Made by a program: the position numbers and the translations under genes. From contig JAFRRF010000028.1 of assembly GCA_017428245.1 (NCBI GenBank), positions 1 through 40,209 of the forward strand: DNA of 40,209 nt, in the 5' to 3' direction. The stretch is from Bacteroidales bacterium. GTDB lineage: Bacteria; Bacteroidota; Bacteroidia; Bacteroidales; UBA932. Numbering within the stretch: the first letter of the stretch is position 1; each line of letters opens with the position of its first letter. Shown in pieces: positions 1-40,209 of this stretch. Below the pieces are notes generated by a model. That model was not told the origin of the DNA and made no database searches. It saw only the letters and a program-made list of their open reading frames with translations.

Positions 1-18
1 AAAACGAGACTCGAACTC
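1..18 (-). repeat. 18-bp copy of the tRNA-Gly 3' end at the window edge
   Basis: Positions 1-18 are identical to 184-201, the T-arm and start of the 3' acceptor strand of the tRNA-Gly gene on the minus strand. The match stops at base 19, so this is not a second complete tRNA. Short direct copies of a tRNA 3' end downstream of the intact gene are typical of tyrosine-recombinase attachment sites, but the window begins here and no integrase is visible. It could also be the remnant of a decayed tandem tRNA. Confidence 0.55.
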
Positions 19-144
19 ATTTGTGTTTACTGGGGCTCCGCCCCAAACCCCTCCGCTTCGGCCTGCTATCACACATGTTCCCGCAACGGCCTCCGCTAGC
101 GGCTGATGCCGCTGGGTCGCTTCGTTCGAGTCTCTGTCAAAACA
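19..144. other. Non-coding stretch between tRNA-end repeat and terminator
   Basis: No convincing reading frame is seen. The stretch contains a short GC-rich palindrome (GGGGCTCCGCCCC near 33-45). At 121-135 there is a sequence whose reverse complement resembles the repeat at 6-17, so an imperfect inverted repeat of about 11 bp brackets the stretch. It may be residue of an old insertion. Confidence 0.3.
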
Positions 145-172
145 AAAACGCCAACCTGAAGGCTGGCGTTTT
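145..172 (-). terminator. Intrinsic terminator downstream of tRNA-Gly
   Basis: The 9-bp arms AAAACGCCA (145-153) and TGGCGTTTT (164-172) form a hairpin. Reading on the minus strand it is followed by a T-rich run (the complement of 138-148). It lies 6 bp past the tRNA 3' end, as expected for a single-gene transcript. Confidence 0.75.
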
Positions 173-178
173 GCGTTG

Positions 179-251
<73 letters not shown>

Positions 252-261
252 GTTGGGAATG

Positions 262-292
262 CAAAGGTACGAACTTTTTTTACACTCCCAAA
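262..292 (-). promoter_or_regulatory. Bacteroidota-type promoter of tRNA-Gly
   Basis: On the minus strand TTTG (289-292) is followed after 19 bp by TACCTTTG (262-269), an exact match to the -33/-7 pattern TTTG-N19-TAnnTTTG of the Bacteroidota primary sigma factor. The predicted start lies just before the mature tRNA 5' end at 251. Confidence 0.8.
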
Positions 293-307
293 TTTTTTTT
301 ATGCTTT

Positions 308-619
308 TCAGCGTTTATCCGCCGAAATGTAGCTGCGAAGGGCTTCGACGTAGGCGGCGAAAGCATTTCGTCCGTGCTCGGTGATGCTGCAGACTGTCTG
401 CGGCACCTTTCCCTTGAACCCCTTGGTCACTTCGATGTAGCCTGCCTGCTGCAACTTGTCGAGCTGGACGCTCAGGTTGCCCGATGTCGCACCTGTCTCC
501 GCCTTCAGGTAGACGAAGTCTGCACTGTCCGTGCCGATGAGGATCGACATCACCGCCAGGCGAAGTTCCGAATGGAGCAGCGGGTCGAGCGGCTTGAAAG
601 ATTTTTCATTCTCGGGCAT
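308..619 (-). CDS. Small winged-helix transcriptional regulator (HTH_34/MarR-like)
   Basis: This 103-residue protein has the pattern of small winged-helix regulators: an N-terminal helix (LHSELRLAVMSIL), a recognition-helix region (TGATSGNLSVQLDKLQQAGYIEV) and a wing followed by a C-terminal helix. It would bind DNA as a dimer in the cytoplasm. The ATG at 619 is chosen because AGGAAC sits just upstream and the preceding gene stops at 627; an upstream in-frame codon would overlap that gene. It is cotranscribed with the membrane-protein gene at 627-1241, a pairing often seen for this family, and may control that gene. The ligand or signal is unknown. Confidence 0.8.
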   Translation of the reverse strand: MPENEKSFKPLDPLLHSELRLAVMSILIGTDSADFVYLKAETGATSGNLSVQLDKLQQAGYIEVTKGFKGKVPQTVCSITEHGRNAFAAYVEALRSYISADKR

Positions 620-626
620 GGCGTTC

Positions 627-1241
627 CTATTTGACTTGTTTCTGCAGAATGACACCGGGAACGATCAGGGCGAAAACACCCAGGATCGCGAAAGTCAGGA
701 TACGGACGGGAGATCCGTCGGGCATCACCATCAGGAAGAGGGCGGAAAGGGCGGTCGCCACAACCGACGAGACCGTAATGGGCTTGAATTTGAGCACAGC
801 GCCTGAAAGCGTTCCGCAGAGGCCCATCATCAGCAGGATGACCAGTGTCAGATCGACCCGCAGCGGACCCTCGATGCCGACGGCACAACGGACTCCCCAG
901 GCAGCCCAAACCAGGGCGAAGAAGCCGGTGGAGAAAATGCCGAACCACATCCAGATCTTGCCGAGCGTGCGGCTGATTTCCGTGTCGGGGACTTTTTCAC
1001 TGTTTCGCATCATACTACGCATGGCGACAGCGCCGACGGCCGACATGGCAAACCAAAGGAAGTTCCAGGCAGGACTGCCGGTAAGAGACCAGAGGATATA
1101 GATGATCACAGCGGTGAGAGCCACCAGCGAACCCCAGAGAATAAGCGGTTTGCCGGAATTTTTCGCAATCGTGCGACGACTGCGTTCGATGGTCTCCGCA
1201 ATCAGGCGGAGGCTGTTTTCTGCCGAAAAGTTGTTTTCCAT
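627..1241 (-). CDS. Four-helix integral membrane protein paired with the regulator
   Basis: The protein has 204 residues. A charged N-terminal segment of about 30 residues is followed by four hydrophobic segments (roughly 33-52, 58-70, 98-120 and 128-150), and a final hydrophobic stretch lies near 160-200. No catalytic motif is recognised. It sits 7 bp upstream of the small regulator gene and shares its promoter at 1337-1368. By position it may be the target or sensor partner of that regulator, but this is inference. It is conserved-hypothetical in appearance. Confidence 0.75.
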   Translation of the reverse strand: MENNFSAENSLRLIAETIERSRRTIAKNSGKPLILWGSLVALTAVIIYILWSLTGSPAWNFLWFAMSAVGAVAMRSMMRNSEKVPDTEISRTLGKIWMWFGIFSTGFFALVWAAWGVRCAVGIEGPLRVDLTLVILLMMGLCGTLSGAVLKFKPITVSSVVATALSALFLMVMPDGSPVRILTFAILGVFALIVPGVILQKQVK

Positions 1242-1336
1242 TTTAGTTTCTTTTTAAAAAGTTGAACAATAAAAAGAATGGCCATTCGGACTCTCCCCCG
1301 TCCCGTTGCGCACCGGTTCAGCTTTGAATCACGGTG

Positions 1337-1368
1337 CAAATATAAAGCAGTTTATTTTATAAACCAAA
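1337..1368 (-). promoter_or_regulatory. Promoter of the membrane protein/regulator operon
   Basis: On the minus strand TTTG (1365-1368) is followed after 20 bp by TATATTTG (1337-1344), matching TTTG-N20-TAnnTTTG. The start codon at 1241 lies about 90 bp downstream, leaving a 5' leader of roughly 85-90 nt with no obvious structure. The rest of 1242-1495 appears non-coding. Confidence 0.75.
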
Positions 1369-1495
1369 TTATTTTGCAAATTTCTTCGATTTTTTTTCAC
1401 ATAAACAGTAAGAAAGATATCAGCCAGGGAGAATCCGCCCTTTCCACACAGGCAAACCACTGTAGCGCAAACAGCTATTTATCAACGAATTACAA

Positions 1496-1531
1496 AAAGT
1501 GGCCCCCCACCTGAAAACCGGGAGCCACTTT
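1496..1531 (-). terminator. Intrinsic terminator of pheS
   Basis: The arms AAAGTGGC (1496-1503) and GCCACTTT (1524-1531) form an 8-bp stem. On the minus strand it is followed by TTTTTGT. It lies about 50 bp past the pheS stop codon. Confidence 0.75.
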
Positions 1532-1579
1532 ACATAAGTCGCTGACTGTCAGCCGTATCCGCTGCAGCACAAAAAGACA

Positions 1580-2617
1580 TCAGATAGCCGTCTCGAACTG
1601 ACGGAGGAAGCGGATGTCGTTCTCGAAATAGTTGCGGAGGTCTTTGACCTGCCACTTGAGCATGGCGATACGCTCGATGCCCATACCGAAGGCGAAGCCG
1701 CTGTACACATCAGGGTCGATGCCCGACGCACGCAAGACATTCGGATCGACCATGCCGCAGCCCAGGATTTCGAGCCAGCCGGTACCTTTACATATATTAC
1801 AGCCTTTGCCCTTGCAGATGTTGCAACTCACATCGACCTCGGCGCTGGGCTCCGTAAACGGGAAATAGGACGGACGCATACGGATCTGCGTATCGGCGCC
1901 GAACATTTCCTGCGCGAAGAGCAGGATGGCCTGCTTCATATCGGCGAAAGAGACATTCTTGTCGATGTACAGGCCTTCCACTTGATGGAAGATGCAGTGC
2001 GCACGCGCGGAGATGGCTTCGTTGCGGAAGACGCGGCCGGGGCAGATGACCCGGATCGGCGGACGCATCCGCTCCATCGTGCGGACCTGGACGGAAGAGG
2101 TATGGGTGCGGAGCAGGATCGGGTTATCTCCCTCGGGATGGACGAAGAAAGTGTCCTGCATATCGCGGGCGGGATGCTCCGGCGGGAAGTTGAGCGCGCT
2201 GAACACGTGCCAGTCGTCTTCGATTTCGGGACCCTCGGCCACGGAATAACCGAATTTGCTGAAAATCGAGATGATCTCTTCGCGGGTGACGGAAATCGGA
2301 TGGCGGGCACCCAGTTCGAGACGGTCGCCCGGCTTGGTCAGGTCGAACGAAGCGGCGGAAGGGCCGGCCATCTCGGCAAGCGTGGCGCGCATCTCTTCGA
2401 TTTTGGCCATAGCCGCATTCTTGAGTGCATTGAGCCGTTGGCCGAATTCTCTCTTCTGATCCTTGTCAACCGTACGGAATTCTTCAAACAACTGCGTGAT
2501 CTCGCCTTTCTTGCCCAGCCACTTCACGCGCAGTTCTTCGATTTCCTGTTCCTTGGCCGCCTTCAACTCCTGGATGGAAGCCAGCATCTGTTCAATCTTC
2601 TCGTTGGTTATCGCCAT
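1580..2617 (-). CDS. pheS: Phenylalanine--tRNA ligase alpha subunit
   Basis: This 345-residue protein is the catalytic alpha subunit of the cytoplasmic alpha2beta2 phenylalanyl-tRNA synthetase. The N-terminal coiled-coil arm (about 1-90) is followed by the class II core. Motif 2 is seen around VRTMERMRPPIRVICPGRVFRNEA, and motif 3 near the end as FGMGIERIAMLKW. The Cys-rich turn CNICKGKGCNICKGTGW is usual in this family. The length is normal (about 330-350). It has its own promoter (2639-2646) and terminator (1496-1531). The beta subunit gene pheT is not in the window, so the two subunits are encoded apart here. Confidence 0.97.
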   Translation of the reverse strand: MAITNEKIEQMLASIQELKAAKEQEIEELRVKWLGKKGEITQLFEEFRTVDKDQKREFGQRLNALKNAAMAKIEEMRATLAEMAGPSAASFDLTKPGDRLELGARHPISVTREEIISIFSKFGYSVAEGPEIEDDWHVFSALNFPPEHPARDMQDTFFVHPEGDNPILLRTHTSSVQVRTMERMRPPIRVICPGRVFRNEAISARAHCIFHQVEGLYIDKNVSFADMKQAILLFAQEMFGADTQIRMRPSYFPFTEPSAEVDVSCNICKGKGCNICKGTGWLEILGCGMVDPNVLRASGIDPDVYSGFAFGMGIERIAMLKWQVKDLRNYFENDIRFLRQFETAI

Positions 2618-2638
2618 AACGCATCAAATTTTAGAACG

Positions 2639-2646
2639 CAAAAGTA
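2639..2646 (-). promoter_or_regulatory. -7 element upstream of pheS
   Basis: TACTTTTG on the minus strand matches TAnnTTTG and lies 21 bp before the pheS ATG. No clear TTTG is seen at -33; that region falls inside the 3' end of the arginine deiminase gene. Confidence 0.5.
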
Positions 2647-2657
2647 ATAAATATCCG

Positions 2658-3929
2658 CTACCATTCGACAGCCCGGCGGGAAAGCGGCATCGTCATGCAT
2701 CGCGCACCGCCTCCGCCGCGCGGCAATTCGGATCCCTGGATCGTGACACAGCAACGGGAATAATCCGCGAGTTTCTTCTTGCCCGAAATAACGTCGCGGG
2801 CAGAAATCACCGCGAAGCCGTGTTTGTCCATCTCGTCGAGCGTAGCCTCGTTGCGGGCATAGCAGAGCACCTTGCCCGGGGCGAAGGCGAACATATTGGA
2901 ACCGCTGTGCCACTGCTCGCGTTCCTGCACCCAGCTGTCCGCAGTGCCTCCGCAACTGATCGGTTCAAGGTCCATTCCGAGCGCACGGAGCGTCGGGAGG
3001 ATGCCCGACACTGCACGGATCCGGCTGACCCGGCTGCCGTCGAGCGTGATATGGATTGTCTTGTAAGAGCGGTTGCGCATAATGAGCGGCTCGAAAACCA
3101 TACACTTGTCGCGGTCGAGCATCGTGAATACCATATCGAGATGGATGAACGATTCGGGCGCAGATGGCAGCTGCTGCACGATGATGTGCCGTTTTCCTGC
3201 GGGGGCCTGCTCACAGAAGTGCCGGATCAGGGCATCGATGCCCGAGGCGCTGGTACGCATACCGTTGCCGATGACAAGGATGTCATCGCGTGCAATCTGC
3301 ACGTCGCCGCCTTCGATAAACAATTTGCCGTCGGCCACGGCCGGATTCTGCAAGTCGATGGTACCGCAATCGAAAGCCCCGCTGCAGCGGTAGATTGCAT
3401 CCATGATCATCGCCTCGCGGGCGCGGACCTGGTTGGCCATCCGGCAGATCAGCGCATTGTTTCCGATGGTGACGGAAGAATCGCGGGTAAAATAAAAATT
3501 ATAGAGCGGGAAAAGCGAGTAATAGTCCTCGTTCAGGAAGGCGGTCAGGGTGTCGATCTTGGCCGGAAGACCTTCGATCAATGCCTTGACCAGCTGCGGC
3601 GTAGGCATCGCCATCAAGGTGGCGAAGCAATTGCCAGCCTGTTCGGCGATGCAGATACGGGTAACCAGTTCGCGGCGGTGCTCCGGATTGTCGAGCACCC
3701 GTGCAAGCAGGTCACGTACCTGATAAACGTGCGCAACACTGGAGAGCACGCCCTCGATCTGCTCGTATTCCTTGCGGGCGATGGCCAGATTCAGGATATC
3801 ACTGTACAGGGCACGCTGCGCCATCCGGGGTGTCATATTCTCCACTTCGGTACCCGGGGTATGCAGCAGGACGGCGTCCAGTGCACCGATTTCGGACTGG
3901 ACGGATATTTTCAGACGGTTTTCTTTCAT
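2658..3929 (-). CDS. arcA: Arginine deiminase family enzyme
   Basis: This 423-residue protein is predicted to hydrolyse L-arginine to citrulline and ammonia in the cytoplasm. All catalytic positions of the pentein-fold deiminases are visible: FTRD (Asp150), EGGD (Glu206), HLD (His263, Asp265) and the nucleophile Cys411 in GGGGARCMTMPL. The length matches arginine deiminases (about 410-420). ATG 3929 is chosen because a TTG start at 3959 would overlap the upstream gene. It is the last gene of a yraN-manC-arcA run (13-bp gap), and no arcB/arcC/arcD genes lie beside it. It may feed citrulline to the arginine pathway or serve ATP/ammonia production elsewhere. A different guanidino substrate is possible but less likely given the full motif set. 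Confidence 0.85.
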   Translation of the reverse strand: MKENRLKISVQSEIGALDAVLLHTPGTEVENMTPRMAQRALYSDILNLAIARKEYEQIEGVLSSVAHVYQVRDLLARVLDNPEHRRELVTRICIAEQAGNCFATLMAMPTPQLVKALIEGLPAKIDTLTAFLNEDYYSLFPLYNFYFTRDSSVTIGNNALICRMANQVRAREAMIMDAIYRCSGAFDCGTIDLQNPAVADGKLFIEGGDVQIARDDILVIGNGMRTSASGIDALIRHFCEQAPAGKRHIIVQQLPSAPESFIHLDMVFTMLDRDKCMVFEPLIMRNRSYKTIHITLDGSRVSRIRAVSGILPTLRALGMDLEPISCGGTADSWVQEREQWHSGSNMFAFAPGKVLCYARNEATLDEMDKHGFAVISARDVISGKKKLADYSRCCVTIQGSELPRGGGGARCMTMPLSRRAVEW

Positions 3930-3942
3930 GGGTTGCAAATCT

Positions 3943-5040
3943 CTACAAGTAACGGTCAACCTTGTCTTTCATCGTAAGGTCGGTCACGATGTCCTTGACG
4001 GTCTTGTCGTCGCGACGGCAGACCAGCAGCACGTCGGGCATGTCGATCACCATCAAATCTTCAAAACCGCGCGCCACGACAAGCTTTTCCTTGTCGCCGC
4101 ACAGGACGACGGAATTTTTCACCTCGTCGACCATCGGGACGGGAACGCTGATCACATTGCCGTCGCTGTCCTTGGAAACGCGCTCATACACCGAATCCCA
4201 GGTGCCGAGGTCGCTCCAGCCGAAATTGGAGAGGAAAACCCAGGCTTTCCGGGTTTTCTCCATCACGCCGTAATCGATGGAGATGGCCGGACAGTCCTCA
4301 TACACGCGCCGGATGAAATCTTTCTCGCCCGGCGTGTAATAGACCGCCTCGCCTCCCCGGAACAGCGTCGTCACTTCGGGGAGGCAGCGCTCCAGTTCCG
4401 CCTTGATGGCCTGAAGGTTCCAGATGAACATACCGGAATTCCAGAAGAATTCGCCCGTCTCGAGAAAAACGCGGGCCAGGTCGGCATTGGGTTTTTCAGT
4501 GAAAGTCTTGACCTGATAGGATTCGTGGTCTCCGACACGGTTGGCGGCCGCCTTGTTGACCTGGATGTATCCGTAGTTGGTCTCCGGACGCGTGGGGTCG
4601 ATGCCGATGGTGTAGAGCCGGTCGGTCCCGGAAGCCGTCTCGAGAGCCGCCCGGATCGTGTCGCGGAAGGCATCTTCCCCGATGATCAGATGGTCGGACG
4701 GGGCTACGACGACCGTGGCGGCGGGATTCTTTTTAAGAAGTTTATACGTGGCATAGGCCACACAGGGCGCCGTGTTGCGCTTGTAGGGCTCGAGAAGGAT
4801 GTTGTCGTCGGACACCTGGGGAAGCTGCTCCCTGACCAGGTTGTAGTAGCGCTCGGCCGTGACGATGAGGATATTATCCTCAGGAACGATGGCGGCGTAG
4901 CGTTCGAAGGTCATCTGAAGGAAGGTCTTCCCTATCCCGAGGATGTCGATGAACTGTTTCGGACGTGACTGACGGCTGACAGGCCAGAAACGGCTGCCGA
5001 TGCCGCCCGCCATAATGATACAATAATGATTATGGTTCAT
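3943..5040 (-). CDS. manC: Mannose-1-phosphate guanylyltransferase
   Basis: This 365-residue cytoplasmic nucleotidyltransferase makes GDP-mannose from GTP and mannose-1-phosphate for surface glycans and GDP-fucose. The N-terminal signature IIMAGGIGSRFWPVSRQSRPKQF (around residues 8-30) is diagnostic. Further family motifs are VVVAPSDHLI, FTEKPN and FFWNSGMF, and SIDYGVMEKT lies near residue 270. It is the short, single-domain form without the C-terminal isomerase domain of bifunctional ManC/AlgA (about 470-480 residues). It is flanked by yraN (12-bp gap) and arcA (13-bp gap) in the same direction. Confidence 0.93.
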   Translation of the reverse strand: MNHNHYCIIMAGGIGSRFWPVSRQSRPKQFIDILGIGKTFLQMTFERYAAIVPEDNILIVTAERYYNLVREQLPQVSDDNILLEPYKRNTAPCVAYATYKLLKKNPAATVVVAPSDHLIIGEDAFRDTIRAALETASGTDRLYTIGIDPTRPETNYGYIQVNKAAANRVGDHESYQVKTFTEKPNADLARVFLETGEFFWNSGMFIWNLQAIKAELERCLPEVTTLFRGGEAVYYTPGEKDFIRRVYEDCPAISIDYGVMEKTRKAWVFLSNFGWSDLGTWDSVYERVSKDSDGNVISVPVPMVDEVKNSVVLCGDKEKLVVARGFEDLMVIDMPDVLLVCRRDDKTVKDIVTDLTMKDKVDRYL

Positions 5041-5052
5041 ATAAAAAGTCGG

Positions 5053-5421
5053 TTATGATCGTTTCCAGATCGGAAAGAAGGCTTCGGGAATGTATTCCAC
5101 CTGCGGCTGCCCGTCGCCGAGAATCACCGAAACAACGTCGAACTGCACCTCGCGGGTCACCTGCCGTTGTGCAATGTAGTGGCGGGCCGCCGCAACCAGC
5201 CGGCCCTGCTTCGCAGGATCCACTTTCTCGAACGGCTGGATCAGCAGGGGCGGCGTCATCGTCTTTACTTCGACGATATGCACGCGTTCATCACCCTCCA
5301 TTACCAGGTCCAGTTCCTTATGGCCGCTCCGCCAGTTGCGGTCCAGCAGGCGGAATCCGTGGTCCTGCATCCAGGCCAGCGCCAGATCCTCTCCTCTTCT
5401 TCCCGTCTCGCTCTTTTTCAA
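5053..5421 (-). CDS. yraN: YraN family (UPF0102) endonuclease-like protein
   Basis: The protein has 122 residues. The family pattern is clear: TGRRGEDLALAWMQDHGFRLLDRNWR at the N-terminus, then the PD-(D/E)XK-like core KELDLVMEGDERVHIVEVKT, and a KQGRLVAAARHYI helix. The fold relates to Holliday-junction resolvases; the role is not settled for the family. It is the first gene of the yraN-manC-arcA run and is divergent from argR. Confidence 0.92.
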   Translation of the reverse strand: MKKSETGRRGEDLALAWMQDHGFRLLDRNWRSGHKELDLVMEGDERVHIVEVKTMTPPLLIQPFEKVDPAKQGRLVAAARHYIAQRQVTREVQFDVVSVILGDGQPQVEYIPEAFFPIWKRS

Positions 5422-5448
5422 AACACTCGTTTATTACTTCGTAATTTA

Positions 5449-5456
5449 CAAAGGTA
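5449..5456 (-). promoter_or_regulatory. -7 element upstream of yraN
   Basis: TACCTTTG on the minus strand matches TAnnTTTG and lies 28 bp before the yraN start. No good TTTG is found 19-20 bp further upstream. Confidence 0.45.
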
Positions 5457-5536
5457 ACAAAAAAAACGTGGCCCGCAGCGAATCGATGAAAAATCGCAGG
5501 AAACGGTGCAAATAAATGTATGAATCTGCACAACAT

Positions 5537-5550
5537 TGAATAATTATTTA
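5537..5550 (+). promoter_or_regulatory. ARG-box-like operator 1 abutting the argR -7 element
   Basis: TGAATAATTATTTA is a palindrome with one mismatch and closely resembles the TGAATAnnnATTCA-type ArgR box. It ends directly before TACATTTG (5551-5558), the probable -7 element of argR. ArgR bound here would block its own operon. Confidence 0.65.
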
Positions 5551-5558
5551 TACATTTG
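5551..5558 (+). promoter_or_regulatory. -7 element of the arginine operon promoter
   Basis: TACATTTG matches TAnnTTTG and lies 39 bp before the argR ATG. The expected -33 TTTG is not evident; the position falls in GCAC sequence. A weak, ArgR-controlled promoter would fit. Confidence 0.6.
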
Positions 5559-5567
5559 CGCCATTAT

Positions 5568-5582
5568 TGAATAAATATTCTA
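5568..5582 (+). promoter_or_regulatory. ARG-box-like operator 2 over the transcription start
   Basis: TGAATAAATATTCTA is a second ARG-box-like palindrome, 31 bp downstream of the first (three helical turns) and just after the predicted transcription start. The pair flanks the -7 element. Confidence 0.6.
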
Positions 5583-5597
5583 AATATCGCCCATAAA

Positions 5598-6071
5598 ATG
5601 AATAACCGCATAAATATTGTACAGGAACTGGTCCGATCGCAGGCCGTCCGGAGCCAGGAGGAACTCCTCGGGCTTCTGGCGGAGCGGGGTATCCGGACCA
5701 CCCAGGCCACGCTATCGCGCGACCTGCGGAAACTGCACATAACCAAACAGCTCGACGCAGACGGCCAATACCGTTACACCATTCCCGAAATGGCACGTAC
5801 GCCGCAGGCCATCCTGCTTTCGGAGAGCCGGGCCGGCGAGAGTATCGTAAGCCTATGCTTTTCCGGCCAGATGGGAATCATCAAGACGCTGCCGGGCTGC
5901 GCAAATATGGTGGGCGCCCTGGTCGACGAGCACAGTCACCCCGACCTGATGGGGACGATCGCCGGCGAAAACACCCTGCTCCTGGTCTTGCGGGAAGGAG
6001 TTTCCCACGGCGGATTCCTGTCGTTTCTTGAAAAATTCATCCCGGGAATCCGGGCACGGTTGATTGAATAA
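5598..6071 (+). CDS. argR: Arginine repressor
   Basis: This 157-residue protein is the ArgR/AhrC arginine-sensing repressor, usually a hexamer. The N-terminal winged helix (about 1-70) contains RTTQATLSRDLRKLHI. The C-terminal oligomerisation/arginine-binding domain includes TLPGCANMVGALVD and GTIAGENTLLLVL, a match to the GTIAGDDT-type motif. The length is normal. It heads the arginine operon, and two ARG-box-like palindromes (5537-5550, 5568-5582) lie just upstream, so autoregulation is likely. The gap to the next gene is 17 bp. Confidence 0.95.
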   Translation: MNNRINIVQELVRSQAVRSQEELLGLLAERGIRTTQATLSRDLRKLHITKQLDADGQYRYTIPEMARTPQAILLSESRAGESIVSLCFSGQMGIIKTLPGCANMVGALVDEHSHPDLMGTIAGENTLLLVLREGVSHGGFLSFLEKFIPGIRARLIE

Positions 6072-6088
6072 ATGAATTAACTTATCTT

Positions 6089-7852
6089 ATGAACGTGAAT
6101 GTCCTTGTGGCCGACGAGAGCCACCTCCCCTATGCAGAGTCCGTGTGCCACGAACTCTATCTGTCTTCACTGGGCGACAAAATCGGTATCGCCCGGCGTA
6201 CTCCCGAATATATCCGCGACAAGATCCTGGCCGGAAAAGCCGTCATCGCCCTGACCGATGACGGGGAGTTTGCCGGTTTCTCGTACATCGAATCGTGGGG
6301 CGGGAAAAGCTTCGTAGCCAACTCCGGCCTCATCGTACCGGAAAAATTCCGCTCCCTGGGCATCGCCAAGCGCATCAAGGAGCAGACCTTCATCCTCTCG
6401 CGGAAGCTTTTCCCGAACGCCAAGATCTTTTCGATGACCACCTCGTCCGCCGTAATGAAAATGAACTACGAGTTCGGCTTCCGGCCGGTGACCTACGACG
6501 ACCTGACCGACGACCTGGAGTTTTGGAAGGGGTGCGAAGGCTGCCGCAACTTCCCGGTGCTGAAAGAGCAGAACTACCGCGTCTGCATCTGCACCGGCCT
6601 GCTGTACGACCCGAAGGAGCATCTGAAAATCCAGCATCCCAAAGAGAAAGAGAAGGTCGTGGTAGCCTACAGCGGAGGGCTCGACACCTCTTACGCCGTG
6701 TCCTGGCTTTCCAACGAGACGGACTACGAGGTCCACGCCGTATGCGCCGATACCGGCGGCTTCAGTCCCGAGCAGATGAAGGCCAATGAGGTCAACGCCT
6801 ACAAACTGGGCGCATCGAAATTCACCGCGATCGACATCACACAGGAATACTATGAAAAGAGCCTGAAGTATATGATCTTTGGCAACGTCCTGCGCAACGG
6901 GACCTATCCCATCTCCGTGTCTTCGGAGCGGCTGTTCCAGGCGATGGCCGTCGCACGCTACGCCAAGGAAACCGGAGCTTCGGCCATCGCCCACGGCTCC
7001 ACCGGGGCCGGCAACGACCAGGTCCGTTTCGACATGGTGTTCCAGGTGATGTGTCCCGGCGTGAAGATCATCACCCTCACCCGCGACGGCAACCTCAGCC
7101 GGCAGCAGGAAGTGGATTACCTCAACGCGCACGGATTCCCGGCCGATTTCGCCAAACTGAAATATTCCTACAACGTGGGCCTCTGGGGCACCTCGATCTG
7201 CGGCGGCGAAATCCTCGATTCTAAACAGGGCCTGCCGGAATCGGCCTACCTGAAACAGGTGGAGAAAGAGGGATCTGAAATCCTGTCGCTCGACTTCAAG
7301 GAAGGCGAACTCGTCGGCGTGAACGGCGTCTCCTACGACGACAAAGTTGCTGCGGTCAAGGCGGTCGAAGCCGTCGGCGCCGCCTGGGGCATCGGCCGCG
7401 ACATGCATGTGGGCGATACCATCATCGGCATCAAGGGACGCGTGGGCTTCGAGGCCGCCGCCCCGATGCTGATCATCGGTGCGCACAAGTTCCTTGAGAA
7501 ATTCACGCTGTCGAAGTGGCAGCAGTACTGGAAAGACCAGATGGGCACTTGGTACGGGATGTTCCTTCACGAGAGCCAGTACCTGGAGCCGGTGATGCGA
7601 GACATCGAGGCGATGCTCGAGAGCAGCCAGCGCCACGTCAACGGTACGGTGACCCTGGAGTTGCGTCCCCGGGGGTTCTCGACGGTAGGTGTGGACTCGC
7701 CCGACGACCTGCTGAAATCGAAACTCGGCGAGTATGGAGAAACCCAGAAAGGCTGGAGCGCCGAAGAAGCCAAGGGCTTCATCAAGCTGCTGTCCAACCC
7801 GCTCAGGATGTATTACGGAAACCACCCGGAGGAACTGCCTTATGAAGAATGA
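6089..7852 (+). CDS. argG: Fused GNAT acyltransferase - argininosuccinate synthase
   Basis: This 587-residue open frame has two parts. Residues 1-185 are a GNAT domain with the acyl-CoA pocket signature VPEKFRSLGIAKRIKE (83-98). Residues about 187-587 are a full-length ArgG (family usually about 400 residues) with the ATP-pyrophosphatase loop SGGLDTS (195-201) and HGSTGAGNDQVRF. ArgG joins citrulline and aspartate using ATP. The GNAT part may be the first arginine enzyme, acylating glutamate with acetyl- or succinyl-CoA; several Bacteroidota use succinylated intermediates. No stop, internal start signal or frameshift separates the parts, though internal initiation cannot be excluded. The end overlaps the next gene by 11 bp. 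Confidence 0.9.
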   Translation: MNVNVLVADESHLPYAESVCHELYLSSLGDKIGIARRTPEYIRDKILAGKAVIALTDDGEFAGFSYIESWGGKSFVANSGLIVPEKFRSLGIAKRIKEQTFILSRKLFPNAKIFSMTTSSAVMKMNYEFGFRPVTYDDLTDDLEFWKGCEGCRNFPVLKEQNYRVCICTGLLYDPKEHLKIQHPKEKEKVVVAYSGGLDTSYAVSWLSNETDYEVHAVCADTGGFSPEQMKANEVNAYKLGASKFTAIDITQEYYEKSLKYMIFGNVLRNGTYPISVSSERLFQAMAVARYAKETGASAIAHGSTGAGNDQVRFDMVFQVMCPGVKIITLTRDGNLSRQQEVDYLNAHGFPADFAKLKYSYNVGLWGTSICGGEILDSKQGLPESAYLKQVEKEGSEILSLDFKEGELVGVNGVSYDDKVAAVKAVEAVGAAWGIGRDMHVGDTIIGIKGRVGFEAAAPMLIIGAHKFLEKFTLSKWQQYWKDQMGTWYGMFLHESQYLEPVMRDIEAMLESSQRHVNGTVTLELRPRGFSTVGVDSPDDLLKSKLGEYGETQKGWSAEEAKGFIKLLSNPLRMYYGNHPEELPYEE

Positions 7853-8945
7853 CAGCGATGTGATCGATCTCCTGCGGCATATGGTACACGCCCCGACGCA
7901 ATCGTTCAACGAGGAAGCATCAGTCGCGTGGATCAGCTGGTGGCTCGACCGGAACGGTCTGGCCTACAGCACACCGAAAGGGAATATCGTAGCGGCGGCA
8001 GCCCCGCCCGACCCTGCAAAGAAAACTCTGGCCCTGATCGCCCATCTCGACACGGTGCCGCCGGCTGCCGGCTACTCCCGGGACCCCTATGATCCGGGAA
8101 CGGACCCGGATATCGTCTGGGGACTCGGTTCCAACGACGACGGAGGAAGCGTCGTGGCGATGCTGGCGGTACTGCGCCATTATTACGGAAAAAAACTGCC
8201 CTTCAACCTGCTGCTGATGCTCGTCCGGGAAGAAGAATGCTCCGGCCCCGACGGAGTCCGGTGGCTTTTCGGACCCGACGGCCCGTTCGCCGGGGAACCT
8301 GCCTCACCGGACTGGCTCCCGAAACCCGACTGGGCCGTTGTCGGAGAACCGACGGGCCTTCAGGCAGCCACAAGCGAGCGCGGCCTGCTGGTGATCGACG
8401 GCGACGCCTTCGGCCAGAGCGGCCACGCCGCCCGCAACGACGGGGTCAACGCCCTTTATCTCGCAATGGACGACATCGCACGTCTCCGCGGACATCGCTT
8501 CACGCGCATCTCGCAGGAAATGGGGGAAGTCCGGCTTAACGTCACGCAGATTCTCTCCGGAACGGCCCACAACGTGATTCCCGACCGCTGCCGTTTCGTG
8601 ATCGACATCCGTCCCAACGAACTCTATACGCCGAAAGAGATTCTCGATGAATTGCAGGACATCTGCAAGAGCCATCTCCAGGCACGCAACCTGTTGCACC
8701 GCGCCTCGGCGACCGCTGCCGATTCTCCCCTGCGGAAAGCGGCGGCCAAACTCGGCATCGACACGTTTTCCTCCCCCACTTCGTCCGACTGGATGCAACT
8801 CCCCTGCGACGCCATCAAACTGGGACCGGGCGACTCCGCGCGTTCCCACAAAGCCGACGAATTCATCCGCGTTTCGGAAATCGAAGCGGGCATCGCCCTG
8901 TACACCGCACTGATCGAATCATTCAATGAAAACACTCTGGAATAA
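7842..8945 (+). CDS. M20 metallo-deacylase (ArgE-like, probable acyl-citrulline/ornithine deacylase)
   Basis: This 367-residue M20 family zinc enzyme has the metal-binding HLD (68-70), the bridging Asp in SNDDGG (97-102), the catalytic pair REEE (129-132) and a C-terminal metal-binding SHKADE. The dimerisation domain carries GQSGHAARNDGVNAL. In Bacteroidota arginine synthesis the acyl group is removed at the acyl-citrulline stage, so this enzyme, placed directly between argG and argH, probably releases citrulline. Acetylornithine or acetyl-lysine substrates cannot be excluded. ATG 7842 is chosen because it sits inside the argG end (11-bp overlap) and starts the conserved region. Its end overlaps argH by 20 bp, so translational coupling is likely. 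Confidence 0.85.
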   Translation: MKNDSDVIDLLRHMVHAPTQSFNEEASVAWISWWLDRNGLAYSTPKGNIVAAAAPPDPAKKTLALIAHLDTVPPAAGYSRDPYDPGTDPDIVWGLGSNDDGGSVVAMLAVLRHYYGKKLPFNLLLMLVREEECSGPDGVRWLFGPDGPFAGEPASPDWLPKPDWAVVGEPTGLQAATSERGLLVIDGDAFGQSGHAARNDGVNALYLAMDDIARLRGHRFTRISQEMGEVRLNVTQILSGTAHNVIPDRCRFVIDIRPNELYTPKEILDELQDICKSHLQARNLLHRASATAADSPLRKAAAKLGIDTFSSPTSSDWMQLPCDAIKLGPGDSARSHKADEFIRVSEIEAGIALYTALIESFNENTLE

Positions 8946-10242
8946 AGGAACCGCCGCCACGGACATCGTGGAACGGTTCACGGTCGGGCAGGACCGCATC
9001 CTCGACCTGCGGCTCGCCGCCTATGACATCGAGGGCTCCCGGGCCCATATCAAGATGCTCGAAACGATCGGGCTGCTCACGCCCGATGAACGGACCCGGC
9101 TCGACGAAGGCCTCAAGCGCATCCTCGTCTCGGTCAATGCCGGCAATTTCGAGCTGGAAGACGACGTGGAAGACATCCACTCGGAGGTCGAACTCCTTCT
9201 CACCCGCTCGATGGGCGACCTGGGCCGGAAAATCCACGCCGGACGCTCGCGCAACGACCAGGTGATGGTGGACATCAAACTTTTCCTGCGCGACGAACTG
9301 CAACAGGTGCGGAAAGAGGTCCTGACTCTGTTCCAGACACTCCAGGAACTGAGCGAACAGTACAAGGAGGTGCCGCTGCCGGGCTATACGCACGGCCAGC
9401 TGGCGATGCCTTCGTCGTTCGGCCTCTGGCTGGGCGCCTATGCCGAGGCCCTGGCCGACGACATGCAGCAACTCGGCGCCGCCTACCGCGTAGTCAACCG
9501 CAACCCGCTCGGCTCGGCCGCAGGCTATGGCAGTTCCTTCCCGCTCGACCGCACCCTGACCACACAGCTGCTGGACTTCGACACGCCGGTATACAACAGC
9601 ATCGCCGCCCAGCTCGGGCGCGGCAAATGCGAATTGGCGGTGGCCTCGGCACTGGGAAGCATCGCCCTGACCCTCAACAAACTGGCTGCCGACTGCATCT
9701 TCGGAATGAGTCCGGGACAAGGCTTCATCCACTTCCCCGACGAACTGACCACCGGCAGCAGCATCATGCCCCACAAGAAGAATCCTGACGTATGGGAGAT
9801 CCTGCGCGGCCGCTGCAACCAGATCCTGTCGACCCCCAACGAGATCGCCCTGCTCTCGGGCAACCTCCCCCACGGCTACCATCGCGACTTCCAGCTTCTC
9901 AAAGAAATCCTGTTCCCGGCCCTGGACTGGATGCACGACTGCCTGCAGATGGCCGACTATATGCTGCAGCATCTCGAAGTGAACGAACACATTTTCGAGG
10001 ATCCGAAGTACGAGTATCTTTTTACCGTGGAAGAAGTCAACCGCCGGGTCCTCTCCGGCATCCCGTTCCGGGAGGCCTACCGCCAGGTCGGCGTCGAGGT
10101 GAACGAGGGTCGTTTCCACTACGAAGGACCCGCTCCGGCCACGCTCAAGGTTTCCGACCTGGGCCACACCCATATCGGGAGCATCGGCAAGCTGTGTACG
10201 GACGAGATAGCGGCCGAAATGGAGGCGGCCGCCGCCTGGTAA
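8926..10242 (+). CDS. argH: Argininosuccinate lyase
   Basis: This 438-residue protein cleaves argininosuccinate to arginine and fumarate as a cytoplasmic tetramer. It carries HSEVELLLTRSMGDLGRKIHAGRSRNDQ (around 85-112), PGYTHGQLAMPSSFG (the catalytic His region), and the fumarase/aspartase superfamily signature GSSIMPHKKNPDVWE near residue 275-290. The length is slightly below the usual 455-470. The start overlaps the M20 gene by 20 bp and carA follows after 4 bp. Confidence 0.95.
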   Translation: MKTLWNKGTAATDIVERFTVGQDRILDLRLAAYDIEGSRAHIKMLETIGLLTPDERTRLDEGLKRILVSVNAGNFELEDDVEDIHSEVELLLTRSMGDLGRKIHAGRSRNDQVMVDIKLFLRDELQQVRKEVLTLFQTLQELSEQYKEVPLPGYTHGQLAMPSSFGLWLGAYAEALADDMQQLGAAYRVVNRNPLGSAAGYGSSFPLDRTLTTQLLDFDTPVYNSIAAQLGRGKCELAVASALGSIALTLNKLAADCIFGMSPGQGFIHFPDELTTGSSIMPHKKNPDVWEILRGRCNQILSTPNEIALLSGNLPHGYHRDFQLLKEILFPALDWMHDCLQMADYMLQHLEVNEHIFEDPKYEYLFTVEEVNRRVLSGIPFREAYRQVGVEVNEGRFHYEGPAPATLKVSDLGHTHIGSIGKLCTDEIAAEMEAAAAW

Positions 10243-10246
10243 CGCG

Positions 10247-11320
10247 ATGAAACGGAAAAGAGCCACGCTCCTGCTGGAAGACGGCAGGGAGTTCCCGGGG
10301 TGGAGCTTCGGATACGACGGCCCCGCAGAAGGCGAGATCGTCTTCTCCACTGCGATGGTCGGCTATCCGGAAAGCCTGACCGATCCCTCCTACAGCGGAC
10401 AGATCCTCTGCGTCAGTTTCCCCCTCGTGGGCAATTACGGCATACCGGACGAACAGCCCGATGAACAGGGCCTGTGCACCCGTTTCGAATCGGAGCGCAT
10501 CCACGTACGGGGTCTGGTCATCGCCGACTACAGTGAGAAATACAGCCACTGGGACGCGGCCAAGAGCCTGGGCCAGTGGCTGCAGGAACAGCATATCCCC
10601 GGCATCTGCGGCATCGACACCCGTGTGCTGGTGCAATTGCTCCGCGACGAAGGGGCGAAACTCGGCGCCATCGTGCCGGCGGGAAGCCCGGCGCCCGCGT
10701 CGTTCCCCGACCCGAACCTGGAGAATCAGGTGGCGGCGGTCAGCTGCCGCGAGGTCATACGCTACGGCAGCGGGGCGAAACGGGTCGTGCTGGTGGACTG
10801 CGGCGTCAAGCACCAGATCATCCGCTGCCTGACGGCCCGGGGCATCGAAGTGGTCCGCGTCCCCTGGGACTACGATTTCAACACGATGGAATGGGACGGG
10901 CTGTTCATCTCCAACGGCCCGGGCAACCCGGCGCTGTGCGACGTCACCGTGGAACACCTGCGCAAGGCGCTCGCCGGCGACAAGCCTGTTTTCGGCATCT
11001 GTATGGGCAACCAACTGCTCAGCCGGGCGGCCGGCGGCCACACCTACAAACTCAAATATGGACACCGCAGCCACAACCAGCCCGTGCGCCAGTGCGGGAC
11101 CGACCGCTGTTTCATCACATCGCAGAACCACGGCTTCGCGGTGGATACCGCCACGCTCGGCCCGGACTGGGAGCCCCTGTTCGTCAATATGAACGACGGC
11201 ACCAACGAGGGAATCCGGCACAAAACCAAGCCGTTCTTCTCCGCCCAGTTCCATCCGGAAGCCTCGAGCGGCCCGGTCGATACGGAATTCCTGTTCGATG
11301 AATTCATCTCCAAACTGTAA
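10247..11320 (+). CDS. carA: Carbamoyl-phosphate synthase small subunit (glutaminase)
   Basis: This 357-residue class I glutamine amidotransferase delivers ammonia to CarB. The N-terminal CarA domain (FSTAMVGYPESLTDPSY) is followed by the amidotransferase domain with the nucleophile elbow VFGICMGNQLL (Cys near 252), an oxyanion turn in ISNGPGNP, and the His/Glu pair in QFHPEAS near 335. The length is normal. Gaps are 4 bp to argH and 3 bp to carB. Confidence 0.96.
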   Translation: MKRKRATLLLEDGREFPGWSFGYDGPAEGEIVFSTAMVGYPESLTDPSYSGQILCVSFPLVGNYGIPDEQPDEQGLCTRFESERIHVRGLVIADYSEKYSHWDAAKSLGQWLQEQHIPGICGIDTRVLVQLLRDEGAKLGAIVPAGSPAPASFPDPNLENQVAAVSCREVIRYGSGAKRVVLVDCGVKHQIIRCLTARGIEVVRVPWDYDFNTMEWDGLFISNGPGNPALCDVTVEHLRKALAGDKPVFGICMGNQLLSRAAGGHTYKLKYGHRSHNQPVRQCGTDRCFITSQNHGFAVDTATLGPDWEPLFVNMNDGTNEGIRHKTKPFFSAQFHPEASSGPVDTEFLFDEFISKL

Positions 11321-11323
11321 GAA

Positions 11324-14300
11324 ATGCTTGACAAGACCATACGGAAAGTACTGCTCCTGGGCTCCGGCGCATTGAAAATCGGGGAAGCGGGAGAATTCGA
11401 CTATAGCGGTTCACAAGCCCTGAAAGCCTTGCGGGAAGAAGGCATCGAAACCGTGCTCGTCAATCCCAACATCGCCACGGTCCAGACATCCGAGGGCATC
11501 GCCGACAAGATCTACTTCCTGCCCGTCACCCCGCCCTTTGTCAAAAAGGTCATTGAAAAGGAAAAGCCGCAGGGCATTTTCCTTTCTTTCGGAGGCCAGA
11601 CCGCCCTCAACTGCGGCGTCGAGCTCTACCGGAGCGGATTCCTGCAGCAGAACGGCGTCCGCGTGCTGGGCACTCCGGTCCAGTCGATCATCGACACCGA
11701 AGACCGGGACCTCTTCGTCAAACGCCTCGACGAAATCGGCGTAAAGACCATCCGGTCCCACGCCGCCGCCACCCTGGAAGAAGCCCGCGCGGCGGCCGGA
11801 GAGATCGGCTATCCCGTAATCCTGCGGGCAGCCTATGCCCTGGGCGGGCTCGGTTCCGGCTTCTGCGACACACCTGCGGAACTCGAAGCCGCCGCCCGGA
11901 AGGCCTTCGCCTTCTCGCCCCAGATCCTGGTCGAAAAATCGCTCAAAGGCTGGAAAGAGATCGAATACGAAGTGGTCCGTGACAGCTACGACAATTGCAT
12001 CACGGTCTGCAATATGGAGAACTTCGACCCGTTGGGCATCCATACCGGCGAGAGCATCGTGGTCGCCCCGTCACAGACCCTGACCAACGACGAATTCCAC
12101 TTCCTGCGCAAGAAATCCATCGATATCGTGCGCCATCTGGGCATCGTGGGCGAATGCAATGTACAGTATGCTTTCAGTCCTGACGGAGAAGACTATCGTG
12201 TCATCGAAGTCAATGCACGTCTCAGCCGTTCGTCTGCGCTGGCCTCGAAGGCCACGGGCTATCCGCTCGCCTTCGTGGCCGCGAAGCTCGGCCTGGGCTA
12301 CGGTCTCTTCGAACTGAAGAATTCCGTGACCAAGACGACGCCCGCCTTCTTCGAACCGGCGCTCGACTACGTTGTGTGCAAAATTCCCCGCTGGGACCTG
12401 GCCAAATTCAAAGGCGTTTCGCGGGAAATCGGTTCCAGCATGAAAAGCGTCGGCGAAGTGATGGCCATCGGCCGGACATTCGAGGAGGCCGTCCAGAAAG
12501 GACTCCGGATGATCGGCCAGGGCGCCAACGGATTCGTCTGCAACAAACCTTACAAGACGGAAGACCTCGACTGGGCGCTCCGGCATCCTACCGACACCCG
12601 CATCTTCGCGATCGCGGCCGCTTTCGAGTCGGGCTACAGCGTGGACCGGATCCACGAATTGACACATATCGACAAATGGTTCCTCGACAAGCTCGACAAT
12701 CTGGAAACCACCTACCGGGAACTCGAAGCCTGTCCCGACCTGGGAAGCGTCGGACGCGAACTCTTCCTCAAGGCCAAGCGGCAGGGCTTCTCCGACATCC
12801 AGATCGGGCGCGTGTATCACAGGCCGGAAGAGGAAGTCCGTACCCGCCGGCTCGCCTTGGGCATCCGGCCCTGCATCAAGCAGATCGACACACTGGCAGC
12901 GGAGTTCCCGGCTGCGACCAACTACCTGTATCTCACCTATAACGGGACGAAGAACGACATCATTCCGAGCTACGGCTCGCACACGGTCATCGTACTCGGC
13001 TCAGGGGCCTACCGCATCGGCAGCAGCGTCGAATTCGACTGGTGCGGCGTCGGCGCCGTGAACACCCTGCGCAAGCGGGGCTGGCAGGCCGTAATGATCA
13101 ATTATAATCCGGAGACCGTCTCGACCGACTACGACAGCTGCGACCGTCTGTACTTCGACGAACTCAGTTTTGAGACCGTGCTGGAGATCTGCTCCGTAGA
13201 ACGCCCTTACGGCGTGATCGTGAGCGTCGGCGGACAGATTCCCAACAATCTGGCGCTGCCGCTCGCCCGGAGCGGCGTCCATATCCTCGGCACTTCCGCC
13301 GACGATATCGACCGGGCGGAAGACCGCGGAAAGTTCTCCTCGGTCGTCGACCACCTGGGCATCTCGCAGCCGCGCTGGCAGGCGCTCACCACGATGGCCG
13401 AGATCGAACACTTCGTGGACGAGGTAGGTTTTCCCGTGCTGGTGCGTCCTTCCTATGTCCTTTCGGGCGCGGCGATGAACGTGTGTTATTCGCTGGCCGA
13501 CCTGCATACTTTCCTGGAGATGGCCGTCGAGGTATCGGAAGAGCATCCCGTCGTCATCAGCTCATTCATCCAGCGCAGCAAGGAGTTCGAATTCGACGCG
13601 GTGGCCGACGGCGGCAGGATCGTGGCGCACGCCATCTCCGAGCACATCGAATATGCCGGCGTACACTCGGGCGATGCCACTATCCAGTTCCCGCCGCAGA
13701 AACTCTACTGCGTGACGGCCGCCCAGATCCGGCGCGTAGCCGCCGCCATCGCCGCCGAGCTCCATATCACGGGACCGTTCAACATCCAGTTCCTTGCCCA
13801 CGAGGGGCGTGTGAAGGTCATCGAGTGCAACCTGCGGGCTTCCCGCAGCTTCCCTTTCGTCTCCAAGATCCTAAAGACGGACTTCATCGACCTGGCCGTG
13901 CGCTGCATGCTCGGCGAACATCCCGCCGCCGACACCGTCGATGCCTTCGAACTGCCGTATGTCGGCATCAAAGCATCCCAGTTCTCCTTCTCGCGCCTGA
14001 ACCAGGCCGACCCGGTCCTGGGTGTCGATATGGCTTCGACCGGCGAGGTGGGCTGCATCGGCGACAATTTCGACGAGGCCCTGCTCGAGGCGATGCTCTC
14101 GGTCGGGCATCACATTCCGCAGGGGGCCATCCTCATCTCGTCGGGCAACGCCATCCAGAAAGCCGACCTGCTGCCAGCCTGCCAGCTTCTGGACCAGAAA
14201 GGATTCACGCTCTATGCCACGGAAGGAACCAGCCGCTACCTCAACGAGAACGGCATTCCGGCCCGGCTCGTCGAGCACGCCAATGTCGTGGAACTCATCC

Positions 14301-14512
14301 GGGAGCACCGCGTCGACCTGGTCGTCAACATCCCCAAGAATTTCACCCACGGCGAATTGACCAACGGCTACCGCATCCGCCGCGCCGCCATCGACTTCAA
14401 CGTGCCGCTAATCACCAACTCGCGCCTGGCCACCGCCTACATCCGGGCTTTCTGCCGCCTGAAACCGGAAGAACTGCCCGTCAAGGCGTGGGATGAGTAT
14501 AAACCCCTATAA
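11324..14512 (+). CDS. carB: Carbamoyl-phosphate synthase large subunit
   Basis: This 1062-residue protein makes carbamoyl phosphate from bicarbonate, ATP and ammonia for arginine and pyrimidines. It has the two tandem ATP-grasp halves typical of CarB, beginning at VLLLGSGALKIGEAGEFDYSG (about 8-28) and VIVLGSGAYRIGSSVEFDWCG (about 557). Family motifs VEKSLKGWKEIEYEVVRD and EVNARLSRSSALASKATGYP are present. The C-terminal allosteric domain follows (TLYATEGTSRYLNENG onward). The length matches E. coli CarB (1073). It closes the operon and its stop overlaps the stop of the opposing ilvE gene by 6 bp. Confidence 0.97.
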   Translation: MLDKTIRKVLLLGSGALKIGEAGEFDYSGSQALKALREEGIETVLVNPNIATVQTSEGIADKIYFLPVTPPFVKKVIEKEKPQGIFLSFGGQTALNCGVELYRSGFLQQNGVRVLGTPVQSIIDTEDRDLFVKRLDEIGVKTIRSHAAATLEEARAAAGEIGYPVILRAAYALGGLGSGFCDTPAELEAAARKAFAFSPQILVEKSLKGWKEIEYEVVRDSYDNCITVCNMENFDPLGIHTGESIVVAPSQTLTNDEFHFLRKKSIDIVRHLGIVGECNVQYAFSPDGEDYRVIEVNARLSRSSALASKATGYPLAFVAAKLGLGYGLFELKNSVTKTTPAFFEPALDYVVCKIPRWDLAKFKGVSREIGSSMKSVGEVMAIGRTFEEAVQKGLRMIGQGANGFVCNKPYKTEDLDWALRHPTDTRIFAIAAAFESGYSVDRIHELTHIDKWFLDKLDNLETTYRELEACPDLGSVGRELFLKAKRQGFSDIQIGRVYHRPEEEVRTRRLALGIRPCIKQIDTLAAEFPAATNYLYLTYNGTKNDIIPSYGSHTVIVLGSGAYRIGSSVEFDWCGVGAVNTLRKRGWQAVMINYNPETVSTDYDSCDRLYFDELSFETVLEICSVERPYGVIVSVGGQIPNNLALPLARSGVHILGTSADDIDRAEDRGKFSSVVDHLGISQPRWQALTTMAEIEHFVDEVGFPVLVRPSYVLSGAAMNVCYSLADLHTFLEMAVEVSEEHPVVISSFIQRSKEFEFDAVADGGRIVAHAISEHIEYAGVHSGDATIQFPPQKLYCVTAAQIRRVAAAIAAELHITGPFNIQFLAHEGRVKVIECNLRASRSFPFVSKILKTDFIDLAVRCMLGEHPAADTVDAFELPYVGIKASQFSFSRLNQADPVLGVDMASTGEVGCIGDNFDEALLEAMLSVGHHIPQGAILISSGNAIQKADLLPACQLLDQKGFTLYATEGTSRYLNENGIPARLVEHANVVELIREHRVDLVVNIPKNFTHGELTNGYRIRRAAIDFNVPLITNSRLATAYIRAFCRLKPEELPVKAWDEYKPL

Positions 14513-15541
14513 GTCAATGTACCGGCACCAGCCGTGCGTGTCTTCGATCTCGCCGAACTGGACGCCGGTTATCTGTTTGTAGAGTTTTTGGCATACTGCG
14601 CCCACACTGCCGTCGGGACCGTAGCGGAACGAACGCGTGATGACGGGTTCTTCCAGGACCGGTTTGACATCGATGTGGGAGATGGGCGTGATGACCACGG
14701 CGGTTCCGCAGCCGGCCGCCTCCTCGAACGTAGCCAGTTCTTCGAACGGGATCGGACGCTGCTCGACTTTCATCCCGAGATCGGCCGCCACGGTACGGAG
14801 CGTCTTGTTGGTGACGGAAGGCAGCACGCTGTCGGAGAGCGGCGTGATATACGTGTTGTCGCGGATTCCGAAGAAATTGGAGGAGCCGAACTCGTCGACA
14901 TACTCCCGCGTGGATGAATTCAGGTAGAGCAGTTCCGTGTATCCCTGGTCGTGGGCGCGGCGATAGGGTACGAAAGTCGTGGCGTAGTTGCTGCTGATCT
15001 TGTAGGATCCCGATCCCTTGGGTGCCGAACGGTCGTAGTTGCCCGGAATGACGGCGGCGCACGACTTGAGATAATCTCCATAATACGACCCCACCGGGGC
15101 GCACATCACCGCGAAGATGGCTTCGGGATAAGGGACGAGCTGCATCTGCGGATGCACCGCGAAAAGGAGCGGCCGGATATACAACGACGCACCATAGCCA
15201 TAGGGCGGCAGGAACTCCATATTGCCCTTCACGCACATTTCGCTCATCTCCAGGAACAGGTCTTCAGGCGGTGTGGGCATCCCGAGATAATTGGCCGAAC
15301 GGACCATTCGGGCGGCGTTCTGGTCGGGACGGAACATCGCGATGCGGCCGTCCTTCTGCCGGAACGTCTTGAAGCCCTCGAAGACGGAAATGGCATAGTG
15401 GAGACACTGTGCGAACGGATCGAGCGTAAAGGAGAAAGTTTCCGTGGTCGTGGCCGGAGACCACGCTCCGTCCTTGAAGTAAGACACGGCGACTGTCCGT
15501 GTCCGGTAGGCGTCAAAGCCTATGGTTTTCCAGTCTATCAT
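14507..15541 (-). CDS. ilvE: Branched-chain amino acid aminotransferase
   Basis: This fold-type IV PLP aminotransferase of about 344 residues exchanges amino groups between glutamate and the keto acids of Leu, Ile and Val. The PLP lysine lies in the YKISSNYATTF segment. LLYLNSSTREYVDEFGSSNFFGI and SVLPSVTNKTLRTVAADLGMKVEQRPI are class IV signatures. It follows leuB, completing the leucine route in one operon. The start is uncertain: ATG 15541 (10 bp after the leuB stop, A-rich upstream) is used, but ATG 15562 would overlap leuB by 11 bp. Neither has a clear Shine-Dalgarno sequence. Confidence 0.93.
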   Translation of the reverse strand: MIDWKTIGFDAYRTRTVAVSYFKDGAWSPATTTETFSFTLDPFAQCLHYAISVFEGFKTFRQKDGRIAMFRPDQNAARMVRSANYLGMPTPPEDLFLEMSEMCVKGNMEFLPPYGYGASLYIRPLLFAVHPQMQLVPYPEAIFAVMCAPVGSYYGDYLKSCAAVIPGNYDRSAPKGSGSYKISSNYATTFVPYRRAHDQGYTELLYLNSSTREYVDEFGSSNFFGIRDNTYITPLSDSVLPSVTNKTLRTVAADLGMKVEQRPIPFEELATFEEAAGCGTAVVITPISHIDVKPVLEEPVITRSFRYGPDGSVGAVCQKLYKQITGVQFGEIEDTHGWCRYIDL

Positions 15542-15551
15542 AGTTTGAGTT

Positions 15552-16619
15552 TTATTGTTCATTGATTCTGTCTGCAATCCAGTCGCCGACCTGCGACGTG
15601 GTATAAGCTTTCCCGCCGCCGGCCAGGTCGTCCGTCACGATACCCGCCGCCAGCGAATCGGCGACAGCCTGCCGGATAGCTTTGCCTTCGGCCATCAGGC
15701 CGAAAGCATATTCGAACATCATCGCCGCCGAGAGGATGGCAGCCACAGGGTTGGCGATGCCTTTGCCTGCGGCCTGCGGCCAGGAACCGTGGATGGGCTC
15801 ATAGACGCCGGTTTTCTCGCCGACGGAGGCGGAAGCGAGCAGGCCCATCGAGCCGGACACCACGCTGGCCTCGTCGGTGAGGATGTCGCCGAAGGTGTTT
15901 TCCGTCACGATGACATCGAAAAACTTCGGTCCCGTGATGAGTTTCATCGCGGCGTTGTCCACGAACATATAGTCTGTCGTCACTTCCGGATAGCCAGGGG
16001 CCATTTCCTGAGCGATCTGCCGCCACAGGCGGGATGACTCCAAGACGTTGGCCTTGTCCACGACGGTCAGGTGCCCGCGCCGTTGCTTTGCGTATGAAAA
16101 GGCCTGTTTCAGGATCCGTTCGATCTCGTAACGGTGGTAGATGTTCGTATCAAAGGCGGTATCACCGTTGTCGCGCCGGCCTTTCTCGCCGAAATACATA
16201 CCGCCGGTCAGTTCGCGGATCACGAGGAAATCGGCGCCGTCCACCAGGTTTTCTTTCAACGGGGACTTGTGTACCAGCGGCTTGAAGGTTTCCACAGGAC
16301 GCAGGTTGGCATAAAGGCCGAGTTTCTTGCGCATGGCCAGCAGGCCCTGCTCCGGACGCACCTTTGCGGTGGGATCGTTGTCATAGCGCGGATCGCCCAC
16401 GGCGCCGAACAGTACCGCGTCGGCGTCCAGGCAGGTCCGGTAAGTCTCTTCCGGGAAAGCGTCGCCGAAACGGTCGATGGCGCAGGCACCAGCGAAAGCG
16501 AAATGCCAGGAAACTTCGTGTCCGAACCTGCGGCACACGGCTTCCACTACTTTGACGGCTTCTTCCACGACTTCCGGGCCGATTCCGTCGCCCGGCAGTT
16601 TAGCGATATTCAGTTTCAT
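15552..16619 (-). CDS. leuB: 3-isopropylmalate dehydrogenase
   Basis: This 355-residue NAD-dependent oxidative decarboxylase converts 3-isopropylmalate to 2-oxoisocaproate. Signature motifs are [18 protein letters not shown] at the N-terminus, [22 protein letters not shown] and the metal/substrate region [41 protein letters not shown] is the cofactor loop. It lies fourth in leuA-leuC-leuD-leuB-ilvE, 15 bp after leuD. Confidence 0.97.
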
Positions 16620-16634
16620 GTTCCAATGGGATTA

Positions 16635-17231
16635 TCATACGTTCTTCCGTTCATACGCCTCGATCTTCGGCCGCTGCTCCAGCAGGTAGTCGATGTCGTC
16701 GAGGGCATTCATCAGACAATATTTCTTGTAGGCGTTCAATTCGAAACATTCACTGCGGCCGGTGGCCAGGCTGGTCACGGTCTGGGCTGGCACGTCGACG
16801 CGCACCCGGGTCGACGGATCGGCTTTCACCGTGGAAAAGAGCTCGGCCAGGAAATCGTCCGAAACCACGACCGGCAGCACGAAATTGTTGAGTTCATTGT
16901 TCTTGTGGATATCGGCGAAAAAACTGGAAATGACCACCTTGAAGCCATATCCTGCAATCGCCCACGCAGCGTGTTCGCGGCTGGAACCCGAGCCGAAGTT
17001 GCGGCCCGCCAGCAGGATTTCACCGCCGTAGCGGGAGTCGTTGAGCACAAAGCCGGGGTCGGGCGTCCCGTCGTCACGGTAGCGCCAGTCACGGAACAGG
17101 TTCTCGCCGAAGAAACGTTCGTCGCGGCTGGTGGATTTCAGGAATCGCGCCGGGATGATCTGGTCGGTGTCCACGTTCTCGAGCGGAAGGGGGACACAGG
17201 TGCTTTCGATGATATTGAATTTCTGTTTCAT
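16635..17231 (-). CDS. leuD: 3-isopropylmalate dehydratase small subunit
   Basis: This 198-residue protein is the swivelling domain that completes the LeuC active site. Motifs are [45 protein letters not shown] and [20 protein letters not shown]. The length is normal (about 195-205). It overlaps leuC by 4 bp (17228-17231), consistent with coupled translation of the two subunits. Confidence 0.97.
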
Positions 17232-18592
17232 ATCGTACGGGGATCGGTGATGACGCCGGTAATGGCCGCGGCGGCCACAGTCAGCGGACTGGCAAGCAGG
17301 GTACGGGCGCCCGGGCCCTGCCGCCCTTCAAAATTGCGGTTGCTGGTCGAGAGACAGTATTTTCCGGAAGGGACCTTGTCATCGTTCATGCCCAGGCAGG
17401 CGGAACAGCCCGGCTGGCGGATTTCGAATCCGGCCTCAGCAAGGGTCGTTTCGATTCCTTCCGACACAATCTGACGGTACACTTCCCAGGATCCCGGCAC
17501 GAGCCAGGCCGTCACGCCCGGGGCCTTCCGGCGTCCGCGGACCACGGAGGCGAAGGCCCGGAAATCTTCGATGCGCCCGTTGGTGCAGGCACCCAGGAAA
17601 ACATAATCCACCGGCTTGCCCAGCAGCCGCTCTCCGGCCCGGAATCCCATATAACGCAGCGCCTTGTCCGCAGCATCGGCAGGGATGGTCCCGTCGACGG
17701 GCATACCCATTCCGGGATTCGTACCGTAGGTGATCATCGGGGCGATGTCCGCCGCGTCGTACACGACTTCCCGGTCGAAAACGGCGTCATCGCCGCTGCA
17801 CAGCGTACGCCATCGTGCCACCGCACGGTCCCAGTCCTCGCCCTTGGGCACAAACTCCTTGTCTTTCAGATAAGCGAAGGTGACCTCGTCGGGGGCGACC
17901 ATCCCGCCGCGGGCACCCATCTCGATCGAGAGATTGCACAGCGTAAGCCGTCCTTCCATCGACAGGCCGCGGACCGCGCTGCCGGCGTATTCCACGAAAT
18001 GTCCGGTTGCGCCGGCCGTGGTCAGCCGTTGCATGAGATAGAGCGCCATATCCTTGGCCGTGACACCCGGTCCCAGCGTCCCTTCGATGCGGATCCGCAT
18101 CGAGCGCGGCTTGGGCTGCAGGATGCACTGGGAAGCCATCACCATTTCCACTTCGCTGGTACCGATGCCGAAAGCAACGGCTCCCACCGCCCCGTGCGTG
18201 GAGGTGTGGGAATCTCCGCACACAATGGTCATTCCGGGCAGCGAAAGGCCGCGTTCCGGCCCGACCACGTGGATGATGCCGTTGCGGGGGTCCATCATCC
18301 CGTAGTGCGTCAGTCCGAACTCAGCCGCGTTGGCAGCCAGCGCCTCGACTTGCCGGCGCGACACCGGGTCCGCGATGGGTTTGTCCTGGTCGTGGGTCGG
18401 CGTATTGTGGTCGGGCATACAGACGATCTTTTCCGGACGGAAGCAGCGGATGCCGCGGGCACGCAAGCCTTCGAAAGCCTGCGGGCTCGTCACTTCGTGG
18501 CAGTAAAGCCGGTCGACATAGAGTTGGTCGGGCCCGTCTTCCACGTGCTGTACGACGTGTGCATCCCAGATTTTGTCGAAAAGGGTATTCAT
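17228..18592 (-). CDS. leuC: 3-isopropylmalate dehydratase large subunit
   Basis: This 454-residue aconitase-family subunit carries the 4Fe-4S cluster. It has [36 protein letters not shown] and the cluster-ligating cysteines in [13 protein letters not shown] and [11 protein letters not shown]. It isomerises 2- to 3-isopropylmalate together with LeuD. The length is slightly shorter than E. coli LeuC (466). It overlaps leuA by 4 bp and leuD by 4 bp. Confidence 0.97.
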
Positions 18593-20088
18593 ACCTGCTT
18601 GAATTTATTGATACAGTCGATGTAGGCCTCCACCGAGGCGGCCACGATGTCGGTGTTGGCGCTGAAACCGTAGTACAGTTTGCCCTCGTGCTCCACCTGC
18701 ATATGGACTTTTCCCACGTCGTTCGATCCCTTGGTAATGTTCTGGATGGTGAATTCCTTGAGAACCATCGGGCGCTTGATGATTTCTTTCAGGGCGTTGA
18801 TGGCAGCGTCCACCGGGCCGTTTCCGACCGCCGCCGCCTCGAATTTCTCGCCGGCGATGTCCAGACCAATGCTGGCCACGGGCCGGACGCCCACGCCGCT
18901 GGTCACCTGAAGGAACTCCAGCTTCACGTGATGGTCGTCGCTGCGGTCCATTCCGGAAAGCACCAGCAGATCTTCGTCGCCGATGTCCTTTTTCTTGTCG
19001 GCCAGACGGAGGAATTCCTGATAGGTCTTGTCGAGTTTCTCTTCCGACAGTCTGACGCCGAGCGCCTCGAGCCGGGTGCGCAGGGCCGCGCGGCCGCTGC
19101 GGGCCGTCAGCACGATGGCATTGCCGTCGAGACCGATGTCTTTCGGATCGATGATCTCATAGGTACTCATATCCTTGATCACGCCGTCCTGGTGGATACC
19201 GGAGGAATGGGCGAACGCATTGCGGCCCACGATGGCCTTGTTGGCCTGCACCGGCATATTCATCAGGCTCGACACGGTACGGCTGAGTCCGTAGATCTTC
19301 TTGGAATTGATATTGGTCTCCAGGTCGATTTCCTTGTGGCTCTTGAGAATCATCGCAATTTCCTCGAGGGCTGTGTTGCCGGCCCGTTCGCCGACGCCGT
19401 TGATGGTAACCTCACACTGGCGGGCGCCATTGAGCAGGGCGGCCATCGTATTGGCCGTCGCCATGCCCAGGTCGTTGTGGCAATGCGTCGAGATGACGGC
19501 CTTGTGGATGCCGTCCACGTGCTCCACCAGGTAGCGGATTTTGGCACCGTACTCTTCCGGCAGGCAGTAGCCCGTCGTGTCCGGGATGTTGACCACCGTG
19601 GCGCCCGCCTTGACCACGGCCTCGATGACCCGGGCGAGGTATTCGTTCTCCGTGCGGCCGGCGTCTTCGGCGTAGAATTCGACGTCTTCCACATACTTCT
19701 TGGCGTATTTGACAGCCCGCACGGCCCGTTCGATAATCTCCTCGCGGTTGGAGTTGAACTTGTAGCGGATGTGGCTGTCGGACGTGCCGATTCCGGTATG
19801 GATACGCTTGTGGCGGGCATATTTCAGCGCCTCGACGGCGACATCGATGTCTTTTTCGACCGCGCGGGTCAGGCCGCAGATGACCGGCCAGGTCACGGCC
19901 TTGGAGATTTCTACCACGGAATTGAAATCACCGGGGCTGGAGATGGGAAAACCGGCCTCGATGACATCGACGCCAAGTTCTTCCAGCGCCTTGGCGATCT
20001 GAATCTTCTCCACGGTGTTGAGTTGGCAGCCGGGTACCTGTTCCCCGTCGCGAAGGGTGGTATCGAAAATAAAAACACGCTTACTCAT
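18589..20088 (-). CDS. leuA: 2-isopropylmalate synthase
   Basis: This 499-residue enzyme condenses 2-oxoisovalerate with acetyl-CoA, the committed step to leucine. The N-terminal TIM barrel starts with [30 protein letters not shown] carries the metal-binding His pair, and the second signature [16 protein letters not shown] follows. The C-terminal LeuA dimer domain (about 370-499, including [16 protein letters not shown]) normally binds leucine for feedback inhibition, so the enzyme appears to be the regulated form. It is preceded by an attenuator leader (20131-20256). Confidence 0.96.
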
Positions 20089-20130
20089 CTCGTTGGATTT
20101 CGGAAATTACATTTTACAACTTATTCGCAT

Positions 20131-20165
20131 AAAAAACCCCTTTCCTGTGCGAACGGGAAAGGGGT
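20131..20165 (-). terminator. Attenuator terminator of the leu operon
   Basis: The perfect 10-bp arms ACCCCTTTCC (20136-20145) and GGAAAGGGGT (20156-20165) form a hairpin followed on the minus strand by a TTTTTT run (20131-20136). It lies between the leucine-rich leader peptide and leuA, 43 bp before the leuA start, exactly where an attenuator terminator belongs. Confidence 0.85.
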
Positions 20166-20202
20166 CGGTTTCAATTTATAACTAAACAGCTTCCTGTCCG
20201 CA

Positions 20203-20256
20203 TCAGACGACGTGGAGCAAAAGGGACAGGGCCAGCAGGATATACATCAGATTCAT
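20203..20256 (-). CDS. leuL: Leucine-rich leader peptide of the leu operon
   Basis: This 17-codon frame reads MNLMYILLALSLLLHVV and then TGA. Seven of the 17 residues are leucine, with one Ile and two Val, so 10 of 17 codons need a branched-chain aminoacyl-tRNA. The end of the leader (complement of 20224-20230) can pair over 7 bp with the complement of 20193-20199, giving an early hairpin before the terminator at 20131-20165. With a promoter upstream (20279-20310) this is a standard ribosome-mediated attenuator: ribosome stalling when leucyl-tRNA is scarce should prevent terminator formation. The mechanism is inferred from the arrangement. Confidence 0.85.
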   Translation of the reverse strand: MNLMYILLALSLLLHVV

Positions 20257-20278
20257 GGGATTATGCTTGTCTCCACCA

Positions 20279-20310
20279 CAAAGTAACGAATTAAAACTTA
20301 TAAAAGCAAG
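20279..20310 (-). promoter_or_regulatory. Probable promoter of the leu operon
   Basis: On the minus strand CTTG (20307-20310) is followed after exactly 20 bp by TTACTTTG (20279-20286), one mismatch each from TTTG-N20-TAnnTTTG. It lies between the glutamine synthetase stop and the leader peptide ATG. Confidence 0.6.
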
Positions 20311-20323
20311 AAAAACTTTTCTT

Positions 20324-22504
20324 TTAGCTGATGAACAAAAGCTCCCGGTACTTGGGCAAAGGCCAGAGCTGGTTGTCGACAAATTCTTCCAGTTTGTCGA
20401 TCGGACGGCGGAGGGCCTCGATATCCTGGGCGATGGCGTAGTAAGCCATTGCCCGGGCGCATTCGTCTTCGATGGCGTTGGCCCGCTTGCGGGCCTGGCG
20501 CATCGACTCGGCGCGGTCGCTGATCTCTTCGATGTAGCCGCCGATGCGGCGGACCAGTTCGACCTCGGTCTGGCAGCCGTCGAAACCACCCATCACCTGC
20601 TGATGCAGCGACACTTCCTTCAGCAGCCGGGTTTTGTATTCCAGCGCGGCGGGGATGATGTGATTGATCGCCATCCGGACCATCACACGGCTTTCAATCT
20701 GGACTTTCTTGACATAGATGTCCCACTTCACCTCGTTGCGGGCCGCCAGTTCCTTCTCAGTATAGACGCCCGTCCGGGTGAACATCGACACGGAGCCCGG
20801 CGTCGTAAACGCCTTGAACATCTCGGGAACGCGCGTTTCGACGTCGAGACCGCGGCGGACGGCCTCTTTCTGCCACTCTTCGGAATAGCCGTTCCCGTCG
20901 AAGCAGATCACATCGATGATCTGCGCGATGATGGGTTTCAGCGTATCCATCACGGCTACCTGCAGGGGCTTCCCTTTCTCCAATTCCGCATCGAGCGCTT
21001 TCTTGAAATCGAGCAATTGCTCGGCGACGGCCGCGTTGAGCGTCGTGAGGGCGCCGGCGCAGTTGGCGCTGGAGCCCACGGCGCGAAACTCGAAGCGGTT
21101 GCCGGTGAAAGCGAACGGCGAGGTGCGGTTGCGGTCGGTATTGTCGACGAAAATCTCCGGAATCTCGATCAGGCCCACACTCCGGCCTTTCTTGCCGGCA
21201 ATCTGGATAGGCGTGTCGGACGGCACTTCGAGGATCTTGCGCAGCACGGCCGACATGGTGCGGCCCAGGAAGGCCGAGATAATGGCCGGCGGCGCCTCGT
21301 GGCCGCCGAGGCGATGCGCGTTGGTCGCGCTGGCGATGCTGGCCTTCAGCACACCGTTGCGCCGCTGCACAGCCATCAGTACGTTGACGAAAAACACCAG
21401 GAACTGCAGATTCTCGGTCGCGTCGCGTCCCGGCGCCATCAACGGCCGGCCCGTGTCGGTACCCAGCGACCAGTTGCAGTGCTTGCCCGAACCGTTGATT
21501 CCGGCAAAGGGTTTTTCGTGCAGCAGTACGACGAAACCATGCTTGCGGGCCAGGTTGTTCATCAGGTTCATCACCAGTTGATTCTGGTCGTTCGACAGAT
21601 TGGCGTCGCCATAGATCGGCGCCATTTCGAACTGGTTCGGCGCCACCTCGTTGTGCCGGGTCTTGAGCGGAATGCCGAGACGCAGGGCCTCTACTTCCAG
21701 TTCGCGCATAAAGGCGGCTACGCGCCCGGGAATCGCCCCGAAATAATGATCTCCGAGCTGCTGATTCTTCGAGGACATATGGCCCATCAGCGTCCGGCCG
21801 GTAATCATCAGGTCGGGCCGGGCCGCGTAAAGGTCTTCATCGACCAGGAAATATTCCTGTTCCCAGCCCAGATAGCAGCGCACTTTGTTCACACGCGGAT
21901 CGAAGAGGCGGCAGATCGGAACGGCTGCGTCGGAAACGGCCTTGATCGAACGCTTGAGCGGCGTCTTGTAATCGAGCGCCTCACCGGTATAGGCGATGAA
22001 CACCGTAGGGATACAAAGCGTATCCTCCTGAATAAAAACAGGCGAGGTCGGATCCCAGGCCGTATAGCCACGGGCCTCGAAGGTGGCGCGGATGCCACCG
22101 TTGGGGAACGACGAAGCATCCGGCTCCTGCTGGACAAGCGAACTGCCGTCGAAAGTCTCGATGACGCCGCCTTTCCCGTCGAGGTCGATCAACGAGTCGT
22201 GTTTCTCAGCCGTCCCTTCGGTCAGCGGCTGGAACCAGTGGGTAATGTGGGTTACGTGATTTTCAAGCGCCCATTCTTTCATACCACGGGCTACACCGTC
22301 GGCGGTGGCCCGGTCAAGCGGATGCCCCTTGTCGATGCATTCCAGCAGGGCTTCCAGCGTTTCAGGATCGAGATACTTGCGCATCTTGGCGCGGTCGAAA
22401 ACGCACGCGCCGAAATATTCGGACGATTTTTGGGACGGAGCGTCCACGGCCTGGGCTTTCTTCCCGAAAGATGCCCGGACCAGTTCAAAACGGTCGATAC
22501 TCAT
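20324..22504 (-). CDS. glnN: Type III glutamine synthetase
   Basis: This protein of 726 residues matches the length of GSIII, a dodecameric ATP-dependent enzyme forming glutamine from glutamate and ammonia, first characterised from Bacteroides and cyanobacteria. The family motifs are SFPNGGIRATFEARGYTAWD (about 130), the catalytic region LGWEQEYFLVDEDLY, KTRHNEVAPNQFEMAPIYGDANLSNDQNQ, and the ATP-site segment FAGINGSGKHCNWSL. The C-terminal helical GSIII domain continues to the end. It has its own promoter upstream and is followed by the leu leader promoter, so it is probably monocistronic. Confidence 0.97.
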   Translation of the reverse strand: MSIDRFELVRASFGKKAQAVDAPSQKSSEYFGACVFDRAKMRKYLDPETLEALLECIDKGHPLDRATADGVARGMKEWALENHVTHITHWFQPLTEGTAEKHDSLIDLDGKGGVIETFDGSSLVQQEPDASSFPNGGIRATFEARGYTAWDPTSPVFIQEDTLCIPTVFIAYTGEALDYKTPLKRSIKAVSDAAVPICRLFDPRVNKVRCYLGWEQEYFLVDEDLYAARPDLMITGRTLMGHMSSKNQQLGDHYFGAIPGRVAAFMRELEVEALRLGIPLKTRHNEVAPNQFEMAPIYGDANLSNDQNQLVMNLMNNLARKHGFVVLLHEKPFAGINGSGKHCNWSLGTDTGRPLMAPGRDATENLQFLVFFVNVLMAVQRRNGVLKASIASATNAHRLGGHEAPPAIISAFLGRTMSAVLRKILEVPSDTPIQIAGKKGRSVGLIEIPEIFVDNTDRNRTSPFAFTGNRFEFRAVGSSANCAGALTTLNAAVAEQLLDFKKALDAELEKGKPLQVAVMDTLKPIIAQIIDVICFDGNGYSEEWQKEAVRRGLDVETRVPEMFKAFTTPGSVSMFTRTGVYTEKELAARNEVKWDIYVKKVQIESRVMVRMAINHIIPAALEYKTRLLKEVSLHQQVMGGFDGCQTEVELVRRIGGYIEEISDRAESMRQARKRANAIEDECARAMAYYAIAQDIEALRRPIDKLEEFVDNQLWPLPKYRELLFIS

Positions 22505-22524
22505 AAGGCTTTGCGATTAAGTCG

Positions 22525-22532
22525 CAAATATA
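22525..22532 (-). promoter_or_regulatory. -7 element upstream of glutamine synthetase
   Basis: TATATTTG on the minus strand is an exact TAnnTTTG match 21 bp before the glnN start. The -33 region shows no TTTG. The repeat element at 22579-22718 begins 46 bp further upstream. Confidence 0.6.
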
Positions 22533-22578
22533 CTTTTTTTTCGCTGCAACGAACACGAAAAACACACCCGATATTCCT

Positions 22579-22718
22579 GCCAAATAGCCGCAAACCAACC
22601 GGTCTTGCAGGTACCTGAAAGGCTAGTCGTCTTGCACCAAGGGCCGAAATCGGGGCTTGGCGCAAAACAATCGGCCCCACAAAGTGTTGTGAGGCCGATA
22701 AGTTTGCGCCTGTTTGGC
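22579..22718. repeat. REPIN/MITE-like element, copy 1 (140 bp)
   Basis: The ends are inverted repeats, GCCAAATAGCCGCAAA (22579-22594) and TTTGCGCCTGTTTGGC (22703-22718), with 14 of 16 bases complementary. The inside holds an imperfect palindrome around GGCCGAAATCGGGGC (22632-22661) and a strong hairpin, 13 bp with one mismatch (22670-22682 with 22687-22699). Copy 2 at 39633-39785 shares both the ends and the GGCCGAAATCGGG-type core. The hairpin may also stop transcripts from the upstream acyl-CoA dehydrogenase gene. It contains no gene. Confidence 0.75.
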
Positions 22719-22765
22719 AAGAAGCAGGAAGGCAGACGCGCAGGCCGACAGGCAAAGGCGGGGGC

Positions 22766-24409
22766 CTAGCAGTTTTCCAGCACGGCGATGTGGCGGCTGA
22801 CCTGGCCGATGGCTTCGCGGACGAAGTAGCGGCAGGATTTCAGATAGCGGGCGTCGCGGAGGCTGTCAAGCAGCAGGAGGTAACCCATCACGATGCTGGC
22901 CAGCACTTCCGTCAGGGCGCGGGTTGCGTGTTCGAAACGCGGGCTCGTGGTGCCGTCGGAAGTGGCCATGCCGTAGAAACGGCGGTATCCCTCGCTTGCC
23001 TTGCGCAGCACGTCGAGGCAGGCCTGGACATCGGCGTTGGGCGTGGCTGCCAGAGCCTCGGCCACACGGGCTTCGTAGCTTTCGATTTGCTTGAGATAGG
23101 CGCCGTTAGCGATACCTTTCACGGCAGCCACGACCTGCAGCTGGCTCGTTCCTTCGTAGATGGAAAGGATTCGGGCGTCGCGGTAAAGCCGCTCGCAGGC
23201 ATATTCCTTCATAAAGCCGCTGCCGCCGTGGACCTGGATGCAGTCGTAGGCGCAACGGTTGGCGAACTCGCTGGCGCTGAGTTTGAGCAGCGGGGTCAGG
23301 ATGTCGGCCACGCGGGACGCGGCGCGCGACGAGGCCGAAAGGTCAACGTAGCGAGCCGTCTCGTAGAGCAGCGTGCGGGCGCCGTCGGTGCGGGCGCGCA
23401 TCCGGTCGAGGATGTCCTGCACAGCCACGAAGTCTTTGATGGGATGGCCGAACTGCTCACGCGAGGCGGCATAGGCTTCGGCTTCGCGGCAAGCCGCTTC
23501 GCAAAGACCGATGGACTGGGCGCCGACGCCCAGGCGGGCGCCGTTCATCAGCGACATCACATATTTGATCAGACCGAGGCGGCGTTCGCCTACGATCTGG
23601 CAAGGGGCGTTGGTGAATTGGAGTTCGCAGGTCGGCGAGCCCTTGATGCCCATCTTGTTCTCGATGCGGCGCACGGTCATGCCGCCGTCGGCCTTGTCGA
23701 ACACGAAATACGACAGGCCGCGGCCGTCGGTACTCCCCTCTTCGCTGCGGGCCAGTACCAGGTGCAGGTCGGCGTCACCGTTGGTGATGAAGCGCTTCAC
23801 GCCGTTCAGGCGCCAGCAGCCAGCCGCCTCGTCGTAGGTAGCCTTCAGGCGCACCGACTGCAGGTCGCTGCCCGCGTCGGGCTCGGTGAGGTCCATCGAG
23901 CAGGTGGCACCCTGGCAGATGCGGGGCAGATACTTGTCTTTCAAGGCATCGGAGCCGAATTCCTGGATGGTGTCGGCGCAGTCGGTCAGACCCCAGATGG
24001 TGGCAAAGCCCACGTCGGCGCGGGCGATCATCTCGGCCATCATCACGACCACGGCACGCGGCAGGTTGAGACCGTCGTACTTGCGTTCCAGCGAAACGCC
24101 GTAGAGACCCGACTGGATGAGGACGTCAAGGTTGCGACGGGTGCCGGGCGCGTACTGGACGCGGCCACCGGCGAGCGTCGGACCCACGTGATCGACTTCT
24201 TCCGCATTGGGAGCGATCACGTCGCCGGCGATTTCACCCAGCAGGGTCAGGACCCGGTCGTACTGGTCGACCGCCTGTTCGGCGGAAGCCGGCGCTTCGG
24301 GATGTACGCCTGCCTCGGCAAAATCTTTTTCTTTGACTGCGACCACCTGTCCCATCTCCGGATGGCGGAGATGGAATGCGAGACTCTCGTTATCGGTATA
24401 GAAATTCAT
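22766..24409 (-). CDS. Acyl-CoA dehydrogenase
   Basis: This FAD flavoenzyme of 547 residues has the full ACAD fold: an N-terminal helical domain, the FAD/substrate loop CSMDLTEPDAGSDLQSV (170-186), FITNGDADLHLVLA, the R-Q-F segment ASREQFGHPIKDF (315-327), VHGGSGFMKEY and the catalytic base Glu419 in IYEGTSQLQ. It is longer than short-chain Bcd-type enzymes (about 380) because of a C-terminal helical extension. It is the last gene of a run with etfA (1-bp gap) and etfB, its expected electron partners, and with four fab genes upstream. It may oxidise acyl-CoA, or act in reverse as an enoyl reductase; the sequence does not decide which. Confidence 0.92.
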   Translation of the reverse strand: MNFYTDNESLAFHLRHPEMGQVVAVKEKDFAEAGVHPEAPASAEQAVDQYDRVLTLLGEIAGDVIAPNAEEVDHVGPTLAGGRVQYAPGTRRNLDVLIQSGLYGVSLERKYDGLNLPRAVVVMMAEMIARADVGFATIWGLTDCADTIQEFGSDALKDKYLPRICQGATCSMDLTEPDAGSDLQSVRLKATYDEAAGCWRLNGVKRFITNGDADLHLVLARSEEGSTDGRGLSYFVFDKADGGMTVRRIENKMGIKGSPTCELQFTNAPCQIVGERRLGLIKYVMSLMNGARLGVGAQSIGLCEAACREAEAYAASREQFGHPIKDFVAVQDILDRMRARTDGARTLLYETARYVDLSASSRAASRVADILTPLLKLSASEFANRCAYDCIQVHGGSGFMKEYACERLYRDARILSIYEGTSQLQVVAAVKGIANGAYLKQIESYEARVAEALAATPNADVQACLDVLRKASEGYRRFYGMATSDGTTSPRFEHATRALTEVLASIVMGYLLLLDSLRDARYLKSCRYFVREAIGQVSRHIAVLENC

Positions 24410-24410
24410 A

Positions 24411-25433
24411 TTATTTCAGATTATTCTTGTAACAGGCCATGAACTGGGGAATGACGGTCATCACGTCGCCGACGATGGTGTAGTCGGCGATGGCGTTGAT
24501 GGGAGCGTCGGGATCGGTGTTGATGCTGATGATCTTGGCGCTCTGTTCCATGCCGGCGCGGTGCTGGACGGCACCGCTGATGCCGCAGGCGATGTAGAGT
24601 TTCGGACGGACGGTGACGCCCGTCTGGCCGATCTGGCGTTCACCTTCGCAGAAGCCGGCGTCGACGGCGGCGCGGGTGGCGCCGACGCTCGCGCCGATCA
24701 GGCGGGCGAACTTGTGGAGCAGCTGGAAGTTCTCACGGCTTCCCATACCGTAGCCGCCGGCCACGATGATCTGGGCGCCTTTGATGTTGATCTTCTGCTC
24801 TTCAATCTCACGGCTGAGGATTTCGACGGCCTTGTCGGCCTCCGCGAGCGAAGCCTCGACGGCCACGGGAACGATCGTGCCCTTGTGGGCCGGATCGAAG
24901 ATCTCTTTTTTCATCACGCCCTCGCGGACCGTGGCCATTTGCGGCCGGGTCTCCGGGCAGACGATGGTGGCGATGATGTTGCCGCCGAAAGCCGGACGGA
25001 TCTGATAGAGGACGTTGTCATAGGTCTTGCCCGTCTTGACGTCTTCGTGGGCGCCGATCTCCAGCTGGGTGCAGTCGGCGGTCAGGCCGCAGCGCAGGAA
25101 CGAAGCGATGCGCGGGGCCAGGTCGCGGCCCACGCTCGAGGCACCGAAGAGCACGATATCGGGCTGCTGTGCCTTGATCAGTTTGGAAAGGACGTCGAAA
25201 TGCGGCAGGGTCCGGTAGGGCGAAAGCCGCTTGTCGTCGGCCAGGAACACCTCATCCACACCATAGGGATAGAGCGACTCGGCGGCGGCGCGCACATCGC
25301 TGCCCAGGACGGCGGCCTGCAGGCGGCCACCCAGCCGGGTTGCGAGCTGACGACCCTTGGTGCAGAGCTCGAGACTGATGTCGGCAATCGTGTTCTTTTC
25401 CGACAGTTCGCAATATACTAATACGTTGTTCAT
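24411..25433 (-). CDS. etfA: Electron transfer flavoprotein alpha subunit
   Basis: This 340-residue protein has the N-terminal alpha/beta domain and the C-terminal FAD-binding signature IVAGGYGMGSRENFQLL (around 220-236) with GASVGATRAAVDAGF and QIGQTGVTVRPKLYIACGISGAVQHRAGM. FAD is bound between this subunit and EtfB. It carries electrons to or from the neighbouring acyl-CoA dehydrogenase. It lies 21 bp after etfB. No ferredoxin or Rnf genes are nearby, so the window alone does not show whether the ETF is bifurcating. Confidence 0.96.
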   Translation of the reverse strand: MNNVLVYCELSEKNTIADISLELCTKGRQLATRLGGRLQAAVLGSDVRAAAESLYPYGVDEVFLADDKRLSPYRTLPHFDVLSKLIKAQQPDIVLFGASSVGRDLAPRIASFLRCGLTADCTQLEIGAHEDVKTGKTYDNVLYQIRPAFGGNIIATIVCPETRPQMATVREGVMKKEIFDPAHKGTIVPVAVEASLAEADKAVEILSREIEEQKINIKGAQIIVAGGYGMGSRENFQLLHKFARLIGASVGATRAAVDAGFCEGERQIGQTGVTVRPKLYIACGISGAVQHRAGMEQSAKIISINTDPDAPINAIADYTIVGDVMTVIPQFMACYKNNLK

Positions 25434-25454
25434 CGATTCTCGGTTTTTCGGATC

Positions 25455-26255
25455 CTACAAAATATGCTCCTTGATCAGCGAAGCGGTCAGTTCGTCAAGC
25501 GCTGCCTCGGTCGGCTCGAGGACGACCGATTCCTTGTGGGCGAGCACGACACTCTCGATCTTCTTGACTTTGGTCGGCGAGCCTTTCAGGCCGAGCCGGT
25601 CCATATCGGCGCCGATACCGTCGGCATTGATCATCCGGACTTCTTCGCCGGCGAGGCGGAGCATCCGGTGGACGTTGGGATAGCGGCAGTCCTGCGCGGC
25701 GGAAGTGACGGTCACCAGCACGGGCAGCTGGGCCTTGACACACTCGGTGCCGCGTTCCAGCCGGCGGCGGAGGGTGATCGAACGAGGTTCGACGGCAATC
25801 AGCTCTTCGGCATAGGTGATCTGCGGAATCTCCAGCTTCTCGGCAACTTGCGGACCCACCTGGGCGGTATCGCCATCGATGGCCTGGCGACCACCCAGGA
25901 TGAGGTCCACCGTGCCCAATTGTTTGATCGCCTGGGCAAGGGCATATGAGGTAGCCAGCGTATCGGCACCGGCGAAACGGGCGTCGCTCAGCACGAAGCC
26001 GTCGTCGGCTCCGCGGTCGCGGGCGTCCTTGATGATTTCAGCGGCGCGGGGCGGGCCCATTGTCACCACGGTGACCGTGGCGCCGGGTACCAGGTCTTTC
26101 ACCTGAAGCGCCATTTCCAGGGCCTTGAGGTCTTCCGGATTGAAAACGGTAGGCAGGGCGGCCCGGTTCACGGTGCCGTCCGCATTCATGGCGTCGGCCC
26201 CGACGTTGTGCGTGTCGGGAACCTGTTTGGCCAAAACAACAATCTTGAATGACAT
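25455..26255 (-). CDS. etfB: Electron transfer flavoprotein beta subunit
   Basis: This 266-residue protein begins MSFKIVVLAKQVPDT and contains the AMP/FAD-contacting region VTMGPPRAAEIIKDARDRGADDGFVLSD, the LILGGRQAIDGDTAQVGPQVAEKL segment and the conserved late motif LPVLVTV. The ATG at 26255 is chosen by homology and lies 20 bp after the fabG stop; a longer open frame upstream is only antisense/alternate-frame extension into fabG. The bifurcating subclass cannot be decided by eye. Confidence 0.95.
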   Translation of the reverse strand: MSFKIVVLAKQVPDTHNVGADAMNADGTVNRAALPTVFNPEDLKALEMALQVKDLVPGATVTVVTMGPPRAAEIIKDARDRGADDGFVLSDARFAGADTLATSYALAQAIKQLGTVDLILGGRQAIDGDTAQVGPQVAEKLEIPQITYAEELIAVEPRSITLRRRLERGTECVKAQLPVLVTVTSAAQDCRYPNVHRMLRLAGEEVRMINADGIGADMDRLGLKGSPTKVKKIESVVLAHKESVVLEPTEAALDELTASLIKEHIL

Positions 26256-26275
26256 ATCGTTGGTTTCTTTTCTCG

Positions 26276-27025
26276 TTAATTGATGGCAAGGCCGCCGTCG
26301 CAGCTGATGACCTGTCCCGTCACGTAACCGGCCAGGTCGCTGGCCAGGAACAGGGAGACGTGCGCCACGTCGGTGTCGAGGCCGCCGCGATGCAGCGGAA
26401 TCTGCTTCATCCATTCCTTGCGTACCTCTTCGGAGAGCTGCTGCGTCATCGGGGTCTCGATGAAACCGGGGGCCACGGCGTTGCAGCGGATGCCGCGCGA
26501 GCCAAGCTCCTTGGCGATGGAACGCGTGAAGCCGATGATGCCGGCTTTCGAGGCGGCATAGTTGCACTGGCCCGCGTTGCCGTTGAGACCCACGATCGAG
26601 CTGATGTTGACGATCGAGCCGGAGCGCTGCCGCATCATCATCGGCGCGAAGGCCTTCGTATAATTGAACACCGAGCGGAGGTTGACCTCGAGCACCAGAT
26701 TCCAGTCTTCCACGCTCATCCGGAGAATGAGCTGGTCGCGGGTGATGCCGGCGTTGTTGACCAGGACGTCGAGGCGGCCGTAATGCTCGGCCACCCACGC
26801 GGCCACTTCCTGCGCCTGTGCGAAATCCGAGGCATTCGAGGCGACGAAATCCGCCCTGACGCCCTTTGCGCGCAGTTCTTCAAGCAGGGAGTCGCTTTGT
26901 TCGTTGGCCTTGAGGTCAGTGAAAATAATATTGGCACCCTCCTCGGCGAAGAGCAGGGCGTGACGACGCCCGATCCCGCGCGAAGCGCCGGTGATCAGGG
27001 CTGTTTTATCTTGAAGGAGTTTCAT
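26276..27025 (-). CDS. fabG: 3-oxoacyl-ACP reductase (FabG-like)
   Basis: This 249-residue short-chain dehydrogenase/reductase has TGASRGIG (12-19), NNAG (90-93), catalytic Ser142/143 in NISSIVG, Tyr156 and Lys160 in YAASK, and GFIETPMT. FabG reduces 3-oxoacyl-ACP with NADPH in fatty acid elongation. The residues after the glycine motif (GIGRRHALLFAEEGANIIFTD) differ somewhat from housekeeping FabG, so it may serve a dedicated pathway. It lies 4 bp after fabZ and 20 bp before etfB. Confidence 0.9.
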   Translation of the reverse strand: MKLLQDKTALITGASRGIGRRHALLFAEEGANIIFTDLKANEQSDSLLEELRAKGVRADFVASNASDFAQAQEVAAWVAEHYGRLDVLVNNAGITRDQLILRMSVEDWNLVLEVNLRSVFNYTKAFAPMMMRQRSGSIVNISSIVGLNGNAGQCNYAASKAGIIGFTRSIAKELGSRGIRCNAVAPGFIETPMTQQLSEEVRKEWMKQIPLHRGGLDTDVAHVSLFLASDLAGYVTGQVISCDGGLAIN

Positions 27026-27029
27026 AGTA

Positions 27030-27449
27030 TTATTCAGGCTTGTCGACCAACATGAAAATCAGGGTACCTTTCGCGCAAAGCTTGCCGTCTACGCGGGCCT
27101 CTGCATCGATGAAGAAAGTCAGGCCGCGGTGGTTGGCGATATGGGCCGTCACCGTGAGCAGGTCGCCGGGACGGACCTGGTTCTTGAAACGCACATTGTC
27201 CAGGCCGGCATAGAAAGTCAGGCGTCCGGGGAGTTCTTCGAGCACCAGGGCGCAACTGCACTGTCCCATGATCTCACAGAGGATGACGCCCGGAACGACA
27301 GGGTAGCCGGGGAAGTGGCCCTGAAGAAAAAATTCATCACCGCGCACCTGATAGTGACCCGTGGAAATCCCGTCATCGACAACCACATCGTCAACGAGCA
27401 ACATCGGTTCCCGATGCGGCAAGTAGTTCTTGAGTTCTTCTCTTACCAT
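27030..27449 (-). CDS. fabZ: 3-hydroxyacyl-ACP dehydratase (FabZ-like hot-dog protein)
   Basis: The 139-residue hot-dog fold protein has the catalytic His45 in GHFPGYPVVPGVI and the catalytic Glu59 in ILCEIMGQ, as in FabZ. The N-terminus (LPHREPMLLVDDVV) also matches. It dehydrates 3-hydroxyacyl-ACP to trans-2-enoyl-ACP. It lies 15 bp after fabF and 4 bp before fabG. Confidence 0.9.
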   Translation of the reverse strand: MVREELKNYLPHREPMLLVDDVVVDDGISTGHYQVRGDEFFLQGHFPGYPVVPGVILCEIMGQCSCALVLEELPGRLTFYAGLDNVRFKNQVRPGDLLTVTAHIANHRGLTFFIDAEARVDGKLCAKGTLIFMLVDKPE

Positions 27450-27464
27450 AATATTGATCTTTGT

Positions 27465-28703
27465 TTATATTCTTCTCAGGGCCACGCAGGCGTTCTGCCC
27501 GCCGAAGCCGAAGGAATTGCTGATGGTCATATCGGCCGCGTAATCGCGGGCGGTATGGGGCGTATAGTCGAGATCGCATTCGGGATCCGGCTGGTCGAGA
27601 TGGATGGTCGGCGCAACCTTGCCCGTCTGCAGGGTTTTGGCGCAGATCGCCAGCTCGATGGCACCCGTGGCGCCGAGCATATGGCCCATCATCGACTTGG
27701 TGCTGCTGATGACTGCCTCGCGGGCCGCCGTCTCACCGAGCGCCAGCTTGACAGCCAGGGTTTCGGACTTGTCGTTGAGCGGCGTACCGGTGCCGTGGGC
27801 GTTGACATAGAGTTTCTCGCCTTCGCGATAACCGGCCTCCTCGAGTGCGCCCCGGATGCAGGCCGCAGCGCATTTTCCGTCGGCGCGGGGAGCCGTATAA
27901 TGGAACGCGTCGCAAGTGTTGCCATAACCGCTGACTTCCGCATAGATATGCGCGCCGCGCTTGCGGGCGATCTCATAATCTTCCAGAACCATAATGGCCG
28001 CGCCTTCGCCCAGGACGAAACCTTTGCGGCGGGCGTCAAACGGCAGGGAGGCCGCCATCGGGTCTTCCACCGGCGAAAGGGCCTTGCTGTTGAAGAAGCC
28101 GCCGATGGCGATCGGGCAGATAGCCGCTTCGGCGCCGCCGGTGATCATAGCGTCGGCCCGGCCTTCCCGGATCATGCGGTAGGCTTCGCCGATGGAATGC
28201 GTGCCGGTGGCACAGGCCGTGACCACGGGAAGGTTGGGACCTTCGGCGTGGAAGAGGATGGCCGTATTGCCCGAGGCGATGTTGGCGATCATCTCGGGGA
28301 TGAAGAGCGGGGAGACGCCACGCGTGCCGTTGGCCATCAGCGAAGCGTGTTCCCGGCAGAAAGTCTGGATGCCGCCGATGCCCGAGCCGATGGCGCAGCC
28401 GAAGCGCGAGGACGCCACGTCCCTGTCCACTTCCAGGCCGCTGTCGGCCATGGCCTGCGAGGCCGCCGAGAGGGCGTAGAGGGCATAACGGTCGTTGTGC
28501 CGGATCATGGCGCGGTCGAGGCCGAAATCTTCGGGACGGAAATCCTTCACTTCCGCCGCGACCTTGACCGGCATGTCCGTCGTATCGATGGATTTGATAT
28601 AATCGATGGCGCAAGTGCCCTTGAGCAGCTCCGACCACATCGTGTCGACATTGTTGCCCAGCGGGGAAATGCAGCCCAGTCCGGTAATGACTACTCTTTT
28701 CAT
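27465..28703 (-). CDS. fabF: 3-oxoacyl-ACP synthase II
   Basis: This 412-residue elongating ketosynthase has the Cys-His-His triad: Cys164 in VTACATGTHSIG, His in NAHGTGTPLND (about 304) and His in KSMMGHMLGATGAIE (about 339). GGQNACVALRRI is the typical C-terminus. It condenses acyl groups with malonyl-ACP. ATG 28703 is used since MKRVVITGLG is the conserved start, 4 bp after the fabH stop; ATG 28724 would overlap fabH. Confidence 0.95.
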   Translation of the reverse strand: MKRVVITGLGCISPLGNNVDTMWSELLKGTCAIDYIKSIDTTDMPVKVAAEVKDFRPEDFGLDRAMIRHNDRYALYALSAASQAMADSGLEVDRDVASSRFGCAIGSGIGGIQTFCREHASLMANGTRGVSPLFIPEMIANIASGNTAILFHAEGPNLPVVTACATGTHSIGEAYRMIREGRADAMITGGAEAAICPIAIGGFFNSKALSPVEDPMAASLPFDARRKGFVLGEGAAIMVLEDYEIARKRGAHIYAEVSGYGNTCDAFHYTAPRADGKCAAACIRGALEEAGYREGEKLYVNAHGTGTPLNDKSETLAVKLALGETAAREAVISSTKSMMGHMLGATGAIELAICAKTLQTGKVAPTIHLDQPDPECDLDYTPHTARDYAADMTISNSFGFGGQNACVALRRI

Positions 28704-28707
28704 ACGT

Positions 28708-29682
28708 TTATGCTTCTTTTCCATACAGGATTTCCGACCACTTGAGGAGGGCGGCCGCCGTCACGAACCCGCCGCCGAAGGTGCTGATCAGGATCGTAGC
28801 GCCTTCCTTCAGGACACCGGCCCGCGAGAGTTCATCGATCAGGATGCCGACGCTCGCCGACGAGGTGTTGCCATATTTCTGGATGTTGGTCGGGAATTTC
28901 TCTTTCGGCTGCTCCAAGTGCTGACGGATGCACTCGATGATGCGCATATTCGCCTGATGGAGCAGGAAAAGGTCGATGTCCTCGCCCTTGAGGCCGTTGC
29001 GCTCGAGCAGGACGTCGACGTCCTGGATGCAGGATTCCACGGCCAGGCGGAAGACTTCGCGGCCTTCCATCACCAGCGGCTGCGTGCGTTCCTCCACGCG
29101 GTCGTAAGGCGTCGGTTCCAGCGAACGCTTGTAATACATCACATCAGTATGGGTATTGCCGGTCAGGCGGAAGTCGAAGAATCCTTCGCCGCCGGTAACC
29201 ACAAGCGCGGAAGCGCCGTCGCCGAATAGCACCGAGGTGGCGCGGTCGTGCCAGTCGCAGAAACGGGAAGGCTGTTCGGCCGCGACGACCAGGATGTTCC
29301 GGGCGCGTCCCGACTTGAGGAATGCGTCGGCCACATCGAGGGAATAGACCAGTCCGGCACAGGCTCCGTTCATATCGAAGGTCGGGCAGCAACAGCCCAG
29401 CTGGCCGAGAATAATGCTGCCCAGCGACGGGGAAACATAGCTGTTGGCCACATTCGAGCAAATCAGATAATCGATGTCAACCGGTGTAAGCCCGGACGAT
29501 TCAATCGCTTTTTTCGCGGCTTCCAGCGCCAGTTCCCGCAGGGTCTCCGTGCTCAAAAGCCGGCGCGTGCGGATTCCGGTACGGGTGGTGATCCAGTTGT
29601 CGCTGGTGTCCAGAAATCCGGCCAGCATATCGTTGGTAACCACCTTCTCGGGAAGCGCACTGCCTGTTCCTATAATTCTCAT
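28708..29682 (-). CDS. fabH: 3-oxoacyl-ACP synthase III
   Basis: This 324-residue initiating ketosynthase has Cys108 in NGACAGLVYSL, His in LLHQANMRIIE (about 246) and Asn in KYGNTSSASVGI (about 276), the KASIII triad. It condenses an acyl-CoA primer with malonyl-ACP. It is the first gene of the fabH-fabF-fabZ-fabG-etfB-etfA-ACAD run. The 52-bp gap to the divergent LytTR gene shows no TAnnTTTG element on this strand, so its promoter is unclear and may need an activator. Confidence 0.95.
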   Translation of the reverse strand: MRIIGTGSALPEKVVTNDMLAGFLDTSDNWITTRTGIRTRRLLSTETLRELALEAAKKAIESSGLTPVDIDYLICSNVANSYVSPSLGSIILGQLGCCCPTFDMNGACAGLVYSLDVADAFLKSGRARNILVVAAEQPSRFCDWHDRATSVLFGDGASALVVTGGEGFFDFRLTGNTHTDVMYYKRSLEPTPYDRVEERTQPLVMEGREVFRLAVESCIQDVDVLLERNGLKGEDIDLFLLHQANMRIIECIRQHLEQPKEKFPTNIQKYGNTSSASVGILIDELSRAGVLKEGATILISTFGGGFVTAAALLKWSEILYGKEA

Positions 29683-29707
29683 ATGGTATTATTCAGTTTT
29701 ATTTTCG

Positions 29708-29715
29708 TACATTTG
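29708..29715 (+). promoter_or_regulatory. -7 element upstream of the LytTR regulator, beside a 9-bp direct repeat
   Basis: TACATTTG matches TAnnTTTG and lies 20 bp before the TTG start chosen for the regulator. Immediately after it GCGCCTAAA occurs twice (29716-29724 and 29741-29749), a 9-bp direct repeat with a 25-bp period. The repeat flanks the probable transcription start and could be an operator. Confidence 0.5.
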
Positions 29716-29734
29716 GCGCCTAAAACCGACTGTA

Positions 29735-30577
29735 TTGGAAGCGCCTAAATATTTACTTCATCGAACCTTTCTGCTGGAATCCGTCGCATTCGTGGTGGCG
29801 TTTTCCTTCCTTTTCCTGATCACCTACCACCCGTTTTCCTCAACCACCTGGCTGGGACTCAAGCCCGATGTACTGGTTCCTACAATCCTTTTCTACCTTT
29901 CATCGGTCGGCATCCTGCTGATCAGCAAGGCCTGCCTCATGCTCTACCAGGTCCGCCACACCGTCTCGGTGCGCAAGTATCTGTTCTGGTTTCTCGGCGA
30001 ATTCGTGGTAATCGCAGTGGTCTATCTGCTTTACACGCAGCACTGGTTCGAATCCGATATTCCGTTCACTTTCCGGCTTGTGGCCCGCGCTTCGCTCTGC
30101 GTGGGCATGATCCTGTCGATTCCCTATCTCATTTTTGCGCTGCTGGCTTCCAACCGGGCCAAATCCGAAGAAATCGACGCGCTGAAACTCAGCTTGAAGG
30201 ACCAGGCCGCCGCACAGGGCACAAACATCGTCCACTTCTACGACTTTAACGGAGTGCTTCGCATTTCCATCGCAGTCGAAAAGATCTATTACATTGCCTC
30301 ACAGGACAACTATGTGGAGATCCGGTATGAAATGGGCGGAAAACTGCTCAACTACCTGTTGCGCTGCCGGACCACGCGGCTCGAGAAGCAGTTGGAATCC
30401 ACGTCCCTGGTCCGGTGTCACCGCTCGTATATCGTCAATGTCGACAATGTGACGCAGTTCAAGCGGGAGAAAGCCAACGCCTTTCTGGTGCTTTCCCACC
30501 CGGAGGCCAAGCGGATTCCCGTCTCCAAGAGTTACTACAAGACAATCGCGGAAAGGCTGGACCGGACAGGAACCTAA
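29735..30577 (+). CDS. Membrane-anchored LytTR-domain transcription regulator
   Basis: This protein of about 280 residues has four hydrophobic segments in its first 150 residues, a short linker (SNRAKSEEIDALKLSLKDQ) and a C-terminal LytTR DNA-binding domain with KIYYIASQDNYVEI, RTTRLEKQLES, LVRCHRSYIVNVDNV and RIPVSKSYYKTI. It has no receiver or kinase domain, so it is a one-component membrane regulator. The start is inferred: the longer open frame runs antisense through fabH and holds no ATG in the right place, so TTG 29735 just after the promoter is used. It is divergent from the fab/etf operon and convergent with acpP, making the operon a likely target. Confidence 0.82.
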   Translation: MEAPKYLLHRTFLLESVAFVVAFSFLFLITYHPFSSTTWLGLKPDVLVPTILFYLSSVGILLISKACLMLYQVRHTVSVRKYLFWFLGEFVVIAVVYLLYTQHWFESDIPFTFRLVARASLCVGMILSIPYLIFALLASNRAKSEEIDALKLSLKDQAAAQGTNIVHFYDFNGVLRISIAVEKIYYIASQDNYVEIRYEMGGKLLNYLLRCRTTRLEKQLESTSLVRCHRSYIVNVDNVTQFKREKANAFLVLSHPEAKRIPVSKSYYKTIAERLDRTGT

Positions 30578-30582
30578 GGGAT

Positions 30583-30825
30583 TTACTGAACGCGCGCGGC
30601 GATATATTCGATGGCGTCGCCGACGGTCTTGATGTTCATCGCATCCTCGTCGGAGATCTTGAGGTTGAAATCTTTCTCGAAGTCCATGATCAGTTCGACC
30701 GTGTCGAGCGAATCGGCGCCCAGGTCCATCGTGAAGCTGGCATCGGGGGTGACTTCTTCTTTCGGAAGACCAAGTTTGTTGGAGATGATTTCGATGACTT
30801 TGGTTTCAATCGTAGCTTTTTCCAT
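30583..30825 (-). CDS. acpP: Acyl carrier protein
   Basis: The 80-residue acidic protein carries the phosphopantetheine attachment Ser39 in [13 protein letters not shown] and helix II/III segments typical of AcpP ([27 protein letters not shown]). It holds growing acyl chains for the Fab enzymes. It faces the LytTR gene tail to tail with a 5-bp gap and has its own -7 element at 30855-30862. Placement beside the fab operon but outside it is notable. Confidence 0.96.
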
Positions 30826-30854
30826 TTTTTTCAGATTTTAATATTTATCGCCGG

Positions 30855-30862
30855 CAAAGGTA
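30855..30862 (-). promoter_or_regulatory. -7 element upstream of acpP
   Basis: TACCTTTG on the minus strand matches TAnnTTTG and lies 29 bp before the acpP start. No clear TTTG at -33. Confidence 0.5.
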
Positions 30863-30902
30863 ACCACGAAAACCGGCCCTGATACCCCCGACACGGCCGG
30901 AA

Positions 30903-30953
30903 GTGGCGAAATCACCCTTTTCTGGGGCGAATGACGGCCTTTTGTGGCGAATG
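30903..30953 (+). repeat. Three phased GGCGAA direct repeats upstream of the NlpC gene
   Basis: The core GGCGAA, usually followed by T, begins at 30905, 30926 and 30946, with spacings of 21 and 20 bp (two helical turns). The last two copies share longer flanks (CCTTTT before, TG then ACGG or TCG after). They lie directly before TATATTTG at 30970-30977, the probable -7 element of the NlpC gene, so they may be binding sites for an oligomeric regulator. Confidence 0.5.
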
Positions 30954-30969
30954 TCGACCGATTTTTTAT

Positions 30970-30977
30970 TATATTTG
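30970..30977 (+). promoter_or_regulatory. -7 element upstream of the NlpC/P60 gene
   Basis: TATATTTG is an exact TAnnTTTG match 27 bp before the start codon at 31005. A TTTG at 30941-30944 is 25 bp away, longer than the usual 19-20 bp spacing. Confidence 0.6.
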
Positions 30978-31004
30978 TTGGTTGTAACCCCGAAAAAAAC
31001 ACCT

Positions 31005-32042
31005 ATGAAACGTCTCCTGATCTATCTGTTTTGCGCTTTATTTGCGCTCAGTTGTTCGAAACCGGCCCAGCCTGCACCCGAGCCGCAGCAACCCGAACGG
31101 GAAGACGAAAACGGGCTGGCTTTCGCAGCCCTTTCCGTGATCAATATGCGCGAGGAACCCTCGTATCCGGCCGAACTCGGCACCCAGGCCCTGATGGGTA
31201 CGCCCGTCAAGGTGCACTATCACGACAACGACTACTGGGTGAACATCGAAACGCCGGACGGATACAAGGCGTGGGTCAATGATATGGCCATCGTGCCCAT
31301 CGACCAGGCCCGGCTCGATGCCTGGAAGGCGTCGAAGCGTGTGATCGTCACCAATTACTATTCGTTCTTCGTCGACGCGCCCAGGCCCGATGCCCAGCAC
31401 GTGAGCGATGCCGTGTGGGGTAACATTGTCGAATATGTCGCGCCCGCGGGCAAATATATAAAGGTGAAACTTCCTGACGGCAGGGAGGCATTCATTCCCG
31501 CCTCCGACGTAATGGATCTCAAACAATGGGTTGCCAGCCGCAAGGCCGTGATTCCAGCCAATGCGCCGCAGGCCGATGTAGAAAAGGCGCGCAAGCTGAT
31601 CATCGAAACGGCCAAAACCTTCCTCGGCGTGCCGTACCTCTGGGCCGGAACCTCGATCAAGGGTGTGGACTGCAGCGGCTTCTCGAAGAGCGTGTATTTC
31701 CTCAACGGCTATATGCTGCTCCGCAACGCGTCGCAGCAATACAAGACCGGCGAACCTGTCGATGTCTCGCAGGGACTCGACAATCTCCAGCCGGCCGACC
31801 TGGTCTTCTTCGGCCGCGAAGCCACGGCCGACAAGCCGGAGCGCATCTCCCACGTGGCCATCTATCTGGGTGACGGCAAGATCATCCACTCCTCCATGCT
31901 GGTGCGCATCAACAGCCTGGTCGAAGGCCAGCCCGACTACTACAGCCGCAAACCCATCCGGGCCTGCCGCATCATCGGCAACCAGGATTGCGGAAAGGGC
32001 GTGGTATCGATAGCAAAAAGCGGTGTATATTTTAATGAATAA
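31005..32042 (+). CDS. NlpC/P60 lipoprotein peptidase with SH3 domains
   Basis: This 345-residue precursor has a lipoprotein signal (hydrophobic 4-16, lipobox ALSC with Cys17). Two bacterial SH3 regions follow (about 38-98 and 112-172), then the NlpC/P60 domain (about 192-345) with Cys223 in GVDCSGFSK, His283 in ISHVAIYLGDG and a third polar position at His295. Such enzymes cut between gamma-D-Glu and diaminopimelate in muropeptides. It is followed after 5 bp by the dipeptide epimerase gene, whose substrate is the dipeptide this enzyme would release. ATG 31005 is used because it begins the signal peptide. Confidence 0.92.
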   Translation: MKRLLIYLFCALFALSCSKPAQPAPEPQQPEREDENGLAFAALSVINMREEPSYPAELGTQALMGTPVKVHYHDNDYWVNIETPDGYKAWVNDMAIVPIDQARLDAWKASKRVIVTNYYSFFVDAPRPDAQHVSDAVWGNIVEYVAPAGKYIKVKLPDGREAFIPASDVMDLKQWVASRKAVIPANAPQADVEKARKLIIETAKTFLGVPYLWAGTSIKGVDCSGFSKSVYFLNGYMLLRNASQQYKTGEPVDVSQGLDNLQPADLVFFGREATADKPERISHVAIYLGDGKIIHSSMLVRINSLVEGQPDYYSRKPIRACRIIGNQDCGKGVVSIAKSGVYFNE

Positions 32043-32047
32043 ATAAT

Positions 32048-33217
32048 ATGAGCGATCGCAGAACATTCCTCAAGACGGCGGGCCTGCTGACGGCAGGCGC
32101 CGCACTCTGGCATCCTTCCCAGCTTTTTGCAAAAAGCGCCGCCAAGAAGAAATCGGGCAGCAAGAAACTGGAACTGGCCTGGGAAGATTTCCAGGGCATC
32201 ATGAAGTTCACCTTCACCATTTCCGGCTCCTCGCGCACCACGACGCCCATCGTCATCACGCGCCTGACCTGGGACGGCTACGAAGGCTACGGCGAAGCCG
32301 CCATGCCGCCGTACCTGGGCGAGACGCAGGCTTCCTGCCACGAGTTCTACAAGAAAGTCGTGGACAACATCCTGCCGAAATTCGACAATCCGTTCCAGAT
32401 TGAAGACATCATGGCGGCCGTCGACAAGATCACGACCAACAACACCGCCGCCAAGGCTTCGATTGACATCGCCCTGCACGACCTGGTGGGCAACATCTTC
32501 GGCCAGCCGTGGTGGAAGATCTGGGGCTTCAACCCGAAAGACGCGCCCTACACCTGCTACACCATCGGCTACGACGCGAGCGACGACATGGTCAACACGA
32601 AGATCACCGAGGCCTCGTGGAACAAGATCATCAAGGTCAAGCTCGGCATGACCGAGGCCGAGGACAAACGCATGATCAACCTGATCCGCGCCCGCGACCA
32701 GCGCCCCATCGTGATCGACGCCAACCAGGGCTGGAAAGACAAGTACTACGCCCTCGACATGATCCACTGGCTCGCCGAGCGCGGCGTGGAGATGATCGAG
32801 CAGCCGATGAGCAAGCTGATGCTCGACGAGACCGCCTGGATCACCGAGCGCAGCCCGCTCCCCGTGATGGCCGACGAAAGCTGCCAGCGCATCTGGGACA
32901 TTCCCAAACTCAAGGGCGCCTTCCACGGCATCAACATCAAGCTGATGAAGTGCACCGGCCTCTGGGAAGCCCGCCAGATGATCACCATGGCCGAACAGAA
33001 CCATATGAAACTGATGGTCGGCTGTATGACCGAGACCTCCGTGGCCATCTCTGCCGCGGCGCAGATCTCCCCGAAAGTCATCTGGGCCGACCTCGACGGC
33101 AACTATCTCCTGGGCAACGACTGCTTCGACGGGATGAAACTCGTCGACGGCCGCATCACCCTCGAAGACAAACCCGGCCTCGGCCTGACCAAGAAACCCG
33201 GCATCATATCCATTTAA
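32048..33217 (+). CDS. Exported enolase-superfamily dipeptide epimerase (L-Ala-D/L-Glu type)
   Basis: This 389-residue member of the muconate-lactonising subgroup has the paired lysines KVK (196-198), metal ligands Asp224, Glu251 and Asp276, and the opposite lysine Lys298 in GINIKLMK. It inverts the C-terminal residue of dipeptides such as L-Ala-D-Glu. The N-terminus has a twin-arginine signal (SDRRTFLK, then a hydrophobic stretch), so it is predicted to fold in the cytoplasm and be exported; the classic E. coli enzyme is cytoplasmic. It follows the NlpC gene by 5 bp and overlaps the next gene by 1 bp (TAATG). Exact dipeptide preference is unknown. Confidence 0.88.
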   Translation: MSDRRTFLKTAGLLTAGAALWHPSQLFAKSAAKKKSGSKKLELAWEDFQGIMKFTFTISGSSRTTTPIVITRLTWDGYEGYGEAAMPPYLGETQASCHEFYKKVVDNILPKFDNPFQIEDIMAAVDKITTNNTAAKASIDIALHDLVGNIFGQPWWKIWGFNPKDAPYTCYTIGYDASDDMVNTKITEASWNKIIKVKLGMTEAEDKRMINLIRARDQRPIVIDANQGWKDKYYALDMIHWLAERGVEMIEQPMSKLMLDETAWITERSPLPVMADESCQRIWDIPKLKGAFHGINIKLMKCTGLWEARQMITMAEQNHMKLMVGCMTETSVAISAAAQISPKVIWADLDGNYLLGNDCFDGMKLVDGRITLEDKPGLGLTKKPGIISI

Positions 33218-34695
33218 TGAAAAGATATCTGTTTTCCCTGCTGGCCCTGGCTTTCCTGCCGGCCCTGTTGTTTGCCAACGGCGATCCTGTGATCAGTTAT
33301 TCCGCCTTGATCCGTTCCTGCAACCCGATTCCGCGCAAGGTGACGGAAGTCCAAGTGGTCCGCGAGGATCTAGATATCAACGTCAGCATGCCCTTTACCG
33401 CCGTCAAGGTGGCGTACCGGCTGAAGAATAATTCCAACAAGCCCATCCACGTGGACTACGGCTTCCCGGTGGACTTCGGCGGCACGGCGAAAGGCGACTA
33501 CGGCTTTGAGGGCGACGATATGACCGAGGACCTCCACGAAGTGGGCGTGGCCGAGCGCGCCATCCGCAGCATCCGGTTCCAGCTCGACGGGGCGGAGCTT
33601 CCCTGGCTGGCCGCCGACGAACTGTACAAGACCGGCGAGGTCTATGAAGACGAAGACACCGGCGAGCAAGTGGAACTCTCCCGCTACCGCCTCTGGACCT
33701 ACACGGTCCTCGACATCCCCGCCGGTGAGACCGTGGTGCTGCAGGTCGAATACGAAGTGCTCTGCAACTGGATGACCCCGCTCGGCGCGCTGCACCAGTC
33801 GCCGCTGTCGCGCCACTACCCGAGCTCCGGCGATTTCACCTACGATTTCTCACCGGCACAGCACTGGGGCAACGGCAAGGCCGACACTTTCAGCTGCACC
33901 CTCCGCTGCGACGGGCTGCCCAAGGGTTTTTACCATAAAAACGACGATTCAGAGTCTCCGATGCTCAACACCGAGGCTCCTTTTGTCCGTTTCGACAAGA
34001 CGACCTGGACTTGCAATGCCGCGAATTTCGATTTCCAGAAGGCCGATGAGATGAGCCTCCTATTCTGGACCGAAACCTGGAAGGATCCGAAGGCGCTCTA
34101 TACGCCGTGGGGCAATCCCCTCGCCGACCGCGCCGTTCCGGCCGCCGCCTATACCGTGAAGGTCTCCGGCGCCCAGGCCAACTATCCCGCCGCCAATATG
34201 ACCGACGGCGACCTGACGACTGCCTGGGTCGCGCAGGGCAACGGCGTCGGCGCCACCATCGACATCGACTTCCCGAAGCCGCGCCGCGTCTCCGACATCG
34301 GCTTCTACAACGGCTACCACAAGTCCGCCGCCCTCTGGGCCGCCAACAGCCGCGTCAAGCGCCTCCGTCTCGAGATCACCCGCGCCGACGGTTATCGCGA
34401 CGAACCTGTCGAAGTCGATGTCTCCGACTGGGATCCGGTCTTCTATGTGCTGAAAGATGAACCCATCGCCCGCTTCGGCGACATCTCCCTGCTCGCGGTC
34501 ACCAACCTGTCGCGCCAGCTCTACGGCCGTGAAACCGGAGTGGATCCTGACGGAATCATCCTCTACGACAAAGTCCCCTTCCCCTCCGAGAACGTTTCGC
34601 ACATCAAGATCACCGTCCTTGCCACCACACCCGGCAGCAAGTATCAGGATCTGTGCATTTCGGACATCGTAGTGCTCGACGGGTTTGACGACTGA
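33217..34695 (+). CDS. Exported protein with a C-terminal discoidin-like (NADase-type glycan-binding) domain
   Basis: The 492-residue protein has a signal peptide (about 1-20, ending LLFANG). The middle (about 30-310) is a beta-rich region of unknown function with VDYGFPVDFGGTAKGDYGFEG. Residues about 320-490 fit a discoidin/galactose-binding fold: YPAANMTDGDLTTAWVAQGNG, then IDFPKPRRVSDIGFYNGYHKS and NSRVKRLRLEI, as in NADase-type glycan-binding domains. Its ATG overlaps the epimerase stop by 1 bp, so it belongs to the NlpC-epimerase operon and may bind peptidoglycan or a glycan. No catalytic motif is evident. Confidence 0.75.
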   Translation: MKRYLFSLLALAFLPALLFANGDPVISYSALIRSCNPIPRKVTEVQVVREDLDINVSMPFTAVKVAYRLKNNSNKPIHVDYGFPVDFGGTAKGDYGFEGDDMTEDLHEVGVAERAIRSIRFQLDGAELPWLAADELYKTGEVYEDEDTGEQVELSRYRLWTYTVLDIPAGETVVLQVEYEVLCNWMTPLGALHQSPLSRHYPSSGDFTYDFSPAQHWGNGKADTFSCTLRCDGLPKGFYHKNDDSESPMLNTEAPFVRFDKTTWTCNAANFDFQKADEMSLLFWTETWKDPKALYTPWGNPLADRAVPAAAYTVKVSGAQANYPAANMTDGDLTTAWVAQGNGVGATIDIDFPKPRRVSDIGFYNGYHKSAALWAANSRVKRLRLEITRADGYRDEPVEVDVSDWDPVFYVLKDEPIARFGDISLLAVTNLSRQLYGRETGVDPDGIILYDKVPFPSENVSHIKITVLATTPGSKYQDLCISDIVVLDGFDD

Positions 34696-34698
34696 CAG

Positions 34699-34712
34699 GC
34701 GGCGGGCGCCGC
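34699..34712. terminator. Short GC hairpin between convergent genes
   Basis: GCGGC (34699-34703) and GCCGC (34708-34712) form a 5-bp stem with a 4-base loop in the 16-bp gap between the convergent genes ending at 34695 and 34712. A following CTACTTCTT gives a weak T-rich tail on the plus strand. A weak terminator is plausible but not certain. Confidence 0.35.
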
Positions 34713-35986
34713 TACTTCTTGCGGTAATAGACGCCGTCAAAGGCACGTATGTTTCGCGTCGCGGGATCGTAGACGTAGATGAAGCGCGTTTGCGCGTCGA
34801 CTTCTTCAATACTATCATAGATGCGGTTGCCGCGGATGACGAAGGAAGTCTCCCAATCGCCGTTTTCATAGATCCGGCGCATGCGGCCGTCTTCCGTCAG
34901 GGCAAAACTGGACTCGACGGTGCCGTCTTCATTGTATTTTTCGTAGGTGCCGGCCACTTCGGCGTAGGTCAGGGCCGGGGCGGGCGCGGAGCTCAGGTGG
35001 AAGAGTTCCACCCAGCCGACTACGTCGGGCTTCCCGACCGGGGAGACCTTCACGAGCTGCGGCTCATCGCCCCAGATGTGCCGGTCCTGCGTCACATCGA
35101 GCGGATGCACTTCCGTCCCGACTTTCAGGCGGGTCACAACCTTGGATTTTTCATTCGCCTCGCTATACAGCGCCACGGTGGCCTCATCGCCGATGAGGCG
35201 CATGCAGATGCCCGTACCCGGGACCAGGGAATAATCGTCGAGATAGATATCTTTGTCGCCGCACTGCACGTATTCGCCCAGCACCTCCCAGTATCCGTCG
35301 CGAGGATTGGCGATCCAGAGCGAATAGTCCTTCCCCTTTTCCATCACGAAAGTCTGCTTCCGCATACCCGGGTCGGCAAGCAGGGCGACATCCTTGTCGC
35401 GTGAGGAATACGCATACATCCAGGGGAAATCGTAGCCGTCGCCCGATTCGATATCCTCATCGCGCGTGAAGCGGGTCTGGATCCAGCCGGTCATTTTTTC
35501 TTTCCTGGAATAGTTATATTCAGTCGGCTCATAGGTGACCTTCACCCACTCCCCGTCGGCCGTCATCTCCAGCGGCCGGAGCAGCGCGTTGAACTGTCCG
35601 ATGAAGCCCAGCCGGGGCGCATCGGCCCGCGGCTCCATCAGCAGCATCCGGTCGTGGCCGTCGAAATTGTCCGTGCACACCGCCAGCACCGAACGGTGAA
35701 TCCACACGCCGCCGGCCGGAATCTTGTACTGATCGCCGAACGCCTCTTCCGGATCCACGATCCGCCACCAGCTGCCCGGCTGCACAGCAACCGTCAACGG
35801 CAGGTAACCTTCGCCCCGCACCTGGAACAGCACCTTCCCGCCCGGCTTGTCCCGAATGTTGGTCAGCCCCTTCACGTCGGGATCGCTGATATAACAATTG
35901 AGCAACGGCTGCGCACTGAGCGAAACCACGCCCGCCACCAGCAGCCCGGCCACCGTCGCGGCCATCAAAAGAATTCTTCTTGCCAT
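34712..35986 (-). CDS. Exported SH3-like protein of unknown function
   Basis: This 424-residue precursor starts with a signal peptide (about 1-26, ending SLSAQ). Residues about 30-110 resemble a bacterial SH3 region (TNIRDKPGGKVLFQV, then PGSWWRIVDPEE). More beta-rich repeats with similar pieces follow (WGDEPQLVKVSPVGKPDVVGWVELFHL near 320-345), and the C-terminal module (about 350-424) has TYEKYNEDGTVESSF and ENGDWETSFVIRGNRIYD. It is probably periplasmic or surface located. No enzymatic motif is seen. ATG 35986 is chosen because it begins the signal peptide. A near-identical 34-bp piece of its 3' part recurs at 37470-37503. Confidence 0.75.
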   Translation of the reverse strand: MARRILLMAATVAGLLVAGVVSLSAQPLLNCYISDPDVKGLTNIRDKPGGKVLFQVRGEGYLPLTVAVQPGSWWRIVDPEEAFGDQYKIPAGGVWIHRSVLAVCTDNFDGHDRMLLMEPRADAPRLGFIGQFNALLRPLEMTADGEWVKVTYEPTEYNYSRKEKMTGWIQTRFTRDEDIESGDGYDFPWMYAYSSRDKDVALLADPGMRKQTFVMEKGKDYSLWIANPRDGYWEVLGEYVQCGDKDIYLDDYSLVPGTGICMRLIGDEATVALYSEANEKSKVVTRLKVGTEVHPLDVTQDRHIWGDEPQLVKVSPVGKPDVVGWVELFHLSSAPAPALTYAEVAGTYEKYNEDGTVESSFALTEDGRMRRIYENGDWETSFVIRGNRIYDSIEEVDAQTRFIYVYDPATRNIRAFDGVYYRKK

Positions 35987-36111
35987 AGGATTCAGAGATT
36001 TGTCGAATAAAGTTACAAAAAAATAGCCGATTAAACTCCGCAGTAGGAAGGATTGAGCGATAGTGTATCCAGGAACCGGACGAAGTCCGTTGTCACGCAA
36101 AGATAATCATT

Positions 36112-36201
36112 TCAGAAGGAAAAACCCAGATTGACATAAACGCCGAAGGTGGCAAACCGGAATCCGCCGCCAACACCTGGAATAAGAATTTGAATTTTGG
36201 A
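36112..36201 (-). pseudogene. Remnant of an outer-membrane beta-barrel C-terminus
   Basis: On the minus strand a short stop-bounded frame of about 29 codons ends GFRFATFGVYVNLGFSF then TGA. Alternating hydrophobic residues and a terminal Phe are the signature of the last strand of outer-membrane barrel proteins. Nothing upstream continues the frame (a stop occurs about 30 codons before), so it looks like the tail of a deleted gene. The peptide is short, so chance resemblance is possible. Confidence 0.4.
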
Positions 36202-36219
36202 ACATTCTGCTTAAATTCG
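36189..36219 (+). promoter_or_regulatory. Possible promoter of the YARHG gene
   Basis: TTTG (36189-36192) is followed after 19 bp by TAAATTCG (36212-36219), one mismatch from TAnnTTTG. The predicted transcript would start almost at the ATG (36225), so either the mRNA is nearly leaderless or the promoter is elsewhere. Confidence 0.35.
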
Positions 36220-36224
36220 CTTTT

Positions 36225-37457
36225 ATGAAAAGGACCATCATCTTACTGCTCGCATTCTTGCTGAGCCCATTTACCCTCACCTACGCGCAGGGCATTCGGG
36301 TTGGAGACCGATTCTATGACGGTTCCGTCGTCTATACCGTCCGGGAAATCCGGATGGGTACGGTCGTCTATATGACGGATGTCCTCGGGGATGAAGAACT
36401 GACCCTGGAACAATGGGGTGCGACACCGGATGTGTTCAGGCTGCAGCCCAGCCGCAACGCCGACGACCCCAAGTACGGCGCTGATTTCGGCTGCCGTGTC
36501 AACTATGTCAGCCATCCGGACAACCAGTATCTGGAAGTCGTCGGCGACAACGACATCGTCCTCAAGGTTCTGCCGCTTCTCAAACCGATGGAAGACATCG
36601 CGGAAGGCAGTCTCTGGTATGGCGGCGCACTCGTCTACGATGCCCATCCGGAGGAAGACGGTTCCGTCTGTATGAATGCTATGGCAGAAGGGGAAGAACA
36701 CGGATTTGTCCTGACGCCTGTTACGGGCGGGGTGGATCTGTTTGAAGTCTCCGACAGCCCGTCCGGAGCGATGAATGTGTTTGAAAATGCCGCCTACGCC
36801 CGCCGGATCCGGCAGGAAGGCCTGGACGTAATCTGCTTCTACGACAGGAAGAACCGGCTTATGAACGCCTTGCAGGCCACGCAACTCTGGGACTCCCAGG
36901 CCCTCAACGTGGGGCAGTGGATGGCGATGATTGCCGGGGATTACGTGACCGAAGGCGGCAAGCAGATACAGATCCGGCCCGACCGGGCAACGTATGGCGG
37001 GAAAGCGCTTTCCCTGCAGCCGGTCACCTTCAACGGTATGGTCACCGGCGTCTTCGATTTCGGTGAATCGGGCCCCTATCTGGTCGGAAAGGTAGAGGCA
37101 GTGCCGACCCCGGAAGGCCTTCAGCTCACCGAGGTCAAGATGGAGGACGGGGAGCCCTGGTTCGAACGGACCGTGTCGTATTTCAATCTGAAATGGGCCG
37201 GCGAGCGGAGTCGCTTCGATTTCGCGAGCCACACCCTGCTGTGCGGCGGTCTACAACGCTATGACAAGCAGTTCCTGCGCGTGATGCGCAACGCCATTCT
37301 GGCCTCCCACGGCTATGTATTCAAATCCAAGGACCTGAAGACCTATTTCGAGGCGCAGCCGTGGTACACCCCGGCGACGAGCAACGCCTCCGTTACGCTG
37401 TCCCTGCTGGAGCAGCTCAACATCGCCCTGATCCAGGCCGCCGAGCGGTCGGAATAA
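36225..37457 (+). CDS. Exported protein with a C-terminal YARHG domain
   Basis: This 410-residue precursor has a clear signal peptide (1-21, ending TYAQG). The body (about 22-330) is unrecognised. The C-terminus (about 338-395) matches the YARHG domain: MRNAILASHGYVFKSKDLKTYFEAQPWYTP, where the family usually has RNEIYARHGYKF. The YARHG domain is common in extracellular or cell-wall proteins and is thought to act at the envelope; its role is unsettled. The gene stands alone, divergent from the SH3-like gene and followed by a decayed piece of that gene's homologue. Function unknown. Confidence 0.75.
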   Translation: MKRTIILLLAFLLSPFTLTYAQGIRVGDRFYDGSVVYTVREIRMGTVVYMTDVLGDEELTLEQWGATPDVFRLQPSRNADDPKYGADFGCRVNYVSHPDNQYLEVVGDNDIVLKVLPLLKPMEDIAEGSLWYGGALVYDAHPEEDGSVCMNAMAEGEEHGFVLTPVTGGVDLFEVSDSPSGAMNVFENAAYARRIRQEGLDVICFYDRKNRLMNALQATQLWDSQALNVGQWMAMIAGDYVTEGGKQIQIRPDRATYGGKALSLQPVTFNGMVTGVFDFGESGPYLVGKVEAVPTPEGLQLTEVKMEDGEPWFERTVSYFNLKWAGERSRFDFASHTLLCGGLQRYDKQFLRVMRNAILASHGYVFKSKDLKTYFEAQPWYTPATSNASVTLSLLEQLNIALIQAAERSE

Positions 37458-37469
37458 ACTTGAGGATAG

Positions 37470-37503
37470 GGTTGCCGCGGATGACGAAGGAAATCTCCCA
37501 ATC
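37470..37503 (-). pseudogene. Fragment of a paralogue of the SH3-like protein gene
   Basis: These 34 bp match 34825-34858, inside the SH3-like protein gene, at 33 of 34 positions in the same orientation. The minus strand still reads DWEISFVIRGNP, against DWETSFVIRGNR in the intact gene. Homology fades on both sides, so this is a broken duplicate rather than a gene. Confidence 0.65.
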
Positions 37504-37581
37504 AACGATTCTCAGGTAACGGACCGCTCAGGAATGAAGGCCATGAGTGGCACTTATCATTCTGATAATCAATTTATTCCA
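37504..37581. other. Non-coding stretch after the paralogue fragment
   Basis: No gene or clear signal is seen. It separates the decayed fragment at 37470-37503 from the long hairpin at 37582-37617. Confidence 0.3.
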
Positions 37582-37617
37582 AATAATCGGTTGCGTAAAA
37601 ATACGCAACCGATTATT
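37582..37617. other. Perfect 16-bp inverted repeat (hairpin)
   Basis: AATAATCGGTTGCGTA (37582-37597) pairs perfectly with TACGCAACCGATTATT (37602-37617) across an AAAA loop. Neither side has a convincing T run immediately after the stem, so it is only partly terminator-like; the AATAAT/ATTATT base of the stem could serve as a weak U-tract in either direction. It may terminate both the YARHG gene and the esterase gene, or be the trace of a mobile element. Confidence 0.6.
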
Positions 37618-37716
37618 AACAAATGGCTGTTATACAGCAATATAGACGCCACAGCCAGACTGACTGATCGAGGAATTCTGAAAACGAGCCGATAGCCCCT
37701 CTCTGTTTACGCACCA

Positions 37717-37793
37717 TCCTCACCTAGCCCCACCAGTGAGGACGGCAACGTGATTATCGGCCTCCCATCCTCATATAGACTGCTGTATGAGGA
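37717..37793. repeat. Two tandem hairpins sharing TCCTCA/TGAGGA arms
   Basis: Hairpin 1 pairs TCCTCAC (37717-37723) with GTGAGGA (37736-37742). Hairpin 2 pairs TCCTCATA (37768-37775) with TATGAGGA (37786-37793). Both are preceded by CCA, and their starts are 51 bp apart. They lie just past the 3' end of the esterase gene (stop 37819 on the minus strand), so they may help termination or mRNA stability. Confidence 0.45.
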
Positions 37794-37818
37794 TAGGTTA
37801 ATCTAATAGACTCCGACT

Positions 37819-39435
37819 TTACCGTCCGTTCGACAGAAAGGCCGCCTGGACGGGCGCGATGCGGCGATAACCCTCCTCATTCATATGAAGGAGATCGTCC
37901 TTGTAGTAGTTTTCCACATTGAATTCATTGATTCCCTGCAGATTAAATTGGTCGAGAACAGGGATGCCGTAATAGGCGCAACAGGCTTTCTGGGCCTCGA
38001 CATATTCAGCGAAAGTCTTCCCTGTATTGTTCGGAACCACGGAGTAGGGATTGTGGCCTGAATCCGTGCCGAAGAAACGCAGCGATGTGAAGAAATAGAT
38101 TTCGGCCCTAGGATTCTTCTCGAGAAGGCGGCGGATGCAATAATTGATGCCGCCGCACTGGGTATGCCGCTTGGACTCATCGTAACCATCTGCTGCGGTA
38201 TAGTCCGCCCAGGAACCGCACGGACGGTCGTTGGTGAAGTCGTTGGTCGAGGCCCAGAGCACATAGACATCATAGACACCGGCCGTATCAACCTGCTTCT
38301 GGAGAGAATAACCCTGGTCGATGGAAAAGCCGGCGCCTCCGACACCGTAAGTCACCACCTCTGCGCCAAGCATATCCGCCCACAACTGCTTTGCAACGTC
38401 CGACTCCGGATTCACCGAAAGCGATCCGCCGAATACCGCGATGCGCTTTCCGTAGTTTTTACTTCCGAGGTACGGGCTGTTCTTCGCTTTTTTGACATCG
38501 GGACGGAGCGTGTGCGCCGAAGGGTCAGACCTAAGTGAAGACAGATAGGCCTGAATTCTCCTGGGGCGCATCTGCCTGGTGAGGAAATCAATGACATAGG
38601 TGTGATAGGCTTCCCTGTGCTCCGGCTTCCTGAAACCGTGCCCGGCGCCGAAGATCAGGTGGAACTCGCTGTGCTCATATACATTGGAGGCCTTGGCCGA
38701 GTATTCCGGCTTGACGAGACCGTCTTCCGTACCGTGAACGATCAGCACATCGCCCTGATAACCGGCAATCTCCTTGTAGATATCAAAGCCGCCGTAAAAC
38801 CGTTCATAATACGCCCGGCCTATCCGCATCCCCATAAAAGTGACCGTATCCGGAACATTCCCGAGCTCCGGGTATAATGCAAATCCATCGTCCGGAATGC
38901 ACAGGGCGGGATATACGAGCACGATGGCTTTGATCTTGTCTGCAACATACGGGGCCGCGATGGCCGAGACGCAGCCGCCCTGGCTCTCTCCCAGCAGGAA
39001 AAGGCTCTCGTCATCCACGCAATCCCAACTACGAACCATCTCGATGACGTCCAACAGGTTCTGCCGCTCCGTGAATATCGACATATCCTCGGTACGTCCT
39101 TCGCTGCGGCCAGAACGGGACCCGCCGGCAAAATCGTAACAGTAACATACATAACCCAACTTGGCCAGCGTATCGACCATAGCGTAAAAGCCCGCGTGCG
39201 TGGCGCCGTAGCCATGCGACATAATCACGGCAGGATGCTTCCCGGGCGAACGCGGGATGAATGCCTCGCCGTACAAGCGGTTGCCGTCGCTGACGCAAGA
39301 GATTTCACGCATTTCATAGGAAGGGTCTGTCGGAGCCTGCCACGGCCTGCCGGGTACCTGCGCAGAAGCGGCCAGCAACCAGAACGCTGCAGCTGCAGCC
39401 AGAAAAATCAGCCGATAAAAACAAATAAAACGCAT
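37819..39435 (-). CDS. Exported two-domain esterase: alpha/beta hydrolase plus SGNH hydrolase
   Basis: This 538-residue precursor has a signal peptide (about 1-25). Residues about 40-290 are an alpha/beta hydrolase with SHGYGATH, nucleophile Ser151 in GESQGG, Asp238 in HGTEDG and His266 in GAGHGF, similar to cinnamoyl/feruloyl-type and dienelactone-type esterases. Residues about 330-538 are an SGNH hydrolase: Ser338 in FGGSLS, the block-II glycine in GVGGAGF (364-370), Asn398 in WASTNDF, and Asp514/His517 in DLLH. Both triads look intact. The pair suggests removal of ester groups (aromatic acids, acetyl) from plant or mucin glycans, but no glycosidase or SusC/D genes are nearby. Confidence 0.85.
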   Translation of the reverse strand: MRFICFYRLIFLAAAAAFWLLAASAQVPGRPWQAPTDPSYEMREISCVSDGNRLYGEAFIPRSPGKHPAVIMSHGYGATHAGFYAMVDTLAKLGYVCYCYDFAGGSRSGRSEGRTEDMSIFTERQNLLDVIEMVRSWDCVDDESLFLLGESQGGCVSAIAAPYVADKIKAIVLVYPALCIPDDGFALYPELGNVPDTVTFMGMRIGRAYYERFYGGFDIYKEIAGYQGDVLIVHGTEDGLVKPEYSAKASNVYEHSEFHLIFGAGHGFRKPEHREAYHTYVIDFLTRQMRPRRIQAYLSSLRSDPSAHTLRPDVKKAKNSPYLGSKNYGKRIAVFGGSLSVNPESDVAKQLWADMLGAEVVTYGVGGAGFSIDQGYSLQKQVDTAGVYDVYVLWASTNDFTNDRPCGSWADYTAADGYDESKRHTQCGGINYCIRRLLEKNPRAEIYFFTSLRFFGTDSGHNPYSVVPNNTGKTFAEYVEAQKACCAYYGIPVLDQFNLQGINEFNVENYYKDDLLHMNEEGYRRIAPVQAAFLSNGR

Positions 39436-39470
39436 AGGACTATTCCTTTACCGTAAATTTCGCTTATTTT

Positions 39471-39495
39471 TGACAGATATGCAAAAATACTGTCA
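39471..39495 (-). promoter_or_regulatory. Promoter and possible operator of the esterase gene
   Basis: On the minus strand TATTTTTG (complement of 39482-39489) matches TAnnTTTG and is flanked by an inverted repeat TGACAG (39471-39476) / CTGTCA (39490-39495). A palindrome bracketing the -7 element is a typical repressor-site layout. The ATG lies 35 bp downstream. Confidence 0.5.
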
Positions 39496-39632
39496 GTCTC
39501 ACGGGCCATCCAAGCTTTGAAGGGCTCGGCATTCTTTGCTGATTCTCTTCATCCCACGCTGCCCGGACTTTCCTGTTCTCGGACAACTGAATGTTTACAA
39601 AGCATTGGGAGTTTCCCCATCGGGCCGGGAAT
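39496..39632. other. Non-coding stretch before the second repeat element
   Basis: No open frame or clear signal is seen in this 137-bp stretch. It holds the upstream part of the esterase promoter and the left flank of the repeat element. Confidence 0.3.
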
Positions 39633-39785
39633 CGCCAAACAGGCGCAAGGAAAGGACCCGTAAGTCACTGATAATCAGTAAACCTTTGGGCGGCTGATGA
39701 CGCCAAGGCCCGAAATCGGGCTTCGGCGCAGGAGCATAGCCCCTGCAGGCATCTCCCGGGCGGATCGCCTTGCGCCTGTTTGGCG
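39633..39785. repeat. REPIN/MITE-like element, copy 2 (153 bp)
   Basis: The ends are perfect 18-bp inverted repeats: CGCCAAACAGGCGCAAGG (39633-39650) and CCTTGCGCCTGTTTGGCG (39768-39785). Each end itself contains a small hairpin (CGCC-N5-GGCG). The interior shares the GGCCCGAAATCGGG core (near 39708-39722) and surrounding AAGG.../GGCGCA bases with copy 1 at 22579-22718. No clear target-site duplication and no gene are present. It ends 2 bp before the -33 element of the next gene. Confidence 0.8.
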
Positions 39786-39787
39786 AA

Positions 39788-39819
39788 ATTGCAATGTAGG
39801 AACTCTTTCCGTATCTTTG
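39788..39819 (+). promoter_or_regulatory. Promoter of the LD-carboxypeptidase gene
   Basis: ATTG (39788-39791) is followed after 20 bp by TATCTTTG (39812-39819), one mismatch from TTTG-N20-TAnnTTTG. The start codon lies 18 bp after the -7 element. Confidence 0.65.
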
Positions 39820-39837
39820 CACGAAAAACCACAAGCA

Positions 39838-40209
39838 ATGAAATTACACCTTTTTGCCATAATTGCCCTTTGCGGACTGTTGACGATGTCCTGCGTTGAG
39901 ATTTACGACTGTTCCGATCCCAAGCCCGTCAAGCTGAACTGCAAGAAACCGGACTATCTGAAACGGGGCGACAAGGTCGCGCTCATTTCCCCGTCCTTTT
40001 TCACGCCGATGGAGAATGTGGAGAAGACGGCCGCCCTGCTGCGGACGTGGGGCCTGGAACCCGTCATCGGGCCGAACGTGGGCAAGACGTATGACGGCAA
40101 ATATGCCGGAACCGTCGCGGAGCGGCTAAGCGACATCCGCTGGGCCCTTGACGATCCTTCCATTAAGGCCATCATCTGCAATCGCGGCGGATACGGTACC
40201 ATCCAGCTC
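39838..40209 (+). CDS. LD-carboxypeptidase (S66 family) lipoprotein, 5' part only
   Basis: The first 124 codons run off the window end. A lipoprotein signal is present (hydrophobic 4-16, then LTMSC, predicted lipidated Cys19). The mature part has the S66 N-terminal fold: RGDKVALISPSFF, a helix in MENVEKTAALLRTWGLEPVIG, AERLSDIRWALDDPSIKAIICNRGGYG. S66 enzymes remove the terminal D-Ala from murein tetrapeptides; the family enzyme in E. coli is cytoplasmic, while this one is predicted to be membrane-anchored outside the cytoplasm. The nucleophile elbow follows the RGGYG motif and the catalytic Glu/His lie beyond the window. It fits functionally with the NlpC and epimerase genes 6-9 kb upstream. 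Confidence 0.88.
   Translation, partial: MKLHLFAIIALCGLLTMSCVEIYDCSDPKPVKLNCKKPDYLKRGDKVALISPSFFTPMENVEKTAALLRTWGLEPVIGPNVGKTYDGKYAGTVAERLSDIRWALDDPSIKAIICNRGGYGTIQL

Follow-up and report, generated by a model that had tools for sequence, protein, structure and literature searches.

Which enzyme completes the elongation cycle of a Bacteroidales fatty-acid synthesis (FAS) operon whose synthase genes are followed by electron transfer flavoprotein (ETF) genes and an acyl-CoA dehydrogenase (ACAD) gene? An excerpt of PMC11091888 gives FabI, FabL, FabV and FabK as the main enoyl-ACP reductases of bacteria, and the matches listed in open-access PMC text held no report of ETF/ACAD as an enoyl-ACP reductase. 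The DNA analysed here (the window, 40,209 nucleotides) comprises positions 1 to 40,209 of contig JAFRRF010000028.1, assembly GCA_017428245.1, from a Bacteroidales bacterium (UBA932). A preliminary description of the window offered two readings: that the dehydrogenase works backwards with ETF, or that the operon links synthesis and breakdown of a special acyl chain, either short or branched.

Layout of the operon

Seven genes, identified by NCBIfam and Pfam profile matches, run along the minus strand in the order fabH-fabF-fabZ-fabG-etfB-etfA-ACAD. The ORF listing of the window bears out the description of this run as an operon: every named gene is present, all frames are open and the gaps are short. 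Beta-ketoacyl-ACP synthase III is encoded by fabH (28708..29682; NF006829, 329 bits, over cut-off) and beta-ketoacyl-ACP synthase II by fabF (27465..28703; TIGR03150, 541.5 bits, over cut-off). The fabF start is probably at 28703, with a 4-bp gap, rather than at an open ATG at 28724 that would create a 17-bp overlap. The 3-hydroxyacyl-ACP dehydratase gene fabZ (27030..27449) scores 113.3 bits with NF000582 (cut-off 113), and its product reaches 104 bits with TIGR01750, under that model's cut-off of 155. It is followed by the 3-oxoacyl-ACP reductase gene fabG (26276..27025; TIGR01830, 324.9 bits, over cut-off). Both ETF genes carry ETF domains: etfB (25455..26255), with its start corrected to the ATG at 26255, encodes a beta subunit of 266 aa that includes the segment GRQAIDGDTAQVGP, and etfA (24411..25433) encodes an alpha subunit of 340 aa. 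The last gene (22766..24409) encodes a 547-aa ACAD, the proposed enoyl-ACP reductase subunit, with PF02771, PF02770, PF00441 and a C-terminal PF12186 domain.

The divergent membrane regulator reported earlier is a membrane-bound LytTR-domain protein (29730..30577, plus strand, start approximate; frame open from 29474) with a PF04397 match of 67.9 bits and hydrophobic segments, encoded on the opposite strand to fabH. The acyl carrier protein gene acpP (30583..30825, minus strand; NF002148, 105.6 bits) had been placed next to the run; it is nearby, but 900 bp from fabH. Because the opposite-strand LytTR gene separates the two, acpP lies beside the FAS/ETF run and not directly inside it. A leuA gene is also found near the FAS operon.

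Enoyl reductases in the source genome and its relatives

The preliminary description claimed the absence of FabI, FabK, FabL and FabV locally; in a genome-wide check, profile searches found no FabI, FabK or FabV in the 93.8%-complete source assembly. With the FabI profile, the operon FabG scored 32.8 bits and the best match in the genome 35.9 bits, versus 445-490 bits for true FabI; the same FabG reaches 325 bits with the FabG model. The best FabK match (TIGR03151, 28.7 bits) falls in a frame whose translation looks like IMP dehydrogenase, and PF12241, the sole FabV profile used, had no match in the source genome. Positive controls in the same searches gave 445-490 bits for FabI, 432-444 for FabK and 378-380 for FabV. 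FabL was covered through a PF13561 search of the source genome; the five best of its ten matches are other SDRs, two of them FabG-like and the next three gluconate-5-dehydrogenase, FlxB and YdfG-like.

Comparison of gene neighbourhoods showed that 32 of 80 named relatives, as well as a further genome, G101, have the FAS, etfBA and ACAD arrangement. This conservation makes a chance arrangement implausible, and the gene order expected from the preliminary description persists in several variants. For example, etfB and etfA flank acpP, and fabG follows the ACAD gene, in ten named loci and G101; in five loci acpP lies between fabG and etfB. A LytTR homologue stands beside fabH in L089, L158, L295 and 26 of the 32 named operon loci. 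The operon genome set thus numbers 34 (the source genome, G101 and the 32 named). Profile searches found FabI in 0/34 and FabV (PF12241) in 0/34, and a FabK-like gene of ~317 bits in two (G173 and G175), which were counted as exceptions. PF08541, tested in 14 of the 34, had exactly one match in 12. In the ACAD tree the FAS-linked ACADs fall into a single clade (SH-aLRT 88). The 34 genomes therefore do not count as 34 separate events, and the tree does not support the idea that the link to FAS arose independently many times. G126, from the source genome's family and without FabI, FabK or FabV, carries fabH-fabF-fabZ-fabG with the etfBA-ACAD triad ~28 kb away and no LytTR match, a layout that fits a reductase role for the triad but does not decide the matter.

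Two related genomes, G108 and G008, hold fabK inside the same LytTR/fabH/fabF/fabZ operon (LytTR<>fabH-fabK-fabF-fabZ), and G008 belongs to the source genome's family. Their FabK proteins score 432-444 bits, under the curated cut-off of 453; among the loci fetched around the long ACAD, only L158 (G108) has fabK. Outside the triad, the most frequent neighbour on the same strand in relatives is fabI (9/81 regions; seven changes on the ACAD tree). It lies within 5 kb of the long ACAD in 9/62 (naive binomial 3e-13), where 62 is the number of FabI-positive genomes with a long ACAD, 60 of them fetched. A recN-like gene (named by eye) occurs in the same neighbourhood in seven of these nine loci; the adjacency is therefore partly inherited synteny, and its value as strong independent proof is weakened. 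In G108, G175 and G161 the FabI profile gave weak matches of 66-75 bits, in stretches where SDRs stand beside a FabH-like gene.

Across the order (149 genomes, counted by hand), the long ACAD occurs in 62/104 FabI-positive and 21/45 FabI-negative genomes. There is thus no order-wide association of the long ACAD with FabI loss, co-occurrence at this level was rejected as proof, and the long ACAD has a role besides replacing FabI. An excerpt of PMC11091888 lists a Bacteroides with both FabI and FabK. With FabK-like genes of about 250-360 bits counted as possible reductases, 26 genomes lack FabI, a strong FabK-like gene and FabV. The long ACAD is absent as well from 11 of these, so the order probably contains further reductases that have escaped recognition. 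Weaker FabK-family matches (1e-14 to 1e-48) occur in seven of the 26 (G050, G081, G089, G091, G095, G102 and G129). The FabK-like genes of about 250-360 bits may not serve FAS, because several share a contig with short ACADs and lie near them. In other genomes with no recognised reductase, most stretches taken around FabG contain FabG; an adjoining fabF is limited to the two stretches from G003, and G102 has a weak fabH, a picture that counts neither for nor against the proposed role.

The dehydrogenase and its flavoprotein

The N, middle and C domains of the operon ACAD score over their Pfam cut-offs, and its predicted model (pLDDT 89.9) matches solved ACADs, with FadE5, FadE2 and FadE1 as full-length fold matches. 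Residue E419, within YEGTSQ (a YEGTxQ segment), is invariant in 47 aligned sequences and shares an alignment column with the Glu of the genome's second ACAD; from family knowledge, we take it to be the catalytic base. On contig C26, that second ACAD forms a set with its own etfBA, and the neighbours of this set are crt- and scoB-like (named by eye). One loop region is 78 aa long in 61/62 non-linked ACADs and shorter in 21/27 FAS-linked ones, and residue 415 is Leu in 27/27 FAS-linked ACADs versus Thr in 56/62 non-linked ones.

Judged by bit scores, the operon ETF resembles the ETFs of electron-bifurcating enzymes (group 2) more than classical ETFs. EtfB scores 160-196 bits against the former and <=60 bits against the latter; the corresponding values for EtfA are 224-290 and <=152 bits. 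Bifurcating-type ETFs are known from NADH-driven enoyl-CoA reductases.

An ETF-dependent enoyl-ACP reductase and its alternatives

We give a probability of roughly two in three to the reading that this is the main FAS-II operon of a gut and rumen Bacteroidales lineage, with an ETF-dependent ACAD taking the place of FabI, FabK or FabV at the enoyl-ACP step. FabH would prime, FabF condense, FabG reduce and FabZ dehydrate; NADH would then reduce EtfAB, which would pass electrons to the FAD of the ACAD for saturation of trans-2-enoyl-ACP. From genome context we infer this last reaction, and with it that the ACAD runs reductively, that the acyl carrier is ACP and not CoA, that NADH donates the electrons and that the genes are co-transcribed. 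Of the two readings first offered, that of a reversed ACAD and ETF survived both the canonical-reductase and the gene-order checks, and it is strengthened by the relatives that have fabK in this operon and by the bifurcating-type ETF. A more speculative step is bifurcation itself, by which each elongation cycle would also reduce ferredoxin. That membrane fatty-acid synthesis is electron-bifurcating, with NADH electrons split every cycle between enoyl-ACP (via the ACAD) and ferredoxin, is a tentative proposal to which we give slightly less than even odds.

It is unlikely, though worth serious weight, that an unrecognised enoyl reductase serves FAS, such as an MDR-type MECR/Etr1-like enzyme or the C26 ACAD-etfBA set, and that the operon ETF/ACAD performs a separate, co-regulated task. 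The probable existence of another reductase in the order (the 11 of 26 genomes above), the long ACAD alongside FabI in 62 genomes and the second ACAD-ETF set in the source genome all fit such a division of labour. It leaves unexplained, however, the mixing of etfBA-ACAD with fabG and acpP in several orders, and why fabK is the gene missing from the same operon; the C26 set, for its part, has neighbours like those in butyrate metabolism.

An oxidative ACAD, acting on acyl-ACP or acyl-CoA beside FAS in desaturation or chain recycling, appears improbable. Most ACADs are dehydrogenases, and FadE-type enzymes are the full-length fold matches here, but the operon has no FabA/FabM-type isomerase gene, the ETF groups with those of bifurcating systems, and the cycle would have no reductase in a genome without FabI, FabK and FabV.

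Very improbable too is the other reading first offered, in which the product would be a special acyl chain, short or branched, rather than membrane fatty acids. The nearby leuA and the further FabG and FabF copies elsewhere in the genome would suit it. However, the operon fabH is the sole PF08541 match in the source genome, which makes a special chain linked to breakdown less likely, and of the four other KAS genes three lie in a flexirubin-type cluster and the fourth beside an acpP. Finally, loss of an existing FabI or FabK in an assembly gap is extremely unlikely despite the 93.8% completeness, as the searches of all 34 operon genomes turned up no FabI, and a FabK-like gene in just two of them.

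If ETF-dependent reduction holds, an ETF-driven ACAD would be a further enoyl-ACP reductase beside FabI, FabL, FabV and FabK. It would explain membrane lipid synthesis in a group of gut and rumen Bacteroidales without a recognised reductase, and FabI or FabK inhibitors would be predicted to have no effect on these organisms. Genomes without a recognised reductase become test cases. If the enzyme also bifurcates, fatty-acid synthesis would return low-potential electrons that an anaerobe could convert into an ion gradient, and lipid synthesis would be connected to anaerobic energy conservation.

The proposed ETF/ACAD pair would share its metabolic step with FabI, FabK, FabL and FabV, which belong to unrelated protein families. 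Butyryl-CoA dehydrogenase/EtfAB and CarCDE are electron-bifurcating enoyl-CoA reductases; the operon version, in contrast, sits within a FAS-II operon, its ACAD has ~110 extra C-terminal residues and its proposed substrate is enoyl-ACP. Among NCBIfam models, those of the acryloyl-CoA reductase AcrABC rank first for the ACAD (234 bits) and for EtfA (300 bits) and second for EtfB (212 bits), but these scores are far under the curated cut-offs (640, 600 and 475) and AcrABC serves another pathway. The long ACADs FadE5, FadE1 and FadE2, at 24-28% identity to the operon ACAD, are known as oxidative enzymes. Prolyl-ACP dehydrogenase (4irn) and ColB1 (7xp7) are oxidative and act in secondary metabolism, unlike the proposed role, yet they place the ACAD fold on carrier-bound substrates, as proposed here.

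Layout and conservation of the operon

The window is one entire contig (C22, 40,209 bases) of a 2.37-Mb assembly that comprises 62 contigs and is 93.8% complete. As the preliminary description held, fabH, fabF, fabZ, fabG, etfB, etfA and a gene for an acyl-CoA dehydrogenase family flavoprotein (ACAD; 547 residues, 22766-24409) form an unbroken run on the minus strand, with intergenic gaps of 1 to 21 bp and gene identities supported by family models in a profile scan. fabH and fabF either overlap by 17 bp or are separated by 4 bp if fabF starts at 28703, which is the more likely start. An acpP and a divergent membrane regulator had also been placed next to the run; both are present, but acpP lies past the regulator as seen from fabH. 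The regulator gene (29730-30577), divergent from fabH, encodes a LytTR DNA-binding domain, and its product may act in Bacteroidales as a membrane-linked control on fatty-acid synthesis. The other genes scanned in the window are ordinary, for example leuA, carbamoyl-phosphate synthase, argininosuccinate synthase and a lyase.

The neighbourhood was compared across the best 80 named loci retrieved with the window's ACAD; among the matches listed, the closest named ones are Bacteroidales MAGs. The fatty acid synthesis (FAS) genes and etfB-etfA-ACAD are kept together in 32 of these 80 loci, with fabF (and fabH where the contig is long enough) ahead on the same strand, and also in G101, a genome from our survey of the order. 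Within the 32, no fabZ was found in L187 and L188, no fabG in L171 and L188, and no fabH in L173, a cut locus. The position of acpP varies: five named loci match the window in having it past the regulator, five place it between fabG and etfB, and in ten named loci plus G101 it separates etfB from etfA, with fabG following the ACAD; 11 runs have no acpP match and one reads acpP-fabF-fabH-etfB-etfA-ACAD. Most operon genomes whose record titles name a source were sampled from the gut of ruminants, horses or deer. The FAS-linked clade has one origin, and the genome count is therefore not a count of events.

Enoyl reductases and other FAS genes in operon-bearing genomes

The reported lack of FabI, FabK and FabV held up genome-wide, as none was recognised in the 93.8% complete assembly. 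An E. coli FabI query gave no match better than 2.4e-13, and a profile built from ten Bacteroidales FabI and E. coli FabI reached 35.9 bits at best, whereas three positive controls scored 445 to 490. Ten proteins matched PF13561, the family covering FabI: two are FabG-like, NCBIfam names the next three as gluconate 5-dehydrogenase, flexirubin-type FlxB and a YdfG-like enzyme, and the last five (at most 110 bits) were judged by eye alone. The best FabK score was 28.7 bits, versus 432 to 444 in genomes G008 and G108, controls that themselves fall below the curated cut-off of 453. FabV gave no match; two positive genomes give 378-380 bits. Profile searches of all 34 operon genomes (the window's, G101 and the 32 named) found FabI in none, FabV in none and a FabK-like gene (~317 bits) in two, G173 and G175.

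The window's fabH is the sole PF08541 (FabH) match in its genome. Fourteen of the 34 operon genomes were searched in this way: 12 yielded exactly one such match and G149 two, and G153, in which a contig break falls within the operon, yielded none. The window's fabF is one of five beta-ketoacyl-ACP synthase (KAS) type matches in its genome; one of the others adjoins an acpP on contig C50 and three lie on C28. The C28 locus (74000-93000) resembles a flexirubin/aryl-polyene cluster; besides the three KAS-type genes it carries an ACP and a FlxB-type reductase.

A fabK version of the operon and the triad across the order

In G108 and in G008, which belongs to the window's family, a LytTR gene is divergent from fabH-fabK-fabF-fabZ. 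This order means that in these two genomes the operon itself houses the reductase gene; the triad of etfB, etfA and long ACAD is joined on where that gene is gone. In G108, etfA-ACAD lies just past the operon on the opposite strand, and etfB was not found at the locus; the G008 triad is ~49 kb away. Among the stretches fetched from the FabI-bearing G048 and G124, FabH matches reach at most 34-36% identity and no such operon is seen; one of these stretches stops right after fabH. A LytTR gene runs divergently from fabH not only in the window but also in 26 of the 32 named operon loci, in G101 and in both operons with fabK (G008 and G108).

The survey covered 149 genomes of the order, with counts tallied by hand from search listings. 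The long ACAD, called at E below 1e-160, is present in 83, and etfA directly precedes it in 79 of 81 regions (80 fetched plus the window). FabI-positive genomes were those matching E. coli FabI at 2.4e-20 or better; the weakest, G117, scores 445 bits with the FabI profile, and all 45 FabI-negatives score at most 75. The long ACAD occurs in 62 of 104 FabI-positive versus 21 of 45 FabI-negative genomes, and thus has no order-wide association with FabI status. FabI, FabV and a FabK-like match below 1e-55 are all missing from 26 genomes, seven of which have weaker FabK-family matches; the long ACAD is present in 15 and absent from 11 (including G061, 70% complete). Since the long ACAD occurs with and without FabI, and 11 of the 26 have neither, the triad has a wider role in the order and further enoyl reductases are probably present.

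Genomes lacking FabI, FabV, a strong FabK-like match and the long ACAD include G001, G120, G003, G047, G111, G112 and G140, and likewise G081, G102 and G129, which have weaker FabK-family matches. G091 (1.2 Mb, 99% complete) carries etfB-etfA-long ACAD (C5:971239-972855); FabI, FabV and a strong FabK-like match were not found there in the survey. The window's own genome has a second ACAD with etfB and etfA (C26:60000-79500); genes next to it were identified by eye as crt-like and scoB-like, and the set resembles a butyrate-type operon.

Proposed electron route and ETF type

The best-supported mechanism runs from NADH through EtfAB and the ACAD FAD to enoyl-ACP. NADH would reduce EtfAB, EtfAB would reduce the ACAD FAD, and the ACAD would then saturate the enoyl-ACP made by FabZ; we infer the direction, carrier and donor. 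NADH lies at about -320 mV and the enoyl/acyl thioester near 0 mV, so reduction is thermodynamically easy, with energy to spare. With a bifurcating ETF, this energy could go to ferredoxin reduction. ACAD residues 335-395 are constant in length in non-linked ACADs and shortened in most FAS-linked ones.

Searched against all PDB chains, EtfB best matches CarD, C. difficile EtfB, A. fermentans EtfB, 7koe and LctB (160-196 bits), with human ETF next at 60 bits. EtfA scores 224-290 bits against the same five entries, 246 against 3ih5 (an EtfA fragment) and 151-152 against the human protein. We take these five to be bifurcating ETFs, as is partly supported by their entry names and by PMC6085437, which counts Bcd/Etf, Car and Ldh/Etf among the bifurcating systems and assigns putative bifurcating ETFs to group 2. 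At least 97% of 150 aligned rows retain the EtfB segment GRQAIDGDTAQVGP.
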